Part shown: positions 1 to 64,000 of the stretch, piece by piece | How positions within the stretch are numbered: the stretch's first letter is position 1 | Layout: each line of letters starts with the position of its first letter | Assembly (NCBI RefSeq): GCF_910592395.1 | Contig: NC_088314.1 | Location: forward strand, 13,578,001 to 13,642,000 | From: Lineus longissimus | Taxonomy: Eukaryota; Nemertea; Pilidiophora; Heteronemertea; Lineidae | Length of the DNA stretch: 64,000 nt | Direction: 5' to 3' | Program-made: the position numbers and the translations under genes | The notes under the pieces: generated by a model | Databases searched by the model: none | What the model saw: the letters and a program-made list of their open reading frames with translations, nothing else | What the model was told of the DNA's origin: nothing

Positions 1-10
1 AAAAACAATA

Positions 11-40
11 GACCATATCCACGGAGTTGTGGATATGGTC
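11..40. repeat. Perfect 12-bp-stem hairpin
   Basis: GACCATATCCAC, a 6-nt spacer, then GTGGATATGGTC. The inverted repeat is exact and lies just outside the stop of the minus-strand reading frame at 40-354. It could be a small foldback or the end of a mobile element that lies outside the window. No function can be assigned. Confidence 0.6.
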
Positions 41-354
41 TAAAAATCACCAACACGACTCTTTCTAACTGGTTTTCTTGACGACACTGGTGTACTTGAT
101 CTCGATACGGGTGCTTTTGGCATTGACTTCGATGGACCAACACCTGATTTGCAAACAGAAAATGATGTCCAAGTGCCAGACTCAACAATTTTGTTAGAAG
201 ATGAGCTCTTTGAAGAGTTTAGGAGATTGGTGGATCCTATGGCTCCATCTGATGATTTTGGGGTCGATATATATCGTGCTGCATTGAACTGGTTTCTTTC
301 CTGATGCTCTTCCAGTGTTAGACATGTTTTAACATGAAATATGCTTTTGGTCAC
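40..354 (-). CDS. Ser/Lys-rich open frame, unrecognised
   Basis: This is a 104-codon minus-strand frame rich in Ser, Pro and Lys, ending in a basic stretch (PVRKSRVGDF). I recognise no domain. It could be the last exon of a gene whose other exons lie outside the window, because the composition is protein-like rather than AT-rich. No upstream acceptor or polyadenylation signal convinced me. A chance frame is equally possible. Confidence 0.2.
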   Translation of the reverse strand: MTKSIFHVKTCLTLEEHQERNQFNAARYISTPKSSDGAIGSTNLLNSSKSSSSNKIVESGTWTSFSVCKSGVGPSKSMPKAPVSRSSTPVSSRKPVRKSRVGDF

Positions 355-1430
355 TGTACACTGTAAAATGTAATTGGTATCTCAGTGTGCCCTAGCACTA
401 GCAGTTTATGTCCATAAGAACTGTTGCATCTCCAGTTCAGTTACTTAATTCATTCACAAAAAGAGGGTGAAAGCAAATTTAAATCATTTATTTTTATTAT
501 GAACTAGAAATATCTCAAGTATCTTTTTAAAACTTGTCATTGTTAATATACGCTTCTTTAATATGCATAGTTAAAAATAATAAAAATACTGCAACATATT
601 TTACTCGCTTTCACATCATTTGCTTAGGTTATGGTACTTAAGATAGGTAAGAAACACAATGGTAAATGAAATGTTCCAGGGACCATGTGCTCACTTTCGG
701 GAAAATTATCATCTTGTGCAAATACTAGTAGTGACTGGTATTTTTACAAAGTTGGATTTTCAAAATAGCTGCCTGCCAACTAGGCTTTGATCAGTATGAA
801 ATCAAGAATATATATTCTTGCTGAAATTCAGTGCCATGATAGAGCATACCCAGATACATGCTCGTGCTTGGTTCAGAACATTCTAGCCCAACTAGCTACT
901 CTAGTACGAGTTAGAGTACCAAGTTGAATTTTCAAGATGGCCGCCAGACTCATGATTAGGCATGTTCATAACCTGATTTCGATATATCTTGAAAAGAAAA
1001 AGAGATTTTCAAAATATTTTTTTCACAGAAGTTTTTAGACTGAGGTATATGATATGACTCTATTTTGAAATTGAAAATTTTTAATTCTCAAAATCAATTT
1101 TTTTAAATATTTTGACATTGTGATGTTTTCACAAAATTTTGCCGGCAATCCTAACTTTGGTATACCATCACTGAAACAACATGCTGGTGCCCATAATACA
1201 ATATTTTTAGCCACAAATCCCTTATGGGTTCGAAGAAGAACAGGAAATCTCACTGTCTTTTTACTTTCCTACAAGAGTGTACTTTAGGGGGCCATCCATA
1301 AAGTATGTAAGCATCAAAGTAGGGATTCTTAGACCTCCCCTTTACGCAATTTTTTGACAAATGTACATATATTTTCCCAAGTATTGGACCTCTCAGTGAG
1401 TACATACTTTATTGGTGGCCACTTTATACA
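355..1430. other. No gene seen; AT-rich repeat remnants
   Basis: No credible coding frame. The block near 681-740 (ACCATGTGCTCAC... GTGACTGGTATTT) recurs at about 6893-6950, and the block near 880-960 resembles 12545-12600. The stretch is therefore mostly old dispersed-repeat sequence of the HINE type. Confidence 0.5.
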
Positions 1431-2045
1431 GATGAAGTGGCCTCCCTTCAGATCATTGAACGCTGAGCATCAAATTTCTTGAAAAAGGCAAACTTTGGCT
1501 ACAAGTACTGTTGATACAAAAATAGAAATTTAGAAATTCAAACACTGACTACATGTATTCATCCTCTAAAGGACAGCACCATAAACTCAACATGTTTCAT
1601 GAGTTTTTACAAAATGTCACCACGGGTGAAGACCTGATCTTGAAGTGACCTACCTTGAGATCATTGAACACTGGGAGTCAAATTACTGTTAATACAAAAA
1701 TAGAAATTCAAACACTGACTACATGTTTTCATCCTCTATAGGACAGCACCATAAACTCAACATGTTTCATGTGTTTTTACAAAATGTCGCCACGGGTGAA
1801 GACCCGAAGTGACCTCCCTTGAGATCATTAAACACTGGGCACCAAATTACTGTAATAATACAAAAATAGAAATTTAGAAATTCAAACACTGACAACATGT
1901 ATTCATCCTCTATAAGGACAGCACCATAAACACAAGATGTTTCATGTGTTTTCACAAAATGTTGCCATGGGTGAAGGCCTAAATACCTCTCGTGACATCA
2001 TTCACTGAACCTTAAATTTCTTGAAAAAAATAATAACCTTTGGTA
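1431..2045. repeat. Tandem array, ~170-175-bp unit, about 3.5 copies
   Basis: The sub-sequence GGACAGCACCATAAAC, followed by a (C/G)ATGTTTCATG motif, recurs with the motif at about 1591, 1761 and 1936, giving periods of 170 and 175 bp. Each unit also contains a TTCAAACACTGAC(T/A)ACATG block and a CACGGGTGAAG-like block. The first unit is partial. Copies differ by small indels and substitutions, so this is an ageing minisatellite-like array. Confidence 0.75.
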
Positions 2046-2068
2046 CAGATTTTACACAACAGTAATAC

Positions 2069-3714
2069 AACAAGAGGCCCAAGGTGCTCAGCTGACATTT
2101 TCACGAGAATTAAAATTTTAAAGATGGCCACCTAGTGCCCTATTGGACCGAAATTATGGTAGTAATTAAGAGGGTACACAGGTACCGTAATACCATCATT
2201 ACACCTAGTGTGTTGGACTCCTAGCAGTTAGTTTTGGTATAATTAATAGGACTTAGTTGAATTATCCAGTGGCTCTGTCCAGGCCTAAGTGGAAGGAAAA
2301 GTCAGGTTGAAGGTAGAAGGTACCAAGGTAGATAACTGCAAAATTTTGACCAACTCCTTGTTTTAAGCATAATAGGACTTAGTAGAACTAGGCATTTTTA
2401 CTCGTTGGCAGAGTAATATTGATGATGGACGTTGAATTTGAATTGTCTTGGTCAATGGTGGGCTTGGTCAACTGGGTTGGACCTTTGGCAAATTTGACAA
2501 TGCAACAGCAATTCTTTGTTAAAGTGGGACCATTTTTTCAAAAACCCAATCACCTTGATCTTTGCTGAACAAGACCCCTTAAGGGCAAGTCAAGGGCCAA
2601 CCTACACAAATGCGCCAAGTTTGGTGTCCGTTGGGCCAAGGACCCAGGACCAGTGGGGGAACAAACAAAAGACTAACGTTGCTTGAACACCGAAATTTTT
2701 GTATTTTATGGTAGTGGGTACCCATTCTCATATTCATAAGATATAAGAACTTTACAGCACAAATTGTAATCAAAAGTGGCCAAACCAGTAATCAAACTAC
2801 AGTGTATACCAAATCAGTTCAATAGCCCTAGTAGTTGCTTTGAAAAGTAACTACCCCTGTGCTTAATGCCATTCATTGCCAATGCAAATATAGGGCTTGT
2901 GCAGCCGACGTCACAATGGACATCACCCGCCGCCCTTTTGGATGGCAAAATGAAGAGATCAACCAACATGACGCACCTGTGTCAAGGACTCCTCTGCTTG
3001 CCGTCCACGAGGACCTCAAAATCTTCAGTTGTTAAATGGAATTGGTTGTTTACTTTTTTTATATTACGACAAAAATCACTGAAATCAAAAGAATTGGTAA
3101 AATTTCATGCATTTCTATGGGCATATGATGGGTGTTATCACCATTTTTGTTCTAGTATATACTCCAAACCTTCAATTCATGCTGAAAGCATTATAGGGAA
3201 AAAAGGCTGGAAAAAGTAGGTAAAACTAGATGTACAGTCTTCCAAATAAGTATTATTTTTTCGAACTGTTTTGGTATAATTAAAGTTTATTGAATTAAGC
3301 TCACAACCTTATTGCACAGATCTAGGCCGTGGGTCAGATGATCAAAGGGTGCGGAGTGGCATCTCATCAGTAAAAGTATACTGGCAAAATCCTTTGGCAC
3401 AAATGGGTTGAGCATCACAAGGTTTCAACTTGATTTTTGGACATTTTATAAATCAACAAAAACAAATATTGGTAAAATGTATCGATGCTAAATATCATGA
3501 TGCACAACAATATGTCCTTTTGAATACTAGTATACTGCATTTCTGGGAAAATCATTTAAAAGGCCATGAATTGAATCTGATCGAAATGTGGTCACCGAGG
3601 TCACCTAGTGGTACATATGTAAAAATTTCAATTCGATATTCCCAGCTGTAACAAAATGGAGACAATGACAGACGACGAACACTGCAGTATTGTATCAGTT
3701 CACAGGTGAGCTAA
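2069..3714. mobile_element. HINE/'pearl'-like non-autonomous Helentron derivative
   Basis: The left end reads AACAAGAGGCCCAAGGTGCT followed by CAGCTGAC. The right end carries the 'cacctagtgg' block, a GACAGACGACG tract and ends CAGGTGAGCTAAC. The same paired ends delimit the element at 49724-52508. No TIR or target duplication is expected for this class and none is seen. No coding sequence is present; the short open frames inside lack any recognisable domain. The family assignment rests on resemblance to known HINE/pearl architecture. Confidence 0.6.
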
Positions 3715-5103
3715 CAACCAAACTATGCCAATCCAAAATCTGGGGCACCCAGAACCCCAAGAACCATTCTCTCTGAGAAGTCAGCTTCACATCGGCACAG
3801 TTTGAGCTCTAAAGCGCATGTTGATACTGATGGAAGCCTCTTATCGTTGGTGAATGTGATTCTTGGTGGAATGTCGAACCCACCCGGTGGTATCGATCGG
3901 AGTCCACTAAGGAACTGGAGGAAGTCTTCAAGACTGCAGGCTAGGTCTGAAAAAGTTTTAAAAAATAATGCATTCAGATTGCTGATACATGTATGTCAAA
4001 AACATCAGTGTTTCCAAAACCAGGGACACGGTCAAATACCCCTGAAATTCGATGAATGGAAATGGGAACCAGGAGTGCACGAGTCAAACGAAGCAGCTAG
4101 AATGTAGAAATAACATGGTACAGGGAACAATCCCCAATGGTTCATGTTCACAGGAGTTTTCAATGCTCCACAGTCATTTGTGAAAGTTTATGGTATTTCC
4201 ATTGGTTTTTGCTGTCAGTTCAGTGTCCCCCATTGAATCATCTCATTCCATGTGTTTTGACCAATTTTTCTAGAATAGAAGTGCCCTTTTAACCAGATTC
4301 AGACTGTCCTCCATCCCCATAATAATGTTGCTCCACAGATAACCCACCTGCACAAAGGGCACACATCACCACTTGGGATGTCACAGATCACCACCAGCCT
4401 CCCTATCACTCAATGAATGAAATGATGCATTGCAAACGACTTAACGTGAAATTGACAGTGAAAAGTTTTGTTCTATGTGTCGTGACCACGAAAAGTTGGT
4501 CACATGAGGAACCTGGCTATTCTGTCATACAGTTGCTGCCCTAACAACTGCAAACAACAATGAATTTGATGTTTTATTACTGTTTTTTTATCATTCTAGT
4601 ATTGCTTTTCTTTTTCAGTTTTAGCGTGACTTTAGGTGGAAGGCAACCACTAAGTTGAGTGGGTCCTCTTCGCAACCAACTCAATCCAGATGACACAATT
4701 GTAGTACTGATTAGAATATTAATTCAGTCTCTCAGATAATTTTTTAACCAGTGGCTACTATCAACAATTACTGAGTGAACTCCACCTGATGATATTTAAA
4801 TACAACTTTGACATTCATTGACTTACATATCAAAACGGTTCAATATACCGCAGGGTCTCTGCCAGAGGGTATGAATTGCATACCCTGAAAAATGTTGAGG
4901 GTCTTTTTTCATACCCTCAAGATCCCAGAGAAGTGATTTTTTTTAATAATTTTGAAAATTATATAACTTTACATGTAAGTTTAAGGCCTTCAGTAACATA
5001 ATGATTATTTTAGAGCCTTACAGGAATTTCTGGCGGAAACCCTGTACCGGTATAGTAGGTACCCCGGTAATAGTACCCACAAATACCACTACGTAACACT
5101 TAC
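3715..5103. other. No gene seen; one short palindrome
   Basis: No supported coding sequence. At 4867-4885 there is a perfect inverted repeat GGGTATG-AATTG-CATACCC, followed by a related 'TTGAGGGTC...CATACCCTC' segment that recurs near 30780. I could not find the missing C-terminal exon of the HECT gene here, although it would be expected on the minus strand below 5104. Confidence 0.4.
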
Positions 5104-6493
5104 TGCCACTCTTGCAGTCAGCAAGGAAGAACAGGAAGGACATCATCACATCGTCTTCTAATTTTCGGTTGTTACAGCCCTCCTCACTATATTCAATGGT
5201 GAACAGATTATATACGTCATCTGCTGTGGCACATTTGTTTCCTCCACAGAAGATCTGTTTTGCTGTGCCTGGAAAAGAAGAAGACAATACTAAATAGACA
5301 CATAGTCCGAAAATGACAACCTTTTGACTACAATGTCCATTTAATACTCAAAATGTTCCCCTGGTAGCAAATGGATTTGGCTCCCTCCCCAACATGGATT
5401 TTTAAAAATGGACATGGAAGGTTGCATTGATTAGTCATGGACATACATTGGGCTCCAAAGTTAGAAAAAGACTTGCGTCGTTTTAATCAAACCACTCCCT
5501 AGGGTGAATAGTTATTGGAGGTAATCTAATTCAAAAGAAAATGCGCCGACACACATTGTTCGAAAGGTATATATTTTGTGCAATTGGCCCATATACAACA
5601 GCCTACATGCGGCAGGATATCAAAATATAATTGCAGCTAGAAGTACCTACCATAAAAATTTCATTGAAATCGGATCGTTAGTTAAGGACTTATCGCACTT
5701 TTTGTGTTTTCACACAATGCCCCCTGGTGGCAAGAAACGTAGATGGAACGAAATTTATGGGTGTTGTGCACATCCCTGGATGAGTGCCTAATACATACCA
5801 AAGTTTCAAGTTCCTATGTTAAACGGTCTAGGAGATGTCACTTTTGGACGGACGGACAAACAGCAGACAGACAGACGGTGGATGGTAATACAATATCTCC
5901 CCGCTTTTTCGGAAAGCGGGGAGATAAGTAAAAAAACACCACATCACCAGGAAGATCAAGTGAGCATTAGATAGGTGAAAGTTAAATAAGATAGATAAGT
6001 TAAAATTTGTACCTGGACACTGTTCGAAAATCCTATTCAGCCCCAGAACTTTCATTCCGTCGAGGAATTGCTCTAACTGAGCCCGATTTCTAATGACAGT
6101 ATAATGGAGGGCAGCTGTGCGAAGGAAGTTCGATTTTGTTTCCAGTTTCAAAACGTTAGTAAATCCAATAGTACCCGCAATCTCTGTTAGATTATCCGTC
6201 AATAGTGCGGAGTCACTTTTCTCCAACTGGCCTGCATAAAAGTACAGCCGCTCTTGCAGCATGAGCGTACTGCTAGACACAGTCAGTTTCCCCTGCTCAC
6301 CAATCAAAATTCCAGCATTTATAATGGCTGGCAGCAGTAGTTGCAAAAACTCCTTTGCAACCCCCCCTTCATCAATTCCAGCCTCCCCGTGGAATCTGAC
6401 CAGCAATCTGTTTGCCGGATCAAAATCTTTTCGCCTCATCCACCTGAGTGTAAAACTACTGTGGCCCTGTGGTTCGAAATTAGCTCTTTCACA
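5104..6493 (-). CDS. HECT-domain E3 ubiquitin ligase-like fragment (two exons)
   Basis: Two minus-strand exons fit: 6493-6013 (acceptor ...TTATTTTTCAG, donor GTACAA) and 5268-5104 (acceptor ...TTCTTTTCCAG, donor GTAAGT). The phases agree at the junction: the first exon ends CCA G and the second opens GC ACA. The first exon has the HECT N-lobe signature VRFHGEAGIDEGGVAKEF. The second has the FSEEG-like block (YSEEGCNNRKLEDD) seen in G2E3-type HECT proteins. HECT ligases form a Cys-ubiquitin thioester in the C-lobe; that Cys exon is not found. The fragment may be a diverged host gene or a captured copy. Both splice junctions and an open frame argue against long decay. Confidence 0.7.
5550..5932. 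mobile_element. HINE-like fragment in the HECT intron
   Basis: It has the same body as other copies here: the 'TGCCCCCTGGTGG' block, a GGACGGACGGAC / GACAGACAGACGG tract, and a terminal hairpin with a perfect 13-bp stem at 5895-5907 and 5913-5925 (ATCTCCCCGCTTT with a 5-nt loop). The hairpin near the 3' end is typical of Helitron-type transposons. It sits wholly inside the intron between the two HECT exons. Confidence 0.6.
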
Positions 6494-7042
6494 CTGAAAA
6501 ATAAAAGGATGATGAAAAAATTATTAAATCACAAAAAAAGTAGTTGGTATGTTTACACAGATGGTACAATAATCAAGTGTTTAGTGTACCCTGTTTGTAA
6601 ATGTTGAAGTCACCTAGTCTGGGCGACCTCATACTCTTGTTCAGAAAATAGTAAATAAAATCTCTTGAAGACTTGGGTCATTTGGGCACTCAAATACTAA
6701 TAGTATGGTAGTCATTTTCTGGAGGTTCTGTGATGGTCATTTGTGGGTGCGTGCATTTCTGTAAACCACCATGCTGCAGCACTGTGGTGTTTTTCTTCAT
6801 GCAGTTGTGACCATCGGCCTACATCTGCAAACAAACTAAAATGTTTAAAAATCCGCAATTTGCATCACTTATTCTTCAAATTGGCATTAGACCATGTGCT
6901 CACCTTGGTGAAATTATAATTTTATGCAAATAGTGACTGGTATTTAATGCAGGTGAAGTTCCAACATAACACAAGACAAACTGCACATAACAGGACCAGC
7001 CATATGGCTGATTGCACCAAAATCAGTTACAGGGAAGAGGGT
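6494..7042. other. No gene seen; target of the Ginger insertion
   Basis: Old repeat sequence. The segment near 6893-6950 matches 681-740. No upstream HECT exon could be picked out. The last five bases, AGGGT at 7038-7042, form the left copy of the Ginger target duplication. Confidence 0.4.
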
Positions 7043-7188
7043 TGTTACGCTCCAACTCTATAATAGTGCCAACTCTGATGGACATGATTCCAACTTCAAT
7101 ATGCCAGCTCTGATGGCGATAGATAAGTACTCAGCCGCAAGATGTCTCTACCCGGTGAACGGTTTGTTCCAACTCTAATATGCCAACT
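7043..7188 (+). repeat. Ginger left terminal inverted repeat (146 bp)
   Basis: It pairs with 12339-12484 along its whole length with few mismatches. Inside the TIR the motif CCAACTCT...TGCCA(A/G)CT recurs several times, giving a possible array of transposase binding sites. Confidence 0.92.
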
Positions 7189-7709
7189 TTGAAAGCGGAA
7201 CTGTGTATACAGTTTCGATACACGTGCGAGTCAAGATATTGCGATCATTCCTTATACTTTCTTCGGTTATCTTTTGTCATTGTGAATTGGGGTTGGCCGG
7301 TTCCGATACGGTACGTACATGCATTGGTTCACTGATTAATCTCATGCGTCTGTTCTAAGAAGTTCGTACACAACTGAGTTGCTGATGATACCCTCAATGG
7401 CCACATTGATATGCTTGGGTCTGTGCTCGTGCAAGGTGGCACAAAATACACGCTTTTTCATAGCAGATAGGGCCGAAGGTAAATGCTCTATCTCATGCTA
7501 GGCTGGATAGGCAGTGTTGGAGCAGTCCAAGCCCCGGCCTAGGACTACTGCTAGAGGTTGATGTTAATAAATGGACGTTCGGCCTCCTGGAAAAAAAGAT
7601 AGACATCTTCAAACACTTGTCACGGGAAAGGGTACATAGGCCTACATGTATTTTCAAAAATTCTATCAAAGAACTCGGCCTGGAAGGGGGAGGGCTGAAA
7701 TTCACCTGA

Positions 7710-9279
7710 AAAAAATCGTCGGTTTACCCGATCGATGATGACGTTTATAAGGAGTTGTATCGTTTTCTGTCGGGAGACGTACGATGGCGCGAACTTTCAA
7801 CGCCTGCGGAAATGAAAGCAGACCAGAAGAAGATTTCTGGCAGGTACCGAATCATGAGAAAAACCAATCCGCTAAATGGGAACGACGAGGAAAGAATTGT
7901 GGAAGTCGGTGGACATAGGATATTTCCGAGGATATCAGAAATTGAGCCTATAGTCAGGTATTTCTTTGGCAAATATAAAGGACTCGCTGCCAAGAAACTA
8001 TCCGCCGTTATATCCAGGCAATACTGTGCGATGGGAGAAAAGCTTGTGCGTCGATATCTTGCAAAAATGAAAGAGAGTCAGAGCCGAAAACCTCTCTTTT
8101 CCAACAAAGCTTCGGCCTGTTCTGGCAAAATCAGTGATGGCCCGGATCCAAATGGACCTTGTGAACTTCTCAAACATGCCCGTAGAAATAGAGGACATGA
8201 AGTACTGTTACGTTCTTTCAGTGCTCGACATCTTCTCAAGATATCTTTGGCTGAGGCCACTTTGCGACAAAGGGTCGCCTAGGGTGGCTGAAAAGATTGA
8301 ACACGGCTGACCCAAAATAATCCATTGCGATAACGGCGGAGAACCCAAGAAGATGGTTAGCAGACCAGCAGAGAGGTTAAACGTAAAAATCATCAAGGGT
8401 CGGCCGTATCATCCCCAGACCCAAGGAAAGGTTAGTTTCAATGCGCTTAAATGTTTAAAAAATGCAAGTTCAGTAGGACAGATTAGAATTTGTTTCAATG
8501 AATCTGAGCAAGGACCCCCCCCCCGGGAAAATGAATTTAACTCCGGGTCTTGGAGACATATGTAGTTCCACTGGTAGGTCCGACTGTCAGTGAATAAATT
8601 TATATCCAAATCGTCACTTTACATTTATCGCCTGTTGTTACTGCAACCCATGAACTCCTCCATGAAATTATAGGTCTCGCAGATATGAAATTCGTGCTTG
8701 TGAATAAATCTTAACGGACAATAATAATCCTGTTCTTTGTTTTCAGGTTGAAAGGGTACAAAGAACGTGAAAAGAGAAACTCGCGTTTGACATTTCACAA
8801 TTTGTGCAAACGGGCAAGGCTCATTATTGGGTTGAAGGATTGCCGTCCTACGCAAGACTGTATAACAACTCTCCGCACGAAGCTTTTAAGAGTAAGTACA
8901 CACCTAAAGGTTTTTATGATCCGAGGAGACTACAGTACTTGGAGATCTCCAGGAGATCGCCATCAAATTTTGCCCCCTCCTGATACCCCCCTCTGAATTA
9001 ATACCCCTAGGAATTCCTAGTAGGACATGAAAGTTTTCGTCTGTGATCAGAGGGACAGAAAATATTTTGGGGAAGACAGAAGTCAGGTACATGTTCCACA
9101 AAGCAATGGAAAATTGCCCGACGACTTTTCATGTGTACCTTTTTTCAGATAAATATTGTCCTTTTGAGTCGTTCTTCGCCCGAGTGCCTTGGTTGCCTGG
9201 CAGTAAAGAAAAGAAAAAGAAAGACGATGGAACAACAACCGAGGACGAAGACGAACATGAGGAGGAGGACGAAAAATAA
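7710..9279 (+). pseudogene. Ginger integrase (Gypsy-like DDE), broken
   Basis: The exons fit as 7710-8429 (donor GTTAGT), 8747-8891 (acceptor TTGTTTTCAG, donor GTAAGT) and 9149 onward (acceptor TTTTTTCAG). The N-terminal region resembles KRBA2-like integrases. The core follows: IQMDLVNF (first Asp), YCYVLSVLDIFSRYLWLRPL, IIHCDNGGE (second Asp), then RPYHPQTQGK with VER across the intron (catalytic Glu). Lesions are a frameshift near 8090-8110, an in-frame TGA at 8308-8310 and another at 8768-8770. The last part is acidic (EDEDEHEEEDEK). All three DDE residues survive. The link to the downstream OTU exon at 9661 is not resolved. Confidence 0.82.
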
Positions 9280-9660
9280 ATGGGGTGATTATCCTTTATA
9301 GATAATTCCTAGATGCGGGATGCAGTCATCCTTCGTCCAGCGGGTTTATTTTTGCTTGCTCCTTTTTCATGTGACAAATCAGTAAAGAGATTCTGGCTTA
9401 AATTTCTGTGTTGAGCTTCCAAGATAGTTGAACACCTGAGCGAGAAATCACGACTTAATGCTCCGAAAAAAACGAAGGTGGTAGGTTCGAATATTCCTCG
9501 TCCTCATGTGATATTTTCTTCGATGTGCCCTATGTGTGCTGAAGATGAGCCAAATTGGAAGGGGGGGGGGGGTGTTGTTTTGGCATGGAATGACCCACAT
9601 GGAAAGTAAAATCTCTCCCGTTGTTTGCCTCATACTCTCAATGTTTCTACGTCTTTTTCA

Positions 9661-11171
9661 GGTGGATACAAAAGAGAACAGTGCAACCCTGGATGATGTT
9701 CAAGCTTTCAAAGCAGCTGCCGATGAAATTAGAGAAGAGGTCAGAAAGACTTCGAAGAAATACGCACAGAAGATGCTTAACAAAAAGCTAGGCAAATCAC
9801 CTCCAAGTGTATACGCAGTTGGGGATAAAGTGTTGGTGCGGATTCAAGGTACAGAACAGCGGAAAAGTGGAAAGAAGGTGAAGGCACCAAAGGCAGTCGA
9901 GGGGGTCGTTACAAAGGCTCGGAAACAAAAGTACTGTTACAGGGTAAAATACATCTTAGATGATGCCGAAAATGAAGGATGGTTTTCGGTGAGCGATATC
10001 ACGTCTATGACGCGTAAAGAAGAAGCGAAACGCCGACCGAGAACTGCAAAGACAACAGAGGAATATCTATTCGAGGAGTATTTAACGAATACAGCGTCTT
10101 TCTCATCTGTGGAGGCAATGTTGGAATTCATTGAACTCAACCAAGCAATTGAATGCTCAAGATTGGAACACCAGTCAAGAAATAGCATGCAAGAGCGATT
10201 CTTCGCAACCATCACCAACCATGGTCTCCAGGTTAGACGAAAAATTGAAGGCGATGGGAACCGCATGTTCGCAACTCTCGTCGACCAGTTGGAACGCGTC
10301 GGCATAAACGATTTTAACCCGAGAACGCTAAGACTAAACATCGTAGAGTTTTTACGACGCAACCCAAGGATGTCAGATGGCACCGAATTATTCTCGTTTG
10401 TGAGTGGTGACAACAGTTGGGAGGAGTACCTGAGTCGAATGAGCTGCCAAGGTACATGGGGAGACCACTTAGTTCTGCGTGCTGCTTCAGAGATGTTGAA
10501 AATGCAAATTGTGGTAATTTCGAGCGTATCTGATCGTCCTGTTACCATCCACCCTTCTGCTGAAACCACTCAGTGCCCAAGACTCCTACTAGGACACCCC
10601 TTTGAACTGCACGAGCCTTGAAGAAGCCCAGCATCAGGCAGACAGTCCCAGTATCGGTGCTGCACACTTGGACCCAAATGATGCATTTACAAACGAAAGT
10701 GTTCTTGAGAGTACCGAGAATACCTCAGATGATGTGCGTGGTTCCGTAGACTTGCAGTCCCAAACAGTGTCGATGGGAAAACCCCATGAAGGACCCGATG
10801 ACCCATCAGATACTTTACCTCTGGATGCTGAATGGCCTTTGGATGATGATGAAATAAGACAGGCTGTAAGAGCGGAAAGGGGTGAAAATTTAACGGAATG
10901 GGATGCTGTCCCAGAAAATCACTGGCTCTTTGGCATAACGAATGCGAGCGTGCTGTGGGCCAGAGATGCACAGACGAGAGGAATCACACTGGAAAAGGTG
11001 AATGGGCATTACGTTTTGAATGAAGAACTGATGGACGATTTTGACGCATTCCAGGGGAAAATGACAGCAGAGGATTCTCGAAAACGCTTCAAAGACAAGC
11101 TTCTTAAAATTTGGCTTGCCAAATTTCGACCTTCAACAGCTTTTCCGGAAGACGGTGATTTTTTTTCCTAA
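9661..11171 (+). pseudogene. Ginger C-terminal part with OTU protease-like domain
   Basis: An exon opens after TTTTTCAG at 9661. Residues encoded at about 9790-9990 form an SH3/chromo-like integrase C-terminus (VGDKVLVRI ... YRVKYILDD). An OTU-like domain follows at about 10200-10620. The expected OTU active-site DGNC reads GDGNRMF here: codon CGC at 10262-10264, one transition from TGC. The region near the expected catalytic His reads LLLGHPFELH. A frameshift near 10605-10621 separates this frame from the following one (to 11171), which has an acidic linker and a WLFGITNASVLWARDAQ block I do not recognise. Known OTU enzymes cleave ubiquitin; this copy lacks the nucleophile. Confidence 0.78.
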
Positions 11172-12338
11172 TGAACTCAACATCAGCTAGAGAATTTGAT
11201 GAGTGGAAGTGCTCCTATCTGATATAGTTAATAACAACCGTAACATGTGTAGCTTCACTTTACTTTACCGTGAACAAAGGTCTAGTTTTGTTTAGTAAAT
11301 AGTCAACTAAACATATACTTGAATATGACATGAACCATGATTATACACTTTATGATAATTTGGATGAGAACCTTTAATTTCGTTCAAAGGCTATCTTCCA
11401 GATATTTTTCTGAGAAAAATATATCGTAGTCAGTAATTGTACTATCTGTATCTATTAGAAAATACATAGTAAGTGATCTTGATCTTAATGTTTTTATACT
11501 TGGTTTTCTTGCTTTTTAATGTATTTGTACAGATTCATTTTACGTCAGTCAAAGCACCAAAAGAGGCGAATTTTGCATTTCTAGACACTTTAGGCACTAG
11601 CTTTGTTCGAAAAAGACTAATAAGGGTCTAATTTGTTAGCCAACTCCTTGAGACACAAAAGGATGTCGTGTCTTTTTCACAAGCTAGCTTGCCAAATTAA
11701 AGTGCAATTAGACCTTAATTACTTATTTCTGTCCAAAGTTAGGCCTCTTTTTGTCTAAAAGGTTTAGAAATGCAAAACCTGCCTCATTTGGTAATATTAG
11801 TGGTGATGGGTGTCCCCACGACTCGATCATCTGACTAGTCACGGGTAGCTGGACCTAAGATCTTTGGATCTCAATGCCAATTGTCAACTGAGATATCCTT
11901 CATCTACGATTGTTTTATCCTTACTAATATCTGTCACAATAACCTATGTCTAAAGATGATGAGCAAATGTCAATAGACATGAATAAGCAGGGACAAGTCC
12001 TGATGCAGGGCGGTCAAACAATCTTTGGAGGACACCATGTACTTTTTCTACACTGAAAAAATCAACATGAAAAATCAACATGAAAATCACACAGCCGACG
12101 TAGAGGCATGTCAAATGCCTGTGTCGTCATTTTACAACCCGCATTCATTAAACACCAAAATACCAATGGCTACAATCAAATTGTTGCTCTTTTTGTGCCC
12201 AATATCTTCAGGATGTTCAGGAAGTCAGCTGAATGGACCATGGGAGATCTTTGCGTCCTTGCGGATAAGAAGACGAACGATCATCCTGCTTTACTTAGGC
12301 GTTTTTAAATCATTCAGACTGATTGCAAACTCTCGTAT
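11172..12338. other. Ginger 3' non-coding region
   Basis: AT-rich and without a supported gene. It contains a small inverted-repeat element at 11556-11792. The plus-strand open frames near 12025-12396 run into the TIR and show no domain. Confidence 0.5.
11556..11792. mobile_element. Small MITE inside Ginger
   Basis: The ends are imperfect inverted repeats: ACCAAAAGAGGCGAATTTTG on the left and, reversed, ACCAAATGAGGCAGGTTTTG on the right. Pairing continues through GCATTTCTA. It is 237 bp long. No clear target duplication is visible, so the superfamily is unknown. Confidence 0.55.
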
Positions 12339-12484
12339 AGTTGGCATATTAGAGTTGGAACAAACCGTTCACCCGGTAGAGACATCTTGCGGCTGAATAC
12401 TTATCTATCTCCATTGGAGTTGGCATATTTAAGTTGGAATCATGTCCATCAGAGTTGGCACTATTATAGAGTTGGAGCGTTACA
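12339..12484 (-). repeat. Ginger right terminal inverted repeat (146 bp)
   Basis: Reverse complement of 7043-7188 with few changes, ending GCGTTACA, followed by the target duplication AGGGT. Confidence 0.92.
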
Positions 12485-13554
12485 AGGGTCTCCAACAGAA
12501 CATCCAAACATCCAAACTGATGTCAGTGATATGTTCATACTTGGTTAGAATATTCTAGCTAAAATAGGCGGCCACATGACAGAGGGTATCTTCATACATG
12601 TTTTTACCAAATTAGAACATTCTAGCTCAAATAGTTACCAAATGTGGCACAACAGTGATGTCATGAACTTTGACCTCTGTGACCTTGAAATTTACGCTAA
12701 ACAAAAAACCTGTCTAATATGTCTTGTAACCCTACTATATATACATACCATAAATTTCTTATTAGGGTCGGACCATTTGCTATGGAGTTTGATCACATTT
12801 TGTGTTTTCGTAAAATGCCCCCTGGTGGCCAAACAAAGAATCATCTGGGACTGAAATTTGGTGTGAGTCGTCCCAGAGCCCAAGGGTAGGCCTACATAAT
12901 GTACTAAGTTTTAGGTCAGGACCACCAGCATGACCAGTGGTTTCAAAACGTGCAATACTAAAATACATACGACAGATGATACATCATCGCACTACCTTGG
13001 CGAGGGAGGGGGGGGGGGGGCGTGCCCTCCTTGGGGAACCAAAAAAAAAATTTTTTTTTTAAGTGAAAATAACCTCTCTGATGAGTTTTTGCACCTTACA
13101 ATGACCAATTCTGCTTCTAAATGACTTAAATTACCCTTTAAAGTCATCAAATTTCCAAAACCAGACAAAAAAATTTCTTGATTTTTTTTCGGCCGGGTAC
13201 GCCAAAAAGGTACAGACTCTTAACTTGTTTGATTATGTAGTTTATGCAGCTTCAAGCCCAAGTGTATAGGCGTAATCCACAGGTTATTTGAATTGCGCGC
13301 CTTATAGATTAAACCCATGACGTCATCATAGACCTAGGTCTACTGTAATGTAGGCATATTGTGAAGAAATGTGCTTTCGCACAATACAAAGTTTGCCGAT
13401 GGCGATGGCGATGAACTGGGGTGTTTGATTGATTTTTTTGTGCAGGCATGTTGCCACATTAAAGGCCTACGTGTACGCCTACGTTGTTAGCGACCAGCTA
13501 GCGAGCAAGATTGGGCCTTAGGCCTATGTTATCACTGCCAGGACCACTCCTTTG
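12485..13554. other. HINE-like remnants and G-rich tract; no gene
   Basis: The block 12730-12960 shares the TGCCCCCTGGTGGCCAAAC core and downstream body with 5550-5932 and 52286-52500. A run of about 12 G lies near 13008-13020. No coding sequence is supported. Confidence 0.45.
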
Positions 13555-14270
13555 GGGTATTCGAAAACCCTGGATCAACAAACACTGGACTGGACTGGAC
13601 TGGACTGGACTATGACTCAGCGCCCTCCACCACCTGGATTTTTCTAAAAGTTATACAATTCCCACAACCCTGCCGAATCTCTTCCCGCCTATTTCCATCA
13701 TCAACATCATGAACATGGCGTCACCCGAAAAGTCGTCCGGGTTTTATCGTAGATTTTACGATAATTGGCGACGACAGAATAGGTATGGTTATGTATTATG
13801 TAAACAGAAATATGTACAAGTGCCTGCTCTAGACATCTGAGTGATTTGTGGGTCTTGACACGCCATTAACATGATGAAATTGGCAGATGTGTGCCACCGG
13901 ACCGGCCTGATAATATCGATAATTCATCGAAGTGTATCGCCTACACTCATGTACATAGCATGCACATATCATGCACAGTGTAGCATAGACGGATCGCACA
14001 TGGGGTAGCACGTGCAAACCAATCAGCACACTCCCTTATAACATGGAGGTTTACCTCCGAGCTTATAATAACTCGAGCACATGGCATAGCCACGGCGAAG
14101 ATGGAATTGGCCACTATAAGTTTATCAGACTGATACCATGTCCCATTTCCCCGTCGTTTCTCAATACATTGTTGTCGCCATGTTGATGCAGGCGATGGTG
14201 AGCAGTGACGTTGAATCCAGTCCAGTCCAGTCCAGTCCAGTGTTTGTTGATCCAGGGTTTTCGAATACCC
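13555..14270. mobile_element. MITE with 9-bp target duplication (MULE-like)
   Basis: The termini are GGGTATTCGAAAACCCTGG on the left and its reverse complement on the right. The repeat runs on through ATCAACAAACA into a (CTGGA)n tract, about 55 bp in all. Both sides are flanked by ACTCCTTTG (13546-13554 and 14271-14279), a perfect 9-bp duplication as in Mutator-like elements. Inside, 13715-13782 could be a short first exon: ATG, MASPEKSSGFYRRFYDNWRR, then a GTATGG donor. This raises the possibility of a captured gene fragment. No transposase is present. Confidence 0.8.
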
Positions 14271-14332
14271 ACTCCTTTGTGCACTTACTAGGCATGTAAT
14301 GCATTAGTACACACATTCTGAATCATTCTGCT

Positions 14333-14625
14333 GCATGCAAAAACAACCTAAGTCAGGTGCAACAAGATCACGCATTTTAAAGCACTAACGTTAAAATCTG
14401 TCAAATTTCTCATTCCTTTAGAATCTCTGTATAATAACCATTTATCTAAGCAGTTGCTATTTCAATACTCACCAAAAGAATAACTAAAAACCTCCAAAAA
14501 CATTGATTGACAAAAAACAATGATTGAAGTAAACAGGTATTTTTCACCTCCTTTTGTGGAGAGCTGCATGCAAAAAGAGCCTAAGTCAGAAGATGTTAGA
14601 GCAAATACAACCTAAGTCAGACGTA
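14333..14625. repeat. Dispersed GCATGCAAAAA...CCTAAGTCAG motifs
   Basis: GCATGCAAAAACAACCTAAG near 14333, GCATGCAAAAAGAGCCTAAG near 14567 and CAAATACAACCTAAGTCAG near 14604 are related. They match the arms of the 45-bp palindrome at 14746-14790. This suggests a decayed foldback or terminal-repeat family. No gene is seen from 14271 to 14730. Confidence 0.5.
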
Positions 14626-14730
14626 GGTCATTTTTACACCAGATCACCATCTTTGCCTTCATTTTTTGGCAGAAGAGGGCAGCACCTGTAGGCAAACGTT
14701 ATTATTGGTGGATAGGGGACGGTATGAGGG

Positions 14731-15060
14731 TTACAGCAATGCTACCATGCAAAAACAGCCCAAGTCTCTGACTTGGGCTGTTTTTGCATGCACCCCTTCA
14801 AATGTATTAATAGTATTATGCATGTCATGATGTGCTTGTAGTACTTGTGGCTGTGCATACAAATGCGGGGCATATCCGCGCCCGAATAATCGCTGCAATT
14901 CACCATTTACAGTACTATTACTAACAACAGACGTCGTGGCTGTCGAACACGGTGGTGTTTGTGCCTGGAGCACACGTGGCAAATCTGGTGATTCTATTAA
15001 GCGGGTAACGACCGTGTTTACAAAATTTTCCAGGTCCGACTTATCCATGTTCTCCGCCAT
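14731..15060 (-). CDS. Unidentified exon-like frame
   Basis: From ATG at 15058-15060 the frame begins MAENMDKSDLENFVNTVV and runs ~110 residues with protein-like composition (Leu, Ser, Thr, Gln). It reads into the 45-bp palindrome before stopping, so the last ~15 residues are probably not native. It may be a first exon with a donor I could not identify. I recognise no domain. Confidence 0.3.
   Translation of the reverse strand: MAENMDKSDLENFVNTVVTRLIESPDLPRVLQAQTPPCSTATTSVVSNSTVNGELQRLFGRGYAPHLYAQPQVLQAHHDMHNTINTFEGVHAKTAQVRDLGCFCMVALL
14746..14790. repeat. Perfect 45-bp palindrome (21-bp arms, TCT loop)
   Basis: The left arm CATGCAAAAACAGCCCAAGTC is followed by TCT and the exact reverse complement. 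As RNA it would form a long uninterrupted hairpin. It overlaps the 3' end of the minus-strand frame 14731-15060. Confidence 0.85.
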
Positions 15061-15159
15061 TTTTTTAATACCGGCGGTCCTGCTAGGCGGCGCACGCAAT
15101 GTACACAAAAACTGATGACGTCATAATGTTCGACTTTATTTTTGTAGCGCTCGACTGAT

Positions 15160-15440
15160 TATTTTCTCGAGTATGAAATTTTTACTCGAGTAATGAAATT
15201 TTTACTTTCGACACTATTTCGGTATTTATTATGTATCATTATTATATTTTACAAACACTCGCAGTGAAATTTTTATTAATTGATTCAACTTCAATAAGTT
15301 AAATGAGAAGAAAAATAAATATCTCGACTTGAAAAAAAAATTTAGTTTCAAATTTTTTTTCTTGACTTGAAATATTTTTTCTTGACTTGAAAAAAAAAAT
15401 CTCGACTTGAAAAAAATAATTTCGACTTTTTGAAGCAAAC
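15160..15440. repeat. Low-complexity tandem repeats at the BEL break
   Basis: Two copies of a CTCGAGTA(A)TGAAATTTTTA unit lie near 15166-15200. About five imperfect units of TYGACTTGAAAAAAAAA lie near 15320-15440. The BEL integrase frame ends abruptly where the second array begins, so the array marks the truncation point. Confidence 0.65.
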
Positions 15441-16390
15441 GGCTTGCCATAGCGTTGGCGACAATTTTCTGCTTGTCGAAACTCTCAACTAACTGCCGCA
15501 GTTCTTTTTCCGCCCCAACGAAGTTGGTTTCATTGTCTGATACCATCAATTCGGGCTTGCCCCTCCTGGCCACCATCCTTGAAAAGGCGTTGAGAAAGCT
15601 TGGGGTGTCTAACCCGTAGGCTACCTCCAGGTGCACTGCTCTGGAAGTTAAACATGTGAACAAACACAGCCATCTTTTTGCTTGCGTGTTCCTTGTCAAT
15701 TTCACTAGAAACGGCCCTCCATAGTCTACTCCTGACCTGGCAAAGGCTCTGATAGGTACAGTTATCCTATAAGCCGGCAACGGAGCCATGATCTGCTTGA
15801 GTGGGTACCTGCGACTTGCTATACAAATGACGCACTCACGCTCCACCCTCTTGATCTCCTCTCGTCCATGGAGAATCCAATATCTCAGTCGAATATCTGC
15901 CAGTGTTCCATTAACTCCACGGGTGTGCCTCTGACGACTGTGTGCTCGCCTGATTATCAAGATGGCAAGGTGACTGGTGTTGTAAAGCAAGTACTGATGA
16001 CGAGCGTCGACAGGCAGATCTGAATTTTGGAGTCTTCCTCCAACGCGTAGGAATCCTTCAGCATTAAAGAACTGGGCAAGTGCTTTCAAAGGTACAGGTG
16101 GACACACTTCTTTGGTCTGGAGACCCTTGATGATATGTCCCAGCTTATCTTGCAGCTCCAACTTAATCCAGTACTTCTCTGCCGCTTCAATCTCAGAGGC
16201 TCCTAATTCGGGCTGCTGAATGTTCTCACGCTCCATGCCTGTTGCTTTCATAACCCGAATAAACCTGAACACCCAGGCAGTGACCCGCGTCAGTCTGGTC
16301 AAACCCGAGTAGGTGATATGGTCAAGCAATGCAGGACTATCGTTGCCGTCTGCAGCCCTCATTGCCCGAGACTCCTCTTCCTTTGATGTT
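15431..16390 (-). pseudogene. BEL/Pao integrase, truncated
   Basis: It begins in a different frame from RNase H, with stop codons between the two. A zinc-binding region (AHSRQRHTRG ... ECVICIASRR) precedes a DDE core with SGVDYGGPFLVK (first Asp) and LMVSDNETNFVGAEKELR (second Asp). The third catalytic residue and C-terminus are missing. After NAMASRLLQKVE the frame runs into the TYGACTTGAAAA repeats. Confidence 0.82.
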
Positions 16391-16406
16391 GTGCTATGCG
16401 ATCAGC

Positions 16407-18025
16407 TTACATCAGGTGGTGATTTGACTTCGACACTTCTTCTTGTGCCAGGTCTGACAGCCCATCACTATCAGGGTCTAGTCTCCTTTCAGCCGGCCAT
16501 CGATTTTCCTCCAATTGCAGGAAAGCAGGTCCTTCTGTCCAGAAACTCTCTTCGATGAGATTCTCCAAGCTGGATCCTCTAGTCCCCAGATCCGCAGGAT
16601 TCTGTTCACCCGGCACGTGTCTCCACTGTTGTGGACTTGATTTTTCCGGAATCTCAGCGACTCTATGTGACACAAATGGTTTATATCGCCTAGACTGTCC
16701 ATGGATCCAGTGTACAACATCCATGCTGTCGGTCCAAAAATGCAGGGTTGTCACTCCAAGTAATTTCTGAGTTTTCACCGCCAGCCTGAGTATGAGCTCC
16801 AACCTCGGTATGCTAATTGCTTTCAGTGGGGCTACACGGGCCTTTGCGGCTGCCAAGGCAATCCTGACTGTGACTGATACATCTGAATACAGACATCTTA
16901 AATAGATGGCTGCCGCGTAGGCCAGACTTGAGGCGTCTGCGAAAGTATGGATTTCCATCCTTTCCGGTGTGCTCTCTGTTGACTTTAGACACCTAGGTAG
17001 TTCATACCTGACAACAAGTGGTAGCTCTTCAGCCCAGACTCGCACCTGTTTGTCCAGAGCTTCAGGAAACTCCTCATCCCAGCCTAGTCCCTCAATCCAG
17101 GCATGTTGAAGAAGGATCTTGGCCCTGATGACAAACGGTGCGAGTAGCTGCAAGGGGTCGAACAACCTTGCCATGAGACTTAACAGGGTGCGCTTGGAGA
17201 CTACTTCTAATTCCGGTAGGGTATAAGAATATCCAAACACATCTTTCCCTGCATCCCATTTAATTCCAAGGGCCTTAACACTAGGAAGCTCAGATTCTTC
17301 AAGATTTACGATGTTTGGTGCCCTGTCTTCAGGTGGTATGTCCTGGAGTGCTTCTACGCTATTGCTAATGAATTTTCGAATGTCCCATTCTGCCTCGTGC
17401 AGCATCGCAGTTAACTCACGACAGAGTTGTATGATCTGTGGGACTGTGTCCAAGGACCTCATTACGTCGTCTATGTAAATGAACTGCAGGCAGGACTCAG
17501 CAGCCAATGGATAGGCATCCTGATTCCGCTCAGCATTAGTTCGAATGGTGAACTGGGCCAAGAAGGGCGATGCTCGGTCCCCAAATGGCAATCTCGAGGC
17601 TTCATACACTTTAATAGGTGAATCTGCATCTAAGTCCCGCCACAATATCCTATGAAATCGACGATCCTCCTCCCTGAGCACTATTTGACTGAACATCTCC
17701 CTGATGTCTCCTACGATGGCGAATGCTCCCCTCCGAAACATAACCAAGATATCCACGATGTCCTGCTGAAGCTTAGGACCTGTAAGCATTTCAACATTGA
17801 GGCTTTTATTTTGGTAATTGGCGGCGCCGTCGTACACTACACTAACTTTTGTAGTGGCACGGTCCTCCTTACTACACCGAAGTGGGGCAGATACCATCCT
17901 GGTTTGTAGGTTTCATCTCGTGGCACCTCTGTGATGTAGCCTTTTCGAATGTTTTCCCTTAATGCACCTTGATACTGCTCAGCAATGTGCGGTCTCTTCT
18001 TTAATGAGGTTTCTAAGCTGCGCAA
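16407..18025 (-). pseudogene. BEL/Pao reverse transcriptase and RNase H
   Basis: The RT opens with KRPHIAEQYQGALRENI and YLPHFGVVRR in one frame (to about 17850), then continues in a second frame with VSVVYDGAA, IVGDIREMFSQI, ASRLPFGDRASPF and FIYIDDVMRS. These are the BEL RT motifs; the catalytic box is YIDD. RNase H follows with TFADASSLAYAAAIY, LELI, FWTDSMDVVHWI and a VPGEQNPADLGTRG block. The frame closes at 16407. In BEL elements this polyprotein copies the RNA genome into cDNA inside particles. Confidence 0.85.
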
Positions 18026-18103
18026 AACGTATCCTAAGTCGATGTTATTTTAAGGGCGCTTCCTTCATGCTTGGTTTAAGGGTTGAGAAAGGAGAATATT
18101 CCT
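18026..18103. repeat. Direct repeat copy 2 (B2-type end of a YR element)
   Basis: About 77 bp beginning AAAACGTATCCTAAGTCGAT, nearly identical to 18392-18470. The BEL RT frame stops making sense exactly at its left edge, so 18026 is a likely element boundary. By analogy with the Ngaro element to the right this is the outer split direct repeat. Confidence 0.65.
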
Positions 18104-18933
18104 AAAGCATGAACGAACGCCCCTACGGAAACCAAGGGAGGGTGGGTGGGGGAAACATTCCGATTCCAGTTCCAGTATGTGGAACTTCCACTATATTCCT
18201 TGACCCACTGTCAGTGTGAGTGTTACACATGCACACCTCCCCGGGCTTCATACAGCCTGTTCCACTCCTCCTCGTTGGAGGGCGCTGGTCTTCTCCAGGA
18301 CTTCTGTCCCTCCTCCTTGCATCTAACATCCTTGCAAAAGACTGAGTTGATTGCATTCAGTTCGCGCCATCTAGGTCATCCACTTAGGATCAAAACGTAT
18401 CCTAAGTCGATGTTATTTTAAGGGCGCTTCCTTCATGCTTGGTTTAAGGGTTGAGAAAGGAAGAATATTCCTCGCTTCCACAACCCCCTCCATGCAACCC
18501 TGGCATGGAGATCTAAATTTCCACCAAACCTCAACACTCTCCAATTCCTCAATGGTAAGCCCAGTATTGCCCCGCTTGCTCTTGACCATATATCCGTCCG
18601 TTCCTGCCAGCCCTACCAGATATCACTATCCTCGCAAGGCCTATTTCAACCCCATACCTGATCCGGACCCTGCAGGAAGGACTAGATATATCCAAAACTG
18701 CGGGTCAAAACTGGGCTTACCAACCCAATCCTTTCAAGTCAAATGAATGCAAGACGTCATGCTCAATCTCACTACAGATAACCAAGAAACTCAAAATTAA
18801 AGAATACACATAGAAATTTATTTTCCAATACTTTTACAGAAATACCGGCTCAGAACACCTAGTCCACTGACCTGACAGTGACCCGGCCACATGTCACCGT
18901 TGCTGCAGCCCCATTACCCCGAGGCTTCACCCA
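18104..18933. other. 3' region behind the tyrosine recombinase
   Basis: No gene is supported. It contains the two ~77-bp direct repeats' spacer and, on the minus strand, an AATAAA polyadenylation hexamer at 18817-18822, about 110 bp behind the recombinase stop. Confidence 0.4.
18392..18470. repeat. Direct repeat copy 1 (B1-type)
   Basis: Near-perfect copy of 18026-18103; spacing of starts 366 bp. The corresponding spacing in the neighbouring Ngaro element is ~296 bp. Confidence 0.7.
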
Positions 18934-20109
18934 TTAAAACGCTTTTTTCAAAGTGGAGAGCTCCACATATCCATCACCCGCCATTCTAGCCTCGCCCCTC
19001 GCCATATTGTGGACCAAAGCCGTGGCTTGGTCTAGCTGACTACTCCTAGTGTAATGTTTAACAGAGTGATCTGAGAACCAGCCCACGTGTGTGCCTACGA
19101 CTGCTTTTCCACCCTGCTCTGCGGGCATAGACCTATAAAGCGAAATAGCGCAACCCGCCCGAATACTATGTGGTGTCTCTCCTTCATATATTTCTAAAAC
19201 ACTCAGGTAATGCTTCAACCGATCGTATGTTGCAGAGTAAGAAAACGGAATGTTATCAACCGACCCGTCCGTGGCAATAGGGCGAAAAAGATAACCACAG
19301 GACAAATCCAGACCCATGGACCTGGCCACCTTCATGTACCTTTCTACACCTCTAACCGGGCAAATCATTTCATCGTGAAATTTGAAAAGAGAGAAGACAT
19401 TCGGCCGATCTACACGAAAAGTTTTCCCCCAAGTGTGCTTTATCATCAGCCCCTCTCCGTCTGGCAGCTGCCGAATCTCCTGTGTCAGCATGATCCCAGC
19501 GTCATGCGCCCTGTCCCCACCAAAAAACATAAACTTTAACAAGGCCTGATCGCGTGCCAGAATAAACAAAGAAATAGCCCGACTTGTTATGGACAACTGC
19601 CTATCGATGTACATCGCGATCAATCTCAACTTATTTGCAAATAACGGGATCGCTTGCTTGGGAGCTGTTCTAGCTTTACTCTGTTCTTTTCGAATCTGCT
19701 CCAAGTAAATAGTCACTTCCTCAGAGTCCACCGGATTACCCACACCCCTACATTTGTCCCACGCTTCCTTAACGCCCCTCTTACGAAATAAAAGCTTCAG
19801 GTGGGAAACCTTTCCCGCCACCGTCCCAAACGCTAGCCGCCTTGGGCAAGAACAAACTGGGTTTCTATCTGCAATGCATGGACACAGAGAGACGTGTACT
19901 GGGGTTTTCCCCTGATTATCCTTCCAGGCTAGATATAAACAAATGTCACCTGGCAGACACGAGGTCAGCGACCTTCCCAGGCACGATAAGAACTTCTCCA
20001 GATCGACTTCAATTGCTGACTTCCTTTTCTGATATGATGAGGCCAAATGGTCTGCTTGCAATGACTGCACTCTAGATTGTAGGCCGACTAAGTCAATTGA
20101 GGCTGCCGT
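18934..20109 (-). CDS. Tyrosine recombinase, DIRS/Ngaro type, uninterrupted
   Basis: An open frame of about 390 residues follows a good acceptor (TATGTCTTCCAG) at 20110. Recombinase boxes are visible: FFGGDRAHDAG (first Arg), ETPHSIRAGCA (HxxR), HVGWFS (second His) and SVKHYTRSS (nucleophile Tyr). A Cys-rich patch (CPCIADRNPVCSCPRR) lies near residue 85 and matches the patch in the Ngaro recombinase at 22590-23811. Such enzymes insert circular cDNA by strand exchange without target duplication. No RT lies upstream; a MULE gene stop is ~28 nt away. The same acceptor position occurs in the sister copy, so splicing is probably native. Confidence 0.85.
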   Translation of the reverse strand, partial: TAASIDLVGLQSRVQSLQADHLASSYQKRKSAIEVDLEKFLSCLGRSLTSCLPGDICLYLAWKDNQGKTPVHVSLCPCIADRNPVCSCPRRLAFGTVAGKVSHLKLLFRKRGVKEAWDKCRGVGNPVDSEEVTIYLEQIRKEQSKARTAPKQAIPLFANKLRLIAMYIDRQLSITSRAISLFILARDQALLKFMFFGGDRAHDAGIMLTQEIRQLPDGEGLMIKHTWGKTFRVDRPNVFSLFKFHDEMICPVRGVERYMKVARSMGLDLSCGYLFRPIATDGSVDNIPFSYSATYDRLKHYLSVLEIYEGETPHSIRAGCAISLYRSMPAEQGGKAVVGTHVGWFSDHSVKHYTRSSQLDQATALVHNMARGEARMAGDGYVELSTLKKAF

Positions 20110-20137
20110 CTGGAAGACATAAATACGATGCCCAATA

Positions 20138-21735
20138 TTAACTCTCTGTGAGCACTATTCTGGCTACCCACAACGGGTGACTAACCGGCCTGGGTTGATA
20201 GCCAAATTTGGTCTGATCCATGACCGCACACACACCTTTTCCCGCCAGAGGCTGCATTTGTGCTTGAGACTGCAATATCGGCCACATACTTGTGGCAGAC
20301 AGCAGTTCCCCTCTAGAAATTGCAGGCTCCAAAGACTTCACATCTAACATCGTCAGGCCGTGGGGTCCATTCCGCAAGATGATCTCGGTGGGGTCTGGCA
20401 CTGAAGACCAACAGGGTGTGAAGCTGGACTTCGATGGTGTCTTTAATGGTGCTGAAGTTGGTACCGGTACAGTTGGTTTTGTCCTGATTGGTACCGGCAT
20501 TAATGGTTTGGCCTTGACGGTGGGATTTCTATTAAGACTAAGTTTGCTCTTCTTAATTACTGGCGGCTGTACTGTTGTAGTTGTAGTGATAAGAGATGAA
20601 GAGATGTCTTTCTTCTGTGCTCGAGATGGCAGGGTGAAAACAGAGGGTGGTGGTTTTCGTTTTGGTGGTCTCTTCATTGGCTGTAGTTCTAATCTTTGGT
20701 TCGGTGCTATTTTCGATTGTGGCATTGGTTGGGTGGGGGCTTCGCGGACGGCATTTATCACAGCGTTACACTGAGCCAGCAAGTTTTTGATCGTTCCGCT
20801 GATGTGTGGCAGTATTTGGGTGACAGCTTCATGTCCAATAAGTTCCCCTAACTTTGCGATATCTCCTTTTGTGGACTCGAGTAGTTTCTCCGTAGGGGTG
20901 GGGAGGACTCCCTTCTCCACAGGAGTCGACAGTTCCACTGTGGCATGTAGGTTGATGAAATCGATATCATCTGGGTCGGTGGCAACGTCATCATCAAGGG
21001 CAGGACGATCTTTGCTTGCTTTTTGCTTGATTCGTATGAGGAAAGCATGCACCTTGTGAATGTGCTTGCAAAGGAGGGAAGAATCATCACAATTGCAATG
21101 GTACATGTGTCCACAGAGACCAACGCAGGCAACCTCATGACACTTCTCAAAACAGTGGTCCTCGGAACATTCATCCTGAATGGCAGTGACCGTGTGCCAG
21201 ACGGATTCGTCAGTTTGCGATCTGACATGCCAGTGGTTTTGGTCCAGCGTATCGAGGGATTCATCTTTTATCTTTAGGCCTCTCTTGTGCCGTGTCTCTC
21301 TGGTGTCGCTTTTTGGCTTCTCTTGGACCGTTGGAGTGTACTGGGTGGCCTTGAGTCTGCGGACGAAATCCTCCTCTTCAATTCTCAGCAGCAGGTTCAG
21401 AAGGTCGTCAACGCGTTTGTTTGGTTTCCTGTCCATATAGAACGTTTTCAAACGATTATGGAAGGCCTCCACGAACATGTTGGTGTCAGCTGATGCATGT
21501 GGGAAATTTCTGTGGCACATGGCCCACGCCTCGGTCCGGTTCATGTATCTGGAGATGAAATAGTTGACAAACGATTCATATTTGGCAGTGTACTTTTCCT
21601 TGAAGGATTCCACCAGTTCGTGAAATTTTTCCGTACTCTTTTCCTCAAGGATGACAACAAGACATCCATAAATTTCGTTAATAATGGTTTCGTCTTTGAT
21701 GTCCTGTCGAAGCATCCGCTGCCAAGCGCGATGCA
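20138..21735 (-). pseudogene. MULE transposase, C-terminal half
   Basis: It continues the N-terminal half at 28673-29836 after removal of the LINE and Ngaro insertions: the CKWHLH end of the first half is followed by RAWQRMLRQD here. The catalytic Glu lies in NMFVEAFHNRLKTF. A SWIM zinc finger follows (HCNCDDSSLLCKHIH: C-x-C-x7-C-x-H). A ~280-residue Pro/Lys/Thr-rich tail then ends in LWVARIVLTES. The tail is unusual and lacks any feature I know from other MULEs. The frame is open except for the insertion, so the inactivation was by insertion, not by drift. Confidence 0.85.
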
Positions 21736-21925
21736 TACATACATACATACAAATAGCATTTATATAGCTTAAAATCCAATTAGAAAAATTGCTCAGCTGC
21801 GCTTAACAAAAACACTGTTCAAATAGTTTGGTTTTTAATCTTCTTTTGAACTCGCTGACGGTGGAGCTGTTGCGGGTGTTAGTGTCCAGCGAGTTCCATA
21901 ATTTGCTGGCATAAACTGTAAAGCT
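21736..21925 (-). mobile_element. LINE fragment (CR1/L2-like), 3' end
   Basis: The minus-strand frame reads SFTVYASKLWNSLDTNTRNS, then an FKRRLKTKLFEQ block and a stop, which is the usual C-terminus of CR1/L2-type reverse transcriptases. It ends in (ATGT)n near 21735-21752, the microsatellite tail of such LINEs. It continues 28376-28670 once the Ngaro element is removed. Confidence 0.8.
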
Positions 21926-21991
21926 TATCACATCAGAAGTGTTTTCCCCATTCCCTGTTGTTTTAGTACTGGGGGATTTAAAACTCCGGCC
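21926..21991 (-). repeat. Ngaro repeat B2
   Basis: The plus strand begins TATCACATCAGAAGTGTTTT and ends ...AACTCCGGCCA. It is nearly identical to B1 at 22222-22288 and forms the 3' edge of the element. Confidence 0.85.
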
Positions 21992-22166
21992 AGGGTAAAG
22001 CCTGGGGAGAAAACAAGGAACAGAGGAAACACGGGTGGGGCGGGTGGGTTACGAAATGCCGAGGGCTCCCAACTCAATATGTGCAATGAAGGAACCGGCA
22101 GCCTGCCCACGCGTGAGGAGGAGTTATGCTACTCCGCGGGAGAGAGCCTGCCACGTCTCTTTGCAA

Positions 22167-22223
22167 AGCCATCGAGAAATCCAAGTGACGTCACAAGGAA
22201 TGGGTTATACCACTTCAGGTGTT
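22167..22223 (-). repeat. Ngaro repeat A2
   Basis: About 57 bp containing AGTGACGTCACAAGGAATGG (plus strand), matching A1 at 28318-28375 with one or two differences. It abuts B1, so the B1|A2 junction equals the closed circle junction of the element. Confidence 0.85.
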
Positions 22224-22288
22224 ATCACATCAGAAGTGTTTTCCCCATTCCCTGTTGTTTTAGTACTGGGGGATTTAAAACTCCGGCC
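22222..22288 (-). repeat. Ngaro repeat B1
   Basis: Direct copy of B2. Immediately adjacent to A2. Confidence 0.85.
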
Positions 22289-22589
22289 AATAAACCCCGG
22301 CCGTGAAAACGGGATCGCCCGAATAAGCGGCAATCTAGACTCTTGGCGAAGCCGTATCTCCCAATACTCAAAATAAAAGAGGAGAAAAACCAGATTTGCG
22401 AAAATAGTATTTATTATTAGACATAAGACAGGCGACTGCCGGAGCTTACAAAATAGTACAGACGACCGCCGGAGTTTACAGAGTAGCAAAGGATATTGTT
22501 GCAAAGTAATTTCCAACGCATAATCTATGATATGCTGTCTTAAAGTAATTATTTGTTTGGCGAGACTTACAGATATGCGAAACAGTGGA

Positions 22590-23811
22590 CTACGAGAAAG
22601 CATTATCTAAGGTTATGCCTGAATGCTTATGAAAGAATGTCTCTGGGCTATTATCACTGGAGACTAAATGAGAGAAGCGGTCTGCTACAACACTGGAATC
22701 TCTAAGAGCATTTACCCTACTGTAATACGCGGCGGATGGTTCGGAAAACCAGTCGACGTGGTTCATCATTTGCTGTGCATTGGATACTGAAGCGGAAACG
22801 CCTAATGTAACGGCACAACCAGCGCGCAAACTGTAGCGTTTCGCCCTCGTCGATTCCAATGCCCTTGAGATACTGCTTAAACCTGTCGTACATGGAATTG
22901 TAAGTTGCTCGCTGGTCTAGAACGACACCCTCTTCACTGACTATTCTAAATAAATAGCCTCTGGAAAGATCTACACCTAAGGCTTTCGCGCCCGAGATGT
23001 ATCTTTCAATGGCCAAGACAGGGCAGATTTGCTCATCCTGACATCTTTTAATGACAAAGGTGTTAGAACGGCCATTCCCACCTTTTAGCGTCTTTGTAAA
23101 TGTGTGGCAGAAGGTAAACCCCGAGTTGTCACTCATTCTTTTTATTTCCTGCGTTGGAACTTGAGCTAAGTCTGAAGCTCTATCGCCCGCGAAAAATTGG
23201 AGTTTGATAAAAGCTTGATCCCGCAAGAGGGTAAATGTACGCTTTGAGGAAGTGCCTGTGACAGACAGTTCTCTATCGATCAAGGCAGCAATACGCTTTA
23301 TTTTACTGGCGAAAATCGGGATGGCCTGCTTTGGAAGGACGTGAGAGGCAGCCTGTTCACGCCCAATTTGCTTGACATAGTTTGCAATGAGTGAAGAGCT
23401 GGCAGGATTGCCGCTTGACAACTGATTATTCCAGACTTTTCCCCTACCGGCGTCTTCAAGTACTGACGCTAAGTTTTGCACGGTATTCTTAACAGATTCT
23501 ACTGCCATGCGTTTGGGACATGAACAAGCTAATTCCTTCGGGTTACCTAGAAATGGGCAGTCAATGGAATGAACTTTAGTTTTACCGAATTTGTCTTTCC
23601 ATACCAGGAAATTACGCACCTCCTCGGGACCGACATTAGAACAACTTGGAGTTGATGGCAGGGCGAGAAGGAAGCGAAGAAAAACAGACTTGATGCCTTG
23701 TAATCGTTTCTCATGTTGCTGATTGCCAAAAACTCTTTCTAGGTAACGAATTCTCTCGTCAATGCGGGCCGAATCGATTTTCGCCGGTTGCTGAGCTTTT
23801 GATGAGATTGT
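22590..23811 (-). pseudogene. Ngaro tyrosine recombinase, one frameshift
   Basis: The exon opens after TTCTTCCAG at 23812. It has the Cys-rich patch (CPFLGNPKELACSCPKR) and the first Arg box FFAGDRASDLA. A frameshift near 22833-22850 follows, after DEGET. The second frame then supplies SLRAGCAVTLG (Arg of HxxR; the expected His is Tyr), HVDWFS and SAAYYSR (Tyr). It ends at 22590. It is similar in length and layout to the intact recombinase at 18934-20109. Confidence 0.85.
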
Positions 23812-23839
23812 CTGGAAGAAAAAAGGCAAGAGCTTGTAT

Positions 23840-26056
23840 TCATGTAAAAGACATTCTGTAGGCTCTTAAAGAGAAGCGAAGGCCCCTGTTATCTAGCAGA
23901 AAACCCGTCTTAGAGGGTACATGGCCAACACCGGTTTGGCCAGCTTCCCCTAGGGTAATTGAGGACATAACGTACTGCCTTATAAACGGAAACCAAACAG
24001 GCACGGGATGGAGAACTGGCAAGACAATCGTGCACTTTCTGACTGAACTTTGCTCTAAGAATCTGAGAACTTGGAAAATTAGACAAAATGGGGGATAAAT
24101 ATAATAATTCAAATCCCGAGATAGATCTTGAGCAAAGATGTTTACCCCAGAAGTAGCTGGCGTTAAGCAAGGGGTATAATGTGGGAGGGGTTCACCCTTA
24201 GCATTTTTCATACAGTTTGAATCTAGTGCCATGAGATCAAGCTGGTGGGGGCCATACACATTTTGTAGTAACTCCCACGACTGTTGTGACAACATAACGT
24301 CAGAGTTGGAAAGTGATCGAGAGGGCGAGTCTGCTGGGTTCAGACTAGAGGGGATATAAAACAGCTTCAAACTGATACCTGTAGCCGTTACTAACTGAAA
24401 TACGCTTTTGATAATGTTGGTTAATTGCCTGTCTCTGGAACCATGATTTCGCCATGATTCAACTAACGCCATGCTGTCAGTGAAGATATCGACCCTTGAA
24501 TTGGTTACTTGAAGGTGGAGAGATTGTATAGCTTTTAGCAATGCATCAGCCTCTTTGAGATGAAAGGGCCTTGTATCCTTTATTTCCCAATAATCGGAAA
24601 AAATCAATCCACGGCATTTTCCCGAGAGAACAGAGACACCGTACTTCGCTAAAGAAGCATCCGTTGCCAAAACCCAGTGCTGATGCGATTCGTCTCTCCA
24701 TTTCAAGCAACCATTCCAAGAGTCCAGGAAGTTCCAGTGGGAAATTTCCTGAAGAAGAGAATGATACATCTTAACTGCGTTAGACGAATTATGAGAGGCA
24801 GAGGATATTGCCCTGTTCATTTCTCTTGTGTACAAAGCTGCCCCGGGAACGACTAAAGCTAAAGAAATACATTTGCCGACAAATCTCTGTAACATTTTTA
24901 GAGTAACAGTTTTTTGGGTTAGCAGCCGATCTCTCAATAAAGCGAAGGATGCTCTTTTATAGTCAGGCAGCAAATAAGCGCATAGAACGGAGTCAACAAT
25001 GAATCCTAGGTGACGCAACGAGGTACATTCGGACAGGCAGCTTTTATGGAAGGCGATGGTATAACCTAATCTGGTTAGGAGTTGTAGCAAAGAATACGTA
25101 ATAACAGTAAAGTCAAGTACTGGTTGTTTAGTTTTAGGGTGCATGGTCTCGACGGCATACCTATCATCGATGTACTGGGTATTTCTAATATCAAAGGAAC
25201 GCAGATAAGCTGTTGCCACGTAACCTACTGACTGGTATACAAAAGCCGATGCTTTCCAGCCAAAAGGTAAAGTGTTATAAACCATTATCCAGCCATTAAA
25301 CGTTATCCCAAAAAACGTTTTAGAGCGTTCAGAAAGGAAAAGATGATCATAGCCGGATTTATCATCACACGAAATCATTCTGGCATTTTTATCAACAAGC
25401 CTATGTAAATGAAGACGAGTGTCCAGGCTGAATGGGTTGTCTTGTATCCACAAGTTAAGATAGCGCTCATCATGACAGAGTCTAGGCTTTGAGGGCTCTA
25501 CGGTTAATGGCATAATTATATGTGGTAGGTTACATTCACCAAGTTTACCTAATAATGATAAAGCGCCATTTGCTAATCTTTTTTCTAATTCTGAAACTAC
25601 AAAAGGAATGTGCTCTCTACAGTTCTGTGCGTTAGGAAGATGCATCTTAGGGGGGTGATCAGAGTCGAAGGACATGCCTTTATATTGCCCCTTAAAATGT
25701 GTGAACATATCTATAGCGTCTACTCCATCGACAAGCCAGGCTCTGATAAGTTTGTTTGGGGGCGACGAGTCCAATCTCTTTTTAAGAATTTCGTCCCATT
25801 GGTCAATATGTTGGTGAAGCTGGCCAGGAACAAAATGTTCGGGATCACGCAGCGGCAGTGTTTGAATATTAAAAGGAACTTTTTTACTTAAGACATCCTC
25901 AAAGATAGGATTGATGTGGGCCGAAGGTTGGGGACTCTTCCCGTTTAAAAGCTTCCAAGCTGGTGTTCTATAAAACGCTCTAGCTGCACGAAGAGGTTGA
26001 AAGTTAGAGTTTTTTTCCCAATCAGGAATTTTGATGTGGAGGTCGTTGACAATTTT
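23840..26056 (-). CDS. Ngaro reverse transcriptase / RNase H
   Basis: The exon opens after TCCTCTTTACAG at 26057 (KIVNDLHIKIPDWEKN) and stays open for ~738 codons. RT boxes: RLCHDERYLNLW, SCDDKSGYDHLFL, NTLPFGWKASAFVYQ and RNTQYIDDRYAVET (catalytic YIDD), then LRHLGF. RNase H: VLATDASLAKYGVS, HLKEADALLKAI, VDIFTDSMALVESW and IPSSLNPADSPSR. These are typical of DIRS/Ngaro. The acceptor rather than an ATG marks the start. The recombinase exon begins only ~29 nt behind the stop, with its own acceptor, so RT and YR are probably made from differently spliced RNAs. Confidence 0.88.
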   Translation of the reverse strand, partial: KIVNDLHIKIPDWEKNSNFQPLRAARAFYRTPAWKLLNGKSPQPSAHINPIFEDVLSKKVPFNIQTLPLRDPEHFVPGQLHQHIDQWDEILKKRLDSSPPNKLIRAWLVDGVDAIDMFTHFKGQYKGMSFDSDHPPKMHLPNAQNCREHIPFVVSELEKRLANGALSLLGKLGECNLPHIIMPLTVEPSKPRLCHDERYLNLWIQDNPFSLDTRLHLHRLVDKNARMISCDDKSGYDHLFLSERSKTFFGITFNGWIMVYNTLPFGWKASAFVYQSVGYVATAYLRSFDIRNTQYIDDRYAVETMHPKTKQPVLDFTVITYSLLQLLTRLGYTIAFHKSCLSECTSLRHLGFIVDSVLCAYLLPDYKRASFALLRDRLLTQKTVTLKMLQRFVGKCISLALVVPGAALYTREMNRAISSASHNSSNAVKMYHSLLQEISHWNFLDSWNGCLKWRDESHQHWVLATDASLAKYGVSVLSGKCRGLIFSDYWEIKDTRPFHLKEADALLKAIQSLHLQVTNSRVDIFTDSMALVESWRNHGSRDRQLTNIIKSVFQLVTATGISLKLFYIPSSLNPADSPSRSLSNSDVMLSQQSWELLQNVYGPHQLDLMALDSNCMKNAKGEPLPHYTPCLTPATSGVNIFAQDLSRDLNYYIYPPFCLIFQVLRFLEQSSVRKCTIVLPVLHPVPVWFPFIRQYVMSSITLGEAGQTGVGHVPSKTGFLLDNRGLRFSLRAYRMSFT

Positions 26057-26392
26057 CTGTAAAGAGGAAAAGACAAACTGTATAAGTCCCCAACCTTCAA
26101 CCCATGCAAAGGCAAGCTCCCGCTAAGGACTCAGTGGCCCCGGGAAGAAGGATGAGGGAGAAAGCTTAGATGAAACAGGGAAAATACAAAGTTATTGTAA
26201 TTTTGTAAAGACTCAGTTCTATCCTTATGTTTCGGTATGAAAATTCCTTTGAAGCTAATAACCCCACCGATAATTCCGCTTGTTAGACTGTACCGAAAAG
26301 ATTTCGTTCTGTTCATAAATTGGATGGTTACATTGTTTGCCGATATTGTTTACCTGTGGTCGATGTGTAGAGAGAAAAAGGGGGAAAGTATT

Positions 26393-27595
26393 CTAAGTGG
26401 GATTGGTGTCTCTGAGGTCTTTCAATTTCTGACAGTCACGGACCCAATGATCGGTGGATTTGCAAAAGAAACATGGGTATTGGCTCGCGCCGCGCGAAAA
26501 TCTTCCGCCCCTGGATCCTCGCCTCGGGGACGCGAACGGGTATCTTTGGCCATAACCTTGAAAGGGATCATAAAAGGTTGGGGAAAAGGGTGGCCGTTGG
26601 TAGTTTGCCTGGGATGGGTAGAGGTTCTGAAGCGGGGAGGCCTGCCTAGGGACTCTCGGCTTTGCCAAAGCCTTGGAAACCGCATCACTAGCACCGCCTC
26701 CTAGGATGTCCAAGCAAAACAAGGAGAGATTGAGCTTTCCCTGATTTAACTTTGCCTGCCTATAGAGCTCTTCATATGTAATCTGCAACTTATCTCGGGA
26801 CTTTACGGCAGCTCGGGCTAGTTGATCCAACAAAAGTATTAGAAGAGATTCGTTCGGAGAGTTTTGGGACGCTACACATCTCACCTGTTGCTTCAAGGAA
26901 TCTAAATCTGCGGCGGCAGAGCCGGTCAAAGGAATCGACAAAGTCGTAGCCTCGGTTAGCGTTGCCGGATGTAGCGTAGCAGATGGGCCTGGTTTAGGGA
27001 CAGTTTCACATCTCCTAGCCTTCGACGGCGGGGCCTCTTTGTCAGGACCCGAGGACTGAGGGAAAGAAATGTGCATTAAAAAAGGGAAAGGTATAAAGAA
27101 AGAGATGAAGTCCGGCCAAGAGAACGACGTGATGGAAAAAGGTTTTAAAATGAGATTTTAGCTTTGTGGGTTCTGAGTGATCTAAGAATTGGACCGGGTC
27201 AAACTTGATACGACCTGCCTGGCTGGGAACTGCTGGAGTTAGCGTCAAGGGAGTTTATATTGACAAATTAATATAAAATTCGAGCTTACCAATTCCTGAC
27301 CAGCCGGTTGGCCCATTTCATTAGCCAACAGTATGACGAAATGTGCGAGTATACGCAGATTTACGAGGTTCGGCTCCCTGTTGGCCATCGAGAGAATTTG
27401 CGTCGCCGACTCTCCTGTCAGCCTACCGACTGCCTCAACGAGATCGCCCTCGGATAGGCTGGTAAGCGGCGTGTCTTCAGTTAGTCTTGCGAAGTCCTTT
27501 GGGGGGCCTGAAGTTTCCTTGAATGATACCAGGAGTGGCATAATTTGGCTGGCTGGCAGGGTATGCCTTCTTTTAAGGACCGGTGGTAGTACCAT
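26393..27595 (-). CDS. Ngaro gag-like protein with CCHC zinc knuckle (exons)
   Basis: The exons fit as 27595-27290 (acceptor TCTGTTTACAG directly before an ATG giving MVLPPVLKRR; donor GTAAGC) and 27055-26393 (acceptor TTTCCCTCAG). The last exon is basic and Gly/Arg-rich (SPRRGSRGGRFSRG) and ends with a knuckle CFFCKSTDHWVRDC (C-x2-C-x4-H-x4-C), as expected of a nucleic-acid-binding Gag. A further 5' exon ends at 27711 with donor GTACGT. An intermediate exon near 27245-27150 is possible. The exact joining is inferred. Confidence 0.7.
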
Positions 27596-27948
27596 CTGTA
27601 AACAGAATAGAACTTGATAGAGCTCGCCTACAAGAACACAGGGGTGCTTGAAACCAGGCAAGCTGACCTAAAATACGGCAAAGTCGTCAAATCGAACTGA
27701 CAAAACGTACCTTGGCTTCGTTCGTGATGCTGATTGTGTCATGAGAGCAGAGAGAAAGAGATCGTGAGAAGGTACCTGCCCAATATAAAGCCTAAGGCCC
27801 AGCCTGATTATGCAACTCCCGGCCACATGGCATAAACGTATCATTCAACCAATTCGCCTTGCCTTTATTAAAACTGCTTAGCCCAGACGGCCTCGGCCTA
27901 CTATAGGCTAATAGCGAAAACGACACAGCCTTCTGTGTCGGTGAGTAC

Positions 27949-28052
27949 TGGTCAAGCGAATCTTCGCGACCTGGTCAAGCGAATCTTCGCGACCTAACTA
28001 TTCACATATTACGCGAATCTTCGCGCCTGGTGAAGCGAATCTTCGCGACCGT
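27949..28052. repeat. Four GCGAATCTTCGCG hairpin units in the Ngaro leader
   Basis: GGTCAAGCGAATCTTCGCGA repeats twice in tandem. A shorter GCGAATCTTCGCG unit and GGTGAAGCGAATCTTCGCGA follow. Each contains the palindrome GCGAA-TC-TTCGC. They lie upstream of the first coding exon, so they could be promoter elements or RNA hairpins of the 5' leader. Confidence 0.75.
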
Positions 28053-28317
28053 AACATAAAACGCCAGCCTTATATAATAAACGAAGTGGTATACAAATTT
28101 GCCCTGGGGAAGGCAAATGGCCGCCCAATACCTATAAAATTGAAAAACCAAAAAGTACCGAAAGCGAGAAAGCGGCGAAAGGATCAAGGAAAACGAGAAA
28201 TACCGGAAAATGTAAAGACGGGCTCCGCAAAAGAAGTACAGGACGGGAAGCGAGGGCGACCCGAGAAAAGACAGTAGAAAGAGGAATCGGGAGAGAGCAC
28301 AAAACATGACCGGCGCG

Positions 28318-28375
28318 AAGCCGTCGAGAAATCCAAGTGACGTCACAAGGAATGGGTTATACCACTTCAGGTGTT
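28318..28375 (-). repeat. Ngaro repeat A1 (5' edge)
   Basis: Copy of A2 (22167-22223). The LINE frame resumes directly beyond it (CTGCCACC on the plus strand), giving the 5' boundary. Confidence 0.85.
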
Positions 28376-28670
28376 CTGCCACCAAAAGTCTCAAGGCGAT
28401 ACCTGGGAGTCACCAACAACTCTTGGTTATCCGATCTCAGGGATCGCCCTGGGACATACGATGGCAGGATGTCCGAGATATATGATGGAGCCATGTTGTT
28501 TTAGGCTTTGAACACCATGAGTAAAACCTTGAAATCGATACGATATGGTATCGGAAGCCAGTGGAGAGTTCTCAAAACGGGTGTTATGTGCTCACGTAGT
28601 GGAGTCCTTGTAATTATTCTTGCTGCACGGCTCTGCACTAGTTGTAATTTGTGCAGGAGTTGCTCATTAA
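28376..28670 (-). mobile_element. LINE fragment (CR1/L2-like), upstream part
   Basis: The minus strand reads LLHKLQLVQSRAARIITRT, then HITPVLRTLHWLPIPYRIDF, a stop after VFKA, and YVPGRSLRSDNQELLVTPRY. This is the C-terminal end of CR1/L2-type RTs. It is 5'-truncated and inserted in the MULE gene with a short TGCA(T) duplication. It is interrupted by the Ngaro element. Confidence 0.82.
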
Positions 28671-28672
28671 TG

Positions 28673-29836
28673 CAGGTGCCATTTACAAAGGATGTGTCTT
28701 ATGTCTTCGCCAAACACAGCCTTGATTGCGTTGGGGGCGCTATAATCATCATCAGACATTATTACGGCGATCTTCATGTCCGGACAACGTTTCTTCATTT
28801 CCAGGAAGAAATAGTACATAGTCTTTTCATCCTGATGGCTTGTGATCAGGTGGGCGACGGGGTATCCGATACCAAATTCATCAGGGACGATCAGATTCAG
28901 CAATCCATATTGATATTGGTTTGTCCCATGAGTAGCATCCACGCACAGAATCTCGCGATTGTTCATCATCTTCAACTGTTCTCTTATTTGCAGGCCGACC
29001 GCGAACAGATCTTTAGCGTGGGGCAGTTCATCGATTTCGGCATCTCCGACTACTATTTCGCTTCCTAGCGGTTTGTATATTACAATGGGATTGAAATTCT
29101 CCTCCTCGCGCATTACCCTTTTCCTGATGAACTGGTACGCCCTTAATTGCCCCACCACAATGTCCTCACGATTGTTACGTTCTCCGAGCCCTTCACGCAA
29201 ATCTCGTATAATCTGTGTAACCGGGATGTTCAAAGCTAGTTTTCCCTTGATTTGATCTTGGATGGATTTCGGAATCGGGTGGTGTTGGGTATCATGAAAA
29301 GGTGGCACGTGGCTATGAGTACGAATGTAGCTGACATCAACTTCGCCGGTCCCCAAACTTTTATGAACAATCATTCGTGCCGGACACGTGGTGCTGTCTT
29401 TTACTTGGCCCTTTTTGTTCCGTCTGTCAGTTTTGTGGCCTGGTTCGTCTTTTCCCCTGTGTGGTTTTTCGCTCCCATCCATCTGGCAAATATAGTAGAA
29501 ATACTCCGTATTCTTTCCAACGCTGACACCTTTTTGTTTGCTAAAATACACGAAGTTCGTAATCTCCTCTTTCTCCTTCCACTCCAGGAACTCGCAAAAT
29601 GTCTTGAAATTGTGCGCACTTTTTTCACAACGTACACCGTGTTCCTCTTCAAGATGCTGCAACATTTTCGTCTTGTGGTAGAACATCTCTTTGCAGCTTG
29701 GGTGGATGCACTCAGTTTTCGTCATCATGTCGTCATCATCGACCATTGGTTTGCCATGCGCCTTAATGTGATGTCTCTTCAGATTTTCCTTCCGAGTAAA
29801 AGCCTCTCTACAGACATTACATTGGAATTTTTTGGG
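28673..29836 (-). pseudogene. MULE transposase, N-terminal half
   Basis: The exon opens after TTTCTCTTCCAG at 29837. A C2H2 finger (FQCNVCREAFTRKENLKRHH) and a second CIHPSCKEMFYHKTKMLQHL finger come first, then a FLYWCH/FAR1-like region (YYICQMDG, TTCPARMIVH). The MULE catalytic domain follows, with REILCVDATHGTNQYQYGL (first Asp) and IAVIMSDDDYSAPNAIKAVF (second Asp), ending CKWHLH at the LINE insertion. With the C-terminal half the DDE triad is complete. A short first exon must lie upstream of 29837; I could not identify it. Confidence 0.86.
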
Positions 29837-30176
29837 CTGGAAGAGAAAGCAATGTCCGAGAATTCATTTCATCAAATTATGCCCCCCCCCCTCAAAATGC
29901 GTACCACTATATTGATTTTTGTTGATAATACAACGTCTTTATATAATGTAGTTCTCCTTCATGTTCAAACGAACTGAATTCTACCTTGGAGTCAAGCATA
30001 ATTCCTCCAAGGTTCTAACATGGAGGAATTCCTCCATGGTTCTTATGTCGTACAGGTGGCCGATAGCACAAATTCATCGCTCGCTATGAATTTTTGCCAA
30101 CGAAAATCGCTTGTTTTAGGGTACATTTTCGCTATTCATTGCCCGATTAAAGGCGCATGCGCTTATATTTTTCCTT
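29837..30176. other. Upstream of the MULE exon; no gene identified
   Basis: It contains TTGGAGTCAAGC.. and a pair of GGAGGAATTCCTCC-like inverted words near 30000-30035 (AATTCCTCCAAGG / ATGGAGGAATTCCTCCATGG). The latter is a short perfect palindrome. No MULE terminal repeat could be recognised. Confidence 0.3.
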
Positions 30177-30745
30177 CCTTGGAGACGCTGAACAATAAGG
30201 CCCCATAAAGAAATAGTCCCCGCCCCGGTAGCTGTCTCATATCTGCTGACAGAAGCAGCTCTTTGTGGTGAAATAATAATTGAATGCATGTCATGACACC
30301 CAGGAGCTTTTTCTCATTTCTAAAACAGTTGCATGGTTGGAATGAATTTCCAAATCAGTCCGTAAATGATCTCTATGCAATGAAAATTGAAATGTCACAA
30401 CTGTCTCCACCGACGTTGTCCTGTATGTCCTAGCAGACGATTTTTAGATAAATATGATGTGATTGATAATTATACTTGTAGATTGGAATGAATTATTTCT
30501 TCAATGATATGAAAGTTGAAAACCCTCTGACATGTCCGAGTACAAAAATGCAGAGGCAAGACACATCATGCATGTCATGACACCCAGGAGCTTTTTCTCA
30601 TTTCTGAAACAGTTGCATGGTTGGAATGATTTTCCAAATCAGTCCGTCGAATCTCTATCCAAATGAAACTTTAAGACCACTCTATATTTGTGCAGTAGTG
30701 TTAAAACTGACTTTTTTGAAGTAAAGTACTTAAAGGCCATATATC
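30177..30745. repeat. Repeat block R, copy 1
   Basis: It begins CTTGGAGACGCTGAACAATA and includes the words CATGACACCCAGGAGCTTTT (twice) and CCGACGTTGTCCTGTATGTC. It matches 33927-34500 at high identity. Inside, a ~370-bp unit is partly duplicated. No domain is recognised in its open frames; a CHNCLRRRCCPVC string appears in one frame but matches nothing I know. Confidence 0.7.
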
Positions 30746-30967
30746 TAGGTTTGAAACATGCTTGATACTCATGAAATATGTTGAGGGTTAAAAAAACAAG
30801 ATCCCAGACATTAAAAAAATTCTAATAATAAAGTCATTATTTAGTTATTTCAATTTTCAATTTTAAACTATTTGAATTTCCCACCACACACAACTTTAGA
30901 TTAGTTCCACATGTGGCCGCTAGGGATTTGTTGATGACGTAGATCAGGCTATTCAGAACAAAGCAAG

Positions 30968-31150
30968 ATGGCTTCCGCATACAGTTCAGAGAGTGAGAGC
31001 AGTGAATTTGAGGATGTTTTGGTCGATACAGAAGGATATTTAAACGTTGAGCCGTACATGTTCGAGCCATTAATATCACTAGATCATAATGAGAGTGATC
31101 ATTCGGACGAAAGTGATGAGGAAGTGGAGGATGAACGTATAAATTTGTCT
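30968..31150 (+). CDS. P2X7-like N-terminal exon (transposon-associated type), partial
   Basis: ATG at 30968 opens an acidic, Ser-rich stretch (SSESESSEFEDV) and then GYLNVEPYMFEPL, followed by another acidic run (DESDEEVEDER). This layout is seen at the N-terminus of the many invertebrate P2X7-C-terminal-like proteins, just before their WCxCGxC zinc region. A donor may lie at GAAC|GTATAA near 31137. The following zinc exon was not found. It may be a relic of a transposon that carries this domain. Confidence 0.4.
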
Positions 31151-31842
31151 GTATTACCTTACTTTATCAAAAGGTACATCGTAGCTTTGAATTAGAAATA
31201 CATTATGATAGTTTAAGTATTGTATAAATTGATGTATTTGATGCAATTTTCTGTAAAAAGAATCGAATTTGAAAAATTAATTAAGTTCTATAAATTTGCC
31301 TAAATTGTCTAGAAAACCTAATTGGACCATATTTGTGGGGTCTATGTTTTTTTTGGCATTGATCCTGTTTCTCCACTTCATGAATAAGCTCAAATAACAC
31401 TTTCTAAATGTGAGATTTGACTTCTAAAATAAATGTAACCGGTTTTCCCAAAAAATTAAAATATTTAATTAAAATATTTTTTGGAATACAATAAACTCAT
31501 TTATCATGGGCAAAAGTATGCTTTCATACTTGAACATTGAAAATGTCAATGAAAAACAGACTTCATATATCAATTTTAAGAGCATTATATGTGTCCTCCC
31601 AAGTAGGGCAATAGCCTGAACTACATCACAACTTTGGTGAACCCGCCGCCGGCGCCTGGCTCTAACAAGCCAGTTGCTGGCCTGATTAGGTGATCTAGTT
31701 GTCAAACACCTGAAAGGCTATATCTTCAAAATGGATAGAGCAAATTGCGTGGGGTTTTCTGTGTTATATAAATTGTTAGGTGCACTTTTGAAATCGTCTT
31801 ACAGCAGGAAATGGCAAAATACCTTGAGTTATGGCCTTTAAA

Positions 31843-32330
31843 TCGAGAAGAAGAGGACGTTTTCTTTGTCTGCAATGAAATGTCACAACTGTCTCCGCCG
31901 ACGTTGTCCTGTATGTCCTAGCAGACGATTTTTAAATAAATATGATGTGATTGATATACTTGTAGATTGGAATGAATTATTTCTTCAATGATATGAAAGT
32001 TGAAAACCCTCTGACATGTCCGGGTACAAAAATGCAGAGGCAAGACACATCATGCATGTCATGACACCCAGGAGCTTTTTCTCATTTCTGAAACAGTTGC
32101 ATGTTTGGAATGAATTTCCAAATCAGTCCGTCAAATCTCTATCCAAATGGAACTTTAAGACTACTCTATATTTGTGCAGTAGTGTTAAAACTGACTTTTC
32201 TGAAGTAAAGGACGTAAATCGAGAAGAAGAGGATGTTTTCTTTGTCTGCAATGAAATGTCACAACTGTCTCCGCCGACGTTGTCCTGTATGTCCTAGCAG
32301 ACGATTTTTAAATACATGATGTCCTACACC
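31843..32330. repeat. Repeat block R, copy 2 with ~375-bp internal tandem
   Basis: The word AAATCGAGAAGAAGAGGA plus the CCGACGTTG block occurs near 31843 and again near 32217 (375 bp apart), with the CATGACACCCAGGAGC block between. The same spacing (~371 bp) occurs in copy 3 (34139 and 34510). Confidence 0.7.
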
Positions 32331-32499
32331 CGCACTTCAGTGGCGCCGGTGTGAATAAATCTACTTGTGTGAATGGTCAATGGCTCATGACGTCATGAAA
32401 TAATTGCGTCATGAGGAAGGAAACAATGGGAATCACGTCCGACGTGGTAACTGTGAGTGCGGTGCGTCGCATTACGAGAAAAGCATAAACTCAACCCCG

Positions 32500-33572
32500 C
32501 GCATGCGCAGACGTGACCCGATCTGACCTAATTGGCAGACCAGCCGGTCAATAGAAAATACATTGAGCACGTAGGTAGTGCCATCTCACGGCTTCCAGGG
32601 GAACTGGGGGCAAGTTGCCGATAGCAGACATGAAGGATATAATATATATCTATCCCCTGGCCAAATTTCAAGTAATTTGAAGAAAATTTTAAGTTGAACA
32701 CATCGACGGTGAAATTTGCCCGATTTTCCAAGCCTAAATGCATTAGAATTGCTTTGAAAAATGGCAAAATTAGAGAATGTAGTGACTTTGAAGGCTTGTA
32801 ACTTCGCGTGCGTTGCATGGATTTTAGTTGCCGATAGCAAGTGCAGATGGCGATACCGTATAGAGCACCTCCACCAAGTTTGAGCGTATTTGAAGAAACT
32901 TCACCGTTGAACATTGGGGTCCTCAAAATCGACTATTTTCAGAATGTTGTAATTTCGTCAGAGTCCAAATCAAGAAAAACCCATTGATTCTTCTTCCTTA
33001 AAATGCAACAGGAGCACACTTTACATTACCTTGAGGATGTTTCGGTTGTGTATGGGTGTGGTGTGGACCTGGCCTGATTACTCCAATGTGTGGTCCTGTT
33101 AGCAGGGTGTGGGCCGGGTGTGGCCTGGCCGGGGGGGGGGGGGCGGGGTCGTTATTCCTTGGAAGACCATTTTCAGAATGTTGTAATTTCGTGAAGATGA
33201 TTCGGTGGTGCATGGATGTGGTGTGACCCTGGCCTGATTACTCCAATGTGTGGTCCTGTTAGCAGGGTGTGGGGTGTGGCCTGGCCGGGGGGGGGGGGGC
33301 GTTACTCCTTGGAGGTCAATTTTCAGAATGTTGTAATTTCGTCAGAGTCCAAATCTGGCAAAACCCCACTGAATCTTCTTCACAAATGCAACAGGAGCAC
33401 ACTTTACATTACTTGACAATAATCGGGATTAACGCCGCGAGTGCGTGACAATTCCAAACTTGTTGTTGCGGGATCCATGGTAGCGATTGCGGGCCTCTGA
33501 TTGGCTGGCGATGTGAACGGTGCTGCCACCTTACGGATAGCGGACTTGCTCCATTTCTCCTAATGGTGAATG
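32500..33572. other. Insertion-like stretch inside the R-block field; no gene
   Basis: The sequence common to 32330-32485 and 34565-34690 (GGCGCCGGTGTGAATAAATC...) continues at 33573 in one copy and directly in the other. So ~32.5-33.57 kb is extra DNA. It holds the duplicated segment 33030-33336 and no recognisable gene. Confidence 0.4.
33030..33336. repeat. Two ~155-bp tandem copies with poly-G tracts
   Basis: Both copies contain CCTGGCCTGATTACTCCAATG, then GTGTGGTCCTGTTAGCAGGG, GGCCTGGCCGG and a run of about 12 G, then TTTTCAGAATGTTGTAATTT. A third partial copy of the last part lies near 32938. The G runs could fold as quadruplexes. Confidence 0.7.
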
Positions 33573-33790
33573 CAGGATCGGCCAACGCGCGGTCCGTATG
33601 GAATGCGACAAACTGAACCGGAACCAGAATTGTCATGGGTCTGCACAATTTTTTTCAGATTCGATGGACATGATGGATATATGAATTTTGTTTACACTTT
33701 ATATACATACGTAACCATTACACTCACTACGTTGTGTGAGTTAATATGTAAAGAGCAATCTCTAGTGAATTCACACAACTGTCCTTCTGA
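33573..33790. repeat. Repeat block S, copy 1
   Basis: From GCAGGATCGGCCAACGCGCG through TGTCATGGGTCTGCAC to CTACGTTGTGTGAG. Matches 34683-34858. Confidence 0.6.
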
Positions 33791-33926
33791 CATATATAGC
33801 CAGTACATTGGGGGATGAGTCCCCCAAACCCCCTCCCCCGTTCTCTGAAAGTGACAGGTTTTAGTCAGTACATTGGGGGAAGGCCCCCCCCCCAACCCCC
33901 CCCCATTGGACTCTAAAAATAGAAAT

Positions 33927-34500
33927 CCTTGGAGACGCTGAACAATAAGGCCCCATAAAGAAATAGTCCCCGCCCAGGTAGCTGTCTCATATCTGCTGAC
34001 AGAAGCAGCTCTTTGTGGTGAGTTAATAATTGAATGCATGTCATGACACCCAGGAGCTTTTTCTCATTTCTGAAACAGTTGCATGGCTGGAATGAATTTC
34101 CAAATCAGTCCGTCAAATCTCTATGCAATGAAAATTGAAATGTCACAACTGTCTCCACCGACGTTGTCCTGTATGTCCTCGCAGACGATTTTTAAATAAA
34201 TGATGTGATTGATATACTTGTAGATTGGAATGAATTATTTCTTCAATGATATGAAAATTGAAAACCCTCTGACATGCCTGAGTACAAAAATGCAGAGGCA
34301 AGACACACCATGCATGTCATGACACCCAGGAGCTTTTTCTCATTTCTGAAACAGTTGCATGGTTGGAATGAATTTCCAAATCAGTCCGTCAAATCTCTAT
34401 CCAAATGGAACTTTAAGACCACTCTATATTTGTGCAGTAGTGTTGAAACTGACCTTTTGAAGTAAAGTACGTAAATCGAGAAGAAGAGGACGTTTACTTC
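33927..34500. repeat. Repeat block R, copy 3
   Basis: Starts CTTGGAGACGCTGAACAATA and follows copy 1 (30177-30745) almost base for base. The P2X7-like exon is absent from this copy. It continues into a second ~371-bp unit (from ~34510). Confidence 0.7.
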
Positions 34501-34682
34501 GTCTGCAATGAAATGTCACAACTGTCTCCGCCGACGTTGTTGTCCTGTATGTTCTAGCAGACGATTTTTAGATACACTTCAGGACAGTGGCGCCGGTGTG
34601 AATAAATCTACTTGCGTGAGACGTCATGAAATAATTGCGTCAACAATGGGAATCATGGTAACTGTGGTTGCGGTGCGTCGTG

Positions 34683-34862
34683 AAAGCAGGACCGGCAAGC
34701 GCGGCCCGTATGGAATGCAACAAACTGTACCGGAACCGGAACTGTCATGGGTCTGCACTTTTTTTCTTCAGATTCGTTGGACATGATGGATATATGAATT
34801 TTGTTTACACTTTATACACACACGTAACCATTACACTCACTACGTTGTGTGAGTTATTAAGT
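34683..34862. repeat. Repeat block S, copy 2
   Basis: Matches 33573-33790, ending GTTGTGTGAGTTA. The Helitron-derived sequence starts immediately to its right. Confidence 0.6.
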
Positions 34863-34955
34863 GTTCTGTCCAATCCAAAAAATCAGGTTGGGTGGAGTAG
34901 TGTTACTGGGGTTAGCATGCGTTGTGACACAATATGCCTCCAGGCGGTAAGGGAT

Positions 34956-35998
34956 CACGTCCAAAGTCCGCACGCGATATTCGCCGGCGAAATTCACCCT
35001 TCAGTATTTCGCCTGCGAAATCTGTCCGAAAATCGACCGGCGAATGTGAGGCGATAATTTGAAATCGCCGGAATGTCAGATGCGAAATTCGCCCACAATC
35101 GCGCCAATTCTTCGATTTCGCCCCAAAAATCGCTCCAGGCGATAATGGAGCGATTTTACGAAATTGGTGGCTCTTGCATGCTTGTCCGATATTCGGAACG
35201 ATTTTGCAACGACTTTCGTCTTGTTTTATTGGCGGAAAAGTGCAGTCACGTAAACAAATCGGGTCATACTAAACAGCGTCCACCAGGTTTAAACACATAC
35301 ATACATTAAAGCCATCAAAGTAAAACCTAATGGTCATAAACGAAATAAGCATGAAATTTTCAGGAAATGTGGAATATTTTTTATGGTGTACGTATTACGT
35401 TTTGGCCACAAAATTTTATTTTGATGACTTTATACCCGACTTTAAACCTGGTGAACGCTGGTGGGCGCTGATGGACGCTGTTTAGGATAACCGGATACTA
35501 CAACGATCTTGATTGGTTGGCTGAGACTCGGAAACATAAGCCTAACTATGATTAGCTGTATGATTCGGTACATTCCGTCACAATCCTTCGGAATACATAC
35601 CATAATACTAAGAACCTCAAACCTCTGTGCCAAATTTGTGCAGCTCCTCGTGGATAGATGTGATGTATATGATTACTGCAGTCAGGTTGACATGGGTTGA
35701 CCGGGAATTCCAGTTTGTGTTTTTGTTCGGTCTGCTATCAGCTGATGTCGGAATACGCATACTACAACACATGTAGGCCTCTATAAACATTCGCTTCGTT
35801 CCGATGGTTGGTGAGAGCGAATTAGGCGCGATTATTATTTTCGCCTGCGATTTTTATTCAGTCTGAATTTTCGCCTGATCATAATAGAATCGCCGAAGCA
35901 GGGAGCGATTTGGAGGCGAATGAGTGTGGCGATATTCGACCAGGCGAATTTTCGCCCCGATTCGCGCAGCGAATATTCGCGTGCGGACTTTGGACGTG
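34956..35998. mobile_element. 1-kb TIR element in the Helitron endonuclease
   Basis: The termini are CACGTCCAAAGTCCGCACGC on the left and its reverse complement on the right, followed by looser pairing of CGCGATATTCGCC / CGCGAATATTCGC words. The flanks carry a 2-bp AT duplication. Subterminal DNA is dense in GGCGAA/TTCGCC words, as in CMC-type (CACTA-like) elements. No transposase. A second inverted-repeat element lies inside at 35269-35485. Confidence 0.75.
35269..35485. mobile_element. Small inverted-repeat element nested in the 1-kb MITE
   Basis: The left end CTAAACAGCGTCCACCAGGT pairs with the right end, which reversed reads CTAAACAGCGTCCATCAGCG and adds two extra CACCAG-type words before the GTTTAAA. 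It is 217 bp. The target duplication is unclear. Confidence 0.6.
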
Positions 35999-36164
35999 AT
36001 AGATTCAAAGTCACTGCTGGAAATGAATTGTTTTTCCATTATCCTTATGTCATTTTTAACATAAATCATGAGTCCGTGTGGTGGTCTTTGCATGGGACTG
36101 CTAACATTTTGGTCATTGCGAACAAGTTGGAAATTGGCCATTGAATAGTGGTTGTCGGTATTAG
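35999..36164 (-). pseudogene. Helitron endonuclease domain 2, continuation past the Gypsy
   Basis: It reads NTDNHYSMANFQLVRNDQNV and PPHGLMIYVKND, ending DFESI at the MITE. It aligns with domain 1 (LPNFKLVRND ... PMHGLMLYIKND). The join to 40524-40690 across the Gypsy is in frame (codon CGA TCT). Confidence 0.8.
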
Positions 36165-36169
36165 ATCGG

Positions 36170-36311
36170 TGTAAAGTAATGAAGTTAAGTCTAAATGTAG
36201 CGTGATCGGAAGTGCTTTATTCGTGAACAGTGCGCATGATCAATATGCAGATGACATAGTAAAAGCAGTCATCACAAGGTGTGATTCACAGGTGACTCTA
36301 ATAATCGAACA
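36170..36311 (-). repeat. Gypsy 3' LTR
   Basis: 142 bp. The two differences from the 5' LTR are C/G in AGTG(C/G)GCATG and G/T in AATC(G/T)AACA. Confidence 0.95.
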
Positions 36312-36322
36312 TCCCCCTTTTG
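36312..36322 (-). promoter_or_regulatory. Polypurine tract
   Basis: On the minus strand AAAAGGGGGA immediately precedes the 3' LTR, the expected primer site for plus-strand DNA synthesis. Confidence 0.75.
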
Positions 36323-36561
36323 ATGTAGCTCTGTTGACTAATAATGACTTCTGATACTTGACTTAGTTTTTTAAAAATACTCAAATGATTATGCAACAAC
36401 TACAACAGGTATTCAACAATTGCAGGTATTCATACAAAACGGATTATGTTGATATTGATAAAGATTATAATTGAATATATTGTCGAATGTTAGTATACCC
36501 TTATTCACCGGATATGGTTTCTAGTGCGAGTTGTGAAAGGGTTGATTGTCCTTGACGCATT

Positions 36562-39345
36562 TCAGACAAAGTCATTGTATTTGGGATTAGGCTTTACTAC
36601 ACGGCCTGATCTGGTGGTGACAACATTGTCAGTTGACTGATTGTTTTTGTTTGTCACTGTCCCTGCGGGTGGGGCAGCAATTGGTAGTGGTGCGTCGTTC
36701 ACTGTATTGTCCTCGTTTGAATAGTCTGGTTTTGGGAGTTCTTTCTCGCTATTATGCGGAATGTTTTGGATATGAGAGCGGTTTCGCCTGAGGATTTTTT
36801 CGTCCTCAGTGTGCACTTGGTAAGATCGGTGCGGTGTTGTGCTGAGGATTTCCCCTGGTATCCAGGTTTTACCGTCATGCATCCTGACAGTCGTTCCTGT
36901 CGGGAGCTGCGGCAACGGATGTTTGCAAGCGTGATTGTCATGATGGTACTTGGCTGTATTTTGTCGCGTTGTTAGCTTTGCAGCGACCCCATTAGGAATC
37001 TGTGGCTGCAATGTGGCAGAGGCGGCAGGCAATTGTGTGCGCAGTTTTCTGCCAAATAAGAGCTGTGCTGGCGACTCTAGTCCATCTCCACGTGGTGAAT
37101 CCCGATAAGCTAACAATGCAAGGTACGGGTCCTTGCCGGATTCTTTGGCTTTTTTCAAGAGTTTTTTAGCTGTCTGTACCGTCCGTTCGGCTAATCCGTT
37201 TGAACGCGGATAGCGAGGACTCGATGTCTTATGGGTGAAACCCCATTTGTCCACAAACTCCTTGAATTTGTGGCTTGAATATTGAGGTCCATTGTCACTG
37301 AGAAGATTTTCCGGTATCCCATGACGCGCAAATATTTTCTTTAGGTGAGCTATAACGGTGTCTGACGTAGTGTTTTCAAGGAGCTCGACCTCAAAGAATC
37401 CTGAGTATGCATCCACTACTAGGAGATAGTCTTTGCAGTGAAAGAAGAAAAGATCACTCGCTGTGTTTTGCCATGGACGTGACGGAATAGCGTGAGGTTT
37501 TCAGCGGCTCTTTCTGTAGTTTGCGTGCATGGCGCTGGCATGTGGCGCATTGTGATACTTTATCGGCTATTTGTCCCAGCATCCCTGGCCAGAACAAAGT
37601 TTCTTTGGCTCTGCGTTTGCAAAGTTCTGCTCCGAGTTGTCCTTCATGGATCACTGTGAGCATGTCAGCCCTCATAGCCTTTGGGACAACTATGCGGCTT
37701 GCTTTGAGTATGACGCCTTCGGCTACGTGATACTCTTCTTTATCTTCCCAATACGGACCTAAGGCGTTGTTTAGGTCACGGCAATGGGTTGGCCATCCCG
37801 ATTGTATGACATTGGCCAGAAGCTTAAGTTCATTGTCCTGGGCTGTCGCTGCTTGGAGCTCGTCCAGCTTAGACTTTGACACGGCTGGTGATTGTACCAG
37901 AGAATGCACCTGTACCTTAACTTCTTTCTCCATGTCTGAGTGTGGCTGTCCGGGCAGGTTTGCGTGCGACAGTGCATCTGCGACTAACATCTGTTTCCCA
38001 GGTACATGAATGAGTGTGAAGGAGTATTTTTGCAATCTCAGCAAGAATCTCTGGATCCTAGGTGGCGCTTTATAGAGTGGTTTGTTGACGATTGCTTCCA
38101 GTGGCTTATGGTCCGACTCGATCGTGAATTCTCGGCCATAGACAAATTGATGAAACCGTTCACAAGCGTACGTTGCTGCTAGCGTTTCCTTCTCAATTTG
38201 AGCATAATTCTGCTCAGCGCTTGTTAGGGCGCGCGACGCGAAAGCTATTGGGTGTCCCTCTTGGATAATGGCGGCTCCAATACCATCTTTGGATGCGTCC
38301 GCGGTAACACTTACTTCCTTCTTTGGGTCGTAGTAACCCAGCACAGGAGCTTCGGTGAGCCTGCGCTTTAGTGTTTCAGTGGCATTTCTTTGGGGTTCGT
38401 CCCATGTTCCTGTTTCGTGTCAGCGTATATAAGAATGTCATCTACTGAGTTGCATACGCCATCTAGTCCTTCTAGAATTTGTGCGAGTGTTTTCTGAAAC
38501 ACCTCGCTTGCGCTGGAGATGCCAAACGAAAGCCTTTTGAATCTAAACCTACCAAAGCACGTGTTAAACATTGTCAGTTTCGAGCTTTCTAGGTCCAGCT
38601 TTATCTGCCAGAACGATGAAGATGCGTCAAGCACTGAGAAGTACTTGGCCCCAGCCAGTTTTGCTGCGATTTCATCTGCTGTTGGTAGCTCGTAGTGCTC
38701 CCTACGAATTGATCTGTTTAACACCTTGGGATCGAGACATATCCTTATGCTTCCATCGGGTTTCTCGACACAAACTATGGGATTGACCCAGTCGGTGGGC
38801 TCATCCACCCCGGCTACAATGTCAATCTCCTGTAAGCGTTGGAGTTCAGTTTTTAGCTTCGGTTTGATTGACTCCGGCATTTTCCTGGGAGGGTACACTC
38901 TTGGGGTTCCGTCAATTTTCAAACTTATGTGGGGTCCGGCACCTTTAGACACCCCACACCCTCGAACAGGTCCTTGAATTCGCCTAGAATAGCCTTAGAT
39001 ACGGCATCCTGTACGGTAGGATCCGTCTCACCTGACGTCTTAGTAACGATGTGTTCAGAGTTCAAGCTGTATATGCGTTTTATCAGTCCTAACCTGATGC
39101 TTGCTCTGGAGCCTATGATTGGCTCGGAGTGTACCTCAGCAATCATGAATTCAATGTCATAGTCACGGTTCTTGTATGAACATGTTAGCACACATTTTAC
39201 CCGTAATCCTATATGTGAGCCATCATACCCAATGAGTCAAACGTTTGCCTTTGATAGCTTAGGGACATGGCATAGTTTCCTAAACAGCCGGTAGGGAATG
39301 ACATTGGCTTGTGCCCCAGTGTCAATCTTGAATTTAAGGTTTGTC
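36562..39345 (-). pseudogene. Gypsy pol (protease, RT, RNase H, integrase), deleted
   Basis: Protease: KFKIDTGAQANVIPY (DTGA at 39312-39323) in a frame offset from gag, with an in-frame TGA at 39236-39238. RT at 38952-38368: LDASSSFWQIKLD, RLSFGISSASEVFQ, CNSVDDILIYAD. A frame change lies near 38944. The RT thumb/connection is missing: ADTKQEH is followed directly by sequence that should lie ~100 residues later (WDEPQRN in another frame). RNase H: VTADASKDGIGA, IEKETLAATYACERFHQF, IESDHKPLEAI. Integrase: CATCQRHARK, then after a frameshift near 37500, VDAYSGFFEV, LLSDNGPQYSS and NGLAERTVQTAKK, ending at 36562. Confidence 0.88.
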
Positions 39346-40350
39346 CTGCTTGGGACCTAGCGGCATCGTGATGTGCCACTGTGTGTCATCAGTGGTAGGC
39401 ACTGCATCTACGGCACCAATGAAAAGTTCCTCAAATGAGTCAGTATATCCACAGGCATAGTCGTCGTTATTCTGTTGTTCCACTGCATGCACAGAGCGAC
39501 GACCTCCTGACGTGTTTGATCTGGGGCCATGATAATGTCTCTTGCTATTACTGCCACCACGGCTTCTGTTTTGCGACTTTCTGCATAGTTTCTCGAAGTG
39601 GTTCTTTACACCACAAGACCAACATGTTTTGCCGAATGCCGGGCACTGTTTTGGTGGGTGATTTCGCCCACAGTTCTGGCAGCTAGGGCCTGAACTTTCC
39701 GAAGCGGCAGAAGTGTAGAAGTTTGTTTGTTTACCTTGTCTATAATTGGCATTTCCGCCCAGCCTCGATTTCGATCCTGACGACACGGCGTGTACCTCCC
39801 TTGGAGGGTGTGTGCTTACTAGATCTGCCAGTTGCGTTTTCGATTGTTCAGTTGCCTGGCATATCTGCACTGCCTTCGTCAAAGTGAGGTCGGTAACTCT
39901 CAAGAGGCGTTCGCGTAATTTATTGTCCAATATTCCGTATACAATCCTGTCTTTTATCAGCGATTCGGCAAGGCCGCCGAACTCACATGACTTGGCTTTG
40001 TTTCGTAAATCCGTGACGAAGGCATCAATGCCCTCGCCTGCCAACTGTATTCGAGAATTGAACCGGTGTCTCTCATACGTTAAGTTCTTTTTGGGTGTGA
40101 AATATTCCGCGAATTTAGCTTTCAAAGGCACGATCTTGTCCTTTTCACCCTCCTCAAATGTAAACGTGCTATATACCTCCACGGCGTCCTCGCCGATGCA
40201 ATGGAGTAGTGTAGCACAGTGTAAAGCTTCGTGTTTCGTCGCCGTCCCTGTCGCCGTGGCGTACCATTCGTAATTTCGTATCCACCGTTTCCAGTTCTCT
40301 GACAGGTTACCCTCAAGGATCATATCCTTAGGCTGCTTGAGACCTTCCAT
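39334..40350 (-). CDS. Gypsy Gag (Mag-like) with two zinc knuckles
   Basis: 338 residues, starting ATG 30 nt below the primer site region (MEGLKQPKDMILEGN). The capsid-like part has NWKRWIRNYEWYATATG and FNSRIQLAGEGIDAFVTDLR. Two knuckles follow: CQNCGRNHPPKQC and CWSCGVKNHFEKLC. The frame is complete, so this is the only intact gene of the element. Gag packages the RNA in a particle and chaperones reverse transcription. Pol starts in a different frame near the gag stop. Confidence 0.88.
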   Translation of the reverse strand: MEGLKQPKDMILEGNLSENWKRWIRNYEWYATATGTATKHEALHCATLLHCIGEDAVEVYSTFTFEEGEKDKIVPLKAKFAEYFTPKKNLTYERHRFNSRIQLAGEGIDAFVTDLRNKAKSCEFGGLAESLIKDRIVYGILDNKLRERLLRVTDLTLTKAVQICQATEQSKTQLADLVSTHPPREVHAVSSGSKSRLGGNANYRQGKQTNFYTSAASESSGPSCQNCGRNHPPKQCPAFGKTCWSCGVKNHFEKLCRKSQNRSRGGSNSKRHYHGPRSNTSGGRRSVHAVEQQNNDDYACGYTDSFEELFIGAVDAVPTTDDTQWHITMPLGPKQDKP

Positions 40351-40363
40351 TTTCGCGATAATT

Positions 40364-40381
40364 TCAACAATTCTGACACCA
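40364..40381 (-). promoter_or_regulatory. Primer binding site
   Basis: TGGTGTCAGAATTG directly follows the 5' LTR on the minus strand. It begins TGG, complementary to a tRNA 3' CCA. I believe it fits a Leu- or Ser-type tRNA, but have not checked. Confidence 0.7.
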
Positions 40382-40523
40382 TGTAAAGTAATGAAGTTAA
40401 GTCTAAATGTAGCGTGATCGGAAGTGCTTTATTCGTGAACAGTGGGCATGATCAATATGCAGATGACATAGTAAAAGCAGTCATCACAAGGTGTGATTCA
40501 CAGGTGACTCTAATAATCTAACA
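40382..40523 (-). repeat. Gypsy 5' LTR
   Basis: 142 bp, TG...CA, followed by the ATCGG duplication. Confidence 0.95.
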
Positions 40524-41575
40524 ATCGGCGTAATCGTGTTTCTGCTAATGCAACAATTGAAGCAGCTGTAATGTTTGGGTCCAGTTTCAAATCATCAAAG
40601 TGTCCGTGAACAGATCTGGCATTGTGGTAGAGAACTTTCAGTAGATTTGACGCTTGATATGAGAGGGCAGTACATATTATTTGATGATTTGACCAAGTCT
40701 GGCTAACTACTTGCAGTGAGTGAATGTATTGGGAATTCAATTGATTGGTGAACATCAAATCTAATTCTGCATGTGGGCACTGGTATATTTTTTTCTTGGT
40801 TTTTTTTGTGCTCGTTTCTTCATTCAATTGATAGGTGGTCAACATACCATTATCTGATTGTGTAAAGAGATGCTCATCCCTTTTGGATTGTTTTGGCAGA
40901 TCTTTTGTGGTTTGTTCTCCATGATATTGTTCGTATTCATATCTCTGCATCATGATTGTTTGCAAGTCATTTTGGTACATGTTGAGCATTATTTTTTTTG
41001 GCTTTCTCTGAATCTGGATCATTTGCAAGTACTGGCTTGTCAATATTATTGAAATTGCCAATGATAAAGAATTTATGTAATTGTTGGTATGGCAAAAAGC
41101 AAGTATGGAAATTGTTCATTAGGGTTGGCCAAGTGGAATTTGGATACAGGTTTATAAAAAGGACATGGTATTGTTCACAAGGATTGGAATGTGGAGGCTG
41201 TATGTGCAAGAGGATAGTTTCAAAAGTGTCTGTTCGATGGGATGTTGTGTATAAGACAGTGACATCATTCTTGATGTAAAGCATAAGTCCATGCATTGGT
41301 CTCTCGATATTATCTATTGGTGGGTAATCATTACGTACTAGTTTGAAATTTGGCAAAGCATATGTTTCAGAGTGATCTGATTGTTTCAAGTGAGAATTCG
41401 CTAGTGCAATGACAGATGCTGTTGTGATGGTTTGATTTTGTTTGATGTCATCAAAATGATCGTACACTGATTGAGCATCATTAAAGACAATGGCAAGGTG
41501 TTTTCCATGATAGACAGGCGTGTAACACAAGGAGAGTTTGCTTTTCTGTTTCATCAATCTCATGTACTTTAACAC
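40524..41575 (-). pseudogene. Helitron AP-endonuclease-like domain 1 and start of a second copy
   Basis: Domain 1: HLAIVFNDAQSVYDHFDDIK, SVIALANSHLKQSD, NFKLVRND, PMHGLMLYIKND, VLFINLYPNSTWPTLMNNF, FFIIGNFNNID, then after a frameshift in a T8 run (40991-40998) CPHAELDLMFTN and QTWSNHQIICTAL. In active members of this fold the last boxes read GDFN and SDH. Here both key Asp residues are Asn. A second domain follows at once (VLYHNARSVHGHFDDLKLDP, SIVALAETRLRR) and is cut by the Gypsy at 40523. So two endonuclease domains stand in tandem. Confidence 0.78.
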
Positions 41576-42613
41576 TTTTGATGATTGTGAGATGTAATGG
41601 CATTTTCGTTGAGGTCAAGGATGTACAAGTCATCAATGGATCTGACTCGACTCAAGGCAACATAGTGTGAATGTTTCATTAAGTTTGTTGGTGTTGTTCT
41701 CAGTACTTGGTCAGTGTTCATGTTAACCACAAGCTTTTTAAATGTGCCGCCTTGTGCGGAGTGTACAGTTCTCGCATTGCTGGGTTTCAAGGGAAATTGA
41801 CTTCTCATAACAGTATGATGCTGTCCCCATAGGAATTGACGTTTGACTGCGAAAATTGATGTCCATGATTTGTCGATGGGATTTGAGTAAAGGGAGCGAT
41901 TTGTTGCTCTTCTTTGTTGTCCAATCTTTGTTTCTTCAAATTGAACCCATATAATGGAAGGATTTTTTACAATGTCTTTAAATTCGATATATTTGACAAT
42001 GCAGGATGAGCCATTGACAATGCCGTCTTCTATATCAGAGTTAATTGTTGTTGAATATGTTAAAGAGACGGCGATGCTGAGTGTCCGTTGGAGATTTGCC
42101 GAGGCTTTATATGTTTCTATTGTTTTTAGGCTGTCGTATATCTTTTGTTTTTGTTTTTCAGGAACATTTATTATGAGAACATCATGTGCATTGATTGTTA
42201 CTTTTGTGGAAGTTGCTTTTTCGAAAAGGTTATTGTTATGTGTATCAACCAATTTATTCAGCAAGAATATGTGAGGCACATCTTCCGGATGATTTGTATC
42301 ATTTGGGGGGATCATGCGTGTTTTCGATTGAGTCAAGTCATCTTGCGTTTGTTTTCCACTTCGCAGTCTATTCAAGATGTTCGCAAATGTCATGTCGCCT
42401 TGCTGCCTCATTATTTGATCGAGTTTGTACACAACAAAGTATTCTCGCCAAAAACTACCTGCCAAGAAGGCATTTGGTGCATTTGAATCTTCGAACACAT
42501 AACGGTCAAAACATGGTTGCAGTTGATACATATCACCAATGGCAAGAACATGTATTCCTCAAAATAGCTTCTTGTTGTCCATAATGTCTGCAAGTCTCTG
42601 ATGTATGAAAGAG
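41569..42613 (-). pseudogene. Helitron helicase, C-terminal part
   Basis: It resumes after the CACTA insertion (FIHQRLADIMDNKKLF, then an in-frame TGA at 42559-42561, then GIHVLAIGDMYQLQP, a Pif1-type motif III). Later motifs are FPLKPSNARTVHSAQGGTF and HYVALSRVRSIDDLYILDL (motifs V and VI). It ends at 41569, overlapping the endonuclease frame by a few bases, so a frame change lies there. Helitron helicase unwinds DNA during rolling-circle-like transposition. Confidence 0.88.
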
Positions 42614-42615
42614 AA

Positions 42616-42900
42616 CACTGTTAAACATTTTTCCAGTATTTTAACAGCAAAGTGCTTGTAGCAGAGTAACACAACACTTTGCTGTATTTTTACAGCACCA
42701 GTTTATTGACAGCAACTGCTCGTAGATTTATAGTACTGCTGTTGTAACATTTTCAAAGCAATGCTGTAAAAATACAGCATTTAGTGTACATCCAAAGAAC
42801 CACACTTTTGTTTTTTTACAGCACTTGCAGTAGAAAACTGCTAAATTACTGTAAAAATACAGCATTGGCTGTATTACAGAAACTCCACTTCGGTTATTCA
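42616..42900. repeat. CACTA subterminal repeats, left
   Basis: Repeated direct and inverted TTTACAGCA / TGCTGTAAAAATACAGCA words, e.g. near 42680, 42770 and 42850. They are likely transposase binding sites. Confidence 0.75.
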
Positions 42901-44810
42901 ACACAGAATAACAATTTCAAAAAGCTCAGTCACAACAGCTAACCTTGTCACAAATGAATAGTTCTAATGACAGGGCATCTGTGGCAAAGTTCTCTTGCTG
43001 GGGACTAGGCCTATAGGACAATCAGATAGAAAACAAATGATACATGTATTTTCTTGATTATTTTTATTTAAAAAAATAACAGTATCAGTAACAAAATTAA
43101 GTATCAAAATTACAAACTTTGAATTAAAAACTTTGAAAGCAAAAATATTACAGAACTTTGAAATGATCGTAGTGCTAGGAAGGCGGTTCTTCTGCCATTG
43201 ACAATGCCGTTAAAAGAGCCAATCAGAATGTTATAAACACAATTTCAATTTCACAATTTTGCTCTACCGGAATAAACACTTTGGTGAGCTCAATGTAAGA
43301 GGCAATGGCAAGTCAAATTACATGTATTTCGGGAAAGTTATGAAATCATCTGTGGAATTCCACATGAAACAAATTAACCACAGGGAATCGCATGATTTTT
43401 TTTTTAATACAGAACTGAGGAAAAGTCCCATACGATCACCTAATATACTATAGTATCCCTGTGCATTTCCAATTACCTGTAACCTTTTTTCATCCTACTG
43501 GGCGGAGAGGTTATACCCTTTTACCTGAAAGATGGCTGCACCGTCTGCTGAACACAAAAAATACCAACAATCTGGAAAATCAGAATTAAAACAACCTCAA
43601 GGCACATCGCGACATGTGACAAAGTGTCCATAATACCAATCACTACAGGGCGTTTCCAACACCTGCAACAGTTCAGAGTTTCAAAATCGTAATTTCTAAA
43701 AATACACTGTGGCATGTAACAAAGCGTCCATAACACCAATCACTACAGGGCGTTTCCAACACCTGCAACAGTTCAGATTTTCAAAATCGTAATTTCTAAA
43801 AACCTGAGTGCAGTACTACAGTTTGAAGGCTGTCAGCTTTCTATCGTTTCCCAAAGCATTCCACATTAAACGATCATGCTCCATTTGAAAAAAGTGTCCA
43901 CAACATGACTTGTTAACATTTTGAAAGCCGCTACTAGTATGCAAGCTCATAAGCTGACACCCTTCAAATTTTAGTGCTGCCCTTAGATTTTTAGAAATTT
44001 CCACATATTATATACACCCGGCAGTATCATATCAGTGACAAGGAACCTAGAGTCTATAACATTGTGTATTTTCTAGTTGTCATTTCTTTTGCCGACAGCC
44101 CAATCTGAATTCGAATTCCCCGATCTTGTTAGTAAGAGACATTACACGGGGATGAATGGTGACCCTTTTCCTCTTGCATGTTTTGCATCCGTGTTGTTTG
44201 GCTTGACCTGTACCCATGGTACCAGGATCTGCACTTTCAGGGTTTATCCCAACTATCTCCCTGAAAAAAATTAGAAAAGTCTTAACCAATCACTAGCAAC
44301 AAAGTTCTCCCTGGCAAGAAACTAGTCAAGGCGCTTAGACTGCACTTGACAGTTTATTCGCAAATGTTGGCTGACTATCGACTAAAGGTTGATTTCCTGC
44401 CGAACATGCAAAATTAAACACAACATGTAATTAAAAGGGTCACATAGATTTCTTACAGATTAGTCAATTTAGTAGAGCCAACTACCCCATATAAACTGTC
44501 AAGTGGAGTAGCGGCATTAAAAGAAAAGAGATGACAGCCTTGTTATAATGTGTTCCCGGTGTAATGTTTTTGAGTGTTTCTGTTTTTGAGTGTTTCCCCT
44601 CATTGTTTTGGAACGCTCAAAAATAGATTGACAAGTTTTTCTGTGTATCCCCCCTATTGAAAAGTCGTGGTCTCTCTAGCTGCCTATTGCTTGGAAACAC
44701 TGACACATGGGGAACAACCACAGATGTTACACCGGCATTGCCTATGGTGCTATCTGAAGAAAGAAATGGGAGCAGAACAGCAATCTTTAGAGGCTGAAAG
44801 CAATGACTCC
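42901..44810. other. CACTA 3' region; no gene seen
   Basis: No coding sequence is supported. A ~106-bp tandem duplication lies at 43612-43803: each copy has CACTACAGGGCGTTTCCAAC, ACCTGCAACAGTTCAGA and CAAAATCGTAATTTCTAAAAA. Confidence 0.5.
43612..43803. repeat. ~106-bp tandem duplication
   Basis: Two copies differing at only a few sites, start-to-start distance ~106 bp. Confidence 0.75.
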
Positions 44811-47800
44811 TCAGTAGCCGTAATCTCCATTTCTGTGCAGACCAGCTATAAATTGAGACACGTACCTTTGAAGGAATTCCAGCGTTGCTTCTGCTTCCAT
44901 TGGGTACTTGATATTGAGAACGTAAAAAGATGCAAACAACATCTGAACTGCTGTTGAGAAATCTGGCACATTTTCATTTACGATCTCCCCTTCAATGACA
45001 AGGTAGTACATATTCTTACCAAGCAAGATATCATCTTGGTCTCCTGAAGAGAAATACAGTAAACCTTTTATACAATGGACTCGCACATAACAGATTTTGG
45101 CATATAACAGACCAGACATCCAGGTCCCATCCAACACATTTACATTTAGAAGTCTATCACATAAAGACAATTTTTTTATTTCTGAATTCTAAAAAAAATC
45201 CGAAAAAATAAAGTGTAAAGTTTTTTTTAAATCTATCCAATCACAGTTGATCGAGGGGCCACAATCCAGCTCTCTAAAACACTCTTTTACTACATGTATT
45301 TGGCTTAACCGTTTCAAAATTATTGCTGGAGGCATCTGAAGAGAAAAATCTTGCCATTTAAATAGCATATCAAAACCAGATCCTCCTCCGTAGCAATTAA
45401 ACTAAATATTATTTGTTCTGAGTATAGAATGAAATTGAAAGGCCTAGCTTGGCATATAGTCTCTATGTTGGTTTGAGGCACTTACCAAGGACTGCTATGT
45501 ATGGTGACTTCAAGGCTGACTTGTCCTTCAAAATATCGTCCTTCTTGCCACCAATCTGGAAGAAATTAAATACTAGTACTATACACATGTGTCAAGATAT
45601 GATACTGAGCATACAGTTTGCCCATTTTGTTGCATGGGTCATACTCCATTCATCCTCCAAACCGTTTGAAGCAAATATCAGGAGAAACAATCTGAAACAA
45701 AATGTATGACTTTTATAGAACATGCAGAGACTGAAATGAATGGTCATGAATGATGAGCATATATCAGTTATAGAACGGAAAATGAATTTTATTGAATACC
45801 TGTCCGATAATTGTTGATTGCAGGTTTATTGACCTGTCCGTCAGGTATTTTCAGTTTGGAACCTCCCTGTGATGTTGGCTGTAATTCAGAATTTGGGGAT
45901 TTCAAATAAGACTTGAACCAAAGAATGTAGAGTTGGCTTCAACTGAGAAGACAGTGAATTGAGAAATCAGGGGAAATTGAAAACGCACCATGACCATGCC
46001 AAATCATTTTTAGGACTATTGGATACAACTGCTAACTTTGCATTAGTATACATAATTTAACGTTTGAGTGGTTCAGACTAAATCTAATAACTAATGAAAT
46101 AAGGCATTCTAAAAAATCCCTGACTTCCAGGATTCTCATTCCTACTGTCTTTAGCCACGACAAATGAAATCCCCGGTAATAACAATTTTCCAACTTACCC
46201 CATAACAACGGAAGAGTGCATCCTCTTGCTCATCGAAGTAGGCATTGATAAGCAGCACAACACCATGACTGGCTGGTTTCTTTGACTTTACCGTAGCCAT
46301 GTTCTCTTTAATGATCTCTATCCACTTTTTTAATGCCGGCAACTTTGAATTTTGAGAAGCGGAAATCATGAAATTAAAAATTCTCTCCCCCTTGTTCCTC
46401 CCCACCAACTGCTCCTCAAAGACGGATGCCAGATCAACTCCAGTTAATTTCTCGAAGTGGTCAAGAAGATACGGGATTTTAAACAGGAACGGCCATTCTT
46501 TTTTCAAGCTCGCAATTGGTACATCAGCATTAATGATCCTTCTCTGTAAAGGATAAGTTTCTTTCATTTGAAGAGACACTGTTGTAATATCGTTATAATC
46601 TTCTTCGTCTTTTCCGAATTCTTCAAGGAGTCGTTTCTTGGTTGCTTCGAGTACAGTTTCTGTTCCCGTATCACTAATTTTAGCCGCCCAATTAGTGCAT
46701 CCATACTGGTCATGTTGGTCGAGTTTAACCTTTTTCTCGGGCAGGTCATGGTTGTCATCAGCACTAACGGTATCTGTCGTGGCTGTCTGAGGCATGGAGT
46801 TTTTACCTTTCTTGTTATACACACAGTTTTCAATTTGCTTGAATACAGATTCATATCCATTTCCCAACTTTAAGCCATTCATGTCACGGTTCTGAAATGA
46901 CTCTGGATAAGTTTTCACTAAACCGATAGCAGCGTCACGGATAGTTTTTCTTGGCACAACCACAGGCACAGGAAAATCAGCCAAAAGGTCATCAGCAATT
47001 ATTCGAATTGTCTCCCTCCTCCCTGAAGCGGTGGGTCGTTTGTTCTTCTTACATGCTTTCAAAACATCCCTGGGTAACCTTTTGAACGGCACTTCAAAAG
47101 CATATCTTGTAGGTGTATATGATGGCCTGCCTGTAGGTGAAGAGCTCCGGGTACTACAAGGTGAAAAGATGGTTGTAGATGCCAGGGACGACGCATCATC
47201 ATCATCGGGCTCAGCGTCAGTTTCCGGAATAACCACTCGGTATCTAGACTTCGATTTAGTCTTCAGTTCTGAAAAAGAGATAATTGTGAGTCTCAGGAAT
47301 CACAACTTAATCAGAATAGGCTCTTGTTATCTGCAGTCATACTGCCGCTCCTGAATAGTTCTGGAAAAAAGAGATATGTGCACATGTTTACACAGATACT
47401 AATAGTGGGCTTCAAAGTAATTTCCATGAATAAAAGAGAAATACCCTTATCATTTACCGAAGATATGCTTGTACAATACCAATTGTTTGGGCTTTCACCA
47501 GGGTCAGTAGAGTGAAAGGAAATATGTTCCCATGCTATCAGACAAGCAATAACCACCAGAATCATTGGAGCAGACAGAAAATGTCACTCCCATGTTACAA
47601 AAAACAGGGGAATGACATGGGAGGCCTTAAGAAGTTAACATGTATTTCATTTACAGTTCATGTTGAAGGAACCTATAAAATTTAGAGCTGGCGACATACT
47701 TTGTGTAAAAATGCTGTCAGGGCTGTCAAACTTACCATTTTTTACTGCTGCTAATAGTTTCCTTTTTTGTATGGGCTTCAGAAAACCAAGATCCTGTTCT

Positions 47801-47973
47801 TCAATGTATTGGAGATCACTCGGGCAGCTACTACCAAGGAGAAGGATTTGTGATTCGATATCGCCTATCTCTTCCGGTGTTAAACTACTGAATACTGCTG
47901 TCAAAACATCTGTCACGCTGGTATGACGCGCAAGGCCGAATGACTCAGATGGTTTTACTGGAGCCGAAGCCAT
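44811..47973 (-). CDS. SAMD3-like protein gene in the CACTA element
   Basis: The exons fit as 47973-47736 (ATG; donor GTAAGT), 47268-46199 (acceptor TATCTCTTTTTCAG; donor GTAAGT), 45555-45486 (acceptor TTTCTTCCAG; donor GTAAGT) and 45043-44811 (acceptor TTTCTCTTCAG; stop). Phases agree for exons 1-2 and 3-4; the 2-3 join needs another exon or a shifted site. Exon 1 has a SAM-like domain (DLQYIEEQDLGFLKPIQKRKLL). Exon 2 has TASGRRETIRIIADDLLADFP, KETYPLQRRIIN and FLFKIPYLLDHFEKLTGVD. Exon 4 has FSTAVQMLFASFYVLNIKYP and LEFLQRYV. These are blocks of the 'sterile alpha motif domain-containing 3-like' family; its biochemical role is unknown to me. No stop or frameshift is seen in the exons. Confidence 0.75.
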
Positions 47974-49723
47974 GACGCACCTGAAATGAGAAAGCCAAAA
48001 TAATGCTACAAAATTATGCAATGTTCCTCACAAATTCAACTTTTAAAGAGGGGCTACTGCCATGCTAACTGTCAGGGAGCTTGCAACAAAATATAGACCT
48101 ATGAAGTGAACATGCCAGAATGGGCATCAATATTCCTTACAAAAATGCAGCAAGACACATCATGAGGGACAACACTGTCATGGCTGTGTAAGTCGGCCTA
48201 ATTGCTGAGTTCAAAACACTTGTAGTCAATTACAGGCGAATGCAGCTGAATGTATTATGAGGCACACCACAGGCTTGAAATTAGCAGCAACTCGTGTAGG
48301 GTACGGTGCACTGATGATGTTGGAAACTGATCAAAGTCTGCTCCTAGTAGGCAGTAGGCTACAAATGAAAAGAACAAGGACCAAAACAGACAGACATTGC
48401 ATCTACATGTTAGTTCAAGAACTTTTTTCTGCGCTGATGAATCAACATACCAAGCTAGATTTAGTCATTCTGAATCTGTCATGTCCGTCATCTGCCCATC
48501 CACCACGTCCACGTCCTGCACTACAGAATGTTTCAATGCAATGTAAGTTGTGTTTCTAATATTATATGCTTGTAAAGGCTCAGCATCTAAGACGTTTTTT
48601 CCGTTGGTGCACACCATGGGCCTTTGATTCAATGGCTGTGTGGCATGCATGGTAGAAATTCTATACACTCCAATGTCCGGATCAAAATGTCCAAGAAACT
48701 TCTCCAAAACAAAGTGACAGCAGCTTTCAACGCCATCATCAAAGATGATAAAAGCCACTATACAACCAACCTGCAACTGAGACGACCCTTGATCCGATCT
48801 GGAATATGGTCATCTAGCTTCAATGCAACATATCCTCCCTTTAAGTACTCTATTCCATCCACATGAACTGAATCAGATATGTGTTCTGTCGTGGTTCCTT
48901 CATGAGCTGCACAGTTTTGAACCACCTGAGTTAGAGAATCACAGTAGAGTTCTGCATGAAAGGGAATCGATTTTTCTGCCATCACACCAAGGTTGAAATA
49001 GTGACCCTGTCCAAGGTAAGCCTGAAGTAGTTGGTGTTTTATGGAAAGTGATTTTGTCACATTGATGAAATTTGGACAATGCCGGATGCTTTTCTTGAAA
49101 TACGAATGCTTGCTTTCAAATCTCAAAGTGCTACTTCTGGTTAGTGGACCACACTTCTGAATAAGAGACGGGTAATGCAGCAAATAATGATGTTTTGGCC
49201 AAAGTCTGGTTTCTGGGAATAATTCACTCCTAAAATGAATGTACTCCTCAATCAGGACTTGCAAATATGCTATCTGCCCAACAGAAATTCTGGGTGAACA
49301 CACCAACTCCACTATATTGCGCAAGAGAAGAAGTAGTTGCCATGATGGGTCTGTTGGATCCTGTACTTTTGCCATAACAAGGAAGGGAATATTCCGCACC
49401 AAACACCAATTTTCTGCAGCGTGTCCAATTTATTTTTTAATGTTAGGTTTCCCACTGATTTCCTTTGGCTTGTCCCTTGCATCATATCCCTTGAAACGAA
49501 ATTTGCGAATCATGGCATTAAGGTAATCGTAACTAAACCATTTCTTGTTTCTCACAAGATCTTTGATAATTAGTATCACATCATAGGGAACCACTCCCTC
49601 AAATAGATCATGCCCAATACATGGAGGGAGCCCAGGGGCACATACATGGAAATGACTAATAAAGTTCAAAGGCGAACGTAACTTGATGCCGTGATAAGAA
49701 GTAACATCAGGATTTTCTTCCAA

Positions 49724-52508
49724 ACAAGAGGCCCAAGGGCCTGGCGCTCAGCTGAGTTGTTGCTGCGTTGTTCGTATATATTACATTACTCGTCAAACTC
49801 TACTAAACTAAGGACTCAAAGCCTAAGGATATTAGCTTCTGGATGTGTAACAGTGAATTACGGTAGACTGGCGCAATCTACTTCAAGCAAGCTCCACCCT
49901 TGCAATGTGTGCGCAAACAGATAACCTAACCTATATTGGACCATCAATTCTACACACAGCAACATGATTCATCCTCAGCTGTTACCATGATGATGATGAT
50001 GATGATCCTTTTCGCAAATTGGTCGTCTTCTGTCTTTCTTCCAAACTTTAGTGCCACCGGATGTAGTCTGCCCTTGTGGAGGGAGCCTTTCAGCACAGGA
50101 CACAAGAATCCATGCGAATTGAATCACATGGAGAGACTAGCCCAATCACCCGCTTTTGGCTGGGTAGAAATGGGTAAATCTCGCAGACTGGACCTTAAAC
50201 TCTACTGCCAACGTGTGAGGCCGGTCTGACAGATGAGCAAGTAGGGTCCACCTAATGCAGAAGGCACCAGTTTCCCTAACTAAAAGGGTAACATTAACAA
50301 AATGCCCTACCCAACTCTATTATTGCCTAAAGGCCTGTGTACACTAGTAAAATATTAGCAACATTTTTACAACATTTCCAGTTGCAACAAATGTTGCAAA
50401 AATGTTGCGTAGTGTGTACAGAGCAAAACGCGTCTTACATTTACAACATGTTGTAAATTGTTGTAAAATTGTTGTAAAATTGTTGTAAAATTGTTGTAAA
50501 ATTGTTGCAAATTAAATGCAATGCAATTCTTTGTTGCATGTTGTAAAAATGTTGCAAACTCTTCAGCCAATCAGAAATAGGATTTGCGTCATGTGATCTA
50601 CCTGAGGTCATGTGACTTGAACAAGAAGCAGGTATAGCAACTCTCAAGTGAGTGTCTTGCTTCGTAGGGTGATGAAACCTTTTCTAGAAGTTTCATCCAT
50701 TCGCAGGAAGTTTTTGTATGACGGCTTGTCAGTCAGCCGCAACTCCTTTAACAGGCAGTGGTATGCCCCATGATCCACCCTCATTTTGATCCAGGGCCTG
50801 GTCCATATTCTCTTTGGTCATTTCGCCGCCTCTTCCGTCTCTCAACAATGACAGCTAAAATTGCTGCAGAAGCACTCAAAACACATCTTCTCTCCTTGGA
50901 ATCATCCATTTTCCCTCCAAAATACCTATTTCCCTTTGTTCCCACTAAAAACTCAGCAACAATTTACCAACATGTTGTAAAAATGTTGCTAATTTGTTGC
51001 AATTTTGTTGCTAGTGTACACAGGGCCTTGAAGGGCTTGTTGCAAAATTGTTGTAAAAATGTTGCTAATATTTTACTAGTGTACACCCTGCTTAAGTCAA
51101 GTGAAACTCTTACAAACCTTAGCAGAATGCCAGCATTGAAATGTTGATAGCAAGTAAAAACTTTAAACAGATAGACTTGATTTTTTTAACCAACTGCCAC
51201 ATGCGGTTTTCTTTATTTAGTCAATTTTGAGGTAAGTATTACAGAATGAAACACTTGAATACTAAAATTGAATGGCTCTTCTGATGATTGCACTGGTGAA
51301 CACCGAAGTCGATGGGATGTGCAAAGTCATAGCTCGATCCTCTCTCTTGGTCATCTGTGATGTGGTCACCAAATATGTTCAAATGCAGCTGCAGTAGTGC
51401 AGATCATTCCTGCAAAACATGATGAGGAGATAACATTTTAATTTTGATAGATAGCTGAGCTAGCCAAGTTTTAAATCAAATACAAGGCCAACAACAACTG
51501 ATAAGGCGCTAGGGCCGAATGGTCAAGGAAGTTCATTGAGAATACATTGTGATAAGAGTGATGAATCGGCCCCGTTTGAAGCATTGCGCTATGTACAGTG
51601 TGCATGTGTCAGTGTGTATCAGCTATCGCATTTACTGTTTGTTGACATTTCAAATCGCCGGAGTGGATCCTCAATTACACTGTTTTTGTACATTGGCAAC
51701 CTTACCCGATGATATCAGAACGATGTTTATTATTGTCTTGTTTATTCACATTAGTTCTGCTATGTGACAAGTTATTTGTTGAGTAATCCATGATTTAAAG
51801 CCGGACTTTGACATCGTTTCTCAGACCAAGCTGCATTTCGCAGATCGTTTTTCAACGATCGTCGACGAACTATTTCAAATTAATCACATCCAATTAAACA
51901 ATCCAAGCCTTCCCTAATGTCATCAACATGCAATAACACAAGCAGCAAAATATTATCGCCTATGAAATTGTGGATTTAATGAGAACTTACCTCCGAATTG
52001 ACAGAACGCGATCTATTCCATAGCATGGTCTCCTTACGTCTGAACTGCGCAGACTCCGAGACGTGACGTTCGCTGCACGTGGGATAACTCGCGCGAAATT
52101 TAAAATGCTCCTCTTGGGGGGGTGCTCACTAAATTGCGCCAGTAACACCACCTGGTGAGAAATTCATGAACCACGCCTATTGATAATGAAAGAGAAAGCT
52201 TTGCTCTATAAGATTAGATTTGATTCATGATCCCCAACTTAAAGAATTAGGAGAAATCAGCTGCTGGCAAAGTTTTTGGAAAATTTCGCTCGGTGCCACC
52301 TAGTGGCCAAACCGCTCATCCTGCCGGACCCACATTTGGTCTATTCAGGAGTCCTGAAGGGTCCCAATGCCTCAGAGGGAAAATCAATCGCCTATCCGCC
52401 ATAGTTTTGAAACGTGCCTGTTTAACGGACAGACAGACAGACAGACAGACGGACATTCATTCTACCATTTACTCATATGAATAGCTCAGCTTGTCAGCTG
52501 AGCTAAAA
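49724..52508. mobile_element. HINE/'pearl'-like element inserted in the transposase
   Basis: The left end is ACAAGAGGCCCAAGGGCCTG with GCGCTCAGCTGAG. The right end has the ACCTAGTGGCC block, (GACA)n near 52434-52452, then CTCAGCTTGTCAGCTGAGCT. The transposase frame (EAVN, then EENPDVTSYHG) reads straight through if it is removed. It sits between two T residues without duplication, the target preference of Helentrons. It contains a MITE at 50338-51091 and no gene. Confidence 0.82.
50338..51091. mobile_element. TIR element with TTGTAAAA microsatellite, nested in the HINE
   Basis: Left GTGTACACTAGTAAAATATT pairs with the inverted right end and continues as AGCAACATTTTTACAACA. A TTGTTGTAAAA unit repeats about five times at 50454-50512. 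The right end reads as CAGGGTGTACACTAG, similar to hAT termini. I cannot find a clear target duplication. Confidence 0.65.
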
Positions 52509-54057
52509 ATTAACAGCTTCATCATAATTTTCTCGAGTCCTTTCTGCACCAGTACTCAACGGATTTTCATGGAACTGTTCCATTGTAACAAGGCAGAAAC
52601 AACAGGGGTAAGTGCAGTTTGAAAAATTCTCAGTAAATCCTCCTATGTTATGGCTTCCCAAATTGTCCCCCAACATGAACAGAACTGATCCTTTGACATG
52701 TCTGTTATCATTTCCTGAGCCAATGTCTATACCATTTTCTTCAATGTCTTTCACATCGCGGATGAATGAGTGAAACACCTTTTCACCTTTAAAGTACTGA
52801 AAGTCTTTTTCCCGACAAAGCAGAAGAAGTTGGAATGGGTCAACTTTCGATTACACTGCCAATATTTTGTGTTTCGTTCGGGAGGAACCCAATGGGTTGA
52901 CTACTTCAAAGGCATCCTGATATGCTATAATCACTAATGCATGAGGATCGTTTCCAAAGATTGGGTGATTATTGAAAACACTGCCATCCCTGAAATCATC
53001 ATAGACCCCAGGTACCGATTCATTTGGTGAAATATACTGACTCCACACAGAAGAATCCTTTAAGAGAGACTGTAAAGATTGTTTCAGAGGCACATAATGA
53101 CAATGTCGACTAATATTGTTATCATCCTTGCCTAATTTAATTTCAACTGGAGACACAAAATCAAAGTTATCCCTATAAAACTCTCTTCTTTTATAGCTTG
53201 ACCAAAGCTTTCCACCTTCGGGGTCATGGGCAAGCTGAAAAAAAATCACTTTTAAACACATCATCTATGATAGCCTTAGATTGTTCCTCATCTAAACCCG
53301 CCTTGTGAAGGGAACCTCCAAGCAGTACCTTCAAATGATTTTGTCCAATCCTATGAATGTCACACACACTGGATACTATTTCCTGAATCGCTGATTGTGG
53401 AATGTGAAATTTGGCCTCCAGTTTCAGATAAAATGTTGCTAAATAGTTCATGAAGTCATCTTCAGAGAACTGTTCATCCTCTACAATATTGTGATGATCA
53501 GAATCTGCTTCGTCCAACATGCCTTCCTCAATGTCCTCCGCATTGTTTTGATCCTGTTCTGGCATAAGTTGATCACCACCAGGATCACTAGGATTATCTA
53601 AGTTTTCATTTACAGGAACCAAGTCAACTACATTATGCTTACGTGATACATGAGAAGTGAATGAAGAGACAACTTTGTACTTCTTTGGGCAACCAATAAA
53701 TGGACAGATAATCTCCTCATCATCACGAATGTGCAAATTCAAATGTGACACTAAATTCCTGTAGCTGAGAAACCCTTTTTTGTACAGGGAGCATATACAA
53801 GCTACCCCTTCTTTCTGTGATCTTTGATTGCGTAGATTTTGGTGATCTCGTGTAACATGCATACTAAATCCTGAATAGGACTTGAACAACCGTGGACATC
53901 CTTCCACCCCACATGGAAACTGCATGTTATTTTCATGCCTGTGAACAGCGTAGTGTTGGACATAAGACTTGAGTGACTTTGTTTCACGACCGCAACTTCT
54001 ACAGCAAAACATACCTAAAATTTCAGTTTCTTTCAGGGTCTTTAACAATTCAATCAA

Positions 54058-54432
54058 GGCTGTATTAATCGATGAAACCTGAAAAGAAAACGGAAGTACA
54101 ATGTATTTGAGTACTGATGCATCTTACCTTGACTGAGCAAAACATTCATGCTCATCATTGCCTGGAGTAGGCCCAAGGCCAGCACCCCCACCCCCCCCCC
54201 TCAGCCCCGCCCCGCCCCCTGGTCGATCCCACCCCTGAGACCCACCACGCAAAAAGGTCAGGAAAACATTTTTTTATTCCAATTTTAGGAAATTAGGGAA
54301 CTGTTCAAATGTTCTTAGACCCCTGTTAAATTAGGCAAGCCTACGTCCATTGCTCTTGTTCTGATTTATAAATGACAATGTTCCACAAGGAATATAAACG
54401 TCGTCGTCGCTACTATTGGCAGGCGTTTCAAA
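54058..54432. other. Upstream of the transposase; C- and G-rich tracts, no gene
   Basis: C-rich run near 54187-54230 and a run of about 16 G near 54445. The promoter of the transposase gene would lie here but no element could be recognised. Confidence 0.35.
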
Positions 54433-55093
54433 ATATTATTATGGGGGGGGGGGGGGGGAAATAGCTCAAAGGTTTGTAGAAGACTTAAGTCAGGTTTCCT
54501 CAACTAGATATATTATTTCACTTAACTAAATACAAAGATGTACAATCGCTGTCACAGACTGGCGTGTCCTAATCTGGCGTTGTTCTCAGGCTGGAGTCCT
54601 GAACCTGAATGCCTAATCAAATCACTTTGATTTGCAGGAAAACAATTGTTATGACTACAAGTGGTATCTACATAGAATCACACATTCCAAACAAGGCTAA
54701 GAGCTGAACATGCAAGATCATGTATGCCTTCTCTCATAGCCTGGGCCTGCTAAATTAAAAGTCAATATTATTACATAGGTTATCAAACGTGATCACAATA
54801 ACTTTGAATGAATCTAGTATAGGTTTAAGCATGAATTCTTTAGTCCTTTGTTCTGTTCTGATGAAAAGGTGTACTCATATTGTGAAACAGAAATACAAAC
54901 AATGCCAAACTTGAACATGTTTGGAGTGGCTAATCCAACATCAATAACATGTTAATTAATACTAATTAAAAACCAGTGTTTGACTGTACTTGTTAACTAA
55001 GCTGTCAGAAGCTAAAAGTAATATTGTAGATTGAGAATTATTAAGATAAGTTAAAATTATATAGTTTGCCAAATCATCTGAGATTTGCACCAT
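54433..55093. repeat. ~650-bp direct repeat, left copy
   Basis: From AATATTATTATGGGGG to GAGATTTGCACCATAAAA. Nearly identical to 56826-57466, with small indels (e.g. GTTGTTCT extra in this copy, ATCAATA extra). Confidence 0.9.
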
Positions 55094-55532
55094 AAAAGAC
55101 TCCTGTTGTTTTAAAATCAAATTCGCTCCTGCGAATTACACGTTGTCTACAAAGACAAAACCAAAGCAAATTATACAATCATAGACATACAAAATGAGGT
55201 GATACAAACTGCAATGAATCAAGATAATTTTAACACAAGTTGCAGCCAGTCCAAAATCCAAGTTCTAGTCCAAATCATGAGCTAAAACTGCAAAATATGC
55301 CAAGACAACAGATAAAATATAACTTAGAAAGCAGTTCAATTAATTCACCATAAATTGAGTGTGATAGCTACTATGGATTCACTCCATAAAATACTCCTGT
55401 TGTTTTAAAACTCTAAATTTACACCTTTGAGAAAAGACTACATGTAACAAGCATTTAATTAATACAAAGAGAAAAATATACGGTACTGCAAGAATGCACA
55501 TTGGCTAAATTAAACGGCACCACCAAAATCTG

Positions 55533-56825
55533 CTAGAAAGACATTTGGTCATAAGCAAAGACTCTGTTTACCACATGGGGTTGGCCGGTGTTGGGTAGTT
55601 TGTTGAGTGGCATGTCATGGGCTAGTGAAAATGTTCTTTTCAAATGTTTGTAATGGAAGTATGCAAAAACTCTTGATGCGTCACTATTGCGTATGTCTGG
55701 AGAGCACTCGATATATTCCTCAATGCAGTCCTGGACGTTGTAAACAGCTTGCACGTAGATTGTCATAGGATTCCTATTAGTGGTAGTTTGAAGGTGAACA
55801 CCTAAGGTTTGGGTGTGAGCAAAGTTCTTTGCAGGCGGTATGTATTCTGGAAACTGTGGGACAGACTTTAGTAATGTTGGTTTCAGCGGTTCAAGGCACA
55901 ATGCTGCTTCTCTACTCGTCTGCTGCGTTGCAGGATTGCTGAAAAGTACTCCGATGTTGGCAACATTGTCACTGTGGAGATCCTGTACCTTCGATAGAGT
56001 TGGATCCACCGAATAGGCCTTGCCTCTAATTTTGTATCCATAATTGTAAATGAATGTCTTTGCCTCCCCGTCCAGGTCAGCACTATTTATCCATGAACTT
56101 TCCTTGGCTGGACGATCTCTCCACCTGATCAGAAACTGTTCTCCATCATAGCACTTTCGTCTTGCTACAACACTTTCTGTTACCATTTTCCTGCATTCAG
56201 TTTTTGTGTTGACCGCAGTTGGCAGTGATGAATCCTTGCTATCCTGGTCCTTCGGTGCGGTTCCTGTCTGTGATTGGGCATCAGCAGATATTAGCTGGTC
56301 ACACTGATTAGAGGTAGACTTCGTTTCCTTACTGCACTGGATTCCAACTGAAATACTCTCTGTGATGCATTGGACCGCACATGATGACGTTTCTGGATTA
56401 CACTGTGTGCTTGTTGATGAAGTTTCTGCTGGAGGGTTCTCTGGAGCTGACATGCTTGTTGCTTGGTCCTTTGAATTGGCAGTATTGGGAACGTGAACAG
56501 TAGAAATCAGAGGAAGAGAGTTTGTCACAGTGTCACTTACAGCTTGGCTCTTGACTTTCTGCAAGTAGGCTTGCATACGACGATGATCACGACGAAGTGT
56601 TGATGGTGACTTCATACCAGTTACTCGTAGTGGGGAAGCAAAGCTTTCGACTCCCCCATCCTCCGTCCAGTTGAGCGTTAAGGAAAGTCCATCTCCAGCT
56701 GATGAAAGAGTCCACCCGTTTGGTGAATTGGTTAATCCTAGATGTTCTAATACTGAAGAAAGTGATGGCGGGACTGCTGATATTGTCATTATGAAATGTT
56801 CGGGATCCTTTGAGTTCTCCACCAA
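55533..56825 (-). CDS. Chromodomain protein, single-exon ORF
   Basis: About 430 codons open without break. An ATG at codon 13 (MTISAVPPSLSSVLEHLGL) is the likely start because the upstream codon used to open the frame is GTG. The N-terminal third has NGWTLSSAGDGLSLTLNW. A Ser/Thr/Cys-rich middle follows, then a chromodomain-like segment at about residues 220-270: SVVARRKCYDGEQFLIRWRD, then PAKESSWINSADLDGEAKTF. Chromodomains bind methylated histone tails or guide integration. Its 5' end abuts the right copy of the 650-bp repeat, which would supply the promoter. It could be a third CACTA gene or a separate insertion. Confidence 0.7.
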   Translation of the reverse strand: MVENSKDPEHFIMTISAVPPSLSSVLEHLGLTNSPNGWTLSSAGDGLSLTLNWTEDGGVESFASPLRVTGMKSPSTLRRDHRRMQAYLQKVKSQAVSDTVTNSLPLISTVHVPNTANSKDQATSMSAPENPPAETSSTSTQCNPETSSCAVQCITESISVGIQCSKETKSTSNQCDQLISADAQSQTGTAPKDQDSKDSSLPTAVNTKTECRKMVTESVVARRKCYDGEQFLIRWRDRPAKESSWINSADLDGEAKTFIYNYGYKIRGKAYSVDPTLSKVQDLHSDNVANIGVLFSNPATQQTSREAALCLEPLKPTLLKSVPQFPEYIPPAKNFAHTQTLGVHLQTTTNRNPMTIYVQAVYNVQDCIEEYIECSPDIRNSDASRVFAYFHYKHLKRTFSLAHDMPLNKLPNTGQPHVVNRVFAYDQMSF

Positions 56826-57466
56826 ATATTATGGGGGGGAAATAGCTCAAAAGTTTGTAGAAGACTTAAGTCAGGTTTCCTCAACTAGATATATTATTTT
56901 ACTTAACTAAATACAAAGATGTACAATCGCTGTCACAGACTGGCGTGTCCTAATCTGGCTCAGGCTGGAGTCCTGAACCTGAATGCCTAATCAAATCACT
57001 TTGATTTGCAGGAAAACAATTGTTATGACTACAAGTGGTATCTACATAGAATCACACATTCCAAACAAGGCTAAGAGCTGAACATGCAAGATCATGTATG
57101 CCTTCTCTCATAGCCTGGGCCTGCTAAATTAAAAGTCAATATTATTACATAGGTTATCAAACGTGATCACAATAACTTTGAATGAATCTAGTATAGGTTT
57201 AAGCATGAATTCTTTAGTCCTTTGTTCTGTTCTGATGAAAAGGTGTACTCATATTAAGAAACAGAAATACAAACAATGCCAAACTTGAACATGTTTGGAG
57301 TGGCTAATCCAACACATGTTAATTAATACTAATTAGAAACCAGTGTTTGACTGTACTTGTTAACTAAGCTGTCAGAAGCTAAAAGTAATATTGTACATTG
57401 AGAATTATTAAGATAAGTTAAAATTATATAGTTTGCCAAATCATCTGAGATTTGCACCATAAAAAT
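56826..57466. repeat. ~650-bp direct repeat, right copy
   Basis: Pairs with 54433-55093. The two copies flank the chromodomain ORF like LTRs, but both repeats share extra bases outside any TG...CA limit and no convincing polypurine tract is seen. Confidence 0.9.
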
Positions 57467-58079
57467 ATGCTTATTAAAATGTTCCTGACTCTTGGACTTA
57501 GTAACAGGAATAGGCCTAGCCCCGAGTTCCATAGATCTTACACCCCTAAATAACCAATTTCACAAAAGAGGGCGAAGCTTACTCACTACTGTATACTTTA
57601 GTAGTAACGTTAGCGCCTTGATCACACTACTGTTTCTTAGTCAAATTCACACATGCCCATATAAGGCTTTAAGAATAGGCCCGAACAATGGGCCGAACAA
57701 AAGACATGATGACGTAGATAGCCACAACAAACTTGGTGTGAAGCCGTCTATGCACATGCATGTAGACTTACACCCTCCTCACTCTACCATGCAGTGCAAC
57801 ATATCGTGCTTAGTAGTGTATGTGCATTGTCCATGTACATTACACTACAATGAGCATACACAAAAACACTGCTCTGCGTCGGGAAATGCCCCTGATAATT
57901 TACAATTCTAAACAATCCTAGCTAATCTTCGATAGCCAGATATTCAATTCATGTTCTTGTTGATTCACATTGTACCACCCTAAAAGCGATGTCAGTGGAA
58001 TTAGATCCGGAGGTTTACCTACCTCTTCTAGAAATGGACGGAAGTACTATCTAGAGCGCATCTAATTGCGCAACTGTTA
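57467..58079. other. CACTA 5' region; no gene seen
   Basis: No coding sequence supported between the right 650-bp repeat and the subterminal repeats. Confidence 0.4.
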
Positions 58080-58317
58080 AATTCCTGCAATATTGCTGTC
58101 ATTTTCCAAGTTTACAGCCGGTGTTGTATTTTGACAGCTGATCTGATGTCAAATCAACAACAATGCTGTCTTTTAACGAAAATATGTATAAAAACTGCAC
58201 CATGCTGTTCAATACCAACAAGGTGCTTGTGAAAATATATCAATTTGCTGTAAAATTAATTTTACAGCAAATTACAGTAAAATAATTACTGTAATTTTAC
58301 AGATATTTTTAACAGTG
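58080..58317. repeat. CACTA subterminal repeats, right
   Basis: TTTGCTGTAAAATTAATTTTACAGC, ATTACAGTAAAAT and related words, mirroring the left end, then TTTTTAACAGTG at the tip. Confidence 0.75.
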
Positions 58318-58319
58318 AA

Positions 58320-58929
58320 CATTCCACAACCGACCATAGATATCTCATCGATGATAAGGACTTTTAAGTGTCTATACTTGGCGCGTAGTGTATTTCGTTT
58401 TTCCATCGATAGGGGTATGTAGTCAGCTTTGAAATTCTTTTTGAATGGTATACTAAACGCCGAATGTATTGTTGAGCCTTCTACAACATATGCTGCATAT
58501 CCACTGGGGGCTATTATTTGTATTCGCAGATCCTCTGGATTCTGTCCTTCGGAACATAAGTGTCGAAGCATAAATTGATATAAAGCTTTAACGACTAGTG
58601 ATTTCCCGACTCCTGCCCCGCCGGTTAGGAATGTACAGAGTTGATCATCACTGGTCTTCAATCTTTGTACTATATGTGTGAAAAACTCTCTCTGCTTATG
58701 GTTCAGAGTTCGAAGCAAATCTTTGTACTTATCATCTGGCAATCTTTTTCCAATCAATTCAACTTCTTGAGATGGTGGACGAACTGAAATACCGATTGCA
58801 TGTCTTGCCCAATGTCGTAGGTCTTTTGACGATCTGAACGCTCTGGGTCAAAGAATAAGCATTCACTACTTCGAACAGTGTCCTCAGTTTCATCCTGCTC
58901 GATGATATCACCTTCTTCGGTAGGTGGAT
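58320..58929 (-). pseudogene. Helitron helicase, N-terminal part
   Basis: Frames change once near 58757. The second frame reads HKQREFFTHIVQRLKTSD, FLTGGAGVGKSLVVKAL (Walker A) and VLIIDEISMVGCGMF (Walker B), with IIAPSGYAAYVVEGSTIHS between. These are Pif1/Helitron helicase motifs I, Ia and II. It is cut by the CACTA at 58317 and resumes at 42613. The upstream segment EGDIIEQDETEDTVRSSECL leads to the TIR element at 58930. Confidence 0.88.
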
Positions 58930-60408
58930 GGAATTAGTGAAACCTTGGAAACACTGATATACCTTGGAAACACTCCTTAAAATGCATAAAAACATGAAAT
59001 AATGCCATTCAAACCTAACGTGGTTACGAATCAACATTTGGAGCTTATTCTTACATGATCAGATCGGAATTTTATGGTAATTTAGAAATCTGTCGCATAT
59101 CCGATTAGAACAACCCAGTTGTACCTCGCCTCCAGTGTACAGTACTGATCTCCCAAATATGGGAAGACACGCCCACCACACACCCATAATATGGACCAAT
59201 AGCGCTCCGCTTATAAATACGCCACCACCACGCGGGGCCTATTTGAACTACGGATCGGTCTGTTCATACAGGGTGATACAGAGAAAATTGACTACATCAT
59301 GCAGTACCGATGCCCGTAAATGAAATGCAAGTCCCTCCAGGAATCTAGGTCCTGTCCTTTTTGCTATAGCATGGAGGTCTTTATAATACCTCCATGGTTA
59401 TAGTGAATAGAAGAACGGCGGAGTTCCTTTGTTCCTCTCTGGGCTTTGCGCCTTCGGCGCTCACATTTTGCGACTTTGTCGCCCATGGAAACAAGCGAAC
59501 GACCCCCTCCCCCGCTGTGACATCAAGCTAATACGCCCCTGTGAATGTGTAATTCTTCCAGAATCCAATAAACGGTCTCGAACTTTGACGAAGACTTTAT
59601 TTTTCCACGCGCGCCAAATTCTAGCTCGTGCCCAAACCCGAGCGCCGTCTTTGGAATTACAAGGACGGCTCCTAGCCGATTTCTCATCCACGGATGTATG
59701 GTGTGTACAACTGTAGACTCTTTTCTAGACTCTTTTCTGAACTGTCCCTTTTCAAGTGATGGGATAGGAACAAATTTAATACATCCACTAAAATAACCCT
59801 TGTGGTTATTTCGTGCCCAGGGCCCTCCTCTCTGTCCTTTGGTCGTGATCGTTTCCGTCCGATGTATACTGTACTGCCCATAGGGTCGGGGGGGGGGGGG
59901 GGGGTGGGGCTCGTTCTTTGGCCATTCTTGCAGAGACCTGCTGATAAAGGAGTATACAATAATTTTAATTTCAACAATTTTAGGCCTTTATTTCAACAAT
60001 GTGAACACAAAAGATTAGTTGGTTACATCGAATAATTAGGCAAAATTAACTCAACCCAGATGTTTGGACAAGTCAGACCAGGCACAACAACTCATCTTTC
60101 AATCAATTAATCAAAGCTGGGTATTAAGATGAGTGTTGGGACTGCTCCCATCCTCGACGACTGAGGGTTTACATACTGAAAAATACTTGTAGTCAAACAT
60201 GAATCCTTTAACCCAGATCAAATAAAATCACAACTCAAATGTTCAGAGGTTGGACCAGGAACAAGAACACATCTTCCAATCAATTAAATGGGCAACAAAG
60301 TCGGTCAGATCGTATGATCCACACGTATATGATGCAATTAAGATGGAGTGATGTTGACAGCATGATTACGATAGGATGTGAACGAAACACGTTGGAAATC
60401 AGGGCAAG

Positions 60409-60593
60409 TTAAAGCTCCAAACCTGGTAACTGGAAGCCAAGCCCATCTCGAAGCAGTTTCCAGTGGGCTGATTTTAATCTGCGTCTAACATCGTTATCTA
60501 TCCGAATCATGGAATTTTTTATTCTTAGGACGTCAAGACAAACCTCAGCATCGGAGCCAGAGAAGACCCAAATTTCTTCTTCCATGATACAAC
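60409..60593 (-). CDS. Unidentified exon in the 3.37-kb element
   Basis: After an acceptor (TTCTCTTTCACAG at 60594) the frame reads GCIMEEEIWVFSGSDAEVCL, then RRRLKSAHWKLLRDGLGF, to a stop. Composition is protein-like and the acceptor is good. No domain is recognised. Other exons were not found. Confidence 0.3.
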
Positions 60594-61073
60594 CTGTGAA
60601 AGAGAACATGTAGAATGTCAACTGTAGAAAATTGTGCTTTATCAAATATTATAAAGGGCCGTTTTTTTCAACTATTCAATGAGAATCAAGGGGACTGCAT
60701 TGTTATGAGAGACAATAGCACAACCTGATCAGGGGTAGGCCTAATGCCCTTCAGAAAATGTAGGAGTCGCCACCTAGTGTCGCTCCATGCACAGTCTGCA
60801 CTGCTAGTAGTGCTACATGCATGCAACGGGCAGCAAACCAGGAAGGATGGATGAGTGTCTTTGATGAAAAACTTTTGATTGAGGGCCTATAACACCCGGG
60901 CTATAACACTGTCACTGTGTAAACTCTATTAAGCCTGTCTGAAATAGGCCTTTTGTACAGGCGCCCTTCAACCGGCTTAATAGCGTCTCCACAGTATGTT
61001 GATGTTGTTCACATGGCCATTTGTGACCATGAGTATGAGAAATGATGATGACCCCATACAAGAAAACACCATA

Positions 61074-61398
61074 ATGGGGTATCGGCCTCCCGCTAGGCGG
61101 CGCTGGTCGTAACTAGGGTAAATGGGTTTTTTTCAAGTGATATAAGCGACTCGCTTCAATGTAAACAGCGATGAAGACGTAAAATTTTCCTGCGTTTCGC
61201 ACCTTTTCGAATTGTCCAACATGCCAACGCCGTGTTTGTGGTGATATTATGACTATATGGCACTGTGAAAATCAATTTCAATGTCAAATCAGCAAGAAAT
61301 CGTCTGGTCTTTTACACGTACTTCAAGCTCCATCGTCGCCGTACCCTAGTTACCACCAGCGCCGCGTAGTGGTCAATGAAGTTGTGCCGGTACCCCAT
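61074..61398. mobile_element. 325-bp MITE with TA duplication (mariner/Tc1-like)
   Basis: ATGGGGTATCGG...GGCGGCGCTGGTCGTAACTA on the left pairs with the right end, with a ~13-bp extra stretch there. TA flanks both ends (61072-61073, 61399-61400). No coding capacity. Confidence 0.75.
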
Positions 61399-62303
61399 TA
61401 AAACGTATTCTTTCAATCTCATGTGACGGGGGGGGGGGGGGAGGTGGCAGGTGCTATATTGACTCTAGGCCTAGGCCTACTATGATTTCGTAGCACGGCA
61501 CCCAACGTACATAGTAAACCACCAATTTCTTACAATACCATCCATGCAGTGTCATTCAGGTTATCGCATCCGATCCGTGCGTACAGACAGCGTACAGACA
61601 GCGTACAGGTCATACTCATGAGGTGCATCATCAGCCATGCTGCCATGGCCATGGCCATGTCCTGCTTTTCGATCAAACGAGTTGCTTGGGAAGTTGGGGG
61701 CCTGTCATGCATTATGCATGGATAAGGTTGACGACTATGTCTAGGCCTAATTGTCTATGATTGACTGATATTTTATAACAAACGATGAATAAAAGAAGCC
61801 TAGTCATGTATGTTTATTTATACCAAAGTTTGCGGATGAAAATTTCCTTCGCCGTGAGCGATTTCTTACATCTTCCAGTACGCATCGAGGGATGCAGAGA
61901 TCTTTGTGACGTCACCAGTTCTAAGCGGTTTTTTTTATTCACGTGTTTTTGTCCTATGATCTCGTGCATCTAGTACCGAGCATAATACTTTTTCGTCTAT
62001 GGAAAACAAAACAATCATAAAAACTAATTTTTGCTTCCATTGAAGAGAAATAAAATATTTTAACGACCACAGCGCATTGCCAATTGATGACGTCATCCTC
62101 CACATTAAAAATGTTGGCTTCTGAACTAACTGGCAAATTGCTATCAATAAAGTCAGCTGGGACGAGACTGTCAGTTGGGAGGGTATAAATCGTGGAAGGA
62201 ACGCACCCGATTTCCCGCGCTATTTGCACAGTGATTCCATGGTTTACATTGAATATTACAAGGTTTATCAGTGTTTCCAAGGTTTCACTAATTCCATACT
62301 TTA

Positions 62304-62531
62304 TCAACTACCACCTTCTTCAGCTTGCGCAATAGCCTCTTGTAACGCGTCAATGTTATTTTCATATTGTCTCCGCTTAGCTTCAATAGTTGTAGTTATT
62401 TTCAAGTAGTTGTAATGTTGTTCATAGGTTTCAAAATCTCTTAGCAAATTGTCTTCAGATGTCATCCATGGGTGGAATAGTAATATTCTCTCCCAAAATA
62501 TTTCAGAATCGTGGTCTTTATTGAATTTCAC
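62304..62531 (-). pseudogene. Helitron Rep-helicase linker
   Basis: KFNKDHDSEIFWERILLFHP followed by a coiled-coil-like EAKRRQYENNIDALQEAIAQ stretch. The first block is common in Helitron proteins between Rep and helicase. It ends beside the 3.37-kb element; a small frame difference exists across that insertion. Confidence 0.75.
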
Positions 62532-62741
62532 ATATCTGATGACGGCCTTCGGTTTATTTCTTTTCGTTATTTTGGTGCATGTGTTGGCGTTGTTTGGTCG
62601 TCAAGGTCACTGGAATCATCAGAGGGGTAATCGTCTAAGTTGTGTTGAAAGAGATCATCATCTTATTGTGTTTTTGGATATGTGATTGTGAAGCAAGCCA
62701 CATAATCTGCAAGGCAATACTGTCTAAGACAAAATGGTCTT

Positions 62742-63920
62742 TTAGCATAGAGGCCAATGTTTCCTAGTGTTTGCACATCTGTTGAGTTTGGCTTTTGATA
62801 ATTTCTCTAATTTGTCTCGGTCTTTTAATATAAAGGGGCGTTCATCGGGTTTATTGGTATTTATGAAGACCACATCTCGTGAACAGCGCGTCATTGGCAT
62901 TTGTAATACAAGATACGCTGCTTCTTGTGCTCCCGTTTCAACAGAATTGAGAAATTTGTTTCCCATGTGGCGAACAGCTTTTCTGAGTTCCATCTTATCT
63001 GCCTTTGCTTCTTTAGATGCGGTGTCCAGAAGAGCACTCATTCCTTTTTGGGATTTACAGGTGTAGGCAATGATGTAGACTGCTACAGCATATCCGTCGA
63101 GAATGAATTGAATGTCATGGTTAGCTTGCCAGGCACGAAGTAAGTGTTTCATGTATGGATTGATACGGATTTCTGAAGGTTCTCTTTTTAGAAATACCTT
63201 TGGACACTTCAAGGATGACTGAATGCTTTTGATGTACTCATCTTCAGACATTTCTAACCCATCAAGAAATTCATCAAACGTGAGAACAAGATATTTTCCG
63301 TCGCCCATTTCATTCAATGTTTCATTGATTTTTTTAAAATTTGCCTTGTACCTTTTTAGAAGTTTTTCATCGATATCTCGATCAAGTGGTTCCAAAACTC
63401 TGGTCCTTCTCATTGGTGGCATCGGATATCCAAACCTGCACACAGGGTGTTTACCTTTTCTGCATGTCTTCGAATGTTTGTGATATTGTAATGCAAGGAA
63501 TGGCTTATCTGAGTCACTGACATTCGCTGATACGCTGATTACAGAATCAATGTAGTTGACAACTTTCTCTTCTGAGGCTGATGCATAGGTCGGAGCCCCT
63601 TCTATCCATAGAGCCATATGTACATGAGGAGATCCGCGATTTTGAAACTCTACTCTATAAAAGCTGTCCCTAACTTCACCACCGAGTGGGTAATGTGGGC
63701 CCTTTAAAACAATTTTCATGAATTGCTGAAATCTATGATCGAAATATCTAGCACAGGTGACAGGGTCAGCACTAAGAAGTCGACTTCTTGTTTGCCAGTT
63801 GAACTGTTCTATTTGCTCATCAGTATATGTAGCGAACTTGTCTTTCGTAACACTATTAAGTTGACAAGTCGTGGATATTTCACCAATTCTTTGACTTTAT
63901 TTATCCATAGTCCACGTAAA
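62742..63920 (-). pseudogene. Helitron Rep (HUH endonuclease) domain
   Basis: It reads TDEQIEQFNWQTRSRLLSAD, CARYFDHRFQQFM, DSFYRVEFQNRGSPHVHMAL (HUH motif, HVH), CRFGYPMPP and VYIIAYTCKSQKG (catalytic Tyr region). A frameshift near 62765 follows; the other frame gives NIGLYAKRPFCLRQYCLADY. Rep nicks and joins single DNA strands in Helitron transposition. The first ~250 bp of this span (63721-63920) are in the same gene but the N-terminus lies beyond the window. Confidence 0.88.
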
Positions 63921-64000
63921 ACCTGTAAATACACAATGAGAAAGTGCCCTAAGTTTCACTTTTAATAATCACAACATGAAGTAACTAATGCAGTCAGGAC

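Follow-up and report, generated by a model that had tools for sequence, protein, structure and literature searches.

A CACTA-type element of Lineus longissimus with a conserved second gene next to its transposase and a nested chromodomain unit

The window analyzed here comprises 64,000 nucleotides of the Lineus longissimus genome (contig NC_088314.1, positions 13,578,001 to 13,642,000) and contains a 15.7-kb insertion of the CACTA type, within which a transposase gene, a second multi-exon gene and a chromodomain ORF are found on the minus strand (Table 1). The sequences CACTGTTA and TAACAGTG form its termini at 42616 and 58317, and the dinucleotide AA is duplicated on either side. The element runs from CACTG to CAGTG and thus has G instead of A as fifth base; CACTA/EnSpm elements are defined by terminal inverted repeats starting with CACT (CACTA by name, CACTG being also admissible) and have target-site duplications of 2-3 bp. 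An earlier note on this DNA had set both ends by the repair of a helicase frame and a 2-bp duplication, which was confirmed: fusing the flanks minus one AA gives ...LIIDEISMVGCGM|FSFIHQRLADIMDNKKLF, followed by one in-frame stop and the helicase words GIHVLAIGD in an unchanged frame, whereas keeping both AA or removing three bases leads to other, longer frames without the helicase words. The sequence to the right of the element matches PIF1 (1.8e-14). Element ends were examined in the window and in the C11, C1 and C3 copies. Both ends were located in the C11 copy, with the same CACTGTTA...TAACAGTG termini and a TA/TA duplication, and the right end TAACAGTG was also found in the C3 and C1 copies (one end each). 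Genome searches with the leftmost 300 bp returned only the self-match, and the right 418 bp matched only C7 and C3. The 15.7-kb element is a real CACTA-type insertion.

A subterminal octamer occurs four times in the left 300 bp, partly within 18-bp inverted units, and three times in the right 300 bp, while it is absent from the 15.1-kb interior; its count of 7 per 600 terminal bp was attained by 0 of 5000 shuffles. The same octamer is not enriched terminally in the C11 element (1 per 600 bp, attained by 464 of 5000 shuffles), so that a separate motif would have to be assumed for every subfamily.

Table 1. Features of the CACTA-type element and of the sequences inserted into it (positions in the window)
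Feature	Position	Strand	Remarks
Left target-site duplication AA	42614..42615	.	
Left terminal inverted repeat CACTGTTAAA	42616..42625	.	
Left subterminal repeats	42688..42856	.	octamer TTTTACAG/CTGTAAAA x4 (42688, 42764, 42814, 42849)
Second gene, exon with conserved C-terminal block	44866..45043	-	limits by eye against NCBI protein
Second gene, small exon of NCBI model	45486..45555	-	limits by eye
Second gene, large central exon	46199..47268	-	VPW.K.P block and HF..LTG block; limits by eye
Second gene, N-terminal SAM-like exon	47736..47980	-	limits by eye
CACTA transposase gene, broken	48465..54012	-	C2H2 zinc fingers, probably tnp2-like core
2.78-kb insertion within transposase gene	49728..52504	.	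not present in C3 copy
Target-site duplication ATAT of nested element	54433-54436 and 57465-57468		
Nested 3.03-kb non-autonomous LTR-type element	54437..57464	-	outside CACTA proper; LTRs 56827-57464 and 54437-55097
Chromodomain ORF of nested element	55533..56828	-	431 codons stop to stop, ATG 56789
Right subterminal repeats	58248..58302	.	octamer x3 (58248, 58260, 58295)
Right terminal inverted repeat TTTAACAGTG	58308..58317	.	
Right target-site duplication AA	58318..58319	.	

The zinc-finger transposase that had been recognized inside the element from the sequence is indeed encoded there by a minus-strand C2H2 gene, though the window copy is broken by in-frame stops at 52851 and 49430, by a shift to another reading frame between 53264 and 53224, and by the 2.78-kb insertion, which is presumably another mobile element. 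The transposase has 286 homologues, of which 120 were listed, and the motifs QD.FE..NPLG, GDNLGSH and HD.FEG are invariant across 20 aligned transposases. Transposase identities between elements are mostly 30-60%. The Transposase_21 profile was reported in three of four scanned relatives, below the curated cut-off (best 20.9 vs 28.6 bits, 2.2e-4). When viral contigs were scanned with this transposase as profile, the pattern was matched 44 times, with 0 relatives among the matches. The transposase dN/dS was 0.66 for the C7/C3 pair; the value of 0.67 for the C11/C1 pair was left out of the argument, because the C1 match is fragmented into overlapping pieces and the estimate probably includes misread codons.

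The second gene adjoins the transposase gene and is annotated by NCBI as LOC135491116 (P0001, 528 aa). It may resemble SAMD3, the vertebrate sterile alpha motif protein 3, after which the earlier note labelled it. The SAM_TNK profile was weakly matched by one of six N-terminal segments of the second protein (E=0.0047) and gave 0.054, below the cut-off, in the full C11 protein, which faintly suggests a SAM domain at the N-terminus. PDB searches returned no credible match and no SAM chain among the matches, the Pfam scan of P0001 gave no family, the conserved central and C-terminal blocks matched no known family, and a protein search with the large exon among 3197 candidates returned only its own annotated Lineus form. 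The ATG at 47973 lies 7 bases past the splice acceptor ctttctcatttcag, and an acceptor 3-11 bases ahead of the second-gene ATG was seen by eye in all five independent elements inspected (window, C11, C6a, C12, C9). Moreover, AATAAA/ATTAAA is absent between the transposase and second-gene ORFs in both elements checked. Transposase and second gene could be transcribed together, their exons forming the downstream part of a single unit whose transcription begins near the 58.3-kb end and whose transcripts are alternatively spliced as in maize Spm; we regard such a shared unit as an even chance.

The second gene accompanies the transposase in almost all related copies found. Close-clade loci were defined as transposase loci whose best piece has at least 38% identity to P0002, and at 15 of these 16 loci, window included, the second gene follows downstream on the same strand, the exception being C6:8159766, where it was undetected. 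It is the nearest neighbour at 0 of 19 distant-clade loci, whose transposases may have undetected second-gene partners. In 11 of the 15 paired loci both genes lie within 5 kb, and in the other four they are 10.5-37 kb apart; uniform placement would predict 0.016 paired loci, an expectation that the mid-chromosome crowding of both families would raise somewhat. Likewise, 15 of 17 second-gene loci stand behind a transposase, while none was found upstream within 45 kb at the other two (C15:3100096, C15:994337). The identities of both proteins co-diverge (r=0.93, nine elements), also when one of each near-identical pair is removed (r=0.88, 1 of 5040 permutations, seven elements). The second-gene dN/dS amounts to 0.24 (C12 vs C6b) and 0.21 (C12 vs C15) at dS of about 0.32, two estimates that are not independent, since C6b is close to C15. 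Recent pairs gave 0.07-1.35, and omega was 0.62-1.35 in five of nine pairs with measurable dS, a pattern expected of decayed copies; the C3 CACTA copy contains a 95%-identical second gene with one stop codon. The placement of the SAMD3-like gene inside the element, originally proposed for this one locus, is thereby extended by pairing, co-divergence and dN/dS to the close clade. Judged from these sequence comparisons, transposase and second gene are an old unit that co-occurs and co-diverges across this clade in the genome, and the second gene is probably a partner of the transposase.

By its sequence, the locus is a degraded copy of an animal CACTA (EnSpm) transposon with two genes, about 9.9 kb long, which landed in a Helitron-type helicase gene and later received two insertions. 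We consider it fairly likely that this is an animal CACTA with two genes and that its second protein acts like maize TNPA, a function that is inferred. The second protein would oligomerise via its SAM-like end and bind the subterminal repeats, pairing both ends for the transposase, and, though presumably unrelated, would perform TNPA's job; for the TNPA-like role taken by itself, we consider the arguments evenly balanced. Maize Spm/En, encoding the TNPD transposase and TNPA, is alike in the probably tnp2-type transposase, the CACT ends, the second element-encoded protein, the subterminal repeats and, perhaps, the shared transcription unit considered above. In contrast, the target-site duplication is 2 bp here and 3 bp in Spm, the ends read CACTG and not CACTA, the Lineus transposase has N-terminal C2H2 fingers, and the Lineus second protein matches no Pfam family.

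Animal relatives of these elements have been described as well. SmTRC1 of Schistosoma mansoni and other animal TRC/EnSpm elements are CACTA-related and encode a Transposase_21-like protein and a second protein that was proposed to be TNPA-like; the SmTRC1 TIR starts with CCC, and its second protein arises by alternative splicing (PMC1636069). In this 2006 description, a TNPA-like partner was expected for animal CACTA relatives, and its authors state that they could detect no relative of the SmTRC1 second protein in other animal or fungal elements (PMC1636069). The Lineus second ORF, however, is conserved across divergent elements, and the TIR starts with CACTG rather than CCC. Kolobok lineages with accessory proteins, such as KolX and KolobokP, likewise comprise animal DDD/E elements whose accessory proteins are lineage-specific, and KolobokP is listed for Lineus longissimus (PMC9587614), but they belong to another superfamily and their accessory proteins are others. 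Among the literature matches listed, in a search that covered few of the subscription papers and Repbase entries, none linked SAMD3 or a SAM-domain gene to CACTA/EnSpm. A second gene that is kept in elements so divergent that their identity is down to 30-60% represents a concrete candidate for the animal TNPA-like partner and opens the testable question of whether an animal CACTA requires two proteins. Furthermore, annotated 'SAMD3-like' or uncharacterized host genes may be transposon genes. As a bolder and rather doubtful extension, the conserved second protein of close-clade animal CACTAs could be what has been missing as the functional equivalent of plant TNPA. Animal SAMD3-like genes, possibly including vertebrate SAMD3, could then be stray or domesticated copies of this transposon gene.

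Instead of binding the ends, the second protein may be a regulator or an anti-silencing or chromatin factor of the element, which we regard as possible but less than probable. Its position behind the transposase suits any accessory role, SAM-type domains frequently polymerise within chromatin complexes, and TNPA also regulates the Spm promoter; no specific finding speaks against such a factor, and the conserved central and C-terminal blocks match no known family. It is unlikely that the second gene is a passenger, i.e. a host gene captured once by the ancestor of the clade and without a role in transposition. In favour of a passenger, any role of the gene in transposition is a predicted one, one close-clade transposase locus is without the gene, and omega is near 1 in several recent pairs. 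However, a passenger should be lost repeatedly, hence, its retention at 15/16 loci despite the divergence of the transposases counts against this explanation, as does the omega of 0.21-0.24 at dS of about 0.32. LOC135491116 is annotated as a gene by NCBI, but that it represents a domesticated host gene with coincidental ends around it is very improbable in view of the exact ends and duplication that enclose it, the 95%-identical second gene, interrupted by one stop codon, of the C3 CACTA and the transposase ahead of 15 of 17 family loci.

The chromodomain is genuine (Chromo PF00385, 5.4e-07), but its ORF lies in a nested unit of its own. The direct repeats of this unit, 638 and 661 bp long, are 96.9% identical across 646 bp aligned, and a PBS-like TGGTGGAGAACTC at 56824 was assigned from its position and TGG start alone. 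The unit has a single ORF and no gag/pol match and would therefore be non-autonomous, if it is an LTR retrotransposon; a protein search with the ORF among 3462 candidates gave 0 hits. The sister CACTA copy on C3 represents an empty site for the whole nested unit, and a C14 copy (97%) matches window positions 54449-57464 only and none of the CACTA. The ORF family has 36 further loci in the genome, a chromodomain being present only in some subfamilies, and all 19 exact LTR/PBS junctions found in the genome fall at loci of this family; C14 has two of them, one of which is at the 3' repeat. Some non-autonomous LTR retrotransposons retain one ORF (TR-GAG type), and the nested unit is alike in its LTRs, PBS-like site, 4-bp duplication and single ORF, whereas this ORF is without recognizable gag, carries a chromodomain in some subfamilies and has no homologue in the protein search. 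The earlier note had counted three same-strand genes, including the chromodomain ORF, as parts of one CACTA; this stands for the transposase and the SAMD3-like gene, which recur together at 15/16 loci, but is contradicted for the chromodomain gene by its own LTRs, the ATAT duplication and the empty site on C3, and this gene is absent within 45 kb at the other 14 loci with transposase and second gene. Despite the common strand of all three genes between the ends, a co-mobile three-gene CACTA, in which the chromodomain protein steers integration to chromatin, is thus practically dismissed, given also that just one of the 36 further loci of the ORF family has a CACTA transposase within 45 kb, and that this transposase belongs to the distant clade and is encoded on the other strand. 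Read from the sequence, the three genes in one CACTA are reduced to two, and two insertions were added later, one of them the 3.03-kb LTR-type element with which the chromodomain ORF arrived; a two-gene element with the chromodomain gene nested in it is almost certainly the correct anatomy. A nested element can pass for a third gene as long as no sister copy with the empty site is at hand. Finally, the mid-chromosome position of the chromodomain ORF family (36/37 loci in the middle half of the contig) was considered as a targeting clue and rejected, because CACTA transposases show the same general placement (31/32, the count covering 32 of 35 transposase loci).

The recurrence of a second gene, tentatively called SAMD3-like, on the same strand and downstream of the transposase at 15 of the 16 close-clade transposase loci (the window counted) indicates, as judged from genomic sequence, that this gene belongs to the CACTA element. 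Its window copy is a 99% match to LOC135491116 of the nemertean Lineus longissimus, and a genome search with that protein returned 40 matched pieces at 17 loci (60 of 60 candidates scored). The corresponding search with the transposase P0002, a second Lineus protein with a 100% match on contig C12, returned 49 pieces, which were collapsed by hand into 16 loci of at least 38% identity (close clade) and 19 of at most 32% (distant clade) by best piece; these counts are lower bounds with 47 of 147 candidates scored, and the split was set post hoc with the list already in view. The two genes lie at most 5 kb apart in 11 of the 15 cases and 10.5, 15.0, 28.6 and 36.8 kb apart in the other four, when uniform placement would put the second gene behind a transposase at 0.016 loci, or somewhat more given the mid-chromosome crowding of both families. 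One distant-clade transposase has the second gene at 41 kb, yet this gene is only 1 kb from a close-clade transposase; an upstream transposase was not found for two of the 17 second-gene loci. Moreover, pairwise identities of the two proteins vary together (r=0.93 for the 9 of 15 elements with both sequences available; r=0.88 after dropping the C3 and C1 copies, 1 of 5040 permutations). Repeated capture of the second gene would predict neither the linkage nor the co-varying identities, which argue for an old shared element. Both genes recur between such ends on contig C11, where an element with both ends (CACTGTTA/TAACAGTG), a TA duplication and an open transposase frame of 950 codons carries the second gene, and the chromodomain gene was not found in it. 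A copy on C1 is 98.7-99.6% identical to it with the right end in common; its left end was not found. The two-gene element is better supported than the earlier note could know.

Features of the window element and its insertions (C3 copy, sister CACTA copy on contig C3)
Feature	Position	Strand	Starts / ends	Remarks
CACTA element	42616-58317		CACTGTTAAA / TTTAACAGTG	AA flanks on each side
Second insertion	49728-52504			splits transposase gene; missing from C3 copy
Nested LTR-type unit	54437-57464	minus	TTTTATGG / CCCATAATA	flanked by ATAT
Chromodomain ORF	56828-55533	minus		Chromo PF00385, 5.4e-07

The window element itself is sound. Its ends had been placed by repair of a helicase frame and a 2-bp duplication, and they hold: the frame runs across the joint once the flanks are joined minus one AA, a single stop appearing 18 codons beyond it, and neither of two other joinings tried recovered the helicase words. 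The right flank matches PIF1 (1.8e-14). The octamer TTTTACAG/CTGTAAAA is present in four and three copies in the terminal 300 bp of the two ends and is absent from the 15.1-kb interior; when the ends were shuffled 5000 times, seven copies never arose.

Of the three genes originally assigned to one CACTA element, the transposase and second gene remain together, and the chromodomain gene is ruled out as a later arrival. It is enclosed by a pair of direct repeats (638 and 661 bp; 96.9% identity across 646 aligned bp), a PBS-like TGGTGGAGAACTC lies two bases inside the unit, and the sister copy on C3 (12447846-12455655; longest block 97.7%) has a single ATAT in place of the unit, i.e. an empty site. 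A genome search with the ORF gave 75 matched pieces, many of them partial, collapsed by hand into 37 loci with the window counted (83 of 83 candidates scored); the closest relative, on C14 (97% across the initial 324 residues), aligns with the window at 54449-57464 and nowhere else. Because of the LTR-like repeats, the ATAT flanks, the empty site and these relatives, the unit is not the CACTA element's own; it belongs to a young, non-autonomous family of LTR-type elements with a single ORF. A same-strand repeat longer than 60 bp occurs at 22 of 30 excised loci (L002-L031, 1.5 kb flank per locus, L003 and L008 being one copy; repeats are short-range in L013 and tandem ORF copies in L006 and L007), and in L021 and L023-L031 the observed repeats show 99-100% identity. 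Exact LTR/PBS junctions were found 19 times, each time on a locus of this family. Profile scanning detected a chromodomain in L005, weakly in L006 (0.01) and not in L021; no protein relatives of the ORF were found among 3462 candidates. The window unit, L002-L031 and L033 represent an orphan-ORF family with about 410-440 codons and a chromodomain in some subfamilies only. At L006/L007 (C1:13821902-13824455) a 1.34-kb chromodomain ORF unit stands in tandem, the copies being 97.6% identical.

A composite of window pieces retrieved 286 transposase relatives, and the named sources among the 120 matches listed are Lineus, the nemertean Tubulanus, sea urchin, holothurian, fish and soft coral. Invariant across 20 aligned sequences are QD.FE..NPLG, GDNLGSH, HD.FEG and the zinc-finger cysteines and histidines; the conserved blocks presumably form the DDE catalytic site. 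Matches to Transposase_21 and DUF4218 score under the curated cut-offs. Together with the ends and the target duplication, the relatives support an animal CACTA/EnSpm element. The C11 transposase (L065 808-3651) is 70% identical to sea urchin P0004 over 925 residues and 42-56% to other divergent copies of its own genome with enough sequence, for which horizontal transfer is a possible explanation. In the window, the transposase gene is further broken by two in-frame stops (52851 and 49430) and by a shift of frame somewhere from 53264 to 53224. Minus both insertions the element measures about 9.9 kb, similar to the 10.23 kb of the C11 element.

In the second protein, G, D, L, LKP and R residues are invariant across six aligned N-terminal segments, and one of the six gives a weak match to the SAM_TNK profile (0.0047). 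A central block, VPW.K.P, and a C-terminal block ending in TLEF.QR are also conserved; with the thresholds applied, neither matched a solved structure or any Pfam entry. Among 12 pairs computed, omega was 0.24 (C12 vs C6b) and 0.21 (C12 vs C15) at dS of about 0.32, 0.07 (C11/C1) and 0.35 (C7/C3) on few changes, and 0.62-1.35 in five further recent pairs; dS was saturated in the three deepest.

By eye, a pyrimidine-rich CAG acceptor precedes the second-gene ATG by 3-11 bases in five of five independent elements (window, C11, C6a, C12, C9), and in the four elements where the transposase ATG was seen (window, C11, C12, C6a) it too has a similar acceptor at most 130 bases ahead of it. Neither AATAAA nor ATTAAA was found between the two ORFs, which are 563 bp apart in the window and 434 bp apart in C11. 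On our reading, a single spliced unit starting from the 58.3-kb end would yield both proteins, and the second protein would assemble on the subterminal repeats and thereby pair the element ends; the absence of octamer enrichment at the C11 ends counts against this reading. Both TNPA and TNPD are indispensable in maize, where TNPA is stabilised on DNA by TNPD (summarised in PMC1636069). That study also proposed that a Schistosoma protein acts like TNPA, yet it detected no relative among other animal or fungal elements. The second gene is a candidate animal counterpart of TNPA, which is what makes the two-gene CACTA element notable.

A stretch resembling reverse transcriptase by eye (C3:12446537-12447846, start of L035) abuts the C3 copy and truncates its 3' part. 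Inverted repeats of 54 bp (90.7%) around 0.75 kb at 50337-51086 probably mark a small DNA element that lies within the second insertion, itself nested in the CACTA element. Finally, direct repeats at 36170-36311 and 40382-40523 (98.6%) have a gag-type ORF (39334-40428) between and extending into them, with CCHC-like knuckles by eye; a Pfam scan gave no match, and the stretch 36170-40523 is probably a short LTR retrotransposon.
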